The translations under genes were made by a program, and so were the position numbers. From Streptococcus oralis (GTDB lineage: Bacteria > Bacillota > Bacilli > Lactobacillales > Streptococcaceae), in contig NZ_CP065707.1 of NCBI RefSeq assembly GCF_016028255.1, positions 1,751,001-1,815,000 on the forward strand: a stretch of DNA of 64,000 nt, written 5' to 3'. This document shows, one piece after another, positions 1 through 64,000 of the stretch (position 1 is its first letter; every line of letters begins with the position of its first letter). The notes under the pieces were generated by a model that worked only from the letters and a program-made list of their open reading frames with translations, ran no database searches and was not told the DNA's origin.

Positions 1-1325
1 CCACCTGACAATTTCTCAATCAAGGTTCCATGCGTCGAACGTGGGAAGAGGAACTGCTCCAGCAACTCTGCAATGGAAGTCGTAGAACCACCACTGGTCT
101 TGACTTCTTCTGCCACTTCCTGCAGGTAATTGATAACGCGCTTGCTCTCGTCTAAGCCTTCGATTTGTTGAGAGAAATAGGCGATGCGAACCGTCTCACC
201 GATGATAAGTTGACCTTCAGTCGGCGCAAGACTTCCTGCAATCAGATTAAGCAGGGTGGATTTTCCCACACCGTTGTCCCCAACGATACCGATACGGTCT
301 TTGGCCTGCACCAAGAGGTTAAAATCTTGTAAAATGGGCTTGTTCTCATAAGCGAAGGAAACATCTTTAAACTCGATGACCTTCTTACCAATCCGACTGG
401 TCTCAAAGTTCATGGTTAAGTCTGTCTCAGTAGGATTATCTGAAACTTCCTTTTTCAAGTCGTGGAAACGATTGATACGAGCTTGTTGCTTGGTCGCACG
501 CGCCTGCGGTTGTCTGCGCATCCAGGCCAATTCTTGCTTATAAAGTTGTTCTTTTTTGTGGAGAAGAGCCGCATCGCGCTCATCCTGTTCCGCCTTAAGG
601 CGAACATAGTCCTGATAATTGCCCTGATACTCGGTCAAGCCTGCTCGGTCCAACTCGAAAATTCGTGTTGACAAAGCGTCTAGGAAATAACGATCATGTG
701 TGATGAAGAGAACGGTCTTCTTGGAATTTTTCAAAAAGAGGGTCAGCCACTCAATAGTCGCAATATCCAAATGGTTTGTCGGCTCATCCAGAAGCAAGAG
801 GTCGTGGTTTCCTAGGAGAACTTGCGCCAACTGAATCCGTCTTCTCAGACCACCTGACAATTCGCCAACAGGAGTTGATAAGTCCTGAATCCCCAACTTG
901 CTGAGAACCGTCTTGACCTGGCTTTCAATTTCCCAAGCTTGGAGAGAGTCCATCTCTGCCATGACCCGTTCCAAATGAGCCTGCTTGTCCTCACTGTAGT
1001 TGAGCAGGAGGAGTTCATACTCACGAATCAACTGGATTTCCTTGAGGTCGCTGGATAGAACCGTATCCAAGACCGTCTTGCTATCATCAAAATCTGGATT
1101 CTGAGTCAAGTAACCGATCTTATAGTCATTCTTTGCCGAAAAGGGACTGACATCACCATCAAAGACAGAAACACCCGAAAGAACATCTAAAAGGGTGGTC
1201 TTACCCGTTCCATTGACACCAATTAGACCTATTCTGTCCAAGTCATGAATAATAAAGGAAATATCCTTAAAAACGGTCTTGTCACCAACGGATTTGCTTA
1301 GTTTTTCAACGATAAAATCACTCAT
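1..1325 (-). CDS. ABC-F family ATP-binding protein (3' end outside window)
   Basis: Two-domain soluble ABC ATPase of the ABC-F type, a family that acts on the ribosome rather than in transport. About 441 residues from the start are present. The first domain shows Walker [10 protein letters not shown], signature LSGGLRRR and Walker [13 protein letters not shown]; an interdomain linker rich in charged residues follows, then a second Walker A ([10 protein letters not shown]). The window edge cuts the gene at the second LSGG signature. The start codon overlaps the cca stop (ATGA), so the two are probably co-translated. No membrane segments are present. Uup/YfmR-like is my best subfamily guess, but I cannot fix it without the C-terminus. 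Confidence 0.93.
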
Positions 1326-2521
1326 TTTTTCTCCCTCAGGTAAGCATGGATGGCTTGACGGTCATTTTCCAACTCTCCATCAACAATGGCAAACTCAATC
1401 TCTGTTAAAACCTCTCCCAAATCTGGCCCAGGTTGATAACCATATTCCTTGATTAAAATACCACCGTTGATCTGGATTTCTTTCTTATCATAAATGGTCA
1501 AACTCTGGTAAGTTTCTGTGATGGCTTGTGGGTTGACTGCTTTTCCTTGAGCCTGACGAAGATTTTCAGCCTGTAGAAGGGAATCCAAGTCAAAGCGGTA
1601 ACAATCGCGCTTGCTCAGCTCTCCTTCTTCTCGCAAAGCCAAAATAGTCAGCAAATCTTGTACTTGCTTGGCAAACTGGCGTGAGGTTTTCCACGCCTTC
1701 AAAAATGGCTGCGCATCTTTAATCTCCAAAGTCCACAATAGAGCCGCCCAAGCTTGTTCGGAAGATTCAAAAGTGAAATCCGCCTCTAAATCAAACAGTC
1801 TGTTGAGCTTGTCTTGGCTTCCTGCCATATCTGGAAGATAGTCATAAGCTCGACTCTCAATCATGGAAGCCAGACCAACTCGCCAAAAAGGTGCCAGCAA
1901 GAGTTTATCAAACTCAACGAAGATACGCTCCACAGAAATCTTCTCCAAGAGCGGCGTCAAAGTCTTCATCGCTTTAAATGTTTCTGTCTCAAGTTCAAAG
2001 CCAAGACTGGCCTGAAAACGGAAACCACGCATAATCCGCAAAGCATCTTCATTGAAACGCTCACTAGCCACTCCAACTGCTCGCAAGACTTGGTTTTTCA
2101 AATCTTTGAGACCATCGAACAAATCAATGATTTCTCCCGTCTCATCCAAGGCAAAGGCGTTAACTGTGAAATCACGACGCTTGAGGTCTTCTTCTAGCGA
2201 ACGCACAAAGGAAACCGCACTGGGTCTGCGATAGTCTACATAGACATCCTCTGTCCGAAAGGTCGTCACCTCATACTCCTCGTCCCCATCTAAAACCAAG
2301 ACGGTTCCGTGCTCGATTCCGATATCGGCTGTTCTCGGAAAGATCTGCTTGGTCTCCTCTGGATAAGAAGAGGTTGCGATATCCACATCGTGGATGGGAC
2401 GATTGAGGAGGGCATCTCGAACAGAGCCCCCAACAAAATAGGCTTCAAAGCCTGCTTCTTTAATTTTTTCTAATACTGGTAAAGCCTTCTGAAATTCAGA
2501 AGGCATTTGCGTTAATCTCAT
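1322..2521 (-). CDS. cca: CCA tRNA nucleotidyltransferase
   Basis: Adds or repairs the 3' CCA of tRNAs from CTP and ATP without a nucleic acid template. The 399-aa protein has the class II nucleotidyltransferase head: GGSVRDALL followed by the metal-binding DVDIATS near residues 30-52, then [12 protein letters not shown] and the [13 protein letters not shown] region that recognises nucleotides. Length and motifs fit the Gram-positive CCA-adding enzyme. It overlaps dapB upstream by 4 nt and the ABC-F gene downstream by 4 nt, so dapB-cca-ABC-F looks like one translationally coupled unit. Confidence 0.96.
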
Positions 2522-3285
2522 AATAAGTGTTCTAATCCATAGACAAGCTCATGACGCTTGACAACTTCTTTGATTCCCAAATTCACCCCTGTCATGAAGG
2601 AGCTGCGATCATAGGAGTCATGACGGAGGGTCAATCCTTCTCCTTGATTGCCAAAGATGACTTCCTGATGGGCTACCAAGCCTGGTAGACGGACCGAATG
2701 GATGCGCATGCCATCAAAGTCAGCACCGCGAGCACCTGCAATCAATTCTTCCTCATCAGGCGCACCTTGCTGGATTGATTCCCGAACTTCCGCCATCAAC
2801 TCAGCCGTTTTAATGGCTGTTCCACTCGGAGCATCTTTTTTCTTGTCATGATGGAGCTCGATAATCTCCACATTTGGGAAATATTTGGCAGCCTGCGCCG
2901 CAAATTGCATGAGCAAGACAGCTCCCAAGGCAAAGTTAGGGGCAATCAAGCCACCTAAATTTTGCTTACGAGAAAATGCTTTTAGTTCTGCAATTTCCTC
3001 ACTAGTGAATCCAGTTGTTCCAACTACTGGAGCGAAGCCATTTTCGAGAGCAAAGCGTGTATTTTCGTAGGCAACGGCTGGTGTGGTAAAATCTACCCAA
3101 ACATCCGCTTCAAAACCAACCAAGTCAGCCTTATCATTGAAGACAGGAATTCCCTGCCATTCTGACTCAGACTCAAAAGGATCCAAAACTGCGACCAAGT
3201 CCAAGTCTGGATCAGCCAAGACCATCTGGCAGGCAGCTTGGCCCATTTTTCCCTTAAAACCGGCAATAATTACTCGAATACTCAT
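2518..3285 (-). CDS. dapB: 4-hydroxy-tetrahydrodipicolinate reductase
   Basis: Reduces hydroxy-tetrahydrodipicolinate with NAD(P)H in the lysine/diaminopimelate pathway; in streptococci the lysine made feeds the peptidoglycan stem peptide. The 255-aa protein begins with the dinucleotide-binding loop GFKGKMGQA and carries the DapB signature [15 protein letters not shown] (catalytic His and Lys) near residues 142-156. The length is normal. It is followed by cca with a 4-nt overlap and preceded by degV with a 39-nt gap. Confidence 0.96.
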
Positions 3286-3324
3286 CTCTACTCCTGTCTA
3301 AGATACAAAGCCTGTAAGAACAAT

Positions 3325-4173
3325 CTAAACGATTGGTGTATAGCTCAAGGCGATACTACCTTCTCCAAGGTGGGTTCCAATGACACTACCAAAGCTAACA
3401 ATTGGAAGCTCAGAAGCCACACCACTCTCAATTAAGAGTTGGCGCAAATCTGCCGCCTTTTGAGGAGCGTTCCCATGAATGACTGTTATACGGTAGTCCC
3501 CATCTTTTGTCAAATCCTTGATGATTTCTACCAAACGTTTGATTGCCTTCTTTTCCGTACGAACTTTTTCGTAAACTTCAATCACTCCTTGGTCATTAAA
3601 GTAAAGGATAGGCTTGATACTGAGGAGATTCCCTAAGATAGCTGCCCCATTTGACAAACGTCCTCCCTTAACCAAATGATCAAGGTCATCTACTATGATA
3701 AAGGCTGAATTATCAGCAATTTGGATAGCCAACTTCTCCTGAATCTGAGCAAAATCATCGCCTTGTTCTGCCCATTCAAAGGCACTCTCCACCATAAATC
3801 CTAGAGGGGAACTTGTGATATGGGTATCTGGAAAGGCAATGGTCAAACCATCATACTCATCCAACATGTATTGGATGTTCTGATAAAAGCCTGAAATTCC
3901 TGACGAAAGAAAGAGTCCTAAGACATGGGTATAGCCCTCATCTTTCAAGGAACTTAGAATCTCATCCAGTTTAGCAATACTTGGTTGACTAGTTTTAGGC
4001 AATTCTGCAGACTGAGCCATTTTTTGATAAAATTCCTCAGCAGTCAGATTAAAACCTTCTACATACTCCTCTCCATCGATATTGACAGGAATATCCAAGA
4101 TAAAAAGATTCTCTCTTTGCAGCGTCTTCTCCTCTAAATAGGCTGAAGAATCTGTAATGACAGCTAATTTCAT
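3325..4173 (-). CDS. DegV family fatty-acid-binding protein
   Basis: DegV proteins bind a fatty acid; related FakB proteins present it to the FakA kinase. The 282-aa sequence has the family start (VITDSSAYL), the TSQPS loop near residues 60-65 and the C-terminal [11 protein letters not shown] motif that holds the carboxylate. It lies 2 nt from the DUF1149 gene upstream, suggesting a shared transcript. Whether it is a FakB that works with FakA, or another DegV member, cannot be told from sequence alone. Confidence 0.9.
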
Positions 4174-4175
4174 GA

Positions 4176-4550
4176 CTAAAACTCCAAATTGATCCCTGGA
4201 AGATCCAAGGCGATTTCTGTTACTTCATACGTCAAACGATTGAGCATGTTCAAACATGGACGTGCCAAGGTTTCGACTTCTTCTTGGTTAAATTCGCTTG
4301 GTTCGTTGACAATTCGATCTTCCACATGGTTAACTTGAGAAATTGTTCCGCTGATGACAAATTTGTCAAAGACAATCATAAAACTCAAGATAACAACAAG
4401 CGAAGTCACTTGGTTTTCTTGGTCATGTTGGAGCAACTGAAAGTTCACGTCTACCTTGGTTTCAGGGGCTCCATTTTCATTTTCCCATTCAAAGTTGCGA
4501 GCATCAAAATGATACTGGCTAACAAATTCTTGTTCTCGTTTAAGATTCAT
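4176..4550 (-). CDS. DUF1149 family protein
   Basis: A 124-aa cytosolic protein matching the streptococcal DUF1149 (SecB-like fold) family as I recall it: a mixed alpha/beta sequence rich in acidic residues, with [22 protein letters not shown] alternating strands, ending in LPGINLEF. It has no signal peptide or membrane segment. Family function is unknown; a resemblance to SecB suggests a chaperone-like role, but that is inference. An extended -10 (TGG before TACAAT) lies about 30 nt upstream, so it probably starts the DUF1149-degV transcript. Confidence 0.82.
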
Positions 4551-4623
4551 TTTTCTCTCCCATTGCTACAATTTACTATGCAATTGTACCACATTTTTAT
4601 CTTTTCATCTAGTTTTCTAGGCT

Positions 4624-5976
4624 TTAGTCAATTCCGATTTCAGCTCGAACTACATCCGCAATCGTATCTACGTAGTAGTTCACTTCTTCTGTTGTTGGGG
4701 CTTCTGCCATGACGCGCAAGAGGGGTTCTGTTCCACTTGGGCGGACAAGGATACGGCCGTTCCCTGCCATTTCTTCTTCCATCTTCTCGATGATTGTCTT
4801 GATGGCTGGCACTTCCATGGCTTTTTCTTTCATGGCATTTTCCACTCGGATATTGACCAGTTTTTGTGGGTAAATCGTCACTTCTGATGCTAGTTGAGAC
4901 AAGCTCTTGCCTGTTTCTTTCATGATTTTGGTCAATTGGACAGCTGATAATTGACCATCACCTGTTGTATTGTAATCCATCAAGATAACGTGACCAGACT
5001 GTTCACCACCAAGATTGTAGCCTGATTTTCTCATTTCTTCAACGACATAGCGGTCACCAACAGCAGTCACTGCCTTGTTAATGCCAGCACTTTCCAAGGC
5101 CTTATGGAACCCAAGGTTAGACATAACCGTTGTCACGATGGTGTTTTGAGCCAACTGGCCTTTTTCAGAAAGGTATTTTCCGATGATGTACATGATCTTA
5201 TCACCATCGACGATGTCGCCATTTTCATCAACAGCAATCAAGCGGTCACTGTCTCCGTCAAAGGCCAAACCAATAGCTGACTGACTTTCTTTGACCACTT
5301 CTTGAAGAGCTTCTGGGTGTGTAGAACCCACATTCAAGTTGATATTAAGACCATCTGGTGTCTCACCGATAACTGTCAACTGAGCTCCAAGATCAGCGAA
5401 AATCTGACGGGCGCTTGTAGATGCTGCACCGTTTGCTGTGTCCAAGGCCACTTTCATTCCCTCAAGAGGAGCTCCAGTTGAAACAAGGTAGCCTTCATAC
5501 TTACGCAAGCCTTCTGGATAGTCCACTAAGGTTCCTAAACCTTCTGCACTTGGACGAGGAAGAGTATCTTCAGCAGCATCTAGCAAGGCTTCGATTTCTG
5601 CTTCTTTGTCGTCATCAAGTTTGAAGCCATCCCCACCAAAGAATTTAATTCCATTATCAAGGGCTGGGTTGTGGCTAGCGGAAATCATGACACCTGCACT
5701 GGCTCCCTCAGTTTTGACCAAGTATGCTACTGCTGGTGTTGCAAGGACACCGAGTTTGTAGACGTGAATCCCTACAGAGAGGAGACCTGCCACCAAGGCA
5801 GATTCTAACATTTCTCCTGAGATACGTGTATCACGTCCTACAAAGACTTTAGGGGCTTCTGTTTCGTGTTGGCTAAGAACATATCCACCAAAACGTCCCA
5901 GTTTAAAGGCCAATTCTGGCGTCAGTTCTACGTTTGCTTCTCCACGGACTCCATCGGTCCCAAAATATTTACCCAT
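4624..5976 (-). CDS. glmM: Phosphoglucosamine mutase
   Basis: Converts glucosamine-6-phosphate to glucosamine-1-phosphate, the entry to UDP-GlcNAc and so peptidoglycan and teichoic acids. The 450-aa protein opens with [11 protein letters not shown] and has the catalytic phosphoserine loop ISASHNP (Ser101), the metal loop DGDSDR and the phosphate-binding [10 protein letters not shown] near the C-terminus. I start at the ATG of MGKYFG because AAAAGGA lies about 10 nt before it; an in-frame ATG 12 nt earlier would fall in that Shine-Dalgarno. It is third in cdaA-cdaR-glmM, the conserved arrangement in Firmicutes. Confidence 0.97.
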
Positions 5977-6004
5977 TTTATTTATCATCCTTTTCTATTA
6001 TTTA

Positions 6005-6787
6005 TTATTGTTTAGACGAATCTGATTTCGTTTCTGAACTCGTTGAAGACGAACTTCCCTCTGAGGAACTTGTTGACGAGTTACTCGAACTAGACGCTGC
6101 TGTTTTTGTTGTAATTTTCATAGTCGTATCAAATGGCATAATGACACTTGGCAAAACATTTCCATTTTTATCAACTGCTTGTAGTGGAACAGAGGCCGAG
6201 TAGTTACCTGTTATCCGTTCACTTGTAGGCAAGATGGCAATGACACGATCTACTCTAGAGAGAGTCTCTTCATCACTAATAACCGTTACTCTTTCATCTG
6301 ACACAGTAACTGTATCGATTTTCACACGAGAATCAATCTGGCTAGGATCAATCTCCGGCACAACGATTACATTGTCTCGTTTTGCTTTTTTACCGACCTT
6401 CACTGTTATCTTTTGTGGTGTCGCAACAGCGGTCAAACCACTTGGTAGATTTTCTATGTTTAGAGGAACTTCTATTGTTCCAACACCAGCATTTGTCAAG
6501 TCAGCTGTCACCTTGAATTTGCGCGTACTTTCCTGCATTTCGCTCGCCAATGCAACTCTGTTTGACCCTGTCAGAAAGACCGTCACTTCAGATGTAAAAC
6601 CACTAATAAAGTACTGATCACTGTCATACTGAATATCGATCGGTACATTGAGTACTGTATTAGTATAGGTTTCCGTCCGTACCTGTCTAGCACTATTATT
6701 ATTCTGATAGTTTGTAGAAGTCGCATAGATAAAGAGGATGCAAGCGAAAAAGAAGGAAGAAATAATATAAAGACTATTTTTTCTCAT
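6005..6787 (-). CDS. cdaR: CdaR (YbbR-domain regulator of CdaA)
   Basis: Membrane-anchored extracytoplasmic partner that modulates the diadenylate cyclase CdaA. The 260-aa protein has one N-terminal transmembrane helix (about residues 6-24), two to three YbbR-type beta repeats, and a very Ser/Thr-rich C-terminal tail (about 30 residues, mostly S, T, E) that looks like an unstructured wall-proximal extension. Its start lies inside the end of cdaA (14-nt overlap), a sign of translational coupling, and glmM follows 28 nt later. Confidence 0.92.
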   Translation of the reverse strand: MRKNSLYIISSFFFACILFIYATSTNYQNNNSARQVRTETYTNTVLNVPIDIQYDSDQYFISGFTSEVTVFLTGSNRVALASEMQESTRKFKVTADLTNAGVGTIEVPLNIENLPSGLTAVATPQKITVKVGKKAKRDNVIVVPEIDPSQIDSRVKIDTVTVSDERVTVISDEETLSRVDRVIAILPTSERITGNYSASVPLQAVDKNGNVLPSVIMPFDTTMKITTKTAASSSSNSSTSSSEGSSSSTSSETKSDSSKQ

Positions 6788-7631
6788 GTTTCAATCCTCC
6801 TAGCAAACGCTCTTTCAGACCATGTTTTTCCTCTGATGTTGGAAGTAGGATTCTTCTCAATTCAGATTCAAACTCTTCCAAGGTCAAATCGTGCTTAAAG
6901 ACTCCATTATAGGTGATTGAGATGCCACCTGTTTCCTCCGAAACCACAAAGGTAAGAGCATCTGATACTTCCGACAAACCAATCGCCGCCCTGTGACGCG
7001 TTCCAAACTCTTTGGAAATCTCTGTATTTTCAGTTAGTGGCAAGTAAGCTGAGGTAACAGCAAGCCGATCTTCTCGGATAATGACCGCTCCATCGTGCAA
7101 GGGAGTGTTAGGAATAAAAATATTGATGAGCAATTCAGCTGAAATCTTTGCATCTAGGGGAATCCCCGTCGAGATGTATTCCTGCAAGGTTCTCACTCGC
7201 TGCACTGCTACTAGCGCACCAATCTTACGCGGGCTCATGTACTCGACTGATTTGACAAAGGCACGAATCATCTGCTCTTCTGCACTAATCGGAGCATTGG
7301 TAAAGAAATCCGTTGCCCGACCCAACCGCTCTAGACCCGTCCGAATCTCTGGTGAAAAGATGACTACTGCTGCAATAACCCCATAGGTGATGATTTGATT
7401 GATCAACCAAGAAATAGTTGTTAAACCAATCATATTGGAGAGAATTTGAGCTAGAATGAAGACCAAAACTCCCCGCACCAAGATCATGATTTTAGTACCT
7501 GCAATGGCCTTTGTAAAATGATACAAAATATAAGTCACAATCAAAATATCAATCAGATTGATGACGATACTCCAAGGGCTTGAAAACAAACTCGTCCAGT
7601 ATTGCAAGTTGGAAAATTGCTGAAAATTCAT
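6774..7631 (-). CDS. cdaA: Diadenylate cyclase CdaA
   Basis: Makes cyclic di-AMP from two ATP at the membrane; the nucleotide controls potassium and osmolyte balance. The 285-aa protein has three N-terminal transmembrane helices (to about residue 85) and a DAC domain with the two signature motifs, DGA (in TPLHDGAVII) and RHR (in GTRHRAAIG). I start at MNFQQF because AAGGAGG sits just upstream; the open frame extends 46 codons further 5' but that part has no family similarity and would overlap the divergent reductase's control region. Confidence 0.96.
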   Translation of the reverse strand: MNFQQFSNLQYWTSLFSSPWSIVINLIDILIVTYILYHFTKAIAGTKIMILVRGVLVFILAQILSNMIGLTTISWLINQIITYGVIAAVVIFSPEIRTGLERLGRATDFFTNAPISAEEQMIRAFVKSVEYMSPRKIGALVAVQRVRTLQEYISTGIPLDAKISAELLINIFIPNTPLHDGAVIIREDRLAVTSAYLPLTENTEISKEFGTRHRAAIGLSEVSDALTFVVSEETGGISITYNGVFKHDLTLEEFESELRRILLPTSEEKHGLKERLLGGLKHEKK

Positions 7632-7767
7632 CCCTGGTTCCCTCCTTATCAAAACACGTTCCGTTCTATTATACCATTTTCTAACAATTTTTTCCCTATC
7701 CCACTTCATTTTAATTTGATTAAAAATATGATAAAATAAACTGACTAGAAAAAACGAAGGAGAAATC

Positions 7768-8736
7768 ATGTCTCAACTCTATGATATTACCATTGTAGGT
7801 GGCGGTCCCGTCGGCCTCTTTGCTGCTTTTTACGCCCACCTACGCCAAGCCAAAGTCCAAATCATCGACTCCCTTCCCCAGCTCGGTGGTCAACCAGCCA
7901 TCCTCTACCCTGAAAAGCAAATCCTTGATGTGCCAGGTTTCTCAAACCTTACTGGAGAAGAGTTGACCAATCGCTTGATTGAGCAGCTAAACGGCTTTGA
8001 AACACCTGTTCACCTCAACGAAACCGTTCTTGAAATCGAGAAACAAGAAGAAGGTTTTACAATTCAAACCAACAAAGGAAGCCACCTGACTAAAACCGTC
8101 ATCATTGCCATGGGTGGTGGCGCCTTTAAACCACGACCGCTTGAATTAGAGAGTGTTGAGGACTATGAAAACATCCACTACCACGTTTCCAACATTCAGC
8201 AATACGCTGGGAAGAAAGTAACCATCCTTGGTGGGGGAGATTCAGCAGTGGACTGGGCTCTAGCTTTTGAAAAAATTGCCCCAACCACTCTCGTTCACCG
8301 CAGAGATAACTTCCGCGCCTTGGAACACAGTGTGCAAGCCCTGCAAGAATCATCTGTAACCATTAAGACACCGTTCGTTCCTAGCCAACTCCTTGGAGAT
8401 GGAAAAACACTCGATAAACTGGAAATCACAAAAGTTAAATCAGATGAAACTGAAACTATCGAGGTAGACCACCTCTTTGTCAACTATGGTTTCAAATCAT
8501 CTGTCGGTAATCTTAAAAATTGGGGTCTGGACCTCAACCGTCACAAGATTATCGTCAATAGCAAACAAGAATCCAGTCAAGCAGGTATCTACGCCATTGG
8601 GGACTGTTGCTACTATGACGGAAAAATTGACCTGATTGCGACAGGACTGGGTGAAGCACCAACAGCTGTGAACAATGCCATCAACTACATAGACCCTGAG
8701 CAAAAAGTGCAACCAAAACACTCAACAAGTTTATAA
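7768..8736 (+). CDS. Ferredoxin/flavodoxin--NADP+ reductase (TrxB-like)
   Basis: FAD- and NADPH-binding reductase of the thioredoxin-reductase-like type that moves electrons between NADPH and ferredoxin or flavodoxin. The 322-aa protein has the FAD loop VGGGPVGLFAA, the NADP loop ILGGGDSAVDWA (about residues 152-163) and the C-terminal YAIGDC FAD motif. It lacks the redox CxxC of true thioredoxin reductases, which supports the Fnr2-type assignment. It is the only plus-strand gene in the first 15 kb and ends at a bidirectional terminator facing whiA. A plausible partner is the ferredoxin at 15.9 kb. Confidence 0.9.
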   Translation: MSQLYDITIVGGGPVGLFAAFYAHLRQAKVQIIDSLPQLGGQPAILYPEKQILDVPGFSNLTGEELTNRLIEQLNGFETPVHLNETVLEIEKQEEGFTIQTNKGSHLTKTVIIAMGGGAFKPRPLELESVEDYENIHYHVSNIQQYAGKKVTILGGGDSAVDWALAFEKIAPTTLVHRRDNFRALEHSVQALQESSVTIKTPFVPSQLLGDGKTLDKLEITKVKSDETETIEVDHLFVNYGFKSSVGNLKNWGLDLNRHKIIVNSKQESSQAGIYAIGDCCYYDGKIDLIATGLGEAPTAVNNAINYIDPEQKVQPKHSTSL

Positions 8737-8742
8737 AAAACA

Positions 8743-8766
8743 ACCACGGATAGAATAATCCGTGGT
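8743..8766. terminator. Bidirectional terminator between reductase and whiA
   Basis: A 7-bp stem (CCACGGA with TCCGTGG) with an A-run on the left and a T-run on the right. The convergent reductase and whiA genes end on either side, so it can stop transcription from both. Confidence 0.85.
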
Positions 8767-8767
8767 T

Positions 8768-9679
8768 TTATAATTCATCTGCAATCTTGTTTATTTTTCT
8801 CAGTCTGTGGTTGACGCCACTTTTGGTCAAGGGATTGCTCAGGCTATCTGCCAACTGCTGGATAGAATAGTCTGGGTGCTGGATTCGCAACTGAGCTACC
8901 TCCTGCAAATCCACTGGTAAATTTTCCAAACCCATTCTATCTTTGATTTTACTGATATTGTTGATGGTCTTCATACTGGCAGAAACCGTTCGAGCGATAT
9001 TGGCTGTCTCGGCATTATTAGCCCGATTGAGATCGTTACGAGTTTCTCGCAAAATCTTAACGCGCTCAAAATTATCACGCGCCTGCATGGCTCCGATGAC
9101 AATCAAGAAGTCCATAATGTCTTCTGCCCGCTGGAGATAGGTAACTGCACCTTTCTTTCGCTCAATAACCTTAGCGTCCAGCAAAAACTGCTGAAGGAGA
9201 GAGGCCAATCCTTGGGCATGGTCCATATAAACGGAACTAATCTCCAACTGGTACTTGCCAGACTCCGGATCTCGGATGCTACCATTTGCCAGAAAGGCCC
9301 CACATAAGTAAGCACGTCCAGCCTCCTCATCTGCTAAAATATCGGGATCGATACCCGTCTCCAAACCAAAGAAGGAATCCGCAAGCCGCAAATCAGCTAA
9401 AAGCTCCTGCACTCTCTCATCGGTATAGACCGTGTAGACACGATTCTTACGAAGATTGCTTCTCTGATGGTGACGAATCTCTGACTTGATGTCATAAAAA
9501 TGGAGAAAGGACTCATAGAGATGACGAGCTAACTTGGCATTTTCAGTCACGACTGACAAGGTCAAGCCTGAAGTAGAGAGACCGATACTGCCAGACATCT
9601 TGATGATGGCAGACAATTCATGGCTGCTTAGATGATGTTGACCAAGAATTTCCTCTTTTACTGCAACTGTAAAACTCAT
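8768..9679 (-). CDS. whiA: DNA-binding protein WhiA
   Basis: WhiA joins a degenerate LAGLIDADG homing-endonuclease-like fold to a C-terminal helix-turn-helix; in Firmicutes it affects division and nucleoid processes. The 303-aa sequence has the N-terminal [11 protein letters not shown] start, the family core [24 protein letters not shown] split across residues 124-146, and the C-terminal HTH ([23 protein letters not shown]). It overlaps yvcK by 4 nt; whiA, yvcK and rapZ form the conserved three-gene set. Confidence 0.95.
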
Positions 9680-10653
9680 TTTCGCACCTGTATAATTCGC
9701 ATCAATTCATCCACAATCAAATCCCCATCGTGGAAGGCTCCTCCATTTTCCAAACGAAGGAAGTTGGATGAAATCACACGAGGGACCTGCTGGCAAAGAC
9801 CAGCAAAATCATGCTCTACCTGAACCAAATATTCATCAAAACGGTTGGTATTCATGTATTCTCTAGGAACTTGCTCGATATTCACCAGAACCGTATCAAT
9901 GAAGGGACGCCCTAGATGACGGTGGAGAACTTCCACGTGGTCACTGTCTGAAAAGTGCTCTGTTTCCCCACGCTGGGTCATAATATTGCAGACATAGGCT
10001 ATCTCCGCCTTGGTCTCCAAGAGAGCCTGCCCAATCTCCTCAATGACAATATTTGGCAAAATCGATGTAAAGAGGGAACCAGGCCCCAAGACGATCATAT
10101 CACTCTCGAGGATAGTATTGACCACTCGACGGCTGGCTTGGGGTGTTTCATCATCCAAGGTATTGGTCACATAGACATGGTCGATCATACCTGGATGATC
10201 TGCAATGTGGCTCTCACCTGCCACCTTAGAACCGTCTTTAAAGACTGCATGCAGTGTCAGAGGCTGATCGCTCGATGGGTAGATTTTTCCTGTTGTGTGG
10301 AAAAAGAGACTTAGCAGCTGCATGGCATTATAAGTGGATCCTTGCATTTCAGATAGGCCAGCAATGATAATATTTCCTAGCGGATGACCCGCAAAAGCTC
10401 CAGCCTCTTCTGAGAAGCGGTACTGAAAAACTTTCTCATAAAATTTAGGCATATCCGACATGGCTACCAGAACATTGCGAAGATCACCTGGTGGTGTCAG
10501 CTGTTGGATATTTTTTCTTAGCTCACCAGAAGATCCACCATCATCAGCTACCGTTACGATGGCTGCGATATCAACATCCTTTTCTCGCAAGCTTTTCAAA
10601 ATGACGGGGATACCTGTTCCTCCACCAATTACCGTTATCTTTGGTTTTCTCAT
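9676..10653 (-). CDS. yvcK: YvcK/CofD-family gluconeogenesis factor
   Basis: UDP-sugar-binding protein of the CofD/YvcK fold, linked in other Firmicutes to carbon metabolism and cell shape. The 325-aa protein begins with the nucleotide-binding loop [12 protein letters not shown] and has the family's DDGGSSG (about residues 38-44), PPGDLRN and GHPLGN motifs. It overlaps rapZ by 4 nt at its start and whiA by 4 nt at its end, so the three are translationally coupled. Confidence 0.94.
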
Positions 10654-11540
10654 GAACGGTTTACCGTTTCCTTTCTTCGGTCTTTGTCACGATGGCTTTC
10701 ATTGACAGGCCAGTTTTTAGCAAGGTCCTCAGCGATTCGTTTTGCAAAGGCAACACTACGGTGTTGTCCACCTGTACATCCTACTGCAATGGTTAAAACA
10801 GACTTGCCTTCTTTTTTGTAACTTGGCAAAATGGGCTCAATCAAGGCGAGTAAGTGCTGATAAAAATTTTCAGACTCTTCATGATTCATCACATAGTCAT
10901 AAACTGCTTGATCCTCACCTGTCTGATTACGAAGTTCAGGGAGGTAGTATGGGTTTGGCAAGAAACGGACATCAAAAACCAAGTCTGCATCAATAGGGAT
11001 ACCATACTTGAATCCAAAAGACATGACCTCGATACGGAAAGACTGAGCTTGCTCTTGGTCTGAAAATTGCTCTGCAATGGTTTTACGCAGTTCACGCGGA
11101 GTGAGTTCTGTTGTATCCACTACATTTTGACTCATGTTTTTCAAAGGTGCTAAGAGTTCACGTTCCAACTTGATGCCATCTAAAATCCGACCATCAGCTG
11201 CTAGAGGGTGACTTCGTCTAGTTTCCTTATAGCGTGCCACCAATTCCTTATCTGCTGCGTCTAAAAAGAGGATTTTGAAGTCCAAATCGTCTTGGTTTTC
11301 CAATTCATCCAAAACAGACTGAATCTCTGAAAAGAAGGAACGGCTACGCATGTCCACTACCAAGGCCAGTTTGTGATCATCATCTTTAGTTTCAACCAAC
11401 TGCAAAAACTTTGGCAAGAGGGCTGGCGGCATATTATCAATAGTGAAATATCCCAAATCCTCGAAGGACTGAATGGCTACCGTTTTCCCTGCGCCACTCA
11501 TCCCTGTCACAATTACCAGGTGAAGTTGTTTCTTTGTCAT
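10650..11540 (-). CDS. rapZ: RNase adapter protein RapZ (YvcJ)
   Basis: GTP/ATP-binding protein; in E. coli RapZ directs RNase E to a small RNA that controls glmS, while the Gram-positive role is less defined. The 296-aa protein has Walker A GMSGAGKT (residues 13-20), [11 protein letters not shown], and the C-terminal domain ending in [17 protein letters not shown], which binds the regulatory ligand. It is first of rapZ-yvcK-whiA. Its start is only about 20 nt past the ridA terminator, so it may depend on read-through or on a promoter embedded in that hairpin. Confidence 0.94.
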
Positions 11541-11561
11541 CTATCTCTCCTTATATCAAAA

Positions 11562-11584
11562 AAAGTTTGGCAGAGCCAAACTTC
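11562..11584 (-). terminator. Terminator after ridA
   Basis: Perfect 9-bp stem (AAGTTTGGC with GCCAAACTT, loop TCT) followed on the minus strand by seven T. It sits 8 nt beyond the ridA stop and about 20 nt before the rapZ start. Confidence 0.9.
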
Positions 11585-11591
11585 AACTAGC

Positions 11592-11972
11592 TTATCCAAT
11601 CTCTGCGATCACTTCAATTTCGACTTTTACATCACGAGGAAGACGTGCAACCTCTACAGCTGAACGAGCTGGAAATTCCTCTTTAAAGGCAGTCTGGTAA
11701 ACCTCGTTAAAAGGAACAAAGTCATTCATATCGCTCAAGAAGCAAGTTGTTTTGACAACATGGTCAAAGTCTGTTCCTGCTTCAGTCAAAATAGCACCGA
11801 TATTTTTCAAGACTTGTTCTGTCTGTTCTTGGATCGTTTCTCCTACAATTTCTCCAGTTTCAGGAGATAGGGGAACTTGACCGCTCGCAAACAAAAGATT
11901 GCCAACGATTTTTCCTTGAACATATGGTCCGATTGCTTTTGGAGCTTTGTCTGTATGAATTGTTTTTGCCAT
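11592..11972 (-). CDS. ridA: RidA family reactive-intermediate deaminase
   Basis: Hydrolyses reactive enamine/imine intermediates released by PLP enzymes. The 126-aa protein has the YjgF/RidA core: AIGPYVQGKIVGNLLFASGQ near residues 13-33 (read with a break), the conserved Arg in PARSAVEVARLP and the closing VEIEVIA. The size is typical for the trimeric family. It lies 9 nt after ysxC, so it probably ends the clpX-ysxC-ridA transcript, consistent with the strong terminator behind it. Confidence 0.93.
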   Translation of the reverse strand: MAKTIHTDKAPKAIGPYVQGKIVGNLLFASGQVPLSPETGEIVGETIQEQTEQVLKNIGAILTEAGTDFDHVVKTTCFLSDMNDFVPFNEVYQTAFKEEFPARSAVEVARLPRDVKVEIEVIAEIG

Positions 11973-11981
11973 TTCTTTCCC

Positions 11982-12569
11982 TCACAATTTTTCTAATATT
12001 GCATCCCAAGCCTGATCCATCCCTGCCTTGCTGACAGATGAAAAGAGGATGAAGTCGTCACTTGGGTCAAAGTTTAATTTCTTTTTGATTGCTGATTCGT
12101 GCTTGTTCCACTTACCACGAGGAATCTTGTCCGCCTTGGTCGCAACGATGATAACCGGAATCTCATAATACTTGAGAAATTCGTACATCTGCACATCATC
12201 TGCTGACGGGTCGTGACGGAGATCTACCAGACTGACCACGGCACGGAGATTTTCACGAGTTGTCAGGTACTCCTCAATCATGCGCCCCCACTTTTCACGT
12301 TCCTTTTTGGAAACGCGGGCATAGCCGTAACCTGGTACATCCACAAAACGCATCTTGTCATCAATATTAAAGAAGTTGAGCAACTGGGTTTTACCTGGTT
12401 TCCCAGATGTACGGGCCAGATTCTTGCGGTTGAGCATGGTGTTGATAAAGCTAGACTTGCCAACATTTGAACGCCCTGCAAGGGCAATCTCTGGCAGGTC
12501 ATCCTGCGGATAGTGGGACTTATTGGCCGCACTAAGCAAGATTTCAGCATTGTGTGTATTGATTCCCAT
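11982..12569 (-). CDS. ysxC: Ribosome biogenesis GTPase YsxC/EngB
   Basis: Small TRAFAC GTPase needed for 50S subunit assembly. The 195-aa protein has G1 [10 protein letters not shown]3 DVPGYG and G4 TKADK. I choose the ATG of MGINTHN, preceded by AGAGGTG at about 5 nt. A GTG two codons earlier is in frame but would place the Shine-Dalgarno inside the gene. It follows clpX by a few nucleotides, the usual clpX-ysxC pairing. Confidence 0.95.
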
Positions 12570-12577
12570 AGTCACCT

Positions 12578-13810
12578 CTAGGCTGTTTCTAGGATTGGTT
12601 TTTCCGTTCCATCGACAGCTTCTTTCGTGATGCGGACCAATTTCACATTTTCTTGACTTGGCACTTCAAACATAACATCTAGCATGGTTTCTTCAATGAT
12701 GGAGCGAAGACCACGCGCACCAGTTTTACGCTCTATAGCCTTATTGGCAATCTCTTGAAGGGCTTCATCGTCAAATTCCAATTCAACGTCATCATAAGAA
12801 AGCAAGGTTTGGTATTGTTTGACCAAAGCATTTCTTGGTTCTTTCAAGATGCGAACCAAGTCATCTACTGTCAATTGCTCAAGAGCAGCAAAGACAGGCA
12901 AGCGTCCAATCAACTCAGGGATAATACCGAATTTTTGAATGTCTTCAGCGATGATTTCTTGCATGTAGGAGCTGTTTTCGTCAATCGCCTTGTTATTTTG
13001 GCCAAAACCGATGACTTTTTCTCCCAGACGTTGTTTAACGATTTCTTCGATGCCATCAAAGGCACCACCCACGATGAAGAGGATATTTTTAGTGTCCACC
13101 TGAATCATCTCTTGTTGCGGATGTTTGCGTCCACCTTGAGGCGGTACGCTGGCTACAGTTCCCTCAATAATCTTGAGAAGGGCTTGTTGTACCCCTTCGC
13201 CCGAAACGTCACGTGTGATAGACACATTCTCGCTCTTCTTGGCAATTTTGTCAATTTCATCAACGTAGATAATCCCACGTTCTGCACGTTCGATGTTAAA
13301 GTCAGCTGCCTGCAAGAGTTTGAGGAGGATATTTTCCACGTCCTCACCCACATAACCAGCCTCAGTCAGAGCTGTCGCATCTGCAATAGCAAAAGGCACG
13401 TTCAAGCTCTTAGCCAAAGTCTGGGCCAAGAAAGTTTTCCCAGAACCAGTTGGGCCAATCATCAAGATGTTTGACTTCTGCAAATCCACATCTTCTGACT
13501 CTTCACGCGTATCATGGAAATTGATACGTTTGTAGTGGTTGTAAACTGCTACTGCCAAGGCACGTTTGGCACGATCTTGACCGATCACATAATGGTTCAA
13601 GATATTGAGGAGCTCGATTGGTTTTGGTACTTCAGACAAGTCTGCCAAGACTTCCTCAGCCAACTCCTCCCGAATAATTTCCTGAGCCAATTCCACACAT
13701 TCATTACAGATAAAGGCATTGTTCCCAGCGATTATTTTCTTTACTTCTTCTTGGCTTTTGCCACAAAATGAGCAATAAACCATCATATCATTTTTCCTAT
13801 TTGTAGGCAT
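12578..13810 (-). CDS. clpX: ATP-dependent Clp protease ATP-binding subunit ClpX
   Basis: AAA+ unfoldase that feeds tagged or damaged proteins to ClpP. The 410-aa protein has the N-terminal C4 zinc finger (CSFC and CNEC, residues 13-39), Walker A GPTGSGKT, Walker B IIYVDEID, the sensor region and the IGF-type ClpP loop (VIGFGQ, about residues 256-261). AAGGAAA sits 5 nt before the ATG. It follows folA and a small membrane-protein gene, an order I recall from pneumococcus. Confidence 0.97.
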
Positions 13811-13841
13811 GATTTCCTTCCGTTCTATATTTTCTTTCTAT

Positions 13842-14012
13842 CTAAAATAAGGTCATATAAAAAGCATGGACACTGTTTACCAGATTGGTAAAAGCATTCA
13901 ACCAGAGTAAGGCAGATAGTCCATAGCGCTTCTTACGAAAAGCCTGTGCTCCAGTCAAAATACAGATTACACACAAAAAAGCTGTAAAAAATCCAAATAT
14001 ACTGCGCTCCAT
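13842..14012 (-). CDS. 56-aa membrane protein between folA and clpX
   Basis: A 56-codon gene whose ATG overlaps the folA TAA stop by one base (TAATG), the classic arrangement for reinitiation. It begins [20 protein letters not shown] and ends FYMTLF. It has one clear transmembrane helix (about residues 6-22), a basic RKKR turn at 26-29 and a second hydrophobic stretch, which fits a two-helix hairpin in the membrane. I recall a small gene at this place in pneumococcus but know no function. About 30 nt separate its stop from the clpX start. Confidence 0.75.
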   Translation of the reverse strand: MERSIFGFFTAFLCVICILTGAQAFRKKRYGLSALLWLNAFTNLVNSVHAFYMTLF

Positions 14013-14518
14013 TAGACTTCCTTTCTTTCTCGGTATTCGATGGTGAAATCATAGTCGTTTTTCTCATCTCGGGTATAAGATTTGCTTGCGACTGTCTCAA
14101 AACGAGACAAGTTAAACTCCTCAGGGAAATAGGTATCTCCCTCCACCTGAGCATGAATCTGTGTCACGATGATTTCATCTAAATAAGGCTCAAAAGCCTG
14201 AAAAATCTGTTTTCCACCTATGATATAGAGATTCTTGTCCTGACTCTGATACCAAGCTAAAACAGACTTCACATCTTGAAACACGAGCGCACCATCCACG
14301 ACTTCGTCACTGTTTCGTGTCAAAATCAAGGTTTGGCGTTTGGGAAGCAGACGACGTCCCATTCCATCAAAGGTCACTCGCCCCATCAAGATGGCGTGAT
14401 TTAAAGTTGTTTCCTTAAAATGCTGTAATTCTGCTGGCAAATGCCAAGGAAGACGATCTTCTTTACCAATCACACCTTTCTCATCTTGGGCCCAAATGGC
14501 TATGATTTTCTTTGTCAT
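14012..14518 (-). CDS. folA: Dihydrofolate reductase
   Basis: NADPH-dependent reduction of dihydrofolate to tetrahydrofolate; target of trimethoprim. The 168-aa protein has the family core [13 protein letters not shown] (residues 23-35), ILMGRVTF and YIIGGKQIF. Counting from the start, residue 100 is Ile, the trimethoprim-susceptible state; Leu at this site is the known pneumococcal resistance change. I see no two-residue insertion in the loop after LILTRNS either. It is followed directly by the 56-aa membrane protein and clpX. Confidence 0.96.
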
Positions 14519-14602
14519 GCTTCCATCCTTTTCATTGATACTACTATTTTATCAAAAATCTCCCAAAAAGACTGTTTTCAAATGCTCCCAAAGAGAGAAA
14601 AG

Positions 14603-14626
14603 AAGCAGGCTAGCCTTAGCCTGCTT
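14603..14626 (-). terminator. Terminator after cmk
   Basis: 9-bp stem (AGCAGGCTA with TAGCCTGCT, loop AGGC region) followed on the minus strand by TCTTTTCTC, just beyond the cmk stop. Confidence 0.85.
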
Positions 14627-14632
14627 CACCTG

Positions 14633-15310
14633 TCACTCGGACATGCGTTTTTTTGCTTCTGATTTAATTTTTTCGACCACTTCTTGGATACTTAATCCAG
14701 TTGTGTCAAGGTAAACTGCATCCTCCGCTTGTTTGAGAGGAGATGTTTCGCGATGACTATCTTTGTAATCACGTGCCGCAATCTCTTCTTTCAGCGTTTC
14801 CAAGTCAGTCTCAATCCCTTTAGCAATATTTTCCTTGTAGCGACGCTCTGCTCTTTCTTCAACAGAGGCTACTAGAAAAATCTTGAGTTCAGCTTGTGGT
14901 AAAACAACTGTCCCGATATCACGCCCATCCATGACGATACCACCTTGCTGAGCAATTTCCTGTTGGAGAGAAACCAATTTCTCACGCACTTCAGGAATGG
15001 CAGCGATGCTTGAAACCTTGTTGGTCACTTCATTTTCACGAATCGGATGAGTAATATCAACATCTCCTACAAAAACAAGTTGTTCGCCTGCCTCCGAACG
15101 TCCAAAACTAATAGGGTGTTGGTTAAGAAGCTCAAGAAGTTGGTCTACATTTCCTGCATCCAACTGGTGCTTGAGTGCTATATAAGTTGCAGCACGGTAC
15201 ATAGCGCCCGTGTCGAGATAAGTGTAACCAAAATCCTTGGCGACAATCTTTGCAACCGTACTCTTACCACTGGAAGCAGGACCATCAATAGCAATTTGAA
15301 TTGTCTTCAT
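14633..15310 (-). CDS. cmk: Cytidylate kinase
   Basis: Phosphorylates CMP/dCMP to the diphosphate, feeding nucleotide and lipid precursor pools. The 225-aa protein has P-loop [10 protein letters not shown] (about residues 8-17), the DTGAMYRA substrate motif, and the [12 protein letters not shown] motif of the CMP-binding region. The length is typical for the long bacterial form. It lies 9 nt after the LysM protein gene and ends in its own terminator, so the two form a short operon. Confidence 0.96.
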
Positions 15311-15319
15311 TTCCGACTC

Positions 15320-15814
15320 CTATCTAGTCTTGATGACATCACCAGGGCTGGCAAACCAAGTTCCTGATGACATATGAGAAGGATTCAGAGCTTCTAGCTG
15401 GGCAATGGAAATTCCTGCACGCTGAGCAAGAGCTGCTTCTCCTTCTCCAGGTTGCACAGTAAGCGTTCCTTCTCCATCTGTGTGTTCTTCAGAACTACTT
15501 TCTGAAGGAGTTGATTCTTTCGTTTCTTGAGCTTTACTAGTAGAGGAAGTAGACTCTTCCACTTTAGAGGTTGACGATGGAGCTGAAGAATCATAAAAAT
15601 CCTTCAAAGCTGCCGTGCGGTTACTTCCTCCAGTAGAAAGGTAAATCAATACGACAACCATCGCTACAACGATTACAAAGAAGAGGCTAGCTAGAATGGT
15701 CAAGACACGATTGGCAACAACACCTTTTCCTTTTTGTTTACGGTGACGACGCTCTAATCTTGTTTCTTCTTCTCTGTTGTCATAAATATCTTCTTGCCAC
15801 GGTTCTTTTGCCAT
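15320..15814 (-). CDS. LysM-domain membrane-anchored protein (SAG1386/EF1546 type)
   Basis: A 164-aa type II membrane protein likely held at the cell surface. A basic cytoplasmic head (about residues 1-33) is followed by one transmembrane helix (about 35-60), a Ser/Thr/Glu-rich linker (about 75-115) and a C-terminal LysM-like module (LTVQPGEGEAALAQRAGIS, then ALNP and PGDVIKTR), which would bind peptidoglycan. It matches the SAG1386/EF1546 surface-protein family as I recall it. It is transcribed divergently from the ferredoxin gene across a 45-nt gap. Confidence 0.85.
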   Translation of the reverse strand: MAKEPWQEDIYDNREEETRLERRHRKQKGKGVVANRVLTILASLFFVIVVAMVVVLIYLSTGGSNRTAALKDFYDSSAPSSTSKVEESTSSTSKAQETKESTPSESSSEEHTDGEGTLTVQPGEGEAALAQRAGISIAQLEALNPSHMSSGTWFASPGDVIKTR

Positions 15815-15824
15815 ACCTTACTCC

Positions 15825-15860
15825 TTGTATTTTTTTCATTTTCTTATTACAATATAAATA
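15825..15860 (+). promoter_or_regulatory. Candidate promoter giving a leaderless ferredoxin mRNA
   Basis: -35 TTGTAT and -10 TACAAT with a 17-nt spacer. The predicted start of transcription, about 7 nt past the -10, coincides with the A of the ferredoxin ATG. No Shine-Dalgarno-like purine run is visible between the -10 and the ATG. Confidence 0.55.
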
Positions 15861-16063
15861 TGAAACTCACACTTATACCTGAACGTTGCATCGCCTGCGG
15901 GCTTTGCCAAACCTATTCTGAACTCTTTGATTACCATGATAATGGTATTGTTCGCTTTTACGATGATCCTGTTGAATTACAAAGAGAAATCGCTGAGACC
16001 AGCGATGTTCTGGAGGCCATCAAACATTGTCCTACACGAGCACTTCTCAAAGATCCATCGTAA
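15860..16063 (+). CDS. fer: Ferredoxin (single 4Fe-4S)
   Basis: A 67-aa electron carrier. The cluster ligands are CIACGLC (Cys10, Cys13, Cys16) plus the Cys of HCPTRAL near the C-terminus, giving CxxCxxC...CP and so one 4Fe-4S cluster. The middle is strongly acidic, as usual for ferredoxins. I start at MKLTLIPERC, the only start that gives the family N-terminus; the upstream in-frame extension would run across the promoter. Likely partner: the NADP reductase at 7.8 kb. Confidence 0.9.
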   Translation: MKLTLIPERCIACGLCQTYSELFDYHDNGIVRFYDDPVELQREIAETSDVLEAIKHCPTRALLKDPS

Positions 16064-16138
16064 TGTACAGGGAATGAATGTTGATGATTTTTTCTCTTTA
16101 TTCCCACATCTACTAGTTTAGCATATTTCAAGGTAAAA

Positions 16139-17104
16139 TTATAGTCTTTTCCGGTTATTTTTTCCTTTAAAAACAGAAAGATCACTTTTTTCTTTGACGA
16201 GATAGAGTGGTCTTTTTTTGGTTTCCATATAGATCTTACTGATATATTTTCCCAAAATCCCAATGGTCAGGAGTTGAATCCCTCCAAGAAAGAGAATGAC
16301 AGCCATCAAAGAGGTCCAACCAGATGTCGGATTCCCCAAGATAAGGGTTCGAAACACCACAAAAACAGTCATCATAAAAGAAATAAAACAAGATAGGAGT
16401 CCCGCTACAAAGGCTATACTCAAGGGAAAATCTGAAAAATTGAGAATCCCTTCAATCGAGTAGAAAAAGAGCTGTCTAAAACTCCAACTGGTCTTGCCAG
16501 CCTGTCTTTCGACATTTGGATAGTCTAGGTAGTATGTTCGAAAACCGACCCAAGCAAAGAGTCCCTTAGAAAAACGATTGGACTCTGTCAAGGATAAAAT
16601 AGCATCTACCACAGATCTTCTCATCATGCGAAAATCACGGGCACCTGAGGGCAGAGCCACTGGACTGATTTTTTGCATGAGGCGGTAAAAGATGTCAGCG
16701 CAGAAACTGCGAAAAAAGGGTTCACCCTCCCGACTGGTTCTCCGTGTCCCAACACAGTCCAAGTTCGCATCCTGGTCTAGTAAGGCTTTCATCTCAAGTA
16801 GCATACTGGGAGGATCCTGAAGGTCTGCATCCATCACGACCACCAAGTCTCCAGTTGCATGCTGCAAGCCTGCATACAGAGCTGCTTCTTTCCCAAAATT
16901 TCGCGAGAAAGAGATATAATGTACCGCAGAATTTTGCACCCGATAAGCCTTCAAAAGCTCCAAAGTGCCATCGCTTGAACCATCGTCTACAAAGACATAT
17001 TCGACTTCTGCCCCCAATTCTGGAAGGAGTGCTTCAACAGACTGATAAAAAAGAGGAAGTACTTCCTCTTCGTTTAGACATGGGACAATGATTGAAATCA
17101 TCAT
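16139..17104 (-). CDS. Family 2 glycosyltransferase (GtrB/DPM1-like)
   Basis: Membrane-bound glycosyltransferase likely moving a sugar from a nucleotide donor onto undecaprenyl phosphate. The protein has a GT-A domain starting ISIIVPCLNEEE, with the metal-binding MDADLQDPP and VGTRRTSREGE motifs, then two C-terminal transmembrane helices, the layout of GtrB/YkoT proteins. I start at the tandem ATG two bases past the galE stop; the frame extends 5' inside galE but without family similarity. The tight galE linkage suggests a galactose or glucose donor. Confidence 0.88.
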   Translation of the reverse strand: MMISIIVPCLNEEEVLPLFYQSVEALLPELGAEVEYVFVDDGSSDGTLELLKAYRVQNSAVHYISFSRNFGKEAALYAGLQHATGDLVVVMDADLQDPPSMLLEMKALLDQDANLDCVGTRRTSREGEPFFRSFCADIFYRLMQKISPVALPSGARDFRMMRRSVVDAILSLTESNRFSKGLFAWVGFRTYYLDYPNVERQAGKTSWSFRQLFFYSIEGILNFSDFPLSIAFVAGLLSCFISFMMTVFVVFRTLILGNPTSGWTSLMAVILFLGGIQLLTIGILGKYISKIYMETKKRPLYLVKEKSDLSVFKGKNNRKRL

Positions 17105-17105
17105 C

Positions 17106-18125
17106 TTAGTCTTCAAATCCATTTGGATGCTTGCTTTGCCAACGCCATGCGTCTTCACACATTTGAGTAATATCGAGTTCTGCTTCCCAGCCAAGTTCGG
17201 CTTTGGCTTTTGCTGGGTCTGAGTAGCAGGCAGCGATATCACCTGGGCGACGTTCTACGATGCGGTAAGGAATAGGACGTCCCACCGCTTTTTCCATGTT
17301 TTGGATAATTTCAAGAACAGAGTAACCTTTACCTGTTCCAAGGTTATAAATATTAAGACCTGAACCTTTTTGGAGTTTTTTAAGAGCTGCAACGTGACCT
17401 TTGGCTAGGTCTACGACATGGATATAGTCACGAACCCCGGTTCCATCTTCTGTATCGTAATCATCTCCAAATACTTGCACTTGCTCTAGTTTGCCCACTG
17501 CTACTTGTGAGACATAAGGCAAGAGGTTGTTTGGAATACCGTTTGGATTTTCTCCCAAGTCTCCACTTTCATGCGCTCCGATTGGGTTAAAGTAACGAAG
17601 CAAGACCACATTCCATTCCGAGTCTGCTTTGTAAATATCCGTCAAAATTTCCTCAAGCATAAGCTTAGTGCGGCCATATGGATTGGTCACTGAAAGTGGG
17701 AAATCTTCCAAGATTGGCACTGTATGAGGATCTCCGTAAACTGTCGCAGAAGAACTGAAAATAATGTTTTTACAGTTGTTTTCTTCCATGACCTTCAAAA
17801 GACTAACAGTTCCAGCGATATTGTTGTCATAGTAGGCAAGAGGAATACGGGTAGATTCACCGACAGCCTTCAAGCCAGCAAAGTGAATGACTCCTGTTGG
17901 TTCTTCTTGTTTGAAAATGTCACGAAGAGTATCTGTATCACGGATATCTGCCTCATAGAAAGGCACTTCAACTCCTGTAATTCTTTCAACAACTTCTAAA
18001 CTTTTTCGATTGCTGTTGACAAGGTTATCCACCACAACAACCTGATGACCTGCTTGGATTAACTCAATAACTGTGTGGGTTCCGATAAAACCTGCTCCAC
18101 CCGTCACCAAAATCTTTTCTTGCAT
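17106..18125 (-). CDS. galE: UDP-glucose 4-epimerase
   Basis: Interconverts UDP-glucose and UDP-galactose using bound NAD. The 339-aa short-chain dehydrogenase-type protein has GGAGFIGTH near its start, HFAGLKAVGES, SSSATVYG and the catalytic YGRTK (YxxxK). It closes with the sugar-binding YNLGTGKGYSVLE and RPGDIAACYSD regions. It is followed at once by the glycosyltransferase, which suggests it supplies that enzyme with donor sugar for a surface polymer rather than serving the Leloir pathway alone. Confidence 0.96.
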   Translation of the reverse strand: MQEKILVTGGAGFIGTHTVIELIQAGHQVVVVDNLVNSNRKSLEVVERITGVEVPFYEADIRDTDTLRDIFKQEEPTGVIHFAGLKAVGESTRIPLAYYDNNIAGTVSLLKVMEENNCKNIIFSSSATVYGDPHTVPILEDFPLSVTNPYGRTKLMLEEILTDIYKADSEWNVVLLRYFNPIGAHESGDLGENPNGIPNNLLPYVSQVAVGKLEQVQVFGDDYDTEDGTGVRDYIHVVDLAKGHVAALKKLQKGSGLNIYNLGTGKGYSVLEIIQNMEKAVGRPIPYRIVERRPGDIAACYSDPAKAKAELGWEAELDITQMCEDAWRWQSKHPNGFED

Positions 18126-18226
18126 CTTCTTTCCTCGATTCTCGGATTATTTTTTCTTATTTTACCATTTTTGATAGGGAATGTCATTTGCCATCCTAGA
18201 GGGGAGGCTAAAATTTCAGTAAAATT

Positions 18227-19339
18227 CTATTCTCTTTTTACTCGTTTGACATAGTTTTCAATTGGGTAGTTTAGAGGGTCCAAGGTCAACTCCTTGTCTT
18301 GAATCAGTTGAGCTAAATGGTAACCGATGATAGGACCCGTTGTGAGGCCTGATGAACCTAGTCCACTAGCCGCATAGACACCTGCTAAGCCTGGCACCTG
18401 TCCAAAGAAAGGTGAGAAATCACTGGTGTAGGCACGGATTCCCACACGCTCACCCGATGATTTCGCTCCTGCCAAGGCTGGATAGTGAGGCAAGGCCGCA
18501 TCCTCCATTTGTTGGAGCAAGCTTTCATCCACTGTCAAGTCAAATCCCATGTCATTTTCATGAGTAGCTCCTAGGGACAATTTCCCGCCTGCAAAAGGAA
18601 TTAAATCCCACTCCCCTTCTGGCATGACAACAGGGTAAGCTTCCATGTCTTGGGTAAGTTGATAATCTCGGAGTTGTCCTTTTTGGGGACGAATATCTAC
18701 TTCATAACCTAAAGGCTCTAACAGATGTCCCAACCAAGCTCCCGTCGCCAAAATAACCTGATCAAATACCTCTTCGTCAATCTGGTAACCTGATGCTAAA
18801 GGTGTCAGAGTTACTTTTTCTTTGACCAGTTTGACCTGACTAGCTTCTAGCAAACGAGTCACTAAGAGTTGACCATCTACTCTCGCTCCACCAGAAGCAT
18901 AGAGCAGGCGGTCAAATGCTTGCAGACCAGGAAAAAACTCATTTGCAGACGCTTGGTCTAAAATGGCTAACTGGCCTATCAAGGGAGACTCTTCTCTTCG
19001 CTCTATGGCTAGTTGATAGAGTTCTTCTAGCTTGGATTCATCCTTTTTCAAGAGAAAAACTCCCGAACATTGGTAAAAGTCAATTTCCTGGCCAGACTTT
19101 TCTAAATCAGCCAACAAATCCACATAAAAGTCAGCCCCCAAGCGTGCCATCTTGTACCAGGCTTTATTACGACGTTTGGAAAACCAAGGACTGATAATTC
19201 CCGCCGCGGCCTTGGTAGCTTGACCTTGTCCATGGTCAAAAACAATCACCTCTAGGTCACTTTCTTGTGAGAGGTAGTAGGCTGCTGTTGCTCCCACAAT
19301 TCCTGCTCCGATAATAGCAACTTTTTTCATTGTTTTCAC
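18227..19339 (-). CDS. FAD-dependent amine/D-amino-acid-type oxidoreductase
   Basis: DAO-family flavoenzyme. The 370-aa protein has the N-terminal dinucleotide loop AIIGAGIVGATAAYYLS followed by an acidic residue (VIVFDHG) and the C-terminal FAD motif VYAASGLGSSGLTTGP. The overall layout is that of DadA/ThiO-like oxidases. The substrate cannot be read from the sequence. It starts 7 nt after the Nif3-like gene and completes a trmK-nif3-oxidoreductase run, with gaps small enough for one transcript. Confidence 0.86.
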   Translation of the reverse strand: MKTMKKVAIIGAGIVGATAAYYLSQESDLEVIVFDHGQGQATKAAAGIISPWFSKRRNKAWYKMARLGADFYVDLLADLEKSGQEIDFYQCSGVFLLKKDESKLEELYQLAIERREESPLIGQLAILDQASANEFFPGLQAFDRLLYASGGARVDGQLLVTRLLEASQVKLVKEKVTLTPLASGYQIDEEVFDQVILATGAWLGHLLEPLGYEVDIRPQKGQLRDYQLTQDMEAYPVVMPEGEWDLIPFAGGKLSLGATHENDMGFDLTVDESLLQQMEDAALPHYPALAGAKSSGERVGIRAYTSDFSPFFGQVPGLAGVYAASGLGSSGLTTGPIIGYHLAQLIQDKELTLDPLNYPIENYVKRVKRE

Positions 19340-19346
19340 TTTCTAA

Positions 19347-20144
19347 CTAGATATGGTGGAAAGGATTGGTCGATGCTTGACTAGGTAAAATATCAATGTC
19401 CCAGCCTTTCTCTTCCTTCCATTGAGTAAGAAGTGCTGCGACTCTTTCCACAAAAAGCACTTCTATATAGTGACCTGGGTCCAAGGCCAACAAGCCATCA
19501 GACAACATATCCTGGGCAGTGTGGTAGTAGATGTCACCAGTAATGTAGACATCTGCCCCCTTAGCTAAAGCATCCTTATAGAAAGATTGACCACTACCGC
19601 CACAGATGGCCACTCTTGAAATAGGCTTCTGCAAATCACTTTCTTGATAATGCACCATTCGAAGGCTATCTAGACCAAAGACTTGCTTGACATGCTGGGC
19701 CAATACCCCAAAAGGCTGAGGCTGAATCGTTCCAATCCGCCCAATCCCACGTTCTGGGCCTGTTTCCTGAAGATAAGTCGTCTCCTCAATACCTATCATC
19801 TGACAGAACCAGTCATTGAGACCATTTTCAACAATGTCAATATTGGTATGGCTGACATAAACTGCGATGTCATGCTTGATTAGGTCAATGTAAATCTGAT
19901 TTTGCGGACGACTAGCTACCAAGTCCTTGATAGGACGGAAAATCGGCGCGTGCTTGACGATAATCAAGTCCACACCCTTTTCAACGGCCTCTGCCACCGT
20001 ATCTTCACGAATGTCGAGAGCAACCATAACCCTTTGGATCTCCTTGTCTAGAGTACCGATTTGCAGACCACGACTGTCTCCCTCCATAGAAAATTCCTGA
20101 GGGCAAAAGCCTTCATACGCGTTAATCACTTCACTTGCTAGCAT
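19347..20144 (-). CDS. Nif3-like dinuclear metal centre protein
   Basis: Nif3/YqfO family, a conserved toroidal hexamer with two metals; some members are GTP cyclohydrolase I type 1B-like, but function is mostly unknown. The 265-aa protein shows metal-ligand motifs [11 protein letters not shown] (about residues 59-69), YVSHTNIDI, and the C-terminal [12 protein letters not shown]. The start overlaps the end of trmK by 14 nt, the usual coupling of these two genes in Firmicutes. Confidence 0.92.
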
Positions 20145-20808
20145 GGAGAACCTCCTTGATGGCTTGAATTTTATCTATTAGAACCTGTCTCTCTGACAGA
20201 TTTTTTCCTGGGATTTGACTAAGGGCAAAATCTAACTTAGCAGCTTCTTTTTGCCATTTTTTGACGAAGACTGGGCTGACTCCTTTGGACAAGAAGGGGC
20301 CAAAACGGATATCGATATCTGACAACTTCATTTGTCCTGCTTCCACCACCAAAATCTCGTAGAACTTGCCAGCTTCTTCTAGGATGCTTTCTGCCACAAT
20401 CTGAAAATCGTTATCTTGCAACCAAATGCGCAAGTCGTCTTCACGATTATTAGGCTGTAGAATCAAACGTTCTACATTAGCTAACTTTTCCAAACCTTCT
20501 TCCAGTATGGTAGCAATCAAACGACCTCCCATACCAGCGATGGTGATGACCGACACTTGGTCTTCCTCTTCAAAGGCTGCCAAGCCATTGGCTAAACGGA
20601 CTTGGATTTTCTCCTTTAACCCATGAGATTCAACATTCTTGACCGCAGACTGGTAGGGTCCTTCCACAACCTCACCTGCAATGGCATGCTCTAGATGGCC
20701 TTTCTCTACCAAATCGATCGGTAGATAAGCATGGTCACTTCCAACATCTAGTAGAATGGCCCCCTGAGGTACAAAGGAAGCTACCATTTCTAATCTCTTT
20801 GAAATCAT
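20131..20808 (-). CDS. trmK: tRNA (adenine22-N1)-methyltransferase TrmK
   Basis: Methylates N1 of A22 in tRNA using S-adenosylmethionine. The 225-aa protein has motif [12 protein letters not shown] (about residues 20-30), the catalytic-region [12 protein letters not shown] and LILQPNN, and a C-terminal coiled-coil tail. The length and these motifs fit the YqfN/TrmK family. It overlaps the Nif3-like gene by 14 nt. Confidence 0.93.
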
Positions 20809-20876
20809 CTTCTCTCACTTTCCAAAACTCTATTACCTCTTATTATACCATATTTCAGCTAGCAATCTTGTACCTA

Positions 20877-20900
20877 AAAAAACCGCAATCCACAGATTGC
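20877..20900 (-). terminator. Terminator after the P-type ATPase gene
   Basis: 6-bp stem (GCAATC with GATTGC, loop TGTG) followed on the minus strand by GGTTTTTTT, about 10 nt beyond the ATPase stop. Confidence 0.8.
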
Positions 20901-20909
20901 AGTCTTTCT

Positions 20910-23246
20910 TTATTTTCTAGTTTGGTAACGACTAGTTAGAATGAAAATCACCGTAAATACCAGCATCATGGCCCCATAAACAGGCAACGTTTGTCCAGTT
21001 AAGGTTGAAATTTCAAGCAACTTTTGAATCATTGGGAAGAGAGCTGTGGCTAGGAAGCCTCCTACAGACCAGACAATCAAGAGAACACGCCAGAGGGTAA
21101 ATGGCATACAGGCTCTAAATACAGATAAGAAACCAATTGACCCCAAGAGATAATAGAGGAGGGTTGAGATTTCTAACTCAGACCAACCTTGACTCGCTCC
21201 AAATATTTTCACAAAAAGGACGCTAAACACGACCATGAGGGCACTTGGTAGGGCGCGAAGCATGGATCTTCTGAGGAAGTTTGGTTCAACAGGCTTGATA
21301 TTTCGCTCAAAAGTCAAGACAAATGGCGGGAAACCTTCCACGAACTGGTCAATCATGGTAATCTGAATCGGAATGAAAGGGAAAATCAAGATCCACTCAG
21401 ACCGTCCTAGTAAAACACTGGCAATACAGATAACTGCTAACAGGAAGGAATAGATAGTTTTAATCAAGAAAATCGGTGCGATATGGGCAATGTTATTGAC
21501 CACACGACGACCTTCAAAGAGAATCTCAGGAACATCGTTGAAGTCTGAGTTCAAGAGAACCAAATTGGCAATCTGACGAGTCGCAGGATCTCCCTCAGCC
21601 ATCACGATAGAACAATCCGCCTCACGAAGAGCCAGAATATCATTGACTCCGTCCCCTGTCATAGCTGTTGTATGCCCTGCTTTTTTCAGCGTTTGGATGA
21701 TGAGTTTCTTTTGATGAGGGGAAACACGACCAAAAATTGCTGTTTCCTCAGCTATGGCAATCAATTCCTCATCCGTGATTTTCGAACAATCTACATAGCT
21801 GTGATAGTCGGCAAAACCAGCTTTCTGGGCAATACTGGACACTGTAACGGGATTGTCACCAGAGATAATCTTGAGTCCCACTTCCTGAGAACGGAGATAG
21901 TCTAGCGTCTCAGCTGCTCCTTCTCGAATGGGGTCCAAAATCTCCAGCAAGGCCAGAGCCTGAATATCAGATGGTTTCTGTGGTTTGTGATGGTCTAGTT
22001 TTTCCTGACTGAGGGCTAAGACCAAGACTCGTGACCCTCTCTCCAAGGCCTCTCTGGCTTCAGGGACTTCAGAGTCCAACAACATCTCAGGCGCCCCTAA
22101 GAAAACCGTTCCTAGACCTTCCAATTCCATAGCACCCCACTTGCGGTCGCTTGAGAAGGGAAGATTCGAAATCATAGGATAAGCAACTTCTCCCACAAAA
22201 CGCTGACGAATGGCTTGGGCTGTTGGATTTTTATCCTCACTATGAGCGATGTAGCTGGTTAGAATACTGGCAATAGCCTCGTCACCATAAGTTTCCGTCA
22301 GTGGAAGAACAGCCTCCACTTGCATCTTTCCTTGGGTTATGGTGCCCGTCTTGTCCAGACAGAGCATATCCACGCGCGCCAAGGTCTCAACAGAGTACAT
22401 CTCCTGCACCAAAACCTTTTTCAAGCCCAGCTTGATCACCGCTGTCAAAAGCGAAGTAATGGTCAAAAGGGCAATTCCCTTGGGCAACATTCCCAAAAGG
22501 GCTGTCGATGAATTTACAACGGATGACTTGAGGGGCAAACCTTTTAACATCAAGGCTTCTAACAAGAGAGCTAAACCAAAGGGAATGATAATCTTCCCAG
22601 TAAAACCAGCTAGTTTGTCCAGCGATTTCATGATACGGGAGTTAATGGGTTTCACTGTCTTAGCTTCCAGCATGAGTTTGGAAGCATAGTTGTCTGCTCC
22701 GACATGGTGGACTTGAGCCAAAACTGCGCCACTGGCTAGGAAACTCCCTGATAAAAGCAGAGCATCCACTTCCTTTTGCACCAAATCACTCTCCCCCGTC
22801 AACATGGCTTCATTGACTTCTGCGAATCCTTCCAGAACCAGAGCATCACTAGGGATTTGCTCTCCCGCAGACAAACGAATGACATCTCCTAGGACCAATT
22901 CTTCTGGATTAAGGGCGACTTCCTGGCCATAACGGATGGTTTTGACCTTTTCCTTGGTCATGAGATTGAGCTTGTCCACCATGTGTTTGGCCCGTAGCTC
23001 TGTCACAATTCCAGAAAAAGCGTTAAAGCAAATAACGGCAAAGAAGACCAGATTGCTCCAAGCCTGCACAAAAGCTAGCGCCAAAGCAATAGCAAAGTTT
23101 AAAGCGTTAAAAAGTGTAAAAACATTTCGTTTAAAGATTTGCCAAGTACTGGTACCGGCCGAAGCGGTAAAGTCATTGACCAAACCTTGAGCCTGTCTTT
23201 CCTTGACTTCTCTTTGGGTTAATCCCATTATCTTATTTTTATCCAT
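20910..23246 (-). CDS. Cation-translocating P-type ATPase (HAD-IC)
   Basis: A roughly 778-aa membrane pump with an actuator TGES motif, phosphorylation site DKTGTITQGK, hinge MTGDGVNDILAL and about eight to ten transmembrane helices. The M4 motif is PKGIALL rather than the CPx of soft-metal pumps or the PEGL of classical calcium pumps, so the substrate is unclear. I start at MDKNKIMGL. No good Shine-Dalgarno precedes it, and a -10-like TATGAT lies only 7 nt upstream, so a very short leader is possible. Its order next to plsC matches what I recall in pneumococcus. Confidence 0.88.
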   Translation of the reverse strand: MDKNKIMGLTQREVKERQAQGLVNDFTASAGTSTWQIFKRNVFTLFNALNFAIALALAFVQAWSNLVFFAVICFNAFSGIVTELRAKHMVDKLNLMTKEKVKTIRYGQEVALNPEELVLGDVIRLSAGEQIPSDALVLEGFAEVNEAMLTGESDLVQKEVDALLLSGSFLASGAVLAQVHHVGADNYASKLMLEAKTVKPINSRIMKSLDKLAGFTGKIIIPFGLALLLEALMLKGLPLKSSVVNSSTALLGMLPKGIALLTITSLLTAVIKLGLKKVLVQEMYSVETLARVDMLCLDKTGTITQGKMQVEAVLPLTETYGDEAIASILTSYIAHSEDKNPTAQAIRQRFVGEVAYPMISNLPFSSDRKWGAMELEGLGTVFLGAPEMLLDSEVPEAREALERGSRVLVLALSQEKLDHHKPQKPSDIQALALLEILDPIREGAAETLDYLRSQEVGLKIISGDNPVTVSSIAQKAGFADYHSYVDCSKITDEELIAIAEETAIFGRVSPHQKKLIIQTLKKAGHTTAMTGDGVNDILALREADCSIVMAEGDPATRQIANLVLLNSDFNDVPEILFEGRRVVNNIAHIAPIFLIKTIYSFLLAVICIASVLLGRSEWILIFPFIPIQITMIDQFVEGFPPFVLTFERNIKPVEPNFLRRSMLRALPSALMVVFSVLFVKIFGASQGWSELEISTLLYYLLGSIGFLSVFRACMPFTLWRVLLIVWSVGGFLATALFPMIQKLLEISTLTGQTLPVYGAMMLVFTVIFILTSRYQTRK

Positions 23247-23320
23247 AAATTCTATCATATCATTTTTTCTAGCAGAATTCTAATCTCATCCAAAAACTGT
23301 TGGCTGACAACTGAAAAAGT

Positions 23321-23349
23321 TTGCCAGTAGTCTTTTGATAAGGTATAAT
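23321..23349 (+). promoter_or_regulatory. Promoter of plsC
   Basis: -35 TTGCCA, 17-nt spacer, -10 TATAAT, about 30 nt before the plsC start and its GGAG ribosome-binding site. Confidence 0.85.
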
Positions 23350-23379
23350 AATAAAAGCAATACAATCGAAGGAGATCTC

Positions 23380-24129
23380 ATGTTTTATACTTATTTGCGT
23401 GGACTAGTCATGCTGATCTTGTGGTCCATCAATGGCAATGCCCACTATCACAATACTGATAAAATCCCTAGCCGAGACGAAAACTATATCCTCGTCGCAC
23501 CTCACCGTACCTGGTGGGATCCTGTTTACATGGCCTTTGCGACCAAGCCAAAACAGTTCATCTTTATGGCCAAAAAAGAGCTGTTTAACAACCGTATCTT
23601 TGGCTGGTGGATCCGTATGTGTGGCGCCTTTCCTATCGACCGGGAAAATCCTAGCGCTTCTGCCATCAAGTACCCTATCAACGTCCTCAAAAAAAGCGAC
23701 CGCTCTCTCATCATGTTTCCAAGTGGGAGCCGTCACTCAAACGATGTTAAGGGTGGAGTTGCCTTGATTGCCAAAATGGCCAAGGTTCGTATCATGCCTG
23801 TTACCTACACCGGTCCCATGACCTTGAAGGGCTTGGTTAGCCGTGAGCGTGTGGATATGAACTTTGGAAATCCTATTGACATCTCAGACATCAAGAAAAT
23901 GAATGATGAAGGAATCGAAATGGTTGCAGACCGTATCCAAGCAGAATTCCAACGTTTGGACGAAGAAACCAAGCAATGGCACAATGATAAAAAACCAAAC
24001 CCACTCTGGTGGTTTGTCCGAATCCCTGCCCTCATCCTTGCTGTGGTTGTGGGTATTCTAACGATTATCTTTACCTTCGTTGCAAGCTTTATCTGGAATC
24101 CAGATAAGAAGAGAGAGGCTCTTGGTTAA
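23380..24129 (+). CDS. plsC: 1-acyl-sn-glycerol-3-phosphate acyltransferase
   Basis: Acylates lysophosphatidic acid to phosphatidic acid at the membrane. The 249-aa protein has the HX4D catalytic motif in APHRTWWDP, the FPIDRENP motif, the FPSGSRHS variant of the glycerophosphate-binding FPEGTRS motif, and VMPVTYTGP-type motif IV (here IMPVTYTG). An N-terminal hydrophobic stretch and a C-terminal transmembrane helix (about residues 218-243) anchor it. I start at MFYTYLRG, preceded by AAGGAG at 6 nt. Confidence 0.94.
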   Translation: MFYTYLRGLVMLILWSINGNAHYHNTDKIPSRDENYILVAPHRTWWDPVYMAFATKPKQFIFMAKKELFNNRIFGWWIRMCGAFPIDRENPSASAIKYPINVLKKSDRSLIMFPSGSRHSNDVKGGVALIAKMAKVRIMPVTYTGPMTLKGLVSRERVDMNFGNPIDISDIKKMNDEGIEMVADRIQAEFQRLDEETKQWHNDKKPNPLWWFVRIPALILAVVVGILTIIFTFVASFIWNPDKKREALG

Positions 24130-24191
24130 GACAATGAGAACCGCTGCACAAAAACTCGATTTTAAGAGAAAATCCAGCAAGCCTTTCCATA

Positions 24192-24240
24192 AGAAATGCA
24201 TAGCATCAATGTTTTTGGACACTTGTTGCTATGCATTTTT
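24192..24240 (+). terminator. Terminator after plsC, member of a repeated hairpin family
   Basis: Long near-perfect stem (AAATGCATAGCA...TGCTATGCATTT) with a T-run on the plus strand. Its right flank TTTTTATGATCTTT closely matches the flank of two other hairpins, near 26.2 kb and 35.8 kb. Confidence 0.8.
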
Positions 24241-24297
24241 ATGATCTTTATCCCTGTATAATCAGAAGAAAACTCTACATTCTATATAGAAATTTTT

Positions 24298-24326
24298 TTG
24301 ACAAATTACTTTGATTTTGATATTAT
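24298..24326 (+). promoter_or_regulatory. Promoter of the vWA surface protein gene
   Basis: Consensus -35 TTGACA, 17-nt spacer, -10 TATTAT. A GGGGAGGA ribosome-binding site follows 8 nt before the ATG. Confidence 0.85.
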
Positions 24327-24353
24327 ATTATTAAAAAGGGGAGGATTTTTATA

Positions 24354-25718
24354 ATGAATCATAAACATTCTTTATTCGGGAAGTGCAAGTCTGTTTTATT
24401 GACGGTTGCTCTAGCGTCTGCCTTTACAGCAATGGGACAAGTTGATGCTGATGAGGTAAAGAATCCAAGTCAAGTTGCTAATGATCTTGCTCAAGTAGGT
24501 TCAAATGAACTTTCCACTAAAACTACTCAAACTAATCAACAAATTTCCGAAACAGTTAAGGAGATTCAAGATAAAGTTAATGTCTCTGTAGTACCACTTG
24601 ATAAAGCTCAACCTGGTGATATAGTTAAAGTAACTACTACTTCAACGGACGCCAAGGTAGATACTAAAGAAAACACAGCTGGTACAGAAGCAACTGCCAA
24701 AGCAGAGACTTCTGTAAGTGTTGAAACAACTCATTTAGCTGCTAAGGGAACTGCCGTTGGAGAAAAGACACCTGTTACAACAACAAAGACTGTTACAGAT
24801 CACGTTAATACAGATGACTATGTAGCTAATGTTACTCAAACTATCAAGAAAACTACATTTGAAAAAGTTTTGAAAGAAGCAGATGTAATAATTACTAAAC
24901 AAGCGGCTGGTTCTGCAGATATCGTCTTTACTATTGATAAGTCAGTTTCAATGGATTCTTCTATTCAAAATGTTGTACAGAATATCGAGAACTTTGTCCG
25001 TGATTTGGCTAATAAAAAAGTTGATGCTCGTCTTGGCTTAATCGCGTATGAGGCTGCTGACAATGTTCAATATTTCGATTTTAATAGATCTAAATTCACT
25101 AAGAATGTAGAGGAGTATATTAAGGCGCTTAGATCTATTCGAACATACGGCGGAACAGAAGAGCCTACAGTCCCTCTACATCATATTGCAACCTCAAAAG
25201 ATTATGATTGGTCTACAGCTTCTAATAATCGTCGTTTTGCATTCTTAATTACTGATGAAAGTATTGATTTCCGTACTCCAGGCATTCCAACAGTAGAAGA
25301 GACTCTGAAAGCTCTTAAAGCAGCAGATATTTCTCTATCAGTTGTAGGGATGAGATACACAGAATCGACCTTCAAACCTTTAGTTGAGGGGACAAAAGGG
25401 CTTTATCTTAATATTAATCAAGAATTTTCTAGTCTTTTAAATCGTGATTTTACAAATCATGTTGTTAAGACTGTCCAAGAAGGACGTGTTTACCGCATCG
25501 TAACAGAGAAATATGACTTCTTAACAGAGGCGCATGTCGTACTTAAACCAAAACCTATCGGAAGCACAAAGGCAGTTTATCATACTTCTACGCTTTCTAA
25601 TAAAGTATCTGAATTACCCAAAACTGGTGAAAAGGCATCTTCTAATTTATCCGTACTTGGAGTTGCCTTAATTGCAGTAGCCTCTGGTTTGACTGTTGGT
25701 GTTAAGAAAAAAGATTAA
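24354..25718 (+). CDS. LPXTG-anchored von Willebrand factor A domain surface protein
   Basis: A 454-aa sortase substrate. A signal peptide (about residues 1-32, non-YSIRK type) is followed by a Thr/Lys/Val-rich stalk (about 35-185), a vWA domain (about 188-375) and a cell-wall sorting signal: LPKTG at 421-425, hydrophobic span, KKKD tail. The vWA domain keeps a full metal-ion-dependent adhesion site: DKSVS (Asp195, Ser197, Ser199), Thr268 in YGGTEE and Asp301 in LITDES, so metal-dependent ligand binding is expected. It is monocistronic with its own promoter and terminator, and more AT-rich than neighbouring housekeeping genes, fitting an acquired adhesin. The ligand is unknown. Confidence 0.88.
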   Translation: MNHKHSLFGKCKSVLLTVALASAFTAMGQVDADEVKNPSQVANDLAQVGSNELSTKTTQTNQQISETVKEIQDKVNVSVVPLDKAQPGDIVKVTTTSTDAKVDTKENTAGTEATAKAETSVSVETTHLAAKGTAVGEKTPVTTTKTVTDHVNTDDYVANVTQTIKKTTFEKVLKEADVIITKQAAGSADIVFTIDKSVSMDSSIQNVVQNIENFVRDLANKKVDARLGLIAYEAADNVQYFDFNRSKFTKNVEEYIKALRSIRTYGGTEEPTVPLHHIATSKDYDWSTASNNRRFAFLITDESIDFRTPGIPTVEETLKALKAADISLSVVGMRYTESTFKPLVEGTKGLYLNINQEFSSLLNRDFTNHVVKTVQEGRVYRIVTEKYDFLTEAHVVLKPKPIGSTKAVYHTSTLSNKVSELPKTGEKASSNLSVLGVALIAVASGLTVGVKKKD

Positions 25719-26155
25719 GGAGATCCTTTTCATATAGAAGGTAGAGGAAAGGAGTTTTGCACCATTTAGACTCTTTGCCAACTCTAATAAGAGAAAAATA
25801 GTTAACAATGAGAGAGGGCCTCTTGGTCTTCTCTTTTAATATATTAAGAGCAAATTTCATATTCTACTCTATCATCCCAAAAAGATTTTGTCCCTCTTTC
25901 TTTAGAAATAAAGGAATATTTTCTTTTATCGAATAAATTCATGATAAAAATATCAGTCTTCAAAAATACATATTCCTAGTGTTAGTAATATAAAAATGAC
26001 TGAGATTAAAGTGTGTGATTTTCTACAAATATCTATCATTTCATCAATCCTATAATATTCTTAATAAATCTCGTCTGCTTCTTTCCAATGACAATCCAGT
26101 CACTTTTCATTATAGAACATGTATTTTTCTGCATTCAAAGAAACTCTAAAATCAT
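25719..26155. other. AT-rich intergenic stretch after the vWA gene
   Basis: It holds the vWA terminator at its left end. Beyond that I see only AT-rich sequence with short stop-riddled frames and no ribosome-binding site, so no gene is called. It may be decayed accessory DNA. Confidence 0.5.
25811..25837 (+). terminator. Terminator after the vWA gene
   Basis: Imperfect stem (AGAGAGGGCC with GGTCTTCTCT, loop TCTT) followed by TTTTAAT on the plus strand. Confidence 0.75.
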
Positions 26156-26205
26156 AAAAACGCATAATATAAGAAATTCAGAGAGTTCAATATTATGCGT
26201 TTTAT
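26156..26205 (-). terminator. Terminator after the esterase gene, repeated hairpin family
   Basis: Long stem (AAAACGCATAATAT paired with ATATTATGCGTTTT) beyond the esterase stop. T-runs exist on both strands, so it may act in both directions. It shares stem and flank sequence with the hairpin after ileS. Confidence 0.75.
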
Positions 26206-26267
26206 TATAGAAAGTTTTACTGAATTTTCCCCTCAAATTTAATTTTTGCCTTGTCTCTTCTCTTACT

Positions 26268-26960
26268 TTATTCAATCTCCCATTTCTTTGCCAACCAGTT
26301 AGAAAAAGACACAAATCGCTCAGCTACTTGCTCATGATGCCCATAAGGATCAAAGACAAACTGACCAGTCGGATAGCGTTGCTGAAGACTGGTATGGATC
26401 TGCTCAGCATAGGCTGGTGCTTGAGCCAAGCGATTGGTATGATGGGCTCCTTCTGTTTGACCGTTCTGTAAATACAGCAAACAGTCCAAATTTTTCACCT
26501 TTTCATCTCTGCAATAAGTCGTAAAATCAGGATACCAAAAGGAACCGCAGATAGAGAAGATACAGGAGACCTTGTCAAAATGGAAAAGACTGTATACAGC
26601 CGCCAAACCACCTAGTGAGTAACCCCCATAAGCAAGGCGATTTTTGTCCAGGCGATAAAGCGACTGCAACTTGTCTAAAAGACCTCCAAATAAATGACCA
26701 TGATAGGCATTTGCCTGACCACCAAAATCTGGAGCCCCCTCTCTCAGAGCCGATGCCTTCCAGGGAGTGTAGTCGTCTAGGCGATTTTTGGAGGTCAAGC
26801 CCACTAAAATCACAGATTCTGAAAGGGAAGATAGAAAATCCAAGTTTCCATCATTCAGGAGAATAGCTGGATAGGTTTGGTTGGGATCATAGGTCGAAGG
26901 AAGACTGACCCTAACTTGGATTCCTTCCCAATCAAACTCATTATTTATTGATAAAGTCAT
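26268..26960 (-). CDS. Esterase-D/Fes-like alpha/beta hydrolase, siderophore esterase candidate
   Basis: A 230-aa cytosolic hydrolase with nucleophile elbow GGYSLGGLAAVY (GxSxGG) and a C-terminal histidine region YGHHEQVAERF, matching the esterase PF00756 family that includes IroE/BesA-type trilactone hydrolases. No signal peptide. It is the last gene of an iron-type ABC operon, and its ATG lies inside the end of the binding-protein gene. This placement suggests it releases iron by cutting imported ferric siderophores; that is inference. The start could also be an upstream TTG adding seven residues. Confidence 0.72.
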   Translation of the reverse strand: MTLSINNEFDWEGIQVRVSLPSTYDPNQTYPAILLNDGNLDFLSSLSESVILVGLTSKNRLDDYTPWKASALREGAPDFGGQANAYHGHLFGGLLDKLQSLYRLDKNRLAYGGYSLGGLAAVYSLFHFDKVSCIFSICGSFWYPDFTTYCRDEKVKNLDCLLYLQNGQTEGAHHTNRLAQAPAYAEQIHTSLQQRYPTGQFVFDPYGHHEQVAERFVSFSNWLAKKWEIE

Positions 26961-27951
26961 TGATTTTCTCAAGGGAATCAATCACTGCTGGACCATAATC
27001 CATCAACTCATCATAAGAGATGGTCATGATCTTTTGATTCTTAATTGCAGGAACGTTTTCCAAAACAGCATTTTTCTTCATCAACTCTACTGCGTTAGCA
27101 TCCAACTTTTTATTGCGGTCGCTGGTTACATAGATAATCAATTCAGGATCCATTGACACGAGATTTTCCAAGGTCAAGCCTGATGTTCCCGTTGCAACGT
27201 TTGTATAACCAAGTTGATTTAGCAGGCTTTCTTGCAAAGCAGACTTGTAGGCACCGAAGGTGTCGTCATTATAAGCAACCATTATCAAAGCCTTTTTCTT
27301 TTCACCTTGACTTGCTGGGTTTGCTTTCTTAACAGCGTCAATTTTAGCTTGTAATTGGGCTGCGTATTCATTGGCCTTGTCCTGAACATTGAAAATCATT
27401 CCAAGATTTTTAACGTCTTCTACAATATTTCCCAAATCTTGCTGAATCGTTGAGAGAGAAGCTTTTTGTGTATAAACTGGGATTTTGTTTTCATTCCAAG
27501 TGCTAACTGTCCCCAAAGATTTTTCAGAAAACATCATGTTTCGACCCATCACAGCATCTGGTTCATAAGAAAGCACTGTCTCTTGTGAGACTGTTTTTTT
27601 ATCGCCAATTTGAGGAATAGTCGCAATCGCGTCCTTGTATTTGTCTGTTACAGCATTGTCAGGGTTGAGCATGCCAGCAATTTTATCCTTCAAGCCTAAC
27701 TCTAACAAGATTTCAGTTGTTGAAAGATTGTTGGTGATAACTTTTTCAGGTGCCTTGTCAAAGACTTGTTCGACTTCATTCCCCTTAGCATCATAGGTCT
27801 TGACCGTGAGTGGATAAGTCGTCTCTGTGCTAGCCTTTTGACTTGTTTCTGTGCTGGACTGTGTGGTAGCTTTTTCTGTAGTAGTGTTACCACAAGCTGC
27901 CATGGTTAGGGTAGCTACTGTTACGAGTAAAATGCTTAGTGTTTTTTTCAT
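26941..27951 (-). CDS. Iron-siderophore-type ABC transporter substrate-binding lipoprotein
   Basis: A 336-aa lipoprotein of the FhuD/FecB/BtuF (cluster 8) class. The lipobox is LTMAAC with the lipidated Cys at position 20, then a Thr/Ser/Glu linker and a two-lobed binding domain with the family's EILLELGLKDKIAG and YEPDAVMG segments joined by a long helix. Downstream of its permease and ATPase genes and followed by an esterase, it most likely binds ferric siderophores or ferric complexes. Haem or cobamide cannot be excluded from sequence alone. Confidence 0.86.
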   Translation of the reverse strand: MKKTLSILLVTVATLTMAACGNTTTEKATTQSSTETSQKASTETTYPLTVKTYDAKGNEVEQVFDKAPEKVITNNLSTTEILLELGLKDKIAGMLNPDNAVTDKYKDAIATIPQIGDKKTVSQETVLSYEPDAVMGRNMMFSEKSLGTVSTWNENKIPVYTQKASLSTIQQDLGNIVEDVKNLGMIFNVQDKANEYAAQLQAKIDAVKKANPASQGEKKKALIMVAYNDDTFGAYKSALQESLLNQLGYTNVATGTSGLTLENLVSMDPELIIYVTSDRNKKLDANAVELMKKNAVLENVPAIKNQKIMTISYDELMDYGPAVIDSLEKINDFINK

Positions 27952-27970
27952 CTTGTTTTCCTTTTCATTT

Positions 27971-28726
27971 TTATAAATAGTGAATCATGGCTTGCTGATC
28001 CTCGGTCCAAGTAACCTGACTTTGAACTCCGTATACAGTTTTCAATGACTCAGGGGTGATGATCTCCTTTGGAGTCCCTTGGTAAAGGATTTCTCCCTCT
28101 TTCATCAGATAGAGATAATCCGAATAGCGACAAGCAAGTTGAATATCATGCAGGACAGCTAGAACATTGACCTTGAGATTCTTCACAATGGCCAGCAAGT
28201 CTAGCTGGTACTTGATATCTAGGTGATTGGTTGGTTCGTCCAAGAGCAAGAGAGTCGGTTCTTGCGCCAAGGCGCGGGCTAATAAAACTCGTTGTTTCTC
28301 CCCCCCTGACAAGGACGAATAGAGACGAGTTTTCTTCTCAAGCATATCCACCTTGACGAGAGCATCTTGAACGAGAGCATAATCCCTTTCCCTTTCCTTC
28401 TGTAGAAAAGAGAGGTGGGGAGTTCTTCCCAGCAAGACGATTTCCTCAACTGTACAATCAAACTGCAATTGATTGAACTGGGTTACAACTGCCATCTGCT
28501 TGGCTGTTTCTTTGAGTGACCAATGCTCCAGCGGCTTTCCATCTAGGCTTATCAAGCCTTTGTCCGCCTTTTCCTGACGATAGAGGAGTTTAAGCAGGCT
28601 GGTTTTTCCACTTCCATTTGGTCCCAGTATCGTGTGAAATTGATGCCCCTCAACCTTAAGAGAAACTCCTTTTAAGATTTTTTTCTCTCCTAGTCCAAAG
28701 TGAACATCATTACAAATCAAGTCCAT
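27971..28726 (-). CDS. FecE/FhuC-type ABC transporter ATP-binding protein
   Basis: A 251-aa ATPase energising the iron-type importer. Walker A GPNGSGKTS (about residues 36-44), signature LSGGEKQRVLLARAL, Walker [14 protein letters not shown] and the switch His in AVLHDIQLA are intact. It begins 1 nt after the permease stop and ends about 19 nt before the binding-protein gene, so the set is one operon. Confidence 0.93.
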   Translation of the reverse strand: MDLICNDVHFGLGEKKILKGVSLKVEGHQFHTILGPNGSGKTSLLKLLYRQEKADKGLISLDGKPLEHWSLKETAKQMAVVTQFNQLQFDCTVEEIVLLGRTPHLSFLQKERERDYALVQDALVKVDMLEKKTRLYSSLSGGEKQRVLLARALAQEPTLLLLDEPTNHLDIKYQLDLLAIVKNLKVNVLAVLHDIQLACRYSDYLYLMKEGEILYQGTPKEIITPESLKTVYGVQSQVTWTEDQQAMIHYL

Positions 28727-28727
28727 A

Positions 28728-29774
28728 TCAGACCCTCACCTCCCTTCGCCTACCTCCAACAATGTAGATAAAGAAGGGAGCACCTACCAAGGCTGTGAAA
28801 ATACCAATTGGAAGCTCAGCATTTGGAATGATGACACGAGAAAGTACATCTGCCCAGACAACAAAGAGGGCCCCCAGTAAGGTCGCAATAGGAAAAAGCC
28901 TCCTGTAATTCGTTCCCACTAACCCTCGAGCTAAGTGAGGAGTAATTAGACCAACAAATCCAATAATCCCACAAGTAGCCACCAAGACTGCTGTCAGCAC
29001 AGCCACCATGGTCACATAAAGATACCAATAAAAGCGTAAGGGAATTCCCAAAGTTAAAGCAGCCTCATCTCCCATCATCATCGCATTAAAAACACGATAC
29101 TGAGTAGAGAAAAATAGAAAGGCCACTCCTACTACTATAGTTGGCAGGACTAAGTCAGACCAGGAAGTCCCAGCAAGCGAGCCCATGGTCCAAAACTTAA
29201 TGGTCATCACACTGTCAGCATTAGCACCAACTGAGATAATAAAGTTGGAAAATGCCAGAAAAAGAGCATTGACCACTGTTCCTGATAAAATCAGACTAGA
29301 AGTCGTCATCCTTCCCTGCATAGAGGCAATGATGAGGACAGCAATTGTTGCCAAAATAGCTCCAAGAAAAGCTCCAAGGTTAATCATCACTTTTAAACCA
29401 AGAATGATGCTCAAGGTTGCCCCTAGAGTTGCACCCGCAGAGATGCCTAAGACATAGGGCTCAGCGATGGGATTGTTCACTGTAGACTGCATTACGCTAC
29501 CACACATGGAAAGACCAGCCCCTACTATCAGACCCAGCAACACTCGGGGGAATCTCATGTTCCATACAATGGCAAGAGTGGACTTGGAAACCTCTCCTAT
29601 CTCAAGAGGAAACCCCAACCTGCTCAAAATAATCCGATAGGTATCGCCTAGATCAATCGCAACGGATCCCATAGAAACAGCTAGAAAGAGCGAAAACCCT
29701 AAAACAGCTAGCAAAACACCTAAAAGTAACACGAATTGCAGGTCCCGTCGGCTTCCAGAAAATTTGGAAAGCAT
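28728..29774 (-). CDS. FecCD-type ABC transporter permease
   Basis: A 348-aa polytopic protein with about ten transmembrane helices and the FecCD signatures: GLIVGAGLSMCGSVMQ near residue 80, NPIAEPYVLGISAG and the C-terminal GFVGLITPHLAR cytoplasmic loop that contacts the ATPase. Only one permease gene is present, so the channel should be a homodimer; the pneumococcal Pia, Piu and Pit importers use two, as I recall. AAAGGAGG precedes the ATG by 6 nt. First gene of the operon. Confidence 0.92.
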   Translation of the reverse strand: MLSKFSGSRRDLQFVLLLGVLLAVLGFSLFLAVSMGSVAIDLGDTYRIILSRLGFPLEIGEVSKSTLAIVWNMRFPRVLLGLIVGAGLSMCGSVMQSTVNNPIAEPYVLGISAGATLGATLSIILGLKVMINLGAFLGAILATIAVLIIASMQGRMTTSSLILSGTVVNALFLAFSNFIISVGANADSVMTIKFWTMGSLAGTSWSDLVLPTIVVGVAFLFFSTQYRVFNAMMMGDEAALTLGIPLRFYWYLYVTMVAVLTAVLVATCGIIGFVGLITPHLARGLVGTNYRRLFPIATLLGALFVVWADVLSRVIIPNAELPIGIFTALVGAPFFIYIVGGRRREVRV

Positions 29775-29806
29775 GCAAACCTCCTTTGATAGAATCTTAA
29801 AAATTT

Positions 29807-29852
29807 AGAAAATTCTCATAAAAAGTATACCATATTTTCATTAAATGAACAA
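29807..29852 (-). promoter_or_regulatory. Promoter of the iron-uptake operon with a palindrome at the start site
   Basis: On the minus strand: -35 TTGTTC, 17-nt spacer, -10 TATACT with TGG ahead of it. The perfect palindrome AGAATTTTCT starts about where transcription should begin, a position suited to a repressor. The regulator is unknown. Confidence 0.65.
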
Positions 29853-29870
29853 GGATGGAAATATATATAG

Positions 29871-29915
29871 AAAAAGCCCTCTGAGATCAGAGGGCTGATT
29901 TGAGCTCGGGCTAAA
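29871..29915 (-). repeat. Terminator-containing repeat, copy B
   Basis: Minus-strand hairpin GCCCTCTGA/TCAGAGGGC with T-run, preceded by the 20-nt segment TTTTAGCCCGAGCTCAAATC also found in copy A near 30.2 kb. The two stems differ by a paired C-G to T-A change, so the base pair is kept. Confidence 0.75.
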
Positions 29916-30152
29916 ACGTTTATAGACTAGGCGACAAGCCGAAGATTGTACGAAAATTTTAGCGAAATAAAAAATCTCCCCGAAGGGAGAAAATCTGGTT
30001 TATTTTACCTTACAGTGCTAGGAACCGTAACCGAAGATTATACTTGAGTATATCGAGGTAAGGTGACAAAAGTAAAAAAGCTACCCAATTTAGAGTAGCT
30101 TCATTATCAAGATATGCTCAACTGAACACGGCCTAAGTAAGCGGATAAAAAC
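29916..30152 (-). other. Inter-hairpin region behind rpsO with two more terminator hairpins
   Basis: Two further minus-strand hairpins with T-runs lie here: TCTCCCTTCGGGGAGA near 29.98 kb and AGCTACTCTAAATTGGGTAGCT near 30.09 kb. Each is preceded or followed by a segment sharing the word ATCTTCGG. No convincing coding frame is present. Confidence 0.6.
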
Positions 30153-30199
30153 AAAAAGCTCTCTGAAGTCAGAGAGCTGATTTGAGCTCGGGCTAAAAT
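30153..30199 (-). repeat. Terminator-containing repeat, copy A
   Basis: Minus-strand hairpin GCTCTCTGA/TCAGAGAGC followed by TTTTTGTTTTT, about 90 nt beyond the rpsO stop and so probably its terminator. It shares 20 nt of upstream sequence with copy B. Confidence 0.78.
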
Positions 30200-30290
30200 C
30201 CTAGTGAAAAAGATGAAACTCCTTGTGTTCATCGAACACGGTGTCGTTTCCCTATTTTCATACGGATTTCTTACGCCCTTAGCATCATGA

Positions 30291-30560
30291 TTAGCGACGA
30301 AGTCCTAGAGAGTTGATCAACTCACGGTAACGGTTAACGTCGTTCTTACGCAAGTATGCAAGCAAGTTACGACGGCGACCGATTTTCTTCATCAATCCAC
30401 GGTATGTAGCGTGGTCTTTTTTGTGTTGTTTGATGTGTTCGTTAAGGTGGTTGATTTCCCAAGTAAGGACAGCAACTTGAACCTCTACTGAACCTGTATC
30501 ACCTTCGTGACGTGCATATTGTGCGATGATTTCATTTTTTTTCTCTTTTGAGATTGCCAT
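30291..30560 (-). CDS. rpsO: 30S ribosomal protein S15
   Basis: An 89-aa primary binder of 16S rRNA in the small-subunit platform. It has the family's [17 protein letters not shown] segment (read residues 21-36), [26 protein letters not shown] rRNA-binding helix and LGLRR end. Monocistronic, with a strong promoter and a structured leader of about 80 nt. Confidence 0.98.
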
Positions 30561-30644
30561 GATGTTTCTCCTTTTTATTTGGCTTCATCCGAGTGACAGG
30601 TTGGCATGCCTGTAACCAAGAAGAAGTTATTTGTCTTTACGACA
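30561..30644 (-). promoter_or_regulatory. Possible autoregulatory rpsO leader
   Basis: The 5' leader can form small stems (ACAGG with CCTGT and GGTT with AACC) before the AAAAGGAG site. S15 represses its own translation through leader structures in several bacteria. I cannot confirm a specific S15-binding fold here. Confidence 0.35.
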
Positions 30645-30650
30645 GTTCTT

Positions 30651-30678
30651 ATTCTACCAAGAAGCAGAGACTTTGTCA
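30651..30678 (-). promoter_or_regulatory. Promoter of rpsO
   Basis: On the minus strand: consensus -35 TTGACA, 17-nt spacer, -10 TAGAAT. Confidence 0.88.
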
Positions 30679-30704
30679 ACTAATTTACTGTTTAAAACCT
30701 TGAA

Positions 30705-33407
30705 TTACTCTACTGATTTCAGGGCTTCGAGCATATCCACCTTTCTCAAGTGGTGATTGACAAAGAGACCCAGTAAGGCTAAGATCACAGTCACTGCGAC
30801 GATTGGAAGAGCATAGACTTCCCAGCTTACTCGTGGATAAAAAAGTATGGTGGTAGGTGAAATCATTTGAATTAAAAATTGATGTAAATAGTAGCCAGCT
30901 ACCAAACCGAGAACAATCCCAACAAGGGACAGCACCATGGTCTCACGGTAGATATAGAGGGTCACTTCTTTATTGTGGAAACCGAGAACCTTGATAGTGG
31001 AAAGTTCACGAATACGTTCTGCCACATTGATATTGGTGAGGTTGTAAAGAATGACAATGGCTAGCAAGACGGAAACAAGGACAAGGATTGCCATGGTTTT
31101 ATTGAGAGAATTGGCCACGGATTCAAAGAGATGGATGGCCGTTGCATTTTGGACCACCCCTGAAACAGCAGTTTTTTCCATAAAGGCGGCAGCTTCTTTC
31201 TCCGTATTGGATGGTGTTGGCTCTTTTAATTTTACTAGGTAGGTATTGTCTTTCGGACTGGTACCGTAGACTTGTTCGTAAGTCGCTCGGTTGAGATAAA
31301 CAAAGTGTCCAACATAGTTTTCAGAAATAGCTGATACCTTGATTTCTTTCCCATCAAGCTCCAGCTTGTCTCCAACCCTAACACCTGCTAGTTGAGCTAG
31401 TTTTTGACTCACGACGGCTCCATCAGTGACCTGCATCTCTCGCCCATTTTCCTCTAATGTGATAAAGGGCTTGAAGTCTTCTCTGCTTGTGACCATTATG
31501 GTGATAGTCTGCAGTCCTGCTTTTCCTTTGAAATCTTTTTCAATGGATTTAGAGTAAATCTTTTGATAAGCATGGATACGGTCCGCTTGCAAGGCACTTT
31601 CTAAATCTGCTTTTTCTTGCTCCGTCGCACTGCTCTTTTCTGCCACAATCATCTGGTATTGCTGGATTTGTTCAAATTGACGCTCCACAACTCCTCCCAC
31701 AGAAGACTGAATGCCAAGACCTGCAAATAGGAGAGCAACCGAACCCGCAACTCCAAAAATGGTCATCAACATTCGTTGCTTATAACGGAAAATATTTCGC
31801 GCTGTAACCTTATGAGTGAAGCTCAAACGACTCCAAATAAAGCTCAACCGTTCCAGCAGAATCTTTGATCCTTCAACGGGAGGTTTGGGAAGCAAAAGTT
31901 GGGCTGCTTCATCATGTAATTCCCTCCGCGCCACCAGATAAGCTGGCAAGACACTGGATACCCAACTCAAGGCTAGGGCAAGGAGGCTATAAGACCAGTA
32001 AAAATACTCCTGACTTTTCCCAACGACCAGTCCAGCTGTTATAACATCCGAAATCACGCCTGCAAGGAGATAATGTCCAAGAAACGTTCCTATAACGGTT
32101 CCCACAGTTCCTGCAAGAAAACCATAGAGAACAAACTTGGCAACTATATCTCGGTTACGGTAACCTAGGGCCTTGAAAATACCAGCATTGGTACGCTCTT
32201 CATCTACAAAGCGAGTCATCGTTGTAAAGGTCACCATTGCGGCGACCATATAAAGCACCACTGGGAAGATATTTCCGACTGATCGAATGCTTGACGATGC
32301 ATTACTGTACATGAGGTAACCTTGACCACCTGGCATGGTTTGGCGATTGTATACGTGGTATTTCGGCTCTGCCAGTTCATCAAGCTCTTTCTGGCGCTGT
32401 TCTAGCTTCTCTTTTTCCTTAGATAGATCACTCTCTGTCTGAGCCAGTTTTTCTTTTTTAGTCGCCAATTCTTCCTTAGCTTTTGTCAGCTGTCCCTCGA
32501 TTTGACTCTTTTGCGGTTCTGGTAAAGCAGTCGCTTGTTCTTCTTGCGTTTTCAAGCGACTTTCGGCCTGCTCTAACTGACTCTTGCCATTTTCAAGGTT
32601 GCTTTCAGCAGTTTGGAGCTGTTCTTTCCCATCTTCCAAGCTCTTTTGCCCATTTGCTTTGATACTTGCCAATCTTTTTTGACCATTATCGGCAAGTAAG
32701 TCTTGCAACTCTTCCTGATGTTGGGATCGTTTGGTCTTATAGTCTGATGAAAAAGCATCCAGATTTTTTAAATCATCATAGCGTACACGCGCAATACTAT
32801 ACACATCTGAGTCAAACTGACTAGGTAAAATTACTCCATAACCAGTCAAACTTCCATTTCCACTACTAGCCCCTCCCAAGTCTTCTTGAGAAAGCATCTC
32901 ACCCGACTGAACAAATCCAGTAATTGTGAAAGTTTGAGATTTTATGACGGACTTCCCTTCTTCTTTCTTGCTAAAGGTGATAGTCTGTCCAATCTGATAG
33001 CGGTCTTTCCAGAAATCAGCCAAGGCAATTTCCTCATTAGCTTCTGGCAGTCGCCCTTCTGTCACTTGGAAGGTTGAAATGCTCTCGGGTTTGGAATAAA
33101 GTCGAACCGCTTCTTCACTATTTTCAACGGTTAAGTCAGCCATATAGCCAAACTCAACACTTGCTCCTTGAAGTGTCTTTAGTTCGTCTTGGTCTTCTTT
33201 ATCCAAGCCATAATCAGCTATCACGGCCAAATCCAGAGTATTGGCTTTACGGAGATAATCTTCTGCCGTACGTTCCATGTTTGGACTGGCTACTTTGAGG
33301 CCAACTAGGGCTAAAGAACCCAGCATCATCAAGGTTAAGATAGAAACAAAGCGTCCCTTTGAAGTCGTCACTGACTGGAGCAAGTCTTTTCGATATGTTT
33401 TTTTCAT
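30705..33407 (-). CDS. FtsX/MacB-type ABC transporter permease with extracellular coiled coil
   Basis: A 900-aa protein with the large type VII ABC (mechanotransmission) layout: an N-terminal transmembrane helix, a first extracytoplasmic domain, a long charged coiled coil (about residues 245-345, rich in E, K, Q, L heptads), then two FtsX four-helix units separated by a second extracytoplasmic domain. I start at MKKTYRKDLLQS, 1 nt past the stop of its ATPase. The cargo is unknown; such pairs export peptides or lipids, or sense antimicrobials. No histidine kinase or response regulator lies nearby. Confidence 0.88.
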   Translation of the reverse strand: MKKTYRKDLLQSVTTSKGRFVSILTLMMLGSLALVGLKVASPNMERTAEDYLRKANTLDLAVIADYGLDKEDQDELKTLQGASVEFGYMADLTVENSEEAVRLYSKPESISTFQVTEGRLPEANEEIALADFWKDRYQIGQTITFSKKEEGKSVIKSQTFTITGFVQSGEMLSQEDLGGASSGNGSLTGYGVILPSQFDSDVYSIARVRYDDLKNLDAFSSDYKTKRSQHQEELQDLLADNGQKRLASIKANGQKSLEDGKEQLQTAESNLENGKSQLEQAESRLKTQEEQATALPEPQKSQIEGQLTKAKEELATKKEKLAQTESDLSKEKEKLEQRQKELDELAEPKYHVYNRQTMPGGQGYLMYSNASSSIRSVGNIFPVVLYMVAAMVTFTTMTRFVDEERTNAGIFKALGYRNRDIVAKFVLYGFLAGTVGTVIGTFLGHYLLAGVISDVITAGLVVGKSQEYFYWSYSLLALALSWVSSVLPAYLVARRELHDEAAQLLLPKPPVEGSKILLERLSFIWSRLSFTHKVTARNIFRYKQRMLMTIFGVAGSVALLFAGLGIQSSVGGVVERQFEQIQQYQMIVAEKSSATEQEKADLESALQADRIHAYQKIYSKSIEKDFKGKAGLQTITIMVTSREDFKPFITLEENGREMQVTDGAVVSQKLAQLAGVRVGDKLELDGKEIKVSAISENYVGHFVYLNRATYEQVYGTSPKDNTYLVKLKEPTPSNTEKEAAAFMEKTAVSGVVQNATAIHLFESVANSLNKTMAILVLVSVLLAIVILYNLTNINVAERIRELSTIKVLGFHNKEVTLYIYRETMVLSLVGIVLGLVAGYYLHQFLIQMISPTTILFYPRVSWEVYALPIVAVTVILALLGLFVNHHLRKVDMLEALKSVE

Positions 33408-33408
33408 G

Positions 33409-34110
33409 CTAATACTCCAATGTTTCGATATCCTGTGGACGTTCATTGATCGTCATACTCTTAACCGTGGCATCGCGCATGTGAATCACCCGATCTGCAA
33501 TAGGGGCTAGCGCGCCATTGTGGGTCACGATAATCACCGTCGCTCCTTTTTGACGAGACATGTCTTGGAGAATCTTCAAGACTTGCTTCCCCGTCTGGTA
33601 ATCCAAGGCACCTGTCGGTTCATCACAGAGGAGAATTTTAGGATTTTTGGCTACAGCGCGTGCAATGGAGACTCGCTGTTGCTCCCCTCCAGAAAGCTGG
33701 GCTGGAAAGTTATTGAGGCGATGACCTAGCCCTACGTCTTTGAGCACTTGCTCTGGATCCAAGGCATCTGTCACGATTTCTGAAGCCAGTTCCACATTTT
33801 CCTTGGCTGTCAGATTAGAGACCAGATTGTAAAATTGAAAAACAAAACCTACATCTTCACGACGATAGTTTGTTCGTTGGTACGAACTATAGTTAGCAAT
33901 ATTGGCACCATCAATCCAAATCTCCCCCTCATCATTGGTATCCATACCTCCTAAAAGATTGAGAACGGTTGATTTTCCAGCACCAGAAGCACCAAGGATA
34001 ATAACCAGCTCCCCTTTTTCGATTTCAAAATTCACATCGCGATTAGCCACAATCTCCGTATCCCCAACCTGGTAACGCTTGTAGCTGTGTTTCATTTCAA
34101 TATAAGCCAT
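33409..34110 (-). CDS. MacB/LolD-type ABC transporter ATP-binding protein
   Basis: A 233-aa ATPase partner of the adjoining FtsX-type permease. Walker [11 protein letters not shown] (about residues 36-45), signature [14 protein letters not shown], Walker [12 protein letters not shown] and switch His VTHNGALA are all intact. The [10 protein letters not shown] sequence is characteristic of the MacB/LolD/FtsE class. It has its own promoter just upstream and stops directly before the permease start. Confidence 0.94.
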
Positions 34111-34152
34111 CGCCCTTCTCTCTTTCTTACAATTAAGTCACTCTTTACTATC

Positions 34153-34181
34153 ATTATAACGCTTTTTCAACTAGTTGGAAA
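34153..34181 (-). promoter_or_regulatory. Promoter of the MacB-type operon with a palindrome in its spacer
   Basis: On the minus strand: -35 TTTCCA, 17-nt spacer, -10 TATAAT. The spacer holds the perfect palindrome CAACTAGTTG, extended to an imperfect TTCCAACTAGTTGAA, which could be an operator. Confidence 0.65.
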
Positions 34182-34194
34182 CTGGAAGCAAAAA

Positions 34195-34218
34195 CAAAAA
34201 AGCCTAGTAATCTAGGCT
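34195..34218 (-). terminator. Terminator after gpmA
   Basis: 7-bp stem (AGCCTAG with CTAGGCT) followed on the minus strand by TTTTTTG, 14 nt beyond the gpmA stop. Confidence 0.88.
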
Positions 34219-34231
34219 TTCTGTTTATAGA

Positions 34232-34924
34232 TTATTTTCCAAGATAGTATTCAGAAACTACGTTCAATTTTTCGTCAAATTCGAATACCAATGGTGGGAA
34301 GTTAGGGATTTCCACGTCCATGATTTCGTCATCTGACAAGCGTTTGATGTGTTTTACAAGGGCACGGATTGAGTTACCGTGAGCACCTACGAATACGTTT
34401 TTACCATCTTTAAGCGCTGGAGCGATTTTATCTTCCCAGAATGGAAGGGCACGTTCCAAAGTCACTTTCAAGTTTTCAGCATCTGGAATGACTGAGTCGT
34501 CAAGTGAAGCGTAACGACGGTCAGTGTGAGCTGAGTATTCGTCATCATGAGGCATTGCAGGAGGCAATACATCGTATGAACGACGCCAGATGTGAACTTG
34601 CTCATCACCAAATTGTTCAGCAGCTTCAGCTTTGTTTTTACCAGTCAAACCACCATAGTGACGTTCGTTCAAGCGCCATGATTTTTCAACTGGAACCCAG
34701 AGTTGGTCAGCAGCTTCAAGAGCCAAATTTGTTGTTTTGATCGCACGTTTCAATACTGAAGTGTAAGCTTGGTCAAATTCGATACCAGCTTCTTTGATCA
34801 ATTTACCAGCGTCAATCGCTTGTTGTGTTCCTTTTTCAGACAAATCAACATCAGCCCAACCAGTGAAAAGGTTAGCTTTGTTCCATTCAGACTCACCGTG
34901 GCGAGCAAAAACCAATTTTACCAT
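34232..34924 (-). CDS. gpmA: 2,3-bisphosphoglycerate-dependent phosphoglycerate mutase
   Basis: Glycolytic interconversion of 3- and 2-phosphoglycerate. The 230-aa protein has the phosphohistidine motif ARHGESEWN near the N-terminus, the [12 protein letters not shown] loop, the [13 protein letters not shown] region and the second catalytic His in [14 protein letters not shown]. Monocistronic between two terminators, with an extended -10 (TGTG before TAAAAT) about 50 nt upstream and codon use typical of a highly expressed gene. Confidence 0.97.
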
Positions 34925-35020
34925 TAGATGGATTCTCCTTTTATTTTTCGAGGTTGTCCTCGTTTATCTATTCCATTTTACACAATTTTTCACAAAAAAG
35001 CTAGTGAAAATCAACGAAAA

Positions 35021-35045
35021 AGAGAAGAGCTTCTCAGCCTTCTCT
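35021..35045 (-). terminator. Terminator after the DUF4064-like gene
   Basis: Stem AGAGAAGGCT/AGCTCTTCTCT region followed by TTTTT on the minus strand; a T-run on the other strand also allows plus-strand function. Confidence 0.7.
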
Positions 35046-35112
35046 TTATTATATTATCATAATTGTTCTCAACAGAAAATGAAGCAGTCTCTCCTAAATA
35101 ATTAAAAAACTA

Positions 35113-35493
35113 CTACTCTTCAATTACAAATTTTTTCAATGTTCCAAAGTAGAGTGAACCACCAATAATGGTTAGAATTCCACCTACCCATCCCAAAAAT
35201 GGAATCAAGCCGACCGCACCACCTACAATGAGCAAAACAGAAGGTGCATTCGTAACACGTTCATCATCTTTATAATAAACAATAGCAACAATTCCCAATA
35301 CCAAAACAGCAATTTTAACCAATAACAAAATAATTGAGAGCCCTGTCAATGTCCCAACTGCTACATCTGCATCTTCAGTTGCCGCAGCAGCTCCAACAGC
35401 CATCATAAACATGATAGCTGGCGCTAAAAGCAATACAATTCCTGAAATAAGACCAAAAATAGCATTGACACGAGCAAGTGTATTTGTTTTCAT
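35113..35493 (-). CDS. DUF4064-like membrane protein
   Basis: A 126-aa protein with four predicted transmembrane helices (about residues 9-33, 47-72, 84-95 and 97-115) and little else; GGAVGLIPFLGWVGGILTIIGG near the end is the most family-like part. It matches the DUF4064 type as I recall. Short, hydrophobic and monocistronic, with a GGAG site 7 nt before its ATG. Function unknown. Confidence 0.72.
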   Translation of the reverse strand: MKTNTLARVNAIFGLISGIVLLLAPAIMFMMAVGAAAATEDADVAVGTLTGLSIILLLVKIAVLVLGIVAIVYYKDDERVTNAPSVLLIVGGAVGLIPFLGWVGGILTIIGGSLYFGTLKKFVIEE

Positions 35494-35736
35494 AATAATC
35501 TCCTTAAAATTTTTATAGGTTTTATTCTATCATAATTTTTCTAAAAATTAAACAGTCTTATAAAATTTTATAATAAATATTGATTTTCAAAAATAATTTT
35601 AAGTTCTATAGTCTCTTGATAATTATTAGAAATCTAAAATTATGAGAAAATTGAATAGTTGTTTATTTTAATTATCTACACGGACAGGCTAGGAAAAACT
35701 TCATTTGAGGAAATAGACTAGTAAATTTTTCCATGA
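35494..35736. other. AT-rich gap between ileS and the DUF4064-like gene
   Basis: Beyond the upstream region of the DUF4064-like gene I see no coding frame or clear element here. The ileS terminator hairpin forms the right border. Confidence 0.5.
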
Positions 35737-35737
35737 T

Positions 35738-35786
35738 AAAACGCATAATATTAAGGCACTTGAACTCTTGATATTATGCGTTTTTA
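35738..35786 (-). terminator. Terminator after ileS, repeated hairpin family
   Basis: Long stem (AAAACGCATAATAT paired with ATATTATGCGTTTT) 34 nt beyond the ileS stop, with T-runs on both sides. Its arms are the same as those of the hairpin near 26.2 kb. Confidence 0.8.
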
Positions 35787-35819
35787 TGATTTTAGCGACC
35801 TTTCTCAGTCTCTTTCTGA

Positions 35820-38612
35820 TTATTTCGCTTCAAATCCTTCTGCGACCGCGTCCGCAAAGTTTTCTTCTACGATGCTTGCACAGTGGTCACAGATGACTGC
35901 ATGGTAGCTACGTTCTGCAGTAGTTGGATCGATACGACGGCAACGGTCACAAACTTCACCTGCTGCACGGTCAACTGTGAAAGCTACATCCTCAAAGTTA
36001 ACTGCACTCTCTGGAGCTGCACCTTCTGCGATGGTTAATTCAGACACGATTAAAAGTTGAGCTACATTGCTATTTACTGCTTCGAGTAGAGTTTTCACCA
36101 CTTCATTTGGATAAACTGTTAGATGAGCTTCGAGTGATTTACCGATTACTTTTGCATTACGAGCTTCTTCCAAGGCTTTTTGAGCTTGTCCACGGAAGTC
36201 CATGAAGGCAGCCCATGTATCCAAGATTTCTTCTTGATTAGCAAAAGTTTCCGCTTCTGGTAATTCTGACAATTGAACGAAGTCTTCCGCTTCAAACTCA
36301 AGATATGACCAGATTTCTTCCGCAGTGTGAGGAAGGATTGGTGTCAAGAGTTTCGTGATTTTGACAAGGATGTCATAGAAAACAGTCTGCATTTGACGAC
36401 GTTCCAGTGATTTAGCACCCTCGATGTAGACAACATCTTTAGCAAAATCAAGGTAGAAGGCTGACAAATCAACGTTGATAAAGTTCACCAAGCCCTTGTA
36501 AATTGTCAAGAATTCGAAGTTGGCATAAGCATCACGAATGGTCTTAACAAGTTGGTTAAAGCGAATAGTCATGTACTTATCAACTGAACGTAGTTCTTCA
36601 TAAGCTACGACATCCTCAGCTGGATTAAAGTCAGACGTATTGGCAATCAAGAAACGAAGGGTGTTACGGATCTTACGGTAAGTTTCAGAGACTTGGCTCA
36701 AGATATCCATAGAGATACGCACGTCGTTGCTTGAGTCTACACTTGTTACCCAGAGACGCAAGATTTCCGCACCAAATTGTTTTTCAACATCGCTTGGAGC
36801 AATGGTATTTCCAAGAGATTTAGACATCTTCTCACCTTTACCGTCAAGGGCAAAACCTTGTGACAAGATTTGTTTGTAAGGCGCTACGCCATGGTTGGCA
36901 ACTGATGTGATAAGTGATGAGTTGAACCAACCACGGTATTGGTCAGAACCTTCAAGGTAGAGGTCTGCTGGATATTTGAGTTCTGGACGGTTTACCACAA
37001 CTCCATTCCATGATGAACCTGAGTCAAACCAAACGTCCATGATGTCTGTTTCTTTCTTGAACTCACCATTTGGTGAACCTGGGTGGCTAAATCCTTCTGG
37101 CAAGAGGTCTTTAGCATCACGTTCCCACCAGATGATAGAACCGTGCTCTTCAAAGAGTTGAGCCACATGTTCAATGGTTTCAGCTGTCATGATTGGTGTT
37201 CCGTCTTCTGCGTAGAAGATAGGGAGAGGAACTCCCCAAGCACGCTGACGAGAGATAACCCAGTCGCCACGGTCACGAATCATGTTGTAAAGACGCACTT
37301 TGCCCCATTCTGAGTGGAACTTCACTTTTTCAATTTCGTCCAAGATTTCTTGGCGGAATTTTGATACGGAGGCAAACCATTGTGGTACTGCACGCCAGAT
37401 GATTGGTTTCTTGGTACGCCAGTCAAATGGATATGAGTGAGAGATTTCTTCTTGGGCAAGGAGAAGATTACCAAGTTTCTCGATAACAGTTGGTACAACC
37501 TTGTCGTAGAATTGACCTTCGAACTCAGCACCTGCATTGGCCATCATAATACCGCGTTCATTAACCGTTACTGCAACTTCAAGACCGTTGGCAACACCGA
37601 CATTGTAGTCGTCCTCACCAAAACCAGGGGCTGTATGGACGATACCAGTACCTGAGTCAGTCGTAACGTGGTCACCAAGGATCACCAGTTCATCTACAGC
37701 TGTATCCCATGGGTGAACTGTCACGATGTGGTTGAGTTCTTGACCACGATAAGTCGCCAAGACTTGGACATCAGTCCAACCAAATTTCTCAGAGAGACTA
37801 GTCAACAATTCTGAAGCAACTACAAACTTACGAGCTTCGCCAGCTGGTTGTACCAATACATAATCAATATCCGCTCCAACTGTCAATCCACGAGAAGCTG
37901 TGATGGTAAATGGAGTTGTTGTCCAAACAACAATATAAGTATCTGTATCTAGGACACCTTTACCATCTTTTACCTTGTTGGCATAGTAAAGAGAAGTTGA
38001 AACCAAGTCATGGTATTCAATTTCAGCTTCTGCAAGGGCTGACTCAGATGACCATGACCAGTAAACTGGCTTGGCACCACGGTAGATATAGCCTTTTTTA
38101 GCCATTTCACCAAAGACACGAATTTGAGCTGCTTCATAGTCTGGAGTCAAAGTCACATAAGGATTTTCCCAGTCACCAGAAACACCTAAACGTTTAAAGT
38201 CTTCACGTTGTTTATCAACTTGAGAAAGAGCGTACTCGCGGCAAAGTTTCAAGTACTCAACCAAGTCCATTTCTTTGCGTTTGACACCTTGTTTTGCCAA
38301 AACTTGCTCGATTGGCAGACCATGTGTATCCCAACCTGGAATATAAGGTGCGTAAAATCCTGACATAGATTTAGAACGAACAATAATATCTTTAGAAATC
38401 TTGTTCATGGCGTGCCCAACGTGGATATTTCCGTTGGCATAGGGAGGTCCATCATGCAAGGTGAAATGCGGTTTTCCTTGGTTCAATTCTTGACGACGTT
38501 GGTAAAGTTTCGCTTCGTCCCACTCTTTTTGCCATAGTGGTTCTTTAGTAGGAAGTCCAGCACGCATTGGAAATTCAGTTTTTCCAAGATTTAGGGTATC
38601 TTTGAGTTTCAT
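35820..38612 (-). CDS. ileS: Isoleucyl-tRNA synthetase
   Basis: Charges tRNA-Ile. The 930-aa class I enzyme has the HIGH-type motif [16 protein letters not shown] (in [10 protein letters not shown]), the CP1 editing domain with [16 protein letters not shown], and a C-terminal zinc site CDRCRR...CDHC. I start at [10 protein letters not shown], preceded by AAGGAG. The frame continues 44 codons upstream but that part is the T-box leader and is not coding. Sits at the end of the division cluster and has its own T-box. Confidence 0.97.
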
Positions 38613-38645
38613 TATATCTCCTTTATTATATAGACAAATTAAAAA

Positions 38646-38847
38646 CCACGAATCGCTAAAAAGGACGAAAATCGTGGTACCACCTTTGTTCGGAAAAAGA
38701 CTTTGTCTTTTCCCCTCTTGTCCCGTAACGTGGGCAACGTCCAATCTTACTCTTTTCAGACTGGATTGCTTGAGAGGATAATCTGACCACTAGGGATTGC
38801 AGGACTCACACCATCTCCTACTCGCTGAAAATATAGTTAGTCAGATA
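38646..38847 (-). promoter_or_regulatory. T-box leader of ileS
   Basis: Transcription-attenuating leader that senses uncharged tRNA. On the minus strand it has a stem I base (ATCTGACTA paired with GTGGTCAGAT), the AGATGGTG...GAG stem I features, the conserved T-box AGGTGGTACCACG (about 38671-38685) and a terminator stem CCACGA/TCGTGG with TTTTT. The specificity for tRNA-Ile is taken from the gene it controls. Confidence 0.93.
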
Positions 38848-38866
38848 TTGTTCTCACATCTATTTC

Positions 38867-39751
38867 TTATAATATTGTAACGGATTCTTGTTGTGCTTCA
38901 TGTCTAGTAGTTGAAGAAGCAGTTCCAGTTGCTGATGGCGATACTGAGAAATACTCTGTCATCATTTCTGAATCCTCATGTTGTGGTTCAACTGAATGAG
39001 ACTGTATCTCTTCTACAACCGTATTGATGTCTAACACATGACTTTCCGCTTGACTGTTAGCCTGCTGAGCTTCAAACTCAGCTAATTCTTTGTTACCTGC
39101 TTCGATGCGGGCTTGTAACTCAGCCATTTCTTCAGGTGAAAATTGGCGAGTCACATCAATCGGCTCTTCTTCTGGTTGCGAAGGAACAGCTTCTCCCAAG
39201 ACCTCACCTACGACTTCCTTGAAGGCTTCATCACTTGTTTGGAGATAAGTCGCAGTCGGACGAAGAATATCTTCCCAATCTGAAGATTCGACAATTGCCA
39301 ACTGGCTCTCAATCGTAGACTTGAGGCGTTGATGGAATACACGACTCTTGTTCTTCAACTCTTCTGTCTCAACAGCTACTTTCTTAGCATTATCTGTTGC
39401 CTGACGTAGGATTTCATTAGCCTTGTATTTTGCCTCTTCAAGGAGGCGCTGGGCATCTTGCTCAGCCTGTTGAATAATATTGTTTGAGCGCTCTTGAGCA
39501 GCTTGCTTTACACGTTCAGCCGTATCTTGAGCAATCAAAACAGACTGGCTCAACGAATCCTTCATCTCATCAAAGTAAGATAAGCGCTCTTCTAAACTTC
39601 TAATGTGTCTTTCCATTTCGTGATTATTGCGAACTAAGTCCTCGTAATCACGAACAACAATATCAAGAAATTCATCTACTTCTTCTGGATCAAACCCTCT
39701 GAATTTCGTAGAAAAGGTTTTATCTTTAATTTCTAATGATGTAATTGGCAT
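38867..39751 (-). CDS. divIVA: Division-site protein DivIVA
   Basis: Coiled-coil scaffold that binds curved membrane at poles and septum. The 294-aa protein has the N-terminal membrane-binding segment TFSTKFRGFDPEEVDEFLD, a long coiled coil (about residues 25-160) and an acidic, low-complexity C-terminal half (EEEPIDVTRQFSPEEMAE). I start at MPITSLEIK, preceded by TGAGGAAAAGT; a GTG four codons earlier is less likely. Last division gene before ileS. Confidence 0.95.
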   Translation of the reverse strand: MPITSLEIKDKTFSTKFRGFDPEEVDEFLDIVVRDYEDLVRNNHEMERHIRSLEERLSYFDEMKDSLSQSVLIAQDTAERVKQAAQERSNNIIQQAEQDAQRLLEEAKYKANEILRQATDNAKKVAVETEELKNKSRVFHQRLKSTIESQLAIVESSDWEDILRPTATYLQTSDEAFKEVVGEVLGEAVPSQPEEEPIDVTRQFSPEEMAELQARIEAGNKELAEFEAQQANSQAESHVLDINTVVEEIQSHSVEPQHEDSEMMTEYFSVSPSATGTASSTTRHEAQQESVTIL

Positions 39752-39759
39752 ACTTTTCC

Positions 39760-40551
39760 TCACTTACTTAATAATAATTGGATAGTCAGTTTTATCTTAT
39801 CCCTTTTAGTTTGCCCATTTTCTTTGACAATCTTCAGACGACCAAACTTTCTCACACTAATCAAATCCCCTACAGCTACTAGATAATCTAATTTTTCAAT
39901 GGGGTGGTAGTTTACCTGAACAGATTTTTTCTCTATCAGTTGACCAGCCTGCTTTCTGGATAATTTCAAGGCACTTGATAAGAGGGCATCCAAACGAAAA
40001 CTGGAAATCAAAATCTCTTGTTCTTGATAATTGATCTCAGATATGATTTTATCGGTGAAAGGACATTCCTCCAGCGACACAGGTAGTCTGGCAATCTTTT
40101 GTATCCCGTCCTGAAACAGAGGGATAAAATCACGATTGACAAAAATCTGTGCTCTCTTTTCATCTACCAAGATATCACCAAAGAGCTTACGATCAATTCC
40201 TAGTTGATTGATGATTGTCCCCAAAATCTTTGCATGTGTTAGCTGTTCAAACCTACTTGGATAACGGATCTCTAACAATGCCATTTCAAAATCTGACAGT
40301 GTCGGACTGAAATAGTCCGGATACAGAAGGACACGGACAAATTCCGTATGGATATATTCTCCGCTACTCACACAGCCCAGTCCATAGGTCCCAGCCAAAA
40401 CCCTCAGTATATGTTCCTGATGCAGGTTGACAAAAGCAGTGAGAACAGGAGCATAAGTATCTTCCACTCGCTTGATCCACTCTAATCCCTTATCAATAAA
40501 GGGAGCATCATCAAGGGAAAAGTGCTGGTAAATCGCTTTATTTGTCATCAT
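39760..40551 (-). CDS. ylmH: S4-domain RNA-binding protein YlmH
   Basis: RNA-binding protein of the division cluster, related to a factor that acts on stalled 50S-peptidyl-tRNA complexes in B. subtilis. The 263-aa protein ends in an S4 domain: LDALLSSALKLSRKQAGQLIEKKSVQVN-type segment near residues 180-210 followed by VAVGDLISVRKFGR. It overlaps ylmG by 4 nt and is adjacent to divIVA. Confidence 0.93.
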   Translation of the reverse strand: MMTNKAIYQHFSLDDAPFIDKGLEWIKRVEDTYAPVLTAFVNLHQEHILRVLAGTYGLGCVSSGEYIHTEFVRVLLYPDYFSPTLSDFEMALLEIRYPSRFEQLTHAKILGTIINQLGIDRKLFGDILVDEKRAQIFVNRDFIPLFQDGIQKIARLPVSLEECPFTDKIISEINYQEQEILISSFRLDALLSSALKLSRKQAGQLIEKKSVQVNYHPIEKLDYLVAVGDLISVRKFGRLKIVKENGQTKRDKIKLTIQLLLSK

Positions 40552-40808
40552 AGTATCAACAAGAAACGAATCAAGCTGTCACCCAAAAAACGAACGATTA
40601 GGATTGCTAGCCAAATGGATAAATCCAAACCTCCAAATTGTAAAGGTAAACGGCGAAGTGGATCAACAATCGGTCTAATCAGTTTTTCCAGTAAACGTTC
40701 TAGTGAACTACCATAAGAATTTGGAAACCAAGAGAGGAGTGCATAGATTAACAAAAGCAGGGAATAGATATTCACTGCATTTTGGATTAGACGAATCAGA
40801 AAAATCAT
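40548..40808 (-). CDS. ylmG: YggT family membrane protein YlmG
   Basis: An 86-aa protein with two transmembrane helices (about residues 5-27 and 62-84) joined by the conserved loop LSWFPNSYGSSLERLLEKLIRPIVDPLRR (read residues 25-53 in parts). The family is tied to the division cluster across Firmicutes, with a proposed role in nucleoid or septal organisation. Overlaps both neighbours by 1-4 nt. Confidence 0.93.
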   Translation of the reverse strand: MIFLIRLIQNAVNIYSLLLLIYALLSWFPNSYGSSLERLLEKLIRPIVDPLRRLPLQFGGLDLSIWLAILIVRFLGDSLIRFLLIL

Positions 40809-41341
40809 TATTTCGCTCTACTTCGTTTAATATCAAAACCAAATTCCGCACTTTGAGAATCATCAGGCAACTTGATATCTTCAATATTCACAACCACATT
40901 GACTGGTGTCAACAAATACATTGTACTCGCAACTTTTTTCAGATTACCTGCCAAAACATGACGGGCACCGTCCAGATAGTCTAGACAACGACGAGCCTGA
41001 ACCTCTGTCATGTACTGGAAGTCAATCAAGATACTTTCATTTCCAGCCAATAAATTCACAATCTCTGTTGCATCCTCATATTTTCTAGGATAACGAACAT
41101 CAATCGTTACTTTTTCATCTGTACGATGACTTTGCATAGCCAATTCTTGTTGACGAGCATGTAAGCGAGTGATGTTGGCATCTTTTGAAGTGGTTGATTG
41201 AAACTGCGCTGACAGTTCTTTAGAAGCTGAACTCGATGAAGCAATCATCTGTTCATCCTGAGGTTGATAAGTCGCAGTTGTTTCTTCCCCATCTTCTGTA
41301 AAATAATCTATAAATTTATCAAATCTATCTTTTAAAGACAT
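40808..41341 (-). CDS. sepF: Cell division protein SepF
   Basis: Membrane-binding protein that ties FtsZ filaments to the membrane and bundles them. The 177-aa protein has an N-terminal amphipathic segment ([13 protein letters not shown]), a variable Ser/Gln-rich linker and the C-terminal SepF fold with [37 protein letters not shown] core and [14 protein letters not shown] (here [14 protein letters not shown]) strand. Confidence 0.95.
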
Positions 41342-41350
41342 AGATCTCTC

Positions 41351-42022
41351 CTATTTAAAAAATGCTGTGCCGATTCGAACAAAGGTAGAACCAAATTGGA
41401 TCGCTTCCTTATAGTCACGACTCATGCCCATGCTCAACTCTGTCATCGGCATATTAGGAATTTGTTTTTCTCTAATTTCTGCTTGCAGTTCCTGAGTTTT
41501 CTTGAAAATTTGTTTCAATTCATCAGAATCTGCCTCAAAAGGAGCCATGGTCATCAAACCAACATACTCAATCTGATCTAGCTGAGCCAAGTCTGGCAAA
41601 AGTTCTAGTAATTCTTCTTTTGAAAAACCGTGCTTGCTTTCTTCTCCTGAAATATTGACCTGTAGGAAACACTTGATAACATGATCTGTTCTTTTTTGAA
41701 TCTCCTGCGCCAATTTTAAGGAATCTAAAGCATGAAAGTAATCCACAAAAGGGATTACTTCTTTGACCTTCCGTCTTTGTAGCGTTCCAATCAAATGCCA
41801 AGTGACAGGGAATTCTTTTAACGTCTGATATTTTTCTAAAAATTTATCAACACGATTTTCACCAATATGATGAACACCCAGGGGAAGCAGGGCTTCCGCT
41901 GTTTTTACGTCCACATATTTCGTCACTGCAATAATTGAAACAGAAGCTGGATCACGATTAGCTTCTCGGCTAGCTTCAGCGACCTGCTGAAAAACGAACT
42001 CTGTATTTTTTTTCAAATCCAT
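41351..42022 (-). CDS. ylmE: PLP homeostasis protein YlmE (YggS family)
   Basis: Pyridoxal-5'-phosphate-binding, alanine-racemase-like barrel that buffers vitamin B6 pools. The 223-aa protein has the PLP lysine in IIAVTKYV (about residue 35), the HHIGENRVDKF and WHLIGTLQRRKVK motifs and the closing ELSMGMSRDYKEAIQFGSTFVRIGTAFF-type phosphate site (residues about 193-221). Lies between ftsZ and sepF with gaps under 10 nt. Confidence 0.94.
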   Translation of the reverse strand: MDLKKNTEFVFQQVAEASREANRDPASVSIIAVTKYVDVKTAEALLPLGVHHIGENRVDKFLEKYQTLKEFPVTWHLIGTLQRRKVKEVIPFVDYFHALDSLKLAQEIQKRTDHVIKCFLQVNISGEESKHGFSKEELLELLPDLAQLDQIEYVGLMTMAPFEADSDELKQIFKKTQELQAEIREKQIPNMPMTELSMGMSRDYKEAIQFGSTFVRIGTAFFK

Positions 42023-42025
42023 TGA

Positions 42026-44675
<2,650 letters not shown>

Positions 44676-44892
44676 TACATTGCGTCCTCTCTGTCTTCCA
44701 AGTTTCTCACTTCTATTTTCAATAACTGTGACGAGACACAGCTATTCACAAAATATTATAACACAAAAAATCCAATCGTGCTTAGTTTTTCATAAATTTC
44801 CTCTAGGTTTTTTGTAAAAGTCTTTTAAACAATTTTTCTCAGGAGCAATCATTATTTTTATATCCTTACAGCTATATTTTGCATATTTAATC

Positions 44893-44924
44893 AAAAAAAG
44901 AGAAGGCCTTCTTAAGCTTTCTCT
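44893..44924 (-). terminator. Terminator at the end of the TIGR02206 gene
   Basis: Stem AGAGAAAGC/GCCTTCTCT followed by TTTTTTT on the minus strand. It overlaps the last codons of the gene. Confidence 0.75.
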
Positions 44925-45616
44925 TGAATCATTTTTTCTGCTCTTTGTTGCAAAAAGACCTCTAGTACTTTTGCAGTCAAGCTGATTGCTGCTATCAACA
45001 CACTGGACACGATGATGTAATTCGCCAATAGTCCGTGATTCCCCACTAATGGTGGTTTATTTAAAAACCCATAATCTCCACCTACAACCAAATTGACAAC
45101 TCCTATCAAGGCATTTAGAGAAAATGTAATCACTGTCACATTTTTTAAATTGAGCAGGGAAGCTTCATAATTCTTAAACAAGTATAGGAGCGCATTCCCC
45201 AAAAGTGCCACGTGCCCGATGATAAAGGACAGGATGGTCACGTGCGGAAACGGATAAGGGTCAAAGAGTGGGTATGCCAGAGCAGCGGTTGCTCCAAAGG
45301 TTCCTAGAAGTGCAAAGTATTGCTTGTACTTGGAAGTCCCTGGAATCAAGAGCATAACAAACATGGCGATACGGCAATGATAGAAGGGCAAACTTTCTGA
45401 TAAGGGCATTTGATTCCCCCAATACCAGCTATACAGAACAATCAGTTGAAGAGACTGAAGGATCTGAATAAAGCGCTGGTAAGCCACCTTGTCACGGTAA
45501 CGATAAGAAAGATAGAAAGTAAGAGCCAGTAAACATAACAAACCAATATACCAGTGGAGTTCAAACTGGGGCGGTTCTGATATCTGTGTGGTAAATAATT
45601 GTTCCCACAAATTCAT
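44912..45616 (-). CDS. TIGR02206 (YwaF) family membrane protein
   Basis: A 234-aa protein with seven predicted transmembrane helices and the TMEM164/YwaF-type motifs: LPFYHCRIAMFVM in the third helix region, HVTILSFIIGHVALL and GDYGFLNKPP before the last helix. It is a monocistronic gene between ftsA and the Nudix gene. Function unknown; eukaryotic TMEM164 relatives act on lipid acyl chains, which does not transfer safely. Confidence 0.85.
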   Translation of the reverse strand: MNLWEQLFTTQISEPPQFELHWYIGLLCLLALTFYLSYRYRDKVAYQRFIQILQSLQLIVLYSWYWGNQMPLSESLPFYHCRIAMFVMLLIPGTSKYKQYFALLGTFGATAALAYPLFDPYPFPHVTILSFIIGHVALLGNALLYLFKNYEASLLNLKNVTVITFSLNALIGVVNLVVGGDYGFLNKPPLVGNHGLLANYIIVSSVLIAAISLTAKVLEVFLQQRAEKMIQEKA

Positions 45617-45812
45617 ATTCTATTCCTCGTTCATCTAGCCAGCGTAGTAGAAAGCTCACTATTCTAGCTTTTAAAATTTTTTTGAAAAAGCTTGATTCCA
45701 TGCCATGCATAGAACACTTGCGTCTTAAATTCGCAACCTATTATATCATTTGTATCGAAGAAATGCATCTTACAAACACCCTTTTTTGATTTGCAGACTT
45801 CTCTAGCATAAC

Positions 45813-46424
45813 CTAATCAATATATTGCTCTCTTTGTCCATGATGAACCTGCCAAAGAATCTCCATCTGATCCTTGGTAATGCGTTTTTCAGACAAGGCT
45901 GGTAGTTGGTCAATGGAAAAAAATTGAAGGTCAGCAATTTCTTGATTTTCTTGAAATTGTCCGTCAAGAAGTTGACATTCAAAGACAAGCTTTGCATATT
46001 GTTTGCTCTGTAGTTGGAAACGATTGGTGTCAAAAACTGCAAGTAACCTTTCAGCCTTTGCTGTAAAACCGGTTTCTTCTTTAATTTCTTTGAGAATATT
46101 TTCGGTTGGAGAGTAGCCGACTTCACCAAATCCACCTGGCAAAGCCCAACTTTCCTCTCCTTGTCCTCTGACTAGACATACTTTTTCATCCTCAACAATC
46201 CAGGCACGGACGTCCATCAGAGGAGTTGCGTAAGCGGAAGTTGGTCTCAGGAGCTCTGTTACTTCCTCTTGCTTTAGTTCTGTAGTTTCTCTCAAAATAT
46301 CAGATAAGATCGCACGCAAGTCCTCGTAGCGCTCGCGGTCAAAAGGATCTTTTGTAAAGGTTAATCCAGTATCCGTAATAGCTAGCATTCTTTGCAGATA
46401 CTTGGTAAAATCACTTGCATTCAT
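45813..46424 (-). CDS. Nudix hydrolase with N-terminal extension
   Basis: A 203-aa Nudix protein. The Nudix box runs GGFGEVGYSPTENILKEIKEETGF across residues 96-119, with Lys in place of the usual Arg before the Glu pair. A helical N-terminal domain (about 60 residues, RMLAITDTGLTFTKDPFDRERYE) resembles that of ADP-ribose or nucleotide-sugar hydrolases of the YjhB type. The start overlaps murF by 14 nt. Substrate unknown. Confidence 0.88.
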   Translation of the reverse strand: MNASDFTKYLQRMLAITDTGLTFTKDPFDRERYEDLRAILSDILRETTELKQEEVTELLRPTSAYATPLMDVRAWIVEDEKVCLVRGQGEESWALPGGFGEVGYSPTENILKEIKEETGFTAKAERLLAVFDTNRFQLQSKQYAKLVFECQLLDGQFQENQEIADLQFFSIDQLPALSEKRITKDQMEILWQVHHGQREQYID

Positions 46425-47784
46425 TCTCTAAACTTTCTACCAACTTAGCTAGATTCATAGAGTTCGAGCCTTTGAGCAGAATTTGGTCATTGGCACCGAG
46501 GCTTTCCTTGACCTGCTTGACTAGATTTTCAAATTGGTCTTCGTCAGCTGTCTTCTTGAAGTAGTAAACGTGGCCGATTGGGAACATTTGACTAGCAAGT
46601 TGGGCCAATTCAGCGATGTCTGCTCCATAGAAAATAACGGTATCAAGCACATCTGGTGAGAGGCTCAAAATCATCTGGTTATGGAGTTGAACAGATTGGT
46701 CTCCGAGTTCTTTCATATCTGCTAGTACAGCAATTTTCTTGCCACCTTCATTGGCTGGAATAGCCGAAAAAGTCTCCAAAATCAACTTCATCGCTGTTGG
46801 ATTGGCATTGTACACATCTGACAGGATATCTGCTCCATTAGCGGCTTTCTTCCACTCGGTACGGTTACGAGTCAATTCAAGATTTTGAAAAGCCAAACGA
46901 ATTTGCTCCTCTGAAACTCCTTCTTTGAGAGCCACGTAAGCAGCTATCATGGCATTGGTGGCATTGTACTTACCAGTCACCGGTAAATCAAGGGCTTGCT
47001 CCAAAAAATTGGCCTTAAAGGTCAGACTATCTTTGCGCTCAACCAAGTCTGTAATTTCCAGCTCTGCTCCTTGACCAAAACGAACCACCTTTTTATCAGT
47101 TGGCAAGTAGTCCTCTACAATCGGATCTGCTGGTGCCAAAAGCAAGGAACCAGACGCCATGCCATCAGCAATTTGCATTTTTCCTTTAGCAATCTCTGAA
47201 CGATCTTTGAAAAAAGCCAAATGAGCTTCTCCAACCAAGGTCACGATGGCTGTCTTTGGATGAGCTAATTCAGACAAAAGATGGATATCACCAAGGTGAT
47301 CCTGCCCCATCTCCAAGACCAACTTTTCTGTTCCTTCAGGCATATGGAGAACTGTGTAGGGAAGACCAATCTCATTATTGTAGTTGCCTTGTGTCTTGTA
47401 AGTTTTGTAGGTTGTTGACAGTAAATGCGCCAGCATATCCTTGGTCGTTGTCTTGCCGTTTGAACCTGTGACAGCAAAGACATCAACTCCCATTTTTTCA
47501 AGATAGTAAGCAGCCAGGGTTTGAAAGGCAGTCAAGACGTCGTCTACTAGAATGTAGGGATGGTTTGCAATTTCTTTCTCAGACAGGGTTACAGCAGCGC
47601 CATTTTCAAAGGCTGTTTCGATAAAGTCATGACCGTCACGCGCGCCCTTGAGCGGAACAAATAAATCCCCTATCGCAATTAAGCGACTATCAAACTCGGC
47701 CTTTTCTAACTTGGTATCCTCAAAAATGCTGATATCATTTTTAGCTCCGACAACTTGAGCCACTTCATAGATTGTTAATTTCAT
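46411..47784 (-). CDS. murF: UDP-MurNAc-tripeptide--D-Ala-D-Ala ligase
   Basis: Adds D-Ala-D-Ala to complete the peptidoglycan pentapeptide precursor. The 457-aa Mur ligase has the ATP loop VTGSNGKTTTKDM, the QGNYNNEIGLPYTVL region, the central GKYNATNAMIAAYVA motif and the C-terminal DVYNANPTAMK. AAAGGAG sits 6 nt before the ATG. It follows ddl, which makes its D-Ala-D-Ala substrate, with a long hairpin between them. Confidence 0.97.
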   Translation of the reverse strand: MKLTIYEVAQVVGAKNDISIFEDTKLEKAEFDSRLIAIGDLFVPLKGARDGHDFIETAFENGAAVTLSEKEIANHPYILVDDVLTAFQTLAAYYLEKMGVDVFAVTGSNGKTTTKDMLAHLLSTTYKTYKTQGNYNNEIGLPYTVLHMPEGTEKLVLEMGQDHLGDIHLLSELAHPKTAIVTLVGEAHLAFFKDRSEIAKGKMQIADGMASGSLLLAPADPIVEDYLPTDKKVVRFGQGAELEITDLVERKDSLTFKANFLEQALDLPVTGKYNATNAMIAAYVALKEGVSEEQIRLAFQNLELTRNRTEWKKAANGADILSDVYNANPTAMKLILETFSAIPANEGGKKIAVLADMKELGDQSVQLHNQMILSLSPDVLDTVIFYGADIAELAQLASQMFPIGHVYYFKKTADEDQFENLVKQVKESLGANDQILLKGSNSMNLAKLVESLENECK

Positions 47785-47796
47785 TTCTACTCCTTT

Positions 47797-47857
47797 AAAA
47801 AGGGTTGAAGTCCGAGAACTCTAGTCACCTTGCGGTGATGGTTCTGGCTCCTACCCT
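47797..47857 (-). terminator. Long hairpin between ddl and murF (terminator or attenuator)
   Basis: A 57-nt nearly continuous hairpin on the minus strand: outer AGGGT/ACCCT, then GGAGCC/GGACTTC with one bulge, GAAC/GTTC, and an inner CACC/GGTG helix with a GCAA loop, followed by TTTT. It ends only about 12 nt before the murF start. Confidence 0.7.
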
Positions 47858-47868
47858 CTCTTTCATTT

Positions 47869-48912
47869 TTATAGCAAATGCGCTTCGCGCTTGTCAAAAC
47901 TTTCTTTAGCAAGATCAACCAAACGCTCGATTAGTTCTGGGTAGCTGATTCCCATATTGTCCCACAGTAGTGGATACATAGACCACTGGGTGAAACCTGG
48001 CATGGTATTGAGCTCGTTTAGGAAAATCTCGCCCTTATCCGTATAGAAGAAATCGCAACGAGAGAGACCGAGGCCACCAATCGCACGGAAGGCTGTTTCA
48101 GCATTTTGACGCATAACAGCAACCACGTCATCACTGATTTTAGCTGGAATGTCCATGGTAATCTTGTTGTCGATATACTTGGCATCATAGTCATAGAAGG
48201 CAACATCCTTGACCACTTCACCAGGAAGCGTGCTCTTGACATCGTAGTTACCCAAGAGACCAACCTCAATTTCACGCGCATTCACTCCTTGTTCTACCAA
48301 GACACGGCTGTCATATCGGAAAGCAAGTTCTAGAGCTTGACGGAGTTCCTCTTGGTTTTCAGATTTAGAAATACCGACACTGGAACCCATGTTTGATGGT
48401 TTAGTGAAGACTGGATAAGTCAACTTTTCTTCAACTTCAGCGATTTTAGAAGTTACATCATCCCCTTCGACAATGGCCACATAAGGAACTTGGGTAATCC
48501 CAGCAGACTCCAAAACACGCTTAGTAGTGATTTTATCCATAGCAAGACTTGATGACAAGATATCACAACCAACGTATGGCATTTTCAAAACTTCCAAAAA
48601 CCCTTGAACAGAGCCATCTTCTCCCATCGGACCATGAAGGACTGGAAAGACCACAGCGCCTTCTTCGTAGATGGCACTTGGTGCGATTTTCTTGTCCCAA
48701 TCAACGGTTGCATTGGTCATAAGACGATCCTCTTGACCTGGAGTCTGGCTAAATTCTTGCGTTTTGATAAAATCACCTGACTGGCTGATAAAGAAAGTCT
48801 TGACTGTGAAACGATCGTAGTTGACCGCACGCATGACACTCTCAGCTGAAAGGACAGAGACTTCACGCTCTGCACTACGCCCGCCGTATAAAAGAATAAT
48901 CGTTTGTTTCAT
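47869..48912 (-). CDS. ddl: D-alanine--D-alanine ligase
   Basis: Makes the D-Ala-D-Ala dipeptide for peptidoglycan. The 347-aa ATP-grasp enzyme has [12 protein letters not shown] at the start, [28 protein letters not shown], and the metal-binding [12 protein letters not shown] at the end. Monocistronic or linked to murF through the intervening hairpin. Confidence 0.96.
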
Positions 48913-48987
48913 ATTGCTTGTCCTAATTCTAATAGAATACTCATCCTTTAGTATATCATATTTGCTTCTTTTTTGAAACTTGTATCT

Positions 48988-49010
48988 AAAAAAGCCCTCA
49001 TTTGAGAGCT
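48988..49010 (-). terminator. Terminator after the LXG cassette
   Basis: Imperfect 8-bp stem AGCTCTCA/TGAGGGCT followed by TTTTTT on the minus strand, just past the last gene of the cassette. Confidence 0.8.
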
Positions 49011-49016
49011 GAAATT

Positions 49017-49505
49017 TTACCTATCCACCACTTGAGCTTCAAAGTGAGCTGGCTTGTCGTCTACATTGGTGATGGTGATCGTGTAGGACTTGTTATTAGT
49101 TACATTAAAAACTTTTTCCCCCTGGTAACTGACAACAATTCCATCCTGGACTAAATGGATATCTTTTTGATTATTGGGTAACTCTTCATCAACATCTTCT
49201 GAATGATGGCTTCGAACAAGTTTTTGCCCTTCAACATCATAAAAAATATCGCCATGCATCTCAAACCAAACTTTTTTACCTGATAATTTAAGCTTATTAG
49301 TATCATTTTTTTTCAAGATTAATTCTGAGTAGTATTCTACATCATGTGTCCGAGGATTTACTGTAAAGTTAGCCGACTCTCCTGGTTGCAGAGTATACTT
49401 ACCAAGATTTTGTGCCCATAGATAAAATAGAAAACTAGCTGCTAGGACTACAACAAGTACTAAACTACAACCTAAATTCCAATTCGATTTTTTCGTCATG
49501 CTCAT
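49017..49505 (-). CDS. Membrane-anchored exported protein, candidate immunity or accessory factor
   Basis: A 162-aa protein with a short basic head, one transmembrane helix (about residues 12-31) and an outside-facing, beta-rich domain: [22 protein letters not shown], then alternating polar/hydrophobic strands ending [21 protein letters not shown]. Its ATG overlaps the LXG toxin stop (ATGA), so it is translationally coupled to the toxin. Position suggests an immunity protein, but an extracellular domain could only block a toxin that acts outside the cytoplasm or at the membrane. I do not recognise a family. AT-rich like the toxin's tail. Confidence 0.7.
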
Positions 49506-51133
49506 TTGTAACTCTCCTTATAGTCGTTAATTCCGTCTTGAATCATCTTAGCATCTCCTGGATTATCTCCATAATTTCCATTGATAACATTGTTTATATA
49601 TTTTATAGCATCTTTATCAGACAGCCCTTGAGCTGCTCCGGCTCCTATTTTCAAGTACTCATCACTAGATTCTAAATAACCTTTACCAACATAGCCAAAA
49701 AGATAATTTCCAAGGTAATCAGACTCCATTCCTTCTTCCCATTGTCGACCCCAAATTGAAAAAGGGTAATCTTCTCTATAAACTCGATTTTTTAGGTCTA
49801 GGGGTTTATTAGAATTAACTAAATCTATAAATGTTCCATTATCTCCAATCTTATTTCCTATAGCAATCGAACTATCAATTCTTCCATTATCACCAGGGCT
49901 TTTCCATATACTTCTACCTCTCTGAATTAATTCACCCTTTTTTACATCCTCTAAATTTTTAACATCTAATACATCGTTTCCCATATTTTGCGTTACTACT
50001 TTTATATTAATTTTTGATGTTAACGATTTGTAAAATTCTTTTTCTATATCATTCATCTTATCCTGGATTATTGGATCTTCTTTTCCCCAATCATCACCCA
50101 TCTTTTTTCTCTTCTTCCAATACTCCTCAAACGCTTCTCTATTATTATAAAACAGATAATCCTCATAAGCCTTAACGATTAGGTCTGCTTTTTCGGTCGA
50201 AATTTTATCACTCTTTTTAATTTTCTCAACCTTTTCCTGTAGTTTCTCTGGATTAGCTCTATTGGTAGCCTCCGCTTTCAATTTTTCTGTTACAACTTGA
50301 GGAAATTGTATTTGAGGATGGTGATGTACATAAGATTCTAAAATTTGGAACTCCTTATCGCTAAGTTCTTTTCCATTTTCCAACTTATCTAAGATTTTCT
50401 GGTATTCTTTATGCAAATCCTTAGTTTTCTTAGAAGAATCATATTTTGCACTCTCAATCTTCACATCCTTCATCTTTTGCACCCAGCTCATGTCCAGACC
50501 GTCCGCATAGTAGTTACCATCGCTATCGACAATGACTTTACTTAGTTGCGTAGCTCCTTTGATGGCTAAGCTAAGGACTTCTAGGCTATCGTTGAAATAC
50601 TGGGAAACCTGTGAGACAAAGAATTCTAGTTTTTCAATCTTATCATCCAAATCCTGAATACCTGACTCGATTTGAGACTTGGTATTGTAGAGGATGGTCT
50701 TCTCAGAGAAGGCTTTCCCCCAATTGAGACTAAAGAAATCTTTGATTTGATTTAACCAATTCTCCCTCGCTTGAATCTGAGCTTCTACGATAGCTAACTG
50801 CTCTTCCCTCAATTTTTTCAGTTCCTTGAGCTGGTCCAGGTCCAAATCTCCATATCCTGAGACCTGAGCATCTGCATTTTTGTAGGAGGTCAACTCTAGT
50901 TGGATATCATCTATCGCTGCTTGTAACTTCTTGATGCTGGGGATGATAATCTCTGTAAAGAGACCCTTCCCAGCTGTGTAGGCTGCTCCTGTCAGCTCAC
51001 CTGAGTCTAAAGAGAAAATCAGGTGGTCACATCCACTAGATAAGCGGTCCGTGACTTCATTTGCGACTTGGAGATTATTAGTCATGGCCTGAATCAATTC
51101 TTGGGATTCTTGTGCGCTGTATTTTACTCCCAT
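49502..51133 (-). CDS. LXG-domain polymorphic toxin, type VII secretion substrate
   Basis: A 543-aa modular toxin. Residues 1 to about 225 form the LXG domain: helical, with GELTGAAYTAGKGLF (Leu47-Thr48-Gly49) and a coiled region rich in K, E, Q. A helical linker (about 230-365) follows. The C-terminal part (about 370-543) has NKPLDLKNR, then SDYLGNYLFGYVGKG and IGAGAAQG, which resemble the polymorphic toxin type 44 (Ntox44) domain; a hidden nuclease role would be inference. The C-terminal half is visibly more AT-rich than the LXG half, as expected when toxin tails are swapped. The start overlaps the upstream helper gene by 10 nt. The Esx secretion genes are not in the window. Confidence 0.87.
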   Translation of the reverse strand: MGVKYSAQESQELIQAMTNNLQVANEVTDRLSSGCDHLIFSLDSGELTGAAYTAGKGLFTEIIIPSIKKLQAAIDDIQLELTSYKNADAQVSGYGDLDLDQLKELKKLREEQLAIVEAQIQARENWLNQIKDFFSLNWGKAFSEKTILYNTKSQIESGIQDLDDKIEKLEFFVSQVSQYFNDSLEVLSLAIKGATQLSKVIVDSDGNYYADGLDMSWVQKMKDVKIESAKYDSSKKTKDLHKEYQKILDKLENGKELSDKEFQILESYVHHHPQIQFPQVVTEKLKAEATNRANPEKLQEKVEKIKKSDKISTEKADLIVKAYEDYLFYNNREAFEEYWKKRKKMGDDWGKEDPIIQDKMNDIEKEFYKSLTSKINIKVVTQNMGNDVLDVKNLEDVKKGELIQRGRSIWKSPGDNGRIDSSIAIGNKIGDNGTFIDLVNSNKPLDLKNRVYREDYPFSIWGRQWEEGMESDYLGNYLFGYVGKGYLESSDEYLKIGAGAAQGLSDKDAIKYINNVINGNYGDNPGDAKMIQDGINDYKESYK

Positions 51134-51480
51134 GGTAGCCGATTCCTTTCCGCTATCAGTTCTTCTCTAGCTTCATCGAAAGTTCGACGAGCCTTCTTCG
51201 TTTGTTTTTCCAAGGCATCCAGTTCCTCATCTACATAAGAGTTGACCTGTCGCTGAATGGTTCTATTTTCACTTTCAATTTGCTCTATCACCTGACGAGA
51301 ATTGGGTGAGTGAGACAATAGAGTCGCCATACGATGGTGGATACTCTGGATTTCTGAGTGAAAGTGAGTTAGCTGCTGTTCATATTGTCTTTTTAGAGTC
51401 TGAAGACTTTCTGCCTTATCGTCAATCTTGACAATCTCTCGCCAAAGTTTGTAGCGCTTTTCTTCGTTCTTATCTGCCAT
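51124..51480 (-). CDS. DUF3958/DUF5082-type helper protein of the LXG cassette
   Basis: A 118-aa, almost wholly alpha-helical, charged protein with two coiled-coil stretches (about residues 20-50 and 65-112) and no signal or membrane segment. In streptococcal LXG systems, a small helical protein of this kind pairs with a DUF3130 protein and binds the LXG domain as a secretion chaperone. Between the DUF3130-like gene (3-nt gap) and the toxin (10-nt overlap), it fits that role. Exact family is from memory. Confidence 0.78.
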   Translation of the reverse strand: MADKNEEKRYKLWREIVKIDDKAESLQTLKRQYEQQLTHFHSEIQSIHHRMATLLSHSPNSRQVIEQIESENRTIQRQVNSYVDEELDALEKQTKKARRTFDEAREELIAERNRLPWE

Positions 51481-51483
51481 TCC

Positions 51484-51759
51484 TTAGTGACTCCATCTCT
51501 TAGCTTGCTCTATATCACGTTTTTCAATCCTATGAGCAATTTCTGGAAACTTATTTGCTTGGGTCAAAACAGCTGAACTAAAATCACTGACCGCCTGAAG
51601 CATTTGATTGCAGGCCTGACGTCCAGCTTCCATCCCAGCGATTTCAGAAGTATATGAAAATTCTACCTGCTGATTTTGCTTGTCACTCGTGTCATACCCA
51701 ACCAACTCATTAATAGCCGCCTCTGCTGCTATCGTACTAGATTTTATCTTTCCACCCAT
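51484..51759 (-). CDS. TIGR04197/DUF3130-type WXG100-like helper protein
   Basis: A 91-aa helical protein, first of the LXG cassette. Its layout (a helix, a turn, then AGMEAGRQACNQMLQAVSDF and a second helix ending EQAKRW) matches the TIGR04197 family of type VII effector partners. It lacks a strict WxG motif, as these LapA-type proteins do. With the next gene it should form the targeting complex that brings the toxin to the Esx channel. A good promoter lies about 40 nt upstream. Confidence 0.8.
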   Translation of the reverse strand: MGGKIKSSTIAAEAAINELVGYDTSDKQNQQVEFSYTSEIAGMEAGRQACNQMLQAVSDFSSAVLTQANKFPEIAHRIEKRDIEQAKRWSH

Positions 51760-51795
51760 ATCTCAAACTCCCCTTATTAATTATATATTGACCAT

Positions 51796-51824
51796 ATCAT
51801 AACACAAAAATAGTACGATTTCAA
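51796..51824 (-). promoter_or_regulatory. Promoter of the LXG cassette
   Basis: On the minus strand: -35 TTGAAA, 17-nt spacer, extended -10 TGTTATGAT. A second, weaker TATAAT follows downstream. Confidence 0.75.
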
Positions 51825-51883
51825 AACAAATCATAAGGAACTAATGCGCCTATCACCTTAGGTTAAACTCTATCATTTGGTTA

Positions 51884-52018
51884 ATGAGTTTGATAGAGAC
51901 GGCACTAGTGATTTTGGAGGTCCGTTTTCTGATGCCTTATATTTTGTGTTTACTGGGAACGTTCTTATTAGCAAGGTTTGTCCTTATCACATTAGAAACA
52001 GAAAAAGATAAACCCTAG
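51884..52018 (+). CDS. Small hydrophobic ORF (44 aa), uncertain
   Basis: Reads MSLIETALVILEVRFLMPYI at its start and ends ETEKDKP: one long hydrophobic helix (about residues 6-37) with a charged tail. It lies opposite the LXG operon and converges on recR. There is no clear Shine-Dalgarno, and its stop falls inside the recR terminator hairpin. It could be a small membrane peptide, a fragment of a lost gene, or chance. Confidence 0.3.
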   Translation: MSLIETALVILEVRFLMPYILCLLGTFLLARFVLITLETEKDKP

Positions 52019-52032
52019 AAAAATTCCTAGGG
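52013..52032 (-). terminator. Terminator after recR
   Basis: Stem CCCTAGGAA/TTCTAGGG (loop TTT) followed by TTTATCTTTTT on the minus strand, about 40 nt beyond the recR stop. Confidence 0.75.
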
Positions 52033-52073
52033 CTTGTCTTATACGTCAAAATAAACTAAGTTTTTACTGACAC

Positions 52074-52670
52074 TTACAACTCTGTCCGATTTTCAATGGC
52101 TCGTAAGAGTGTGACTTCGTCCGCATACTCTATATCTGCTCCCACGGCTAGGCCTCGTGCCAGGCGAGTGACCTTGATCCCAGCTGGCTTGAGGAGACGA
52201 GAGAGATACATAGAGGTCGCTTCCCCATCTGCTGTAGCATTGGTTGCTACGATGACCTCTGAAACCTCACTATCCATGAGACGGGTCATGAGGCTCTTGA
52301 GATTGATATCATCTGGGCTGATACCATTCATCGGAGAAATGAGTCCATGCAAGACATGATAGAGTCCGTGGTATTCTTGGATATTTTCCATAGCAGCCAC
52401 ATCGCGACTATCCTCTAGCACCAAGATGGTTGTCTGATCTCGAGTCGGGTCCGTACAGATAGAGCAAGGATCATCATCGGTCAAACGGCCACAGATGGAA
52501 CAATAGGTTAATTCCCGCTTGGCAGATAGGAGATTTTTAGCAAATTCATTGACATCGTCATCAGACATTCCAATAGTATAGAAGGCTAGGCGGGTAGCCG
52601 TTTTAATCCCGATACCCGGAAGCTTTGAATAGCTATCAATCAGCTTGGCAATAGGTGTTGGATACAGCAT
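52074..52670 (-). CDS. recR: Recombination protein RecR
   Basis: Part of the RecFOR loading path for RecA at gaps. The 198-aa protein has an N-terminal helix-hairpin-helix ([15 protein letters not shown]), a C4 zinc finger (CSIC and CSIC, about residues 57-72) and a TOPRIM domain starting [10 protein letters not shown]. Named recM in older pneumococcal annotation. It lies 10 nt after pbp2b, a linkage I recall in pneumococcus. Confidence 0.96.
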
Positions 52671-52680
52671 AAGTTCCTTT

Positions 52681-54723
52681 CTAATTCATTGGATGGTGTT
52701 GGTTATAGAGGTTGATAATGTCGCGTGCAATGGAAGGTCCGACACCATTTGTAAGATTGGTGTTATGAGGAAAGACGACTGCGACCGCGATTTGAGGATT
52801 ATCGGACGGAGCATAAGCAACTGCGTTGGTATTATTGGCCTTTTGACCGCCATTAACGTAACTTTCGGCAGTACCCGTTTTCCCACTGATGGATACGGCT
52901 GCGCCATTTGAGAATGCACGACCGGTTGTCAGAGCGCTCGTTCCATGAGAAACTTGATAGAAACCTTGCTGCAAGATAGCCATATCTGCTTCTGATATAT
53001 TAACCTTGTTCATTTCCTTGGCAGCTGTCTCCTGAACCAGACTACCTAAACCTCCTTGGTCATTGTTGCCATAAACCCCTTCAACGATGTGGGGAGCCAA
53101 ACGCACACCATTGTTTGCGATTGTTGCAACATACTGGGCTAACTGCATAGGGGTGTAGTTATCAAACTGACCAAAGGCATTATTTAGATAGTTGGCCAAA
53201 TCAAACTCTTTTGGTATAAAACCTGTTGATTCATCTGGAAGATCAATTCCCGTTGAAGCCCCGAGTCCGTATTCTCCAAAGGTTGACCGCAATTTGCCCA
53301 TAGCTGTATCTAATTGACTCGTCGCTACCATCATATTGGGTTTATAGGTCTGTCCCATAATTCCCAGAGCTGTTTGCACCATGTAGGTATTTGAAGAATA
53401 TTCCAAGGCTTCAACCGCTGTGATAGGGAAAGAGCCATAGGACAAGGTATACCATGAATTGATAGGAGCCGACCCTTGGAAAACAATCGGCTGGTCTGTC
53501 AAGGTTTGATTGCCTGACAAAACTCCATTTTCCCAGCCAGAGCTGATGGTTGCTGCCTTGACGACAGATCCTGGTACAAAGACATTGGTAACTGTCCCTA
53601 GGGAGTCTGGACTTAATTTCCCTGATTGGACATCATGCTTGACACCTGACATGGCTAGAACTGCACCTGTTTTAGGATTGAGAGCGACTGCGTAGACTCC
53701 TTCCGAATATTTAGCGCCACCATTACTCAACTCCGAGTTAAAGTAGCTCTTAAGCAGGTCATCCACACCATTCTGGAAAGCTAAGTCAATCGTTAGTTTG
53801 ATATTGTTTCCTTTGCTTCCTTCCTCGACATTTTCCACACTTTCCATATTTCCGTGTTTGTCGAGGTGGATTTCCTTGACGGAACGTTTGCCTTGAAGAA
53901 CATCTTCATATTGCTTTTCAAGATAGGAAGTTCCCACTCGGTCATTGAGAGAATAGCCTTTTTTGAGATAAGCATCAACTTCCTCTGCCGGAAGTCCTGA
54001 CTTTTCATTTGAAACGCTACCAACGATTGTTGATAAAGAAGTGTCCAAGACTTTACGATCCCATGAGGTTGAAATGCTGATACCTGGTAATTCCTTGGAC
54101 GCTGATGCAACGAGAGCAACTTGGGTATCGTCTAAGGCATCCGTAGAAATAGTGCCCGTTGCAAAATTTTCAACGGCATTGAGCTGACTAAAGAGATATA
54201 TTTCCTTTTTCTGATCATCTGTATAATTAAGTTGACTCACGTCAATGCTTTCAACCGCATTATTGTAAAGTGTCGCTTCCGATAAGCGGTTCCCATCAGA
54301 ATCCAGGCGTTTATCGCTTGGCAAGGATTCGACTATTTTTTTGTAAACGTCCTGGTCCGCCAAGTAGTAGTCTGCAATCTGTCGATCTGTCAGATCAGGG
54401 GAGGTTACATTTACATATGTGAGAAGTTTCTTGGCTGTCTCCTTCAATTCAGCTGCCGTCATTTTATTGTTTCGTGTGAAAGAAACAACCTGCTTGACAG
54501 TGTTTTCTACCAAGGGTTTCCCTGCCGCATCATAGATCTGTCCACGAGCCGAACTGGTTGTCACCCTAGTCTGGCTGGCTGAAGCCAACTTTGCTTCATA
54601 GAAATCTTTATTCAGTACCTGCATGTATAAAAGTCGACCAATAATAGCCATAAACAGCAGGATAACAATCGCAAACAGTAAATTAAGCCGAATCGGAATC
54701 GAATGGCTATTGAATTTTCTCAT
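52681..54723 (-). CDS. pbp2b: Class B penicillin-binding protein 2B
   Basis: Essential transpeptidase for peripheral peptidoglycan synthesis and a main beta-lactam target. The 680-aa protein has one N-terminal transmembrane helix (about residues 15-37), a dimerisation/pedestal domain, and the transpeptidase motifs SVVK (active Ser near 385), SSN (in [11 protein letters not shown]) and KTGTA near 615. The residue after SSN is Thr; its change to Ala is a common resistance step in pneumococcus and is absent here. I start at [13 protein letters not shown], the family N-terminus; the frame extends 17 codons upstream. Confidence 0.96.
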
Positions 54724-54912
54724 ACAACTAAGTCTCTTTTCTAGAAAAATTCCAGTTTTCCCTGACAAATCCACCTAAAAAATCTAGGATTTGACTAGAA
54801 ACCAGTACTCTTCATTGTACCATATTTTACGGAGAAACTCTTGGAAAAGGAGAAGCATTTTTTGACTTTTATCTGAAAATGCCTTTTTATTTAGTTATCC
54901 TATCTTCTATGA

Positions 54913-54918
54913 TATAAT
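54913..54918 (+). promoter_or_regulatory. -10 element upstream of the RpiR regulator
   Basis: A consensus TATAAT about 60 nt before the gene. The -35 region (TTTAGT at 17 nt) is weak, so the promoter is only moderate. Confidence 0.5.
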
Positions 54919-54977
54919 GATGTTAATAAGCAGGCAATCGTCAACTTTTAAGAGTTTGACTCATGAAAAGGAGCTCC

Positions 54978-55829
54978 ATGAAAAAGCAGGATATCGCAAC
55001 TATTATTGATCTTCATTTTGAAGAATTAACAGAGTTAGAGCAGGAAATCGCTCGTTATTTCTTGCAGGTAGATACGATTGTGGATGATTTATCATCTCAA
55101 CAAGTTACTCAAAAACTGCATGTCTCCCAAGCTGCCCTTACCCGTTTTGCAAAAAAATGTGGCTTTACTGGCTATCGGGAATTTGTTTTTCAATACCAAC
55201 ACCAGGCTAGCAAACAGGACACTCATTCTCACAAACACAGTCCCTTGACCAAACGTGTGCTTCGAAGCTACAGTAACCTACGGGAACAAACACAGGATTT
55301 GATCGACGAAGAACAACTGGAACGAGTCGCCCAGTTAATCGAAGATGCTGAGCGTGTCTACTTCTTTGGAACAGGCAGTTCCGGTCTGATTGCCCGTGAG
55401 ATGAAACTGCGTTTTATGCGTCTAGGTGTGGTCTGTGAAGCTTTGACCGATCAGGATGGCTTTGCATGGACGACCAGTATCATGGATGAAAACTGTTTGG
55501 TGCTTGGTTTTTCCCTATCTGGCACTACCCAATCCGTCCTAGATAGTTTGCTGGATGCCAAGGACATGGGTGCCAAAACCATTCTCTTTACCGGTTCTCC
55601 TAGCAAAGACTGTCAGGCCTACACCGAAACAGTCCTTGTCGCAAGTCATAGCCAATCTTCTTACATCCAGCGTATTTCCGCTCAGCTCCCTATGCTCATC
55701 TTAATAGACTTGATTTATGCCTATTTTTTAGAAATCAATCGTGAGAGCAAGGAAAAAATTTTTAACAGCTATTGGGAAAATAAAAAACTCAACGGCTATC
55801 GTAGACAAAAACGCGCTAGAAAATCCTAG
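54978..55829 (+). CDS. nanR: RpiR-family regulator of the sialic acid locus
   Basis: A 283-aa DNA-binding regulator: N-terminal RpiR helix-turn-helix (VTQKLHVSQAALTRFAKKCG, about residues 45-64) and a C-terminal SIS sugar-phosphate-binding domain (YFFGTGSSGLIA, then VLGFSLSGTTQS). I start at MKKQDIATI because AAAAGGAG lies 5 nt before it. It sits at the end of the nan/sat genes and faces them; the pneumococcal counterpart NanR activates sialic-acid use, so the same role is likely, with ManNAc-6-phosphate as the probable ligand. Confidence 0.85.
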   Translation: MKKQDIATIIDLHFEELTELEQEIARYFLQVDTIVDDLSSQQVTQKLHVSQAALTRFAKKCGFTGYREFVFQYQHQASKQDTHSHKHSPLTKRVLRSYSNLREQTQDLIDEEQLERVAQLIEDAERVYFFGTGSSGLIAREMKLRFMRLGVVCEALTDQDGFAWTTSIMDENCLVLGFSLSGTTQSVLDSLLDAKDMGAKTILFTGSPSKDCQAYTETVLVASHSQSSYIQRISAQLPMLILIDLIYAYFLEINRESKEKIFNSYWENKKLNGYRRQKRARKS

Positions 55830-55849
55830 TTTGGTCCAGCCAAACTAGG
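55825..55849 (+). terminator. Terminator after the RpiR regulator
   Basis: 10-bp perfect stem CCTAGTTTGG/CCAAACTAGG (loop TCCAG region) overlapping the stop codon and followed by ATTGTTTTGTTTT. Confidence 0.85.
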
Positions 55850-55948
55850 ATTGTTTTGTTTTGAAATGATAATAGGCTCATAGGTGGTTTTTCCAATCTT
55901 TCTCTTTGTGCTAATGCCTTCTTTATCTGTGTTTTTCAGTCCTTCCAT
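55826..55948 (-). pseudogene. TnpW-like transposon protein remnant
   Basis: A 40-codon frame with a good AAAGGGG site. Its middle, STKRKIGKTTYEPIIIS, matches the N-terminal KRKIG-TTY-V-x-FS motif of TnpW-like proteins carried by Firmicutes conjugative elements, as I recall them. The frame then runs into the flanking repeat and the rpiR terminator, so the real C-terminus is missing. I take it as a fragment left at an island boundary. Confidence 0.4.
55840..55868. repeat. Direct repeat, left copy
   Basis: Left boundary of the methyltransferase island; identical over 29 bp to the right copy. It includes one arm of the rpiR terminator. Confidence 0.85.
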
Positions 55949-56122
55949 AAATTCCCCTTTCCTTTTTTAAATTCTTGACAACAAAAAAGGAAGTATCGGC
56001 TATTTGCTTTTACTTCCTCTCTCTAATTTTATTTAATTGTTTTACTTTGACAAACTAAGATTTAGATTTTAACCCTTAAGGAAAATAAAACGGGCTATTC
56101 TCCTGAAATATGTTCCATAACA

Positions 56123-56887
56123 TTATAGTTTAATGCAAAGTGTAGCTATATAGTCATTTCCATAACGTGATAATCTATTTCTTTTATCACACGATTCATA
56201 AAAATCGATCATAGCGAGACCATTTTTCAGTTGTCCTCTAATCTGACTTTCTAAGGTATGGCTAAATTCATATCCATATTCTGGATTGATGGTGATTTTG
56301 CCTTCCTCTTCAAGCTCTCTTGAATTAAAAGGTAGTGAAAACTTTAAAAGTAATTCCTCATCAGGTTTGTCCCATACAGTGTCAGCATCATACATGTATA
56401 TCCAAGGGTTCATAAATCCGACCATTAACAAACCGCCCTTTTTCAATACGCGAGAGGCTTCTTTATACATGTTTTCTAGATCTTCTATATATACATTTGA
56501 AACCGGATTAAAAATAATATCAAACGTTTCATCTTCAAATGGAAATGGTTTTGTCATATCGCTTTGAACGGTAGTGATCTTTAAGCCTTCTCTTTTAGCA
56601 ACCATCTCATCTCTTTCTAATTGTGATTTAGAAAAATCCATTATGGTGACATCATAACCTTTTGCAGCAAAAACTGGACCCTGCTGTCCGCCTCCACAAG
56701 CTAAACCTAATATCTTTTTTCCCTTGGCTTTTTCAAACCATTCTGTTGGAACCTTTTCCCCAACAGTTAAGGCAACAGAAATTGGATGTTTTCTAACTTC
56801 TTCTAATTCTTCATGTGTCAACGGCTCAGTGTAGTCATTTTTTACATTATTCCATCTATCTTCATTTAATTTTATATAATTGTTCAT
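56123..56887 (-). CDS. Class I SAM-dependent methyltransferase (island cargo)
   Basis: A 254-aa methyltransferase with motif I ILGLACGGGQQGPVFA, the acidic motif II end VTIMDFS, VQSDMTKPFPFEDETFDIIF (motif IV region) and ASRVLKKGGLLMVG (motif VI). Small-molecule type with an N-terminal LNEDRWNN head. The sequence is AT-rich. The same kind of gene is common as cargo of conjugative elements in Firmicutes. AGGAGATGG precedes the ATG. The substrate is unknown; it seems unrelated to the sialic-acid genes. Confidence 0.85.
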   Translation of the reverse strand: MNNYIKLNEDRWNNVKNDYTEPLTHEELEEVRKHPISVALTVGEKVPTEWFEKAKGKKILGLACGGGQQGPVFAAKGYDVTIMDFSKSQLERDEMVAKREGLKITTVQSDMTKPFPFEDETFDIIFNPVSNVYIEDLENMYKEASRVLKKGGLLMVGFMNPWIYMYDADTVWDKPDEELLLKFSLPFNSRELEEEGKITINPEYGYEFSHTLESQIRGQLKNGLAMIDFYESCDKRNRLSRYGNDYIATLCIKL

Positions 56888-57150
56888 CTTACCATCTCCT
56901 CGTAATTTTATAGTATTTTGATTTAAGGTGAATATGTTGCCATTGCATTTTTCTCACCTTTACAAATTCTAATTTGTCAATTTCTCGTCCATTTCATTAT
57001 ATCACTTTTCAATATTTTCTCATTTACTCAAGCTAAATATCAATTAAATGGTTGATAGAATTGCCCTCGCCTTAACTTCTCATGCAAGGCGGTTATTTTC
57101 TCCTAGTTTCTCACGATTACCTCCTTTCGCTCAAATTTTTCAATAAAAAA
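56888..57150. other. Intergenic part of the island, no gene seen
   Basis: AT-rich sequence between the methyltransferase and the ROK terminator. A short hairpin (GCCTT with AAGGC near 57.07-57.1 kb) is the only structure I notice. No coding frame with a ribosome-binding site. Confidence 0.5.
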
Positions 57151-57206
57151 AGAATTAAGCAAAACAGTTTTCACTCAAGTAGTGATTAAGTGTTCTTCTT
57201 AATTCT
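57144..57206 (-). terminator. Terminator after the ROK kinase
   Basis: 9-bp stem AGAATTAAG/CTTAATTCT with a 38-nt loop and TTTTTTT on the minus strand. It lies inside the island, just past the ROK stop. Confidence 0.7.
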
Positions 57207-57212
57207 ATAGTT

Positions 57213-57241
57213 CCAAACTAGGATTGTTTTGTTTTGAAATG
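57213..57241. repeat. Direct repeat, right copy
   Basis: Right boundary of the methyltransferase island; its sequence encodes the final codons of the ROK kinase (HFKTKQS and stop). Confidence 0.85.
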
Positions 57242-58102
57242 GTAATATGCACCTAGCATCCCTGCTGTATTTTGGTGATGGGCAAATTCCAATCGTGTTT
57301 TTTCAGCTAGACTTGGTACCAAGGCCGCCTTCAAGGCTGTACGGATCTTCGGTTTGAGGATGGCCTCTTGCCCCATGATACCGCCGCCGAGAATAACCAC
57401 TTCTGGATTGGCAACGTAGCAAATATTTGCCAGACCTTTCCCGAGGTAATCTACCATGCGGTCAATGCCAGCCATGCAAACCTTGTTTCCTTCCGTGGCC
57501 TCCTTGAAGATGCGTCGCCCATTCCACTGGTCAACTGGATCTCCATGAGCTGCTGCCACATATTCTACCAAGGCTGTCGTAGAAGCTAAGTCTTGGAAAG
57601 CTCCATCCTGCATGTGCATATAACCGACTTCACAGGCTGAATTGCTAAAACCATGGAAGACTTTCCCATCCATAATCAAGCAACCACCGATGCCTGTTCC
57701 AATGGTCAAGCAAAGAGCGACACTCGCTCCCTTACCTGAACCAGAAACTGCTTCAGCAAGACCTGCGCAGTTGACATCATTTTCAATTTCACAAGGAATA
57801 TTAAAGCTAGTCTCGATTTCCTTTTTGAACTGAGTTCCTGCGTAGTTAGGAATTTGAGGACCAGCATAGAAGATTTCACCCTCGTCAGGATCCACCATTC
57901 CTGCAGAAGAAATGGCAACACCTGCTACTGGGCCTTTTTCTAAATAGCTGGAAACGATATCTTTTGTCTTTTGTAAGATATGGGGTCCACCCTTTTGCGC
58001 CTCAGTTGGCATTTCATGCGATTCAACAAGTTGGCCTTCTTGGTCAATCAAACCATATTTGATGTTGGTTCCACCAATATCAATTGCAACGTAGTGTGTC
58101 AT
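57218..58102 (-). CDS. ROK-family sugar kinase, probable ManNAc kinase
   Basis: A 294-aa ROK kinase with AIDIGGTNIKYGLI at the start, the ENDVNCAGLAEA substrate region and TIGTGIGGCLI. The CxCGxxGCxE zinc motif of many ROK kinases is missing here; the segment reads ACEVGYMHM. In the sialic-acid locus it should phosphorylate N-acetylmannosamine made by the lyase. It lies 17 nt after the lyase gene, and its 3' end carries one of the island repeats. Confidence 0.88.
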   Translation of the reverse strand: MTHYVAIDIGGTNIKYGLIDQEGQLVESHEMPTEAQKGGPHILQKTKDIVSSYLEKGPVAGVAISSAGMVDPDEGEIFYAGPQIPNYAGTQFKKEIETSFNIPCEIENDVNCAGLAEAVSGSGKGASVALCLTIGTGIGGCLIMDGKVFHGFSNSACEVGYMHMQDGAFQDLASTTALVEYVAAAHGDPVDQWNGRRIFKEATEGNKVCMAGIDRMVDYLGKGLANICYVANPEVVILGGGIMGQEAILKPKIRTALKAALVPSLAEKTRLEFAHHQNTAGMLGAYYHFKTKQS

Positions 58103-58119
58103 AAATACCTCCTTATGGA

Positions 58120-59037
58120 TTAGAGGAAGCGCTCCTTGGTTTCACGAATCAAGGCTGCAGCTGCTTCTACAACTGGGCGATCTTCTTCAGTTACTGGCGT
58201 CAATGGTGAACGAACTGAACCAATGTTCAAACCTTCATTGATCTTCAAAACTTCTTTGATGACACCGTACATATTTCCATGTGCAGCAGTCAATTTGCCA
58301 ATGATTGCGTTGATAGCGTATTGCAATTCACGCGCTGTTTCCAAGTTTTTCTCAGCAATCAACTGATTAAGTTTCAAGAAGAGTTCTGGCATAGCTCCAT
58401 AAGTACCACCGATACCAGCTTTGGCCCCCATGAGGCGTCCACCTAGGAACTGTTCATCTGGACCATTGAATACGATGTGGTCTTCTCCACCAAGGCTGAC
58501 AAAGGTTTGGATATCTTGAACTGGCATAGAAGAGTTCTTAACACCGATAACACGTGGATTCTTCAACATTTCAGTGTAGAGACTTGGAGTCAAAGCAACA
58601 CCTGCTAACTGAGGAATATTATAAATTACGTAGTCTGTGTTTGGAGCTGCAGCACTAATGTCATTCCAGTATTTAGCAACTGAGTACTCAGGCAAGCGGA
58701 AGTAAATCGGTGGAATCGTTGCAATGGCATCTACACCCAAACTTTCTGCGTGGCGAGCAAGTTCCATACTATCCTTTGTATTGTTGCAAGCTACGTGAGC
58801 GATGATGGTCAATTTGCCCTTAGCAACTGCCATGACTTCTTCCAAAATCAACTTGCGGTCTTCAACGCTTTGGTAGATACATTCACCAGAGGAACCATTG
58901 ACATAGAGACCTTGAACTCCCTTATCAATGAAGTATTGAACCAAGGCACGCGTACGCTCTGGACTTACTTCTCCTTGATCATCATAACATGCGTAGAAGG
59001 CTGGAATGACACCTTCGTATTTTTTCAAATCTGACAT
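58120..59037 (-). CDS. N-acetylneuraminate lyase
   Basis: Splits sialic acid to N-acetylmannosamine and pyruvate. The 305-aa DapA-family barrel has GSSGECIYQS, the catalytic Tyr in YVIYNIPQLAG (about residue 139) and the Schiff-base Lys in VIGVKNSS (about residue 167). It starts 60 nt behind a promoter overlapped by a cre-like site. The symbol nanA is avoided because in pneumococcus that names the sialidase. Confidence 0.94.
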   Translation of the reverse strand: MSDLKKYEGVIPAFYACYDDQGEVSPERTRALVQYFIDKGVQGLYVNGSSGECIYQSVEDRKLILEEVMAVAKGKLTIIAHVACNNTKDSMELARHAESLGVDAIATIPPIYFRLPEYSVAKYWNDISAAAPNTDYVIYNIPQLAGVALTPSLYTEMLKNPRVIGVKNSSMPVQDIQTFVSLGGEDHIVFNGPDEQFLGGRLMGAKAGIGGTYGAMPELFLKLNQLIAEKNLETARELQYAINAIIGKLTAAHGNMYGVIKEVLKINEGLNIGSVRSPLTPVTEEDRPVVEAAAALIRETKERFL

Positions 59038-59095
59038 AGATTTTCTCCTAAGATTTCTTTTTTCTGCTGAGAGCAGTTCTATTTTTTACAAGTTT

Positions 59096-59136
59096 AGTAT
59101 ACACCTTGTGAAAATCGCTTTCAATATCTTGTATAC
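59096..59136 (-). promoter_or_regulatory. Promoter of the lyase with cre-like site and GTATAC repeats
   Basis: On the minus strand: -35 TTGAAA, 17-nt spacer, -10 TATACT. The -35 and spacer overlap TGAAAGCGATTTTCA, a cre-like CcpA site with one extra base. GTATAC occurs twice, 34 nt apart, flanking it, once across the -10; these could be operator half-sites for the RpiR regulator. Confidence 0.7.
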
Positions 59137-59207
59137 ACTTAGATTTTAGTTTCTACTTGTATTTTAGAAACTGTAACGATTGAAAGTAGTTTCAGAAACA
59201 AGCCATC

Positions 59208-59852
59208 CTACTGGTATTTGGCGAAAATTTTCTCCATCAAACCTGCTTGGAGAAAGACTAGCAAACCAAAACCAAAGAGGATAAAGGCTGACCCACCCAA
59301 AAGGAGAGTGAAGGCGGATAGATAAAGAACCATCACAATAAGAAAGAGAATGGCTAACATGAGGAAGAACCATGGAAAGTTAAAACTTGCCAAGATAAGC
59401 CCTTTTTGCAGCACTTCTTTCCAAGACAAATCATAGCGCGCAGCGATGGGATAACTAGCCAGCATCACCAGAGTGAGGAAGATGAGAATTCCCAAACAAA
59501 TTGCTTTCACAATCTGAAAAGGCAAAGCTGTCTGGCCCCAGAAGAGATAGAGATCTAGAAAGCTTAATGACACAACGCCCAACTCTAACAAACCCAACTG
59601 AAGCCCCAGTTTCAGATTTTGCTTGAAGGCCCTTATATAAGTTCTAAAGACTGGTACCCGTCTGCTTCTCTTAATCTCGAACATAGTCTCATAGAGGCTG
59701 ATTTTCGCCACTCCAATCGTCACGATGGGCAAACAAGAGACAACAAAAAGAAGATTGGCTGTCACGATATCCAAGACCTTCTCACTGAAACGCATGAGAA
59801 AGTTATCTGTGTCAAATGCTGCCTTGATTAGGTTTACTCCTTTTTGTGCCAT
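59208..59852 (-). CDS. DUF624 (YesL-like) membrane protein
   Basis: A 214-aa protein with about five transmembrane helices, the YesL/DUF624 layout: a start GVNLIKAAFDTDNFLMRFSE, then LFVVSCLPIVTIGVAKISLY. Such proteins accompany sugar ABC importers and glycan degradation genes in Firmicutes; their job is unknown. It lies 20 nt after the YhcH gene and before the lyase promoter. Confidence 0.87.
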   Translation of the reverse strand: MAQKGVNLIKAAFDTDNFLMRFSEKVLDIVTANLLFVVSCLPIVTIGVAKISLYETMFEIKRSRRVPVFRTYIRAFKQNLKLGLQLGLLELGVVSLSFLDLYLFWGQTALPFQIVKAICLGILIFLTLVMLASYPIAARYDLSWKEVLQKGLILASFNFPWFFLMLAILFLIVMVLYLSAFTLLLGGSAFILFGFGLLVFLQAGLMEKIFAKYQ

Positions 59853-59872
59853 GTTTACTCCTCCTGATTCTT

Positions 59873-60325
59873 TTAATCAATCAAAATTTTAAAGAGATAT
59901 TTGCGAACCTTCTCTTCCATACCTGCATAGCCATTTGGCTGGTGCGGTTCTCCAGGGAAGAAAATCGCAAAATTGTGATAGCCCAGCAATAGCGGGTATC
60001 GTTCATGACAATGGACAAAACCAATGTCACTCGCTTCATCGAATGCTACCGCCTCGTCTTTGATACGTGAACCGTAGCTCGAATATTCATGTCCTTCTAC
60101 CAGTAAATGCAAATCTGCATAGTGTTTATGGTGCTCAAACTGATCATTTTCAGCTTGATTGAGGACATTTTCCTGAACAACTAGAAAGACCTTGTCCCCG
60201 TCAATCTCATACTTACCGAGTTTGAAAGAATCCTTACGGTGCTGATAGAGATAGTCGATAGCCTTGTCTAGATTGGGATGGATCCCCTTGTAAGAGGCGA
60301 TGTTTTTCAAATCATCAAAAATCAT
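59873..60325 (-). CDS. YhcH/YjgK/YiaL (EbgC/NanQ) family protein
   Basis: A 150-aa cupin-fold protein with the DLHLLVEGHEYSSYGSR metal-site region, VHCHERYPLLLGYHNFAIFFPGEPHQPN split over residues 104-132. The E. coli relative NanQ (YhcH) is a sialic-acid anomerase. In this locus a role in converting the lyase's sugar anomers is likely but inferred. Confidence 0.9.
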   Translation of the reverse strand: MIFDDLKNIASYKGIHPNLDKAIDYLYQHRKDSFKLGKYEIDGDKVFLVVQENVLNQAENDQFEHHKHYADLHLLVEGHEYSSYGSRIKDEAVAFDEASDIGFVHCHERYPLLLGYHNFAIFFPGEPHQPNGYAGMEEKVRKYLFKILID

Positions 60326-60497
60326 ACTGTTTCCTTCGTTTCTGATAGTTAACTATAATCGTAAATTAAGTTGATAAGTGTCTGACAAAACTTCACGAAG
60401 TAACTGTATACTCTCCATTTTGTAGACACTTATAACTCTATATTTCCATAGCATGTCAAGACCACTTCCGCAGCCTTGATATACTAGTTTACTTTTC

Positions 60498-61337
60498 TTA
60501 TCCCTTAACCGCTCCCATAGTAATCCCTTGAGTGAAGGATTTTTGGAAGACAAGGAAGACGGTTACGATTGGCACGGCTGCAAGAGCTGCACCAGCCATG
60601 ATCAAACCATAGTTGGTTGCCATTTCGGCCTGCATGGTCGCAACCCCGAGTGAGATAGTCAAGTTTTGACGTGAAGTCAACATAACCAACTGCATAAAGT
60701 AGTCGTTCCAAGTATTGATGAAGGTAAAGATCGCAAGAGCTGCAAATCCTGGTTTCACGATAGGGAAGGCTACGCTCCAGAAAGTACGAATTTCACCACA
60801 ACCGTCGATTTTAGCTGATTCAAGCAATTCTGTTGGAATATTTTCACTGAACTGTTTCATGAGGAAGACCCCAAATGGCCATCCAATCAAAGGCAAGATA
60901 ACTGCCCAAAGAGTGTCATGAATTCCCATGAAGTTGACGATACGTACCAATGGTACAAGGACAACTTGTTTTGGAAGTGCCATGGCAGCGATAAAGACTG
61001 CAAAGAGGATGCGTTGACCATAGAAACGTTTTTTAGCCAATACATAACCTGCTAGAGAAGAGGTTGCACAAACCAAGAACATAGTTACCAATGAAATAAA
61101 TACAGAGTTCCACATCCACTGCATGGCAGGGTTTTGCACCATGAGTTGTTGGAAGTTCTCCATTGTTGGAGCTTTAGGGAACCATTGTGGTGGAATCATA
61201 ATGGTATCCGGTTGTGATTTGAAGGCCCCTGTCAAAATCCAGTAGAATGGAAAGATGAACAGCACGGTCAACAAGAGCAAGATAATCGTTGAAATAACAG
61301 TGAAAGCTGTTAAGGGTTTCTTTTGTGTAGATTGCAT
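60498..61337 (-). CDS. satC: Sialic acid ABC transporter permease SatC (MalG-like)
   Basis: A 279-aa permease with six transmembrane helices and the EAA loop (ELLESAKIDGCGEIRTFWSVAFPIVKPG, read residues about 175-203). It is the MalG-type half of the importer and sits 15 nt after SatB. In pneumococcus the matching trio SatABC imports sialic acid. Confidence 0.9.
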   Translation of the reverse strand: MQSTQKKPLTAFTVISTIILLLLTVLFIFPFYWILTGAFKSQPDTIMIPPQWFPKAPTMENFQQLMVQNPAMQWMWNSVFISLVTMFLVCATSSLAGYVLAKKRFYGQRILFAVFIAAMALPKQVVLVPLVRIVNFMGIHDTLWAVILPLIGWPFGVFLMKQFSENIPTELLESAKIDGCGEIRTFWSVAFPIVKPGFAALAIFTFINTWNDYFMQLVMLTSRQNLTISLGVATMQAEMATNYGLIMAGAALAAVPIVTVFLVFQKSFTQGITMGAVKG

Positions 61338-61352
61338 AGCTGTCTCCTTTCT

Positions 61353-62240
61353 TTAGTATTCTACGTCGTTTCCAAGGATCTTGAATTGAGCAAAGCTGAC
61401 AATGGCAATCATCACTGCCAAGAAGACACCGATAGTGTTTGCGTAGCCATATTCTGTCAATTGGAAGGCTTTTTCGTAAAGGTAGTACATCAAGGTACTT
61501 GTTGAGTAGTTTGGACCACCAGATGTCAAGAGCTGAATCAAGGCGAAACATTGGAATGAGTTGATGGTCGTAATAATTGCGATGTAAAGAGTTGTTGGAA
61601 GAAGGCTAGGCCATTTTATCTTCCAGAAGACTTGGAACTCAGTCGCACCGTCAACACGCGCAGCTTCAACTAGTGAGTTATCAATATTTCCCATGGCAGC
61701 GATATAAAGGATAATCGGTTGACCAACAGATGTTGTCAAAAGGATGATCATAATCGCCATCAAAGCCCAGTTTTTATCTCCCAACCAAGAAATGTTTTGG
61801 CTGATGATATGGCTTGACTTAAGGACAAAGTTCAGAATCCCTGATAGGGGATCGTAAATCCATTTCCATACAACCGTTACGGCAACACTACCTGTAACTA
61901 CAGGAAGGAAGAATACGAAACGATAGAAAGAACGAGCAATCGCATTTTGATGATAGGTTTGAGATGCTACAAAGAGCGAGAAGAGTACAACAATTGGTAC
62001 TGATCCAATAACTAGGATAACGGTATTGATCAAAGACTTGGTAAAGACAGGATCTTTAAACATGCGAATGTAGTTATCCAAGCCAACAAACTCAAAGCTG
62101 GTCATGGAGTAGTTAAAGAAACTTGTAATGAATCCCATAATCATAGGAGCCAAGACAAAGATCACAAAGAAGAACAATACTGGTGCTAAGAAAGCATAGG
62201 AAATCACTGTTTCCCGCATGCGAATTTTATTGACTTTCAC
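61353..62240 (-). CDS. satB: Sialic acid ABC transporter permease SatB (MalF-like)
   Basis: A 295-aa permease with six transmembrane helices and an EAA loop (SLVEAARVDGATEFQVFWKIKWP). I choose the GTG start of the KVNKIRMRETVIS segment: GAGAGGTG lies 7 nt upstream. The frame extends 33 codons further 5' as a lysine-rich, non-family stretch that I leave out. Confidence 0.88.
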   Translation of the reverse strand: MKVNKIRMRETVISYAFLAPVLFFFVIFVLAPMIMGFITSFFNYSMTSFEFVGLDNYIRMFKDPVFTKSLINTVILVIGSVPIVVLFSLFVASQTYHQNAIARSFYRFVFFLPVVTGSVAVTVVWKWIYDPLSGILNFVLKSSHIISQNISWLGDKNWALMAIMIILLTTSVGQPIILYIAAMGNIDNSLVEAARVDGATEFQVFWKIKWPSLLPTTLYIAIITTINSFQCFALIQLLTSGGPNYSTSTLMYYLYEKAFQLTEYGYANTIGVFLAVMIAIVSFAQFKILGNDVEY

Positions 62241-62377
62241 AGTCGGCACCTCTCTTTCAAATAGAATTTTTTTGATTTTCTTGAACTGTTTTAAAATCAA
62301 AATGAAATTTTTTAAGATTCGCTTATGTAAGAACTTCATTTTAATTTCGTGACAGTTCCTACCATTTCAAACAAAAG

Positions 62378-62418
62378 TCCCCCTTTTCTTACACCATAGT
62401 GCTCAGGGAAAAGGGGGA
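62378..62418 (-). terminator. Hairpin between satA and satB
   Basis: Strong stem TCCCCCTTTT/AAAAGGGGGA followed by CTTTTGTTTG on the minus strand. Its place after a binding-protein gene suggests partial termination or mRNA protection so that SatA exceeds the permeases. Confidence 0.75.
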
Positions 62419-62436
62419 ATCAATCTGACTTAGTGC

Positions 62437-63879
<1,443 letters not shown>

Positions 63880-64000
63880 CTATTTAAGACCGGCAACAAA
63901 GCGTTCCGTAATCTCTTTTGGTCTAGTAATAGCTCCACCAACAACAATGCCTCGCACCCCATATTCAAGGATTTGTTTGGCTTGTTCTGGTGTATGAATT
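63880..64000 (-). CDS. nanE: N-acetylmannosamine-6-phosphate 2-epimerase (C-terminal end only)
   Basis: The last 39 residues of Nan[21 protein letters not shown] and then [17 protein letters not shown] before the stop. This GGAITRP phosphate-binding motif is characteristic of the family. The rest lies outside the window. It converts ManNAc-6-P to GlcNAc-6-P, the step after the ROK kinase, and heads the run toward satA. Confidence 0.92.

Follow-up and report, generated by a model that had tools for sequence, protein, structure and literature searches.

A candidate membrane-anchored immunity protein encoded behind an LXG-type toxin with an Ntox44 tail in Streptococcus

Known LXG toxins, their immunity proteins and the Ntox44 domain

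The closest described counterpart of the locus analysed here is the TelC-TipC pair of Streptococcus intermedius, in which the LXG toxin TelC, a lipid II phosphatase, is combined with a membrane-anchored immunity protein (PMC5555719, PMC6193138, PMC9600955). TipC possesses one N-terminal helix and places the domain that inhibits TelC in the inner wall zone (PMC6193138, PMC10765036). Our cassette resembles this system in the LXG-type toxin, the two putative helper genes 5' of it and the (candidate) immunity gene 3' of it, and furthermore in the single N-terminal helix with an outward domain, which is predicted for our gene 4, and in the existence of extra immunity copies. However, the toxin tail is Ntox44 instead of the TelC domain, and the immunity folds also differ when compared by description: TipC2 consists of three helices and a seven-stranded sheet (PMC6193138), whereas the model of gene 4 is all-beta past its membrane helix. 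The TipC-like arrangement is already known in kind, and is found here with another toxin tail and another immunity fold. Compartment-specific immunity to an LXG toxin has likewise been described for EsxX of Staphylococcus aureus, which is countered by ExiAB and ExiCD (PMC12744356). Unlike the combination of Ntox44 with the single-pass gene 4 protein, EsxX is a glycine-zipper membrane toxin with polytopic outer-side partners.

Ntox44 (PF15607) was described in a 2012 survey as an all-alpha domain with the motifs DxK, GNxxxG and DxxxD, and its entry in that survey names no immunity protein (PMC3482391), whereas membrane-anchored partners recur in the present analysis. T6SS and T7SS effector surveys, profiling of the gut microbiome and work on corals have all recorded the domain, mostly under the label RNase or nuclease. 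Stony corals carry an ancient Ntox44 gene that was acquired horizontally from a bacterial source and has a secretion signal (PMC8162421), which fits an extracellular enzyme.

The cassette and its toxin

The window, i.e. the whole stretch of 64,000 nucleotides that was analysed, belongs to a 2.02-Mb streptococcal genome; among the relatives detected for gene 4, that of Streptococcus oralis DD21 is the closest (99% identity). Four minus-strand genes (Table 1) form a tight cassette with a 3-bp gap between genes 1 and 2, a 10-bp overlap between genes 2 and 3 and a 4-bp ATGA overlap between genes 3 and 4, flanked by recR (52074-52670) and ddl (47869-48912), which were both recognised by eye. A previous sequence-only reading of this DNA had proposed the order helper, helper, LXG toxin and downstream gene, and these abutting or overlapping open reading frames bear it out; gene order and toxin domain can be read directly from the computation. 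The own genome encodes the T7SSb machine, as judged by the two components searched: EssB is present and EssC scored 1,433 bits, over its cut-off. It also harbours three other LXG genes at 577-584 kb, while the toxin and gene 4 gave one match each in it.

Table 1. Features of the cassette (positions in the window; empty cells, no separate basis given)
Feature	Position	Strand	Basis
Gene 1, 91 aa, Lap1-like helper (TIGR04197/DUF3130-like)	51484..51759	-	weak profile matches; relatives 5' of LXG-type genes in L001, L005, L007
Gene 2, 118 aa, helical helper, Lap2 (DUF3958) position	51124..51480	-	only generic coiled-coil matches; relatives in L001, L005, L007
Gene 3, 543 aa, LXG-type polymorphic toxin	49502..51133	-	LXG-type head and Ntox44 tail
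LXG-type targeting head, gene 3 residues 1-228	50450..51133	-	head identity to L004, L005, L007
Ntox44 toxin domain, gene 3 residues 435-539	49517..49831	-	PF15607, E 2.8e-8
Gene 4, 162 aa, candidate exported membrane-anchored immunity protein	49017..49505	-	hydropathy, charge, AlphaFold2, family, next-gene count
Gene 4 membrane helix, residues 11-32	49410..49475	-	AlphaFold2 helix 11-32; hydropathy segment 11-29
Gene 4 outer all-beta domain, residues 33-162, GOLD/jelly-roll-like sandwich	49020..49409	-	

The helper genes resemble known families to different extents. Gene 1 reached 20.1 bits with TIGR04197 (cut-off 26) and a weaker 13.7 bits with DUF3130 (cut-off 25), both under the cut-offs, and inspection by eye found no FxxxD motif in it. 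For gene 2, only generic coiled-coil models appeared among the matches listed in Pfam and NCBIfam, all below their cut-offs, and its DUF3958-like role is based on position; its relatives occupy the equivalent position with 36-93% identity. The LXG profile (PF04740) scored 24.9 bits on gene 3 in the whole-genome scan (E 1.6e-5), just below the cut-off of 26.5, and was not listed in the Pfam search of the gene 3 protein alone. The head of gene 3 shares 66-69% identity with the heads of three relatives (L004, L005, L007), whose frames bear other tails.

The Ntox44-like tail noticed in the sequence-only reading is recognised by its profile well over the cut-off (34.5 bits against 24), and the published motifs are present as D446-K448 (DxK), G475-N476...G480 (GNxxxG) and D523...D527 (DxxxD). 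Residue conservation was taken from an alignment of 42 Ntox44 domains, in which the denominators give the domains with a residue at the respective site. D446 and K448 are found in 41/41, N476 in 42/42 and D527 in 37/37 of these domains, followed by D523 (37/38) and an acidic residue at position 472 (37/42). Among the 42 aligned domains, no column reaches 80% conservation of His or Cys; His is most frequent at a position where 23/42 domains carry it and gene 3 has Leu, and residues 435-543 of gene 3 contain zero His and zero Cys. This pattern of invariant Asp, Lys and Asn combined with the lack of conserved His and Cys fits better to an acid-based or metal-using hydrolase than to a His-based RNase. 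The structure model of the tail (pLDDT 43.7) is too low in confidence to be used, and among solved structures no good sequence match to the tail was obtained (best E 0.54).

These findings bear on the possibility that the tail is a cytosolic RNase, which the outward immunity protein would intercept at the cell surface, ahead of its passage through the membrane. RNase or nuclease labels for Ntox44, some of them given as prediction, appear in several papers (PMC9134191, PMC12165300, PMC13288982, PMC6079546, PMC8162421, PMC8913943, PMC7790226), and the strongest published statement against a target outside the membrane comes from PMC9635880, which counts Ntox44 with the nuclease domains "characterized" in Ma et al. 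2017a. However, in the 2012 survey most novel domains were presumed to be nucleases on account of their conservation patterns and of how abundant nucleases are (PMC3482391). The His and Cys counts given above also speak against an RNase, no soluble antitoxin gene that could shield the producer before export is evident in the cassette, and exported partners of unrelated families recur 3' of Ntox44 (see below). On balance we regard a cytosolic RNase as unlikely, and in our view the weak link of the sequence-only reading is its premise of a cytosolic nuclease activity for Ntox44.

Gene 4 and its relatives in Streptococcus

Hydropathy predicts one helix near residues 11-29 of gene 4, with a positive charge of 3 on its N-terminal side versus 1, and the AlphaFold2 model (pLDDT 86.2, pTM 0.74) shows a helix at 11-32 followed by beta strands only (36-161). 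At the level of predicted topology, one N-terminal membrane helix and an outward all-beta domain are confirmed, as had been claimed from the sequence, and no cytosolic topology was predicted. To consider an outward last gene as abnormal was, however, overstated, because TipC has the same topology and 30/50 next genes of the control cassettes described below carry a predicted membrane segment. Gene 4 has no Pfam or NCBIfam match over cut-off and only weak PHROG matches; DUF5412 (PF17428) is absent among its Pfam matches and gave 5% probability in a profile-profile comparison with the streptococcal partner family. The dN/dS values of gene 4 among five close relatives amount to 0.08-0.45, compared to 0.02-0.03 for the neighbouring ddl; gene 4 is coding and under constraint.

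A survey of 247 Streptococcus genomes yielded 12 Ntox44 places in 11 genomes. The next gene encodes a membrane-anchored protein at 10 of the 12 places, while the remaining two share one genome, and at one of these exceptions (L018) Ntox44 is followed by a helix-less remnant of the partner family. All nine streptococcal partners tested, including this remnant, are homologous (at least 43 bits, E at most 4.5e-14, in a set of 21 sequences). When restricted to Streptococcus loci with a partner according to the 100-bp rule given below, eight single-pass and one multi-pass protein were counted (n=9). Moreover, tail and partner distances covary (r 0.53 for 8 pairs, a value reached by 148 of 40,320 permutations), although much of this correlation stems from two close pairs, in which divergence is faster for the partner than for the tail (0.49 vs 0.26 and 0.46 vs 0.22).

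The family is confined neither to Streptococcus nor to LXG carriers. Members were found in two loci from other genera (L159, L160) and 3' of Ntox44 on a 3,132-aa RHS carrier that has a Sec-type signal. Further copies follow LXG toxins with other tails (L005, L007), and lone copies exist where the surrounding 10.6-12.5 kb contain neither an LXG head match nor an Ntox44 match (L006, L008, L009), in keeping with the known behaviour of immunity genes. The sequence-only reading had left room for gene 4 as a partner in secretion or surface display, with immunity coming from elsewhere. Membrane anchor and operon position alone would permit such a role, but the family member behind the RHS carrier with its Sec-type signal and the lone copies speak against it. 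Neither a display function nor an external source of immunity finds support in this distribution, and we regard gene 4 as a display or secretion partner as very improbable.

Some of the streptococcal Ntox44 toxin genes are broken (L023, L025, L028). In S. oralis DD21 (L001:4375-6004 / L028:102-1731), the toxin gene is split into two frames and the partner gene is still open; this locus would be a case of an immunity gene outliving its toxin. Another streptococcal genome carries a split LXG/Ntox44 gene twice, 1.1 Mb apart, with identical frames and scores (L018 and L029). At the ddl end of the locus in S. oralis CR140 (L003:590-6489), nine small genes stand in a row within a stretch that gave no Ntox44 match, two of them members of the gene 4 family, and an N-terminal helix was seen by eye in seven of the nine. 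We dropped the initial classification of this stretch as a toxin-less island, since an LXG gene with another tail (L125) appears just outside it; the row represents lone immunity-like genes, probably behind that LXG gene.

Genes behind Ntox44 and the probable site of action

For a broader comparison, Ntox44 loci were collected from 398 genomes of the phylum, 395 of the order and 398 of the class (some genomes are common to these surveys), four viral contigs, named plasmids and the streptococcal loci, which resulted in 52 loci. Left out of this number were the own duplicate (L020), a locus with the same genome and score as L018 (L029), a broken one (L036), three without an in-frame ORF (L023, L161, L175), three second views of contigs already counted (L044, L045, L048), one with toxin and partner fused in one annotated CDS (L052) and ten further Pantoea plasmids. 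By a scripted rule, the next gene within 100 bp of the Ntox44 gene was classed by its predicted membrane topology. The control was built from 78 streptococcal LXG matches, 59 of which were retrieved; the other 19 were the match in the window, 15 frames that are short or interrupted and three frames >900 aa with weak matches. We further removed one cassette bearing Ntox44 (L134), two with no next gene (L105, L107), three with a gap above 100 bp (L089, L118, L119) and three with a next ORF below 80 aa (L092, L093, L132), and kept L141, which is cut by the contig end, as single-pass.

A gene within 100 bp was found at 36 of the 52 Ntox44 loci, and it encodes a single-pass N-terminal protein in 27 cases, a multi-pass protein in four, a lipoprotein in one and a soluble protein in four. 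Among the 50 control cassettes without Ntox44, 20 soluble, 17 multi-pass, 10 single-pass N-terminal and three single-pass internal proteins were counted. Single-pass proteins or lipoproteins thus make up 28/36 versus 10/50 (Fisher p 1.7e-7), and membrane proteins or lipoproteins in general 32/36 versus 30/50 (Fisher p 0.0035), where both p values overstate the case owing to related loci within the sets and a Streptococcus-only control with several cassettes per genome. The four soluble cases comprise a 108-aa ORF of doubtful reality (L038) and three neighbours in one genus, two of which were scanned and are SufB/D genes. The 16 loci without a gene by the rule include two with a DUF5412-type gene detected by tblastn (L032, L033), one with an annotated single-pass gene (L054) and the L018 remnant; the remaining 12 are partnerless, and 7 of these have a Sec-like signal by eye.

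The partners belong to several families (streptococcal, DUF5412, enterobacterial and others unnamed) without detectable homology to one another. DUF5412 is likewise a single-pass partner directly 3' of Ntox44, in other Bacillota, with no detectable homology to gene 4, and a lipoprotein behind an RHS carrier (L043) is weakly DUF5412-like. The toxins themselves are carried by LXG heads, by the 3,132-aa RHS protein with its Sec-type signal and, in one case, next to an Hcp gene (T6SS-linked); fifteen Ntox44 proteins start with a Sec-like signal peptide as judged by eye. This recurrent coupling of Ntox44 to membrane-anchored partners is a computational observation and new as far as the literature searched shows; on sequence grounds it points to an extracytoplasmic target. 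It favours the option, already considered in the sequence-only reading, that the wall or membrane is where the toxin acts.

Exported partners would also suit a membrane-active, pore-forming tail that is neutralised at the outer face, for which EsxX with ExiCD provides a precedent (PMC12744356). However, the invariant polar residues D446, K448, N476 and D527 look catalytic, and the outer-side partners of EsxX are polytopic, compared to 27/36 single-pass partners for Ntox44. We consider a pore-former quite unlikely.

With a probability of roughly 0.75, gene 4 would be the immunity protein and Ntox44 would act outside the cytoplasmic membrane, not as a cytosolic RNase. The ribonuclease barnase is secreted, yet its inhibitor barstar is cytosolic. 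Export by Sec alone is therefore compatible with an RNase, whereas an outward partner speaks for a target on the outside. The 12 partnerless loci count against such a target, as does the possibility that an exported immunity protein works by blocking toxin entry. Binding of tail and partner, protection and the site of action are what we infer from the genomic pattern, and the following scenario is proposed. The cassette would serve as a type VIIb secretion weapon against rival bacteria, whose two helpers, by analogy with the published Lap1/Lap2 system, probably associate with the LXG head and deliver the toxin to the EssC machine. The toxin would leave the producer and arrive between the wall and the membrane of a neighbouring cell, where the Ntox44 tail, probably a hydrolase using the invariant Asp, Lys and Asn, would damage an extracytoplasmic target. 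Peptidoglycan or its lipid-linked precursor may be guessed, because such a target would be common to the Gram-positive and Gram-negative carriers. Gene 4 would act as the cognate immunity protein, anchored by its helix with the beta sandwich on the outer face, and block the tail as TipC does with TelC.

In a wider sense, Ntox44 as a whole may represent a family of envelope-acting enzymes and not RNases, delivered by T7SS, T6SS, RHS proteins or plain Sec export to a target common to Gram-positive and Gram-negative bacteria, against which several unrelated families of membrane-anchored immunity proteins evolved at the outer face; the secreted coral copies would likewise be antibacterial envelope enzymes. 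We give this generalisation about an even chance. If the partners indeed sit outside the membrane, the RNase label misdirects research to cytosolic assays, and assays directed to the periplasm or wall might bring a new enzyme activity to light. The gene 4 family and DUF5412 would then provide candidate partners for Ntox44.

Some further arrangements were seen among the loci. In three of them (L030:1827-2219, L169, L170), the gene behind Ntox44 encodes not a single-pass protein but a membrane protein for which four segments are predicted, and which may belong to a further partner family. Several Bacilli encode short Ntox44 proteins that stand alone and carry Sec-like signals, with no partner evident in the adjoining DNA (L154, L155, L156, L165, L166, L167, L171, L172, L176). 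On a Serratia plasmid (L052:2411-3226), one annotated CDS runs from the Ntox44 start into an apparent single-pass partner. Among the control cassettes, several single-pass partners show an FDEIY stretch after the helix and are presumably TipC-like. Behind one streptococcal LXG toxin (L116) lies a gene for a small predicted lipoprotein, which would be a further outward partner of unrelated appearance.
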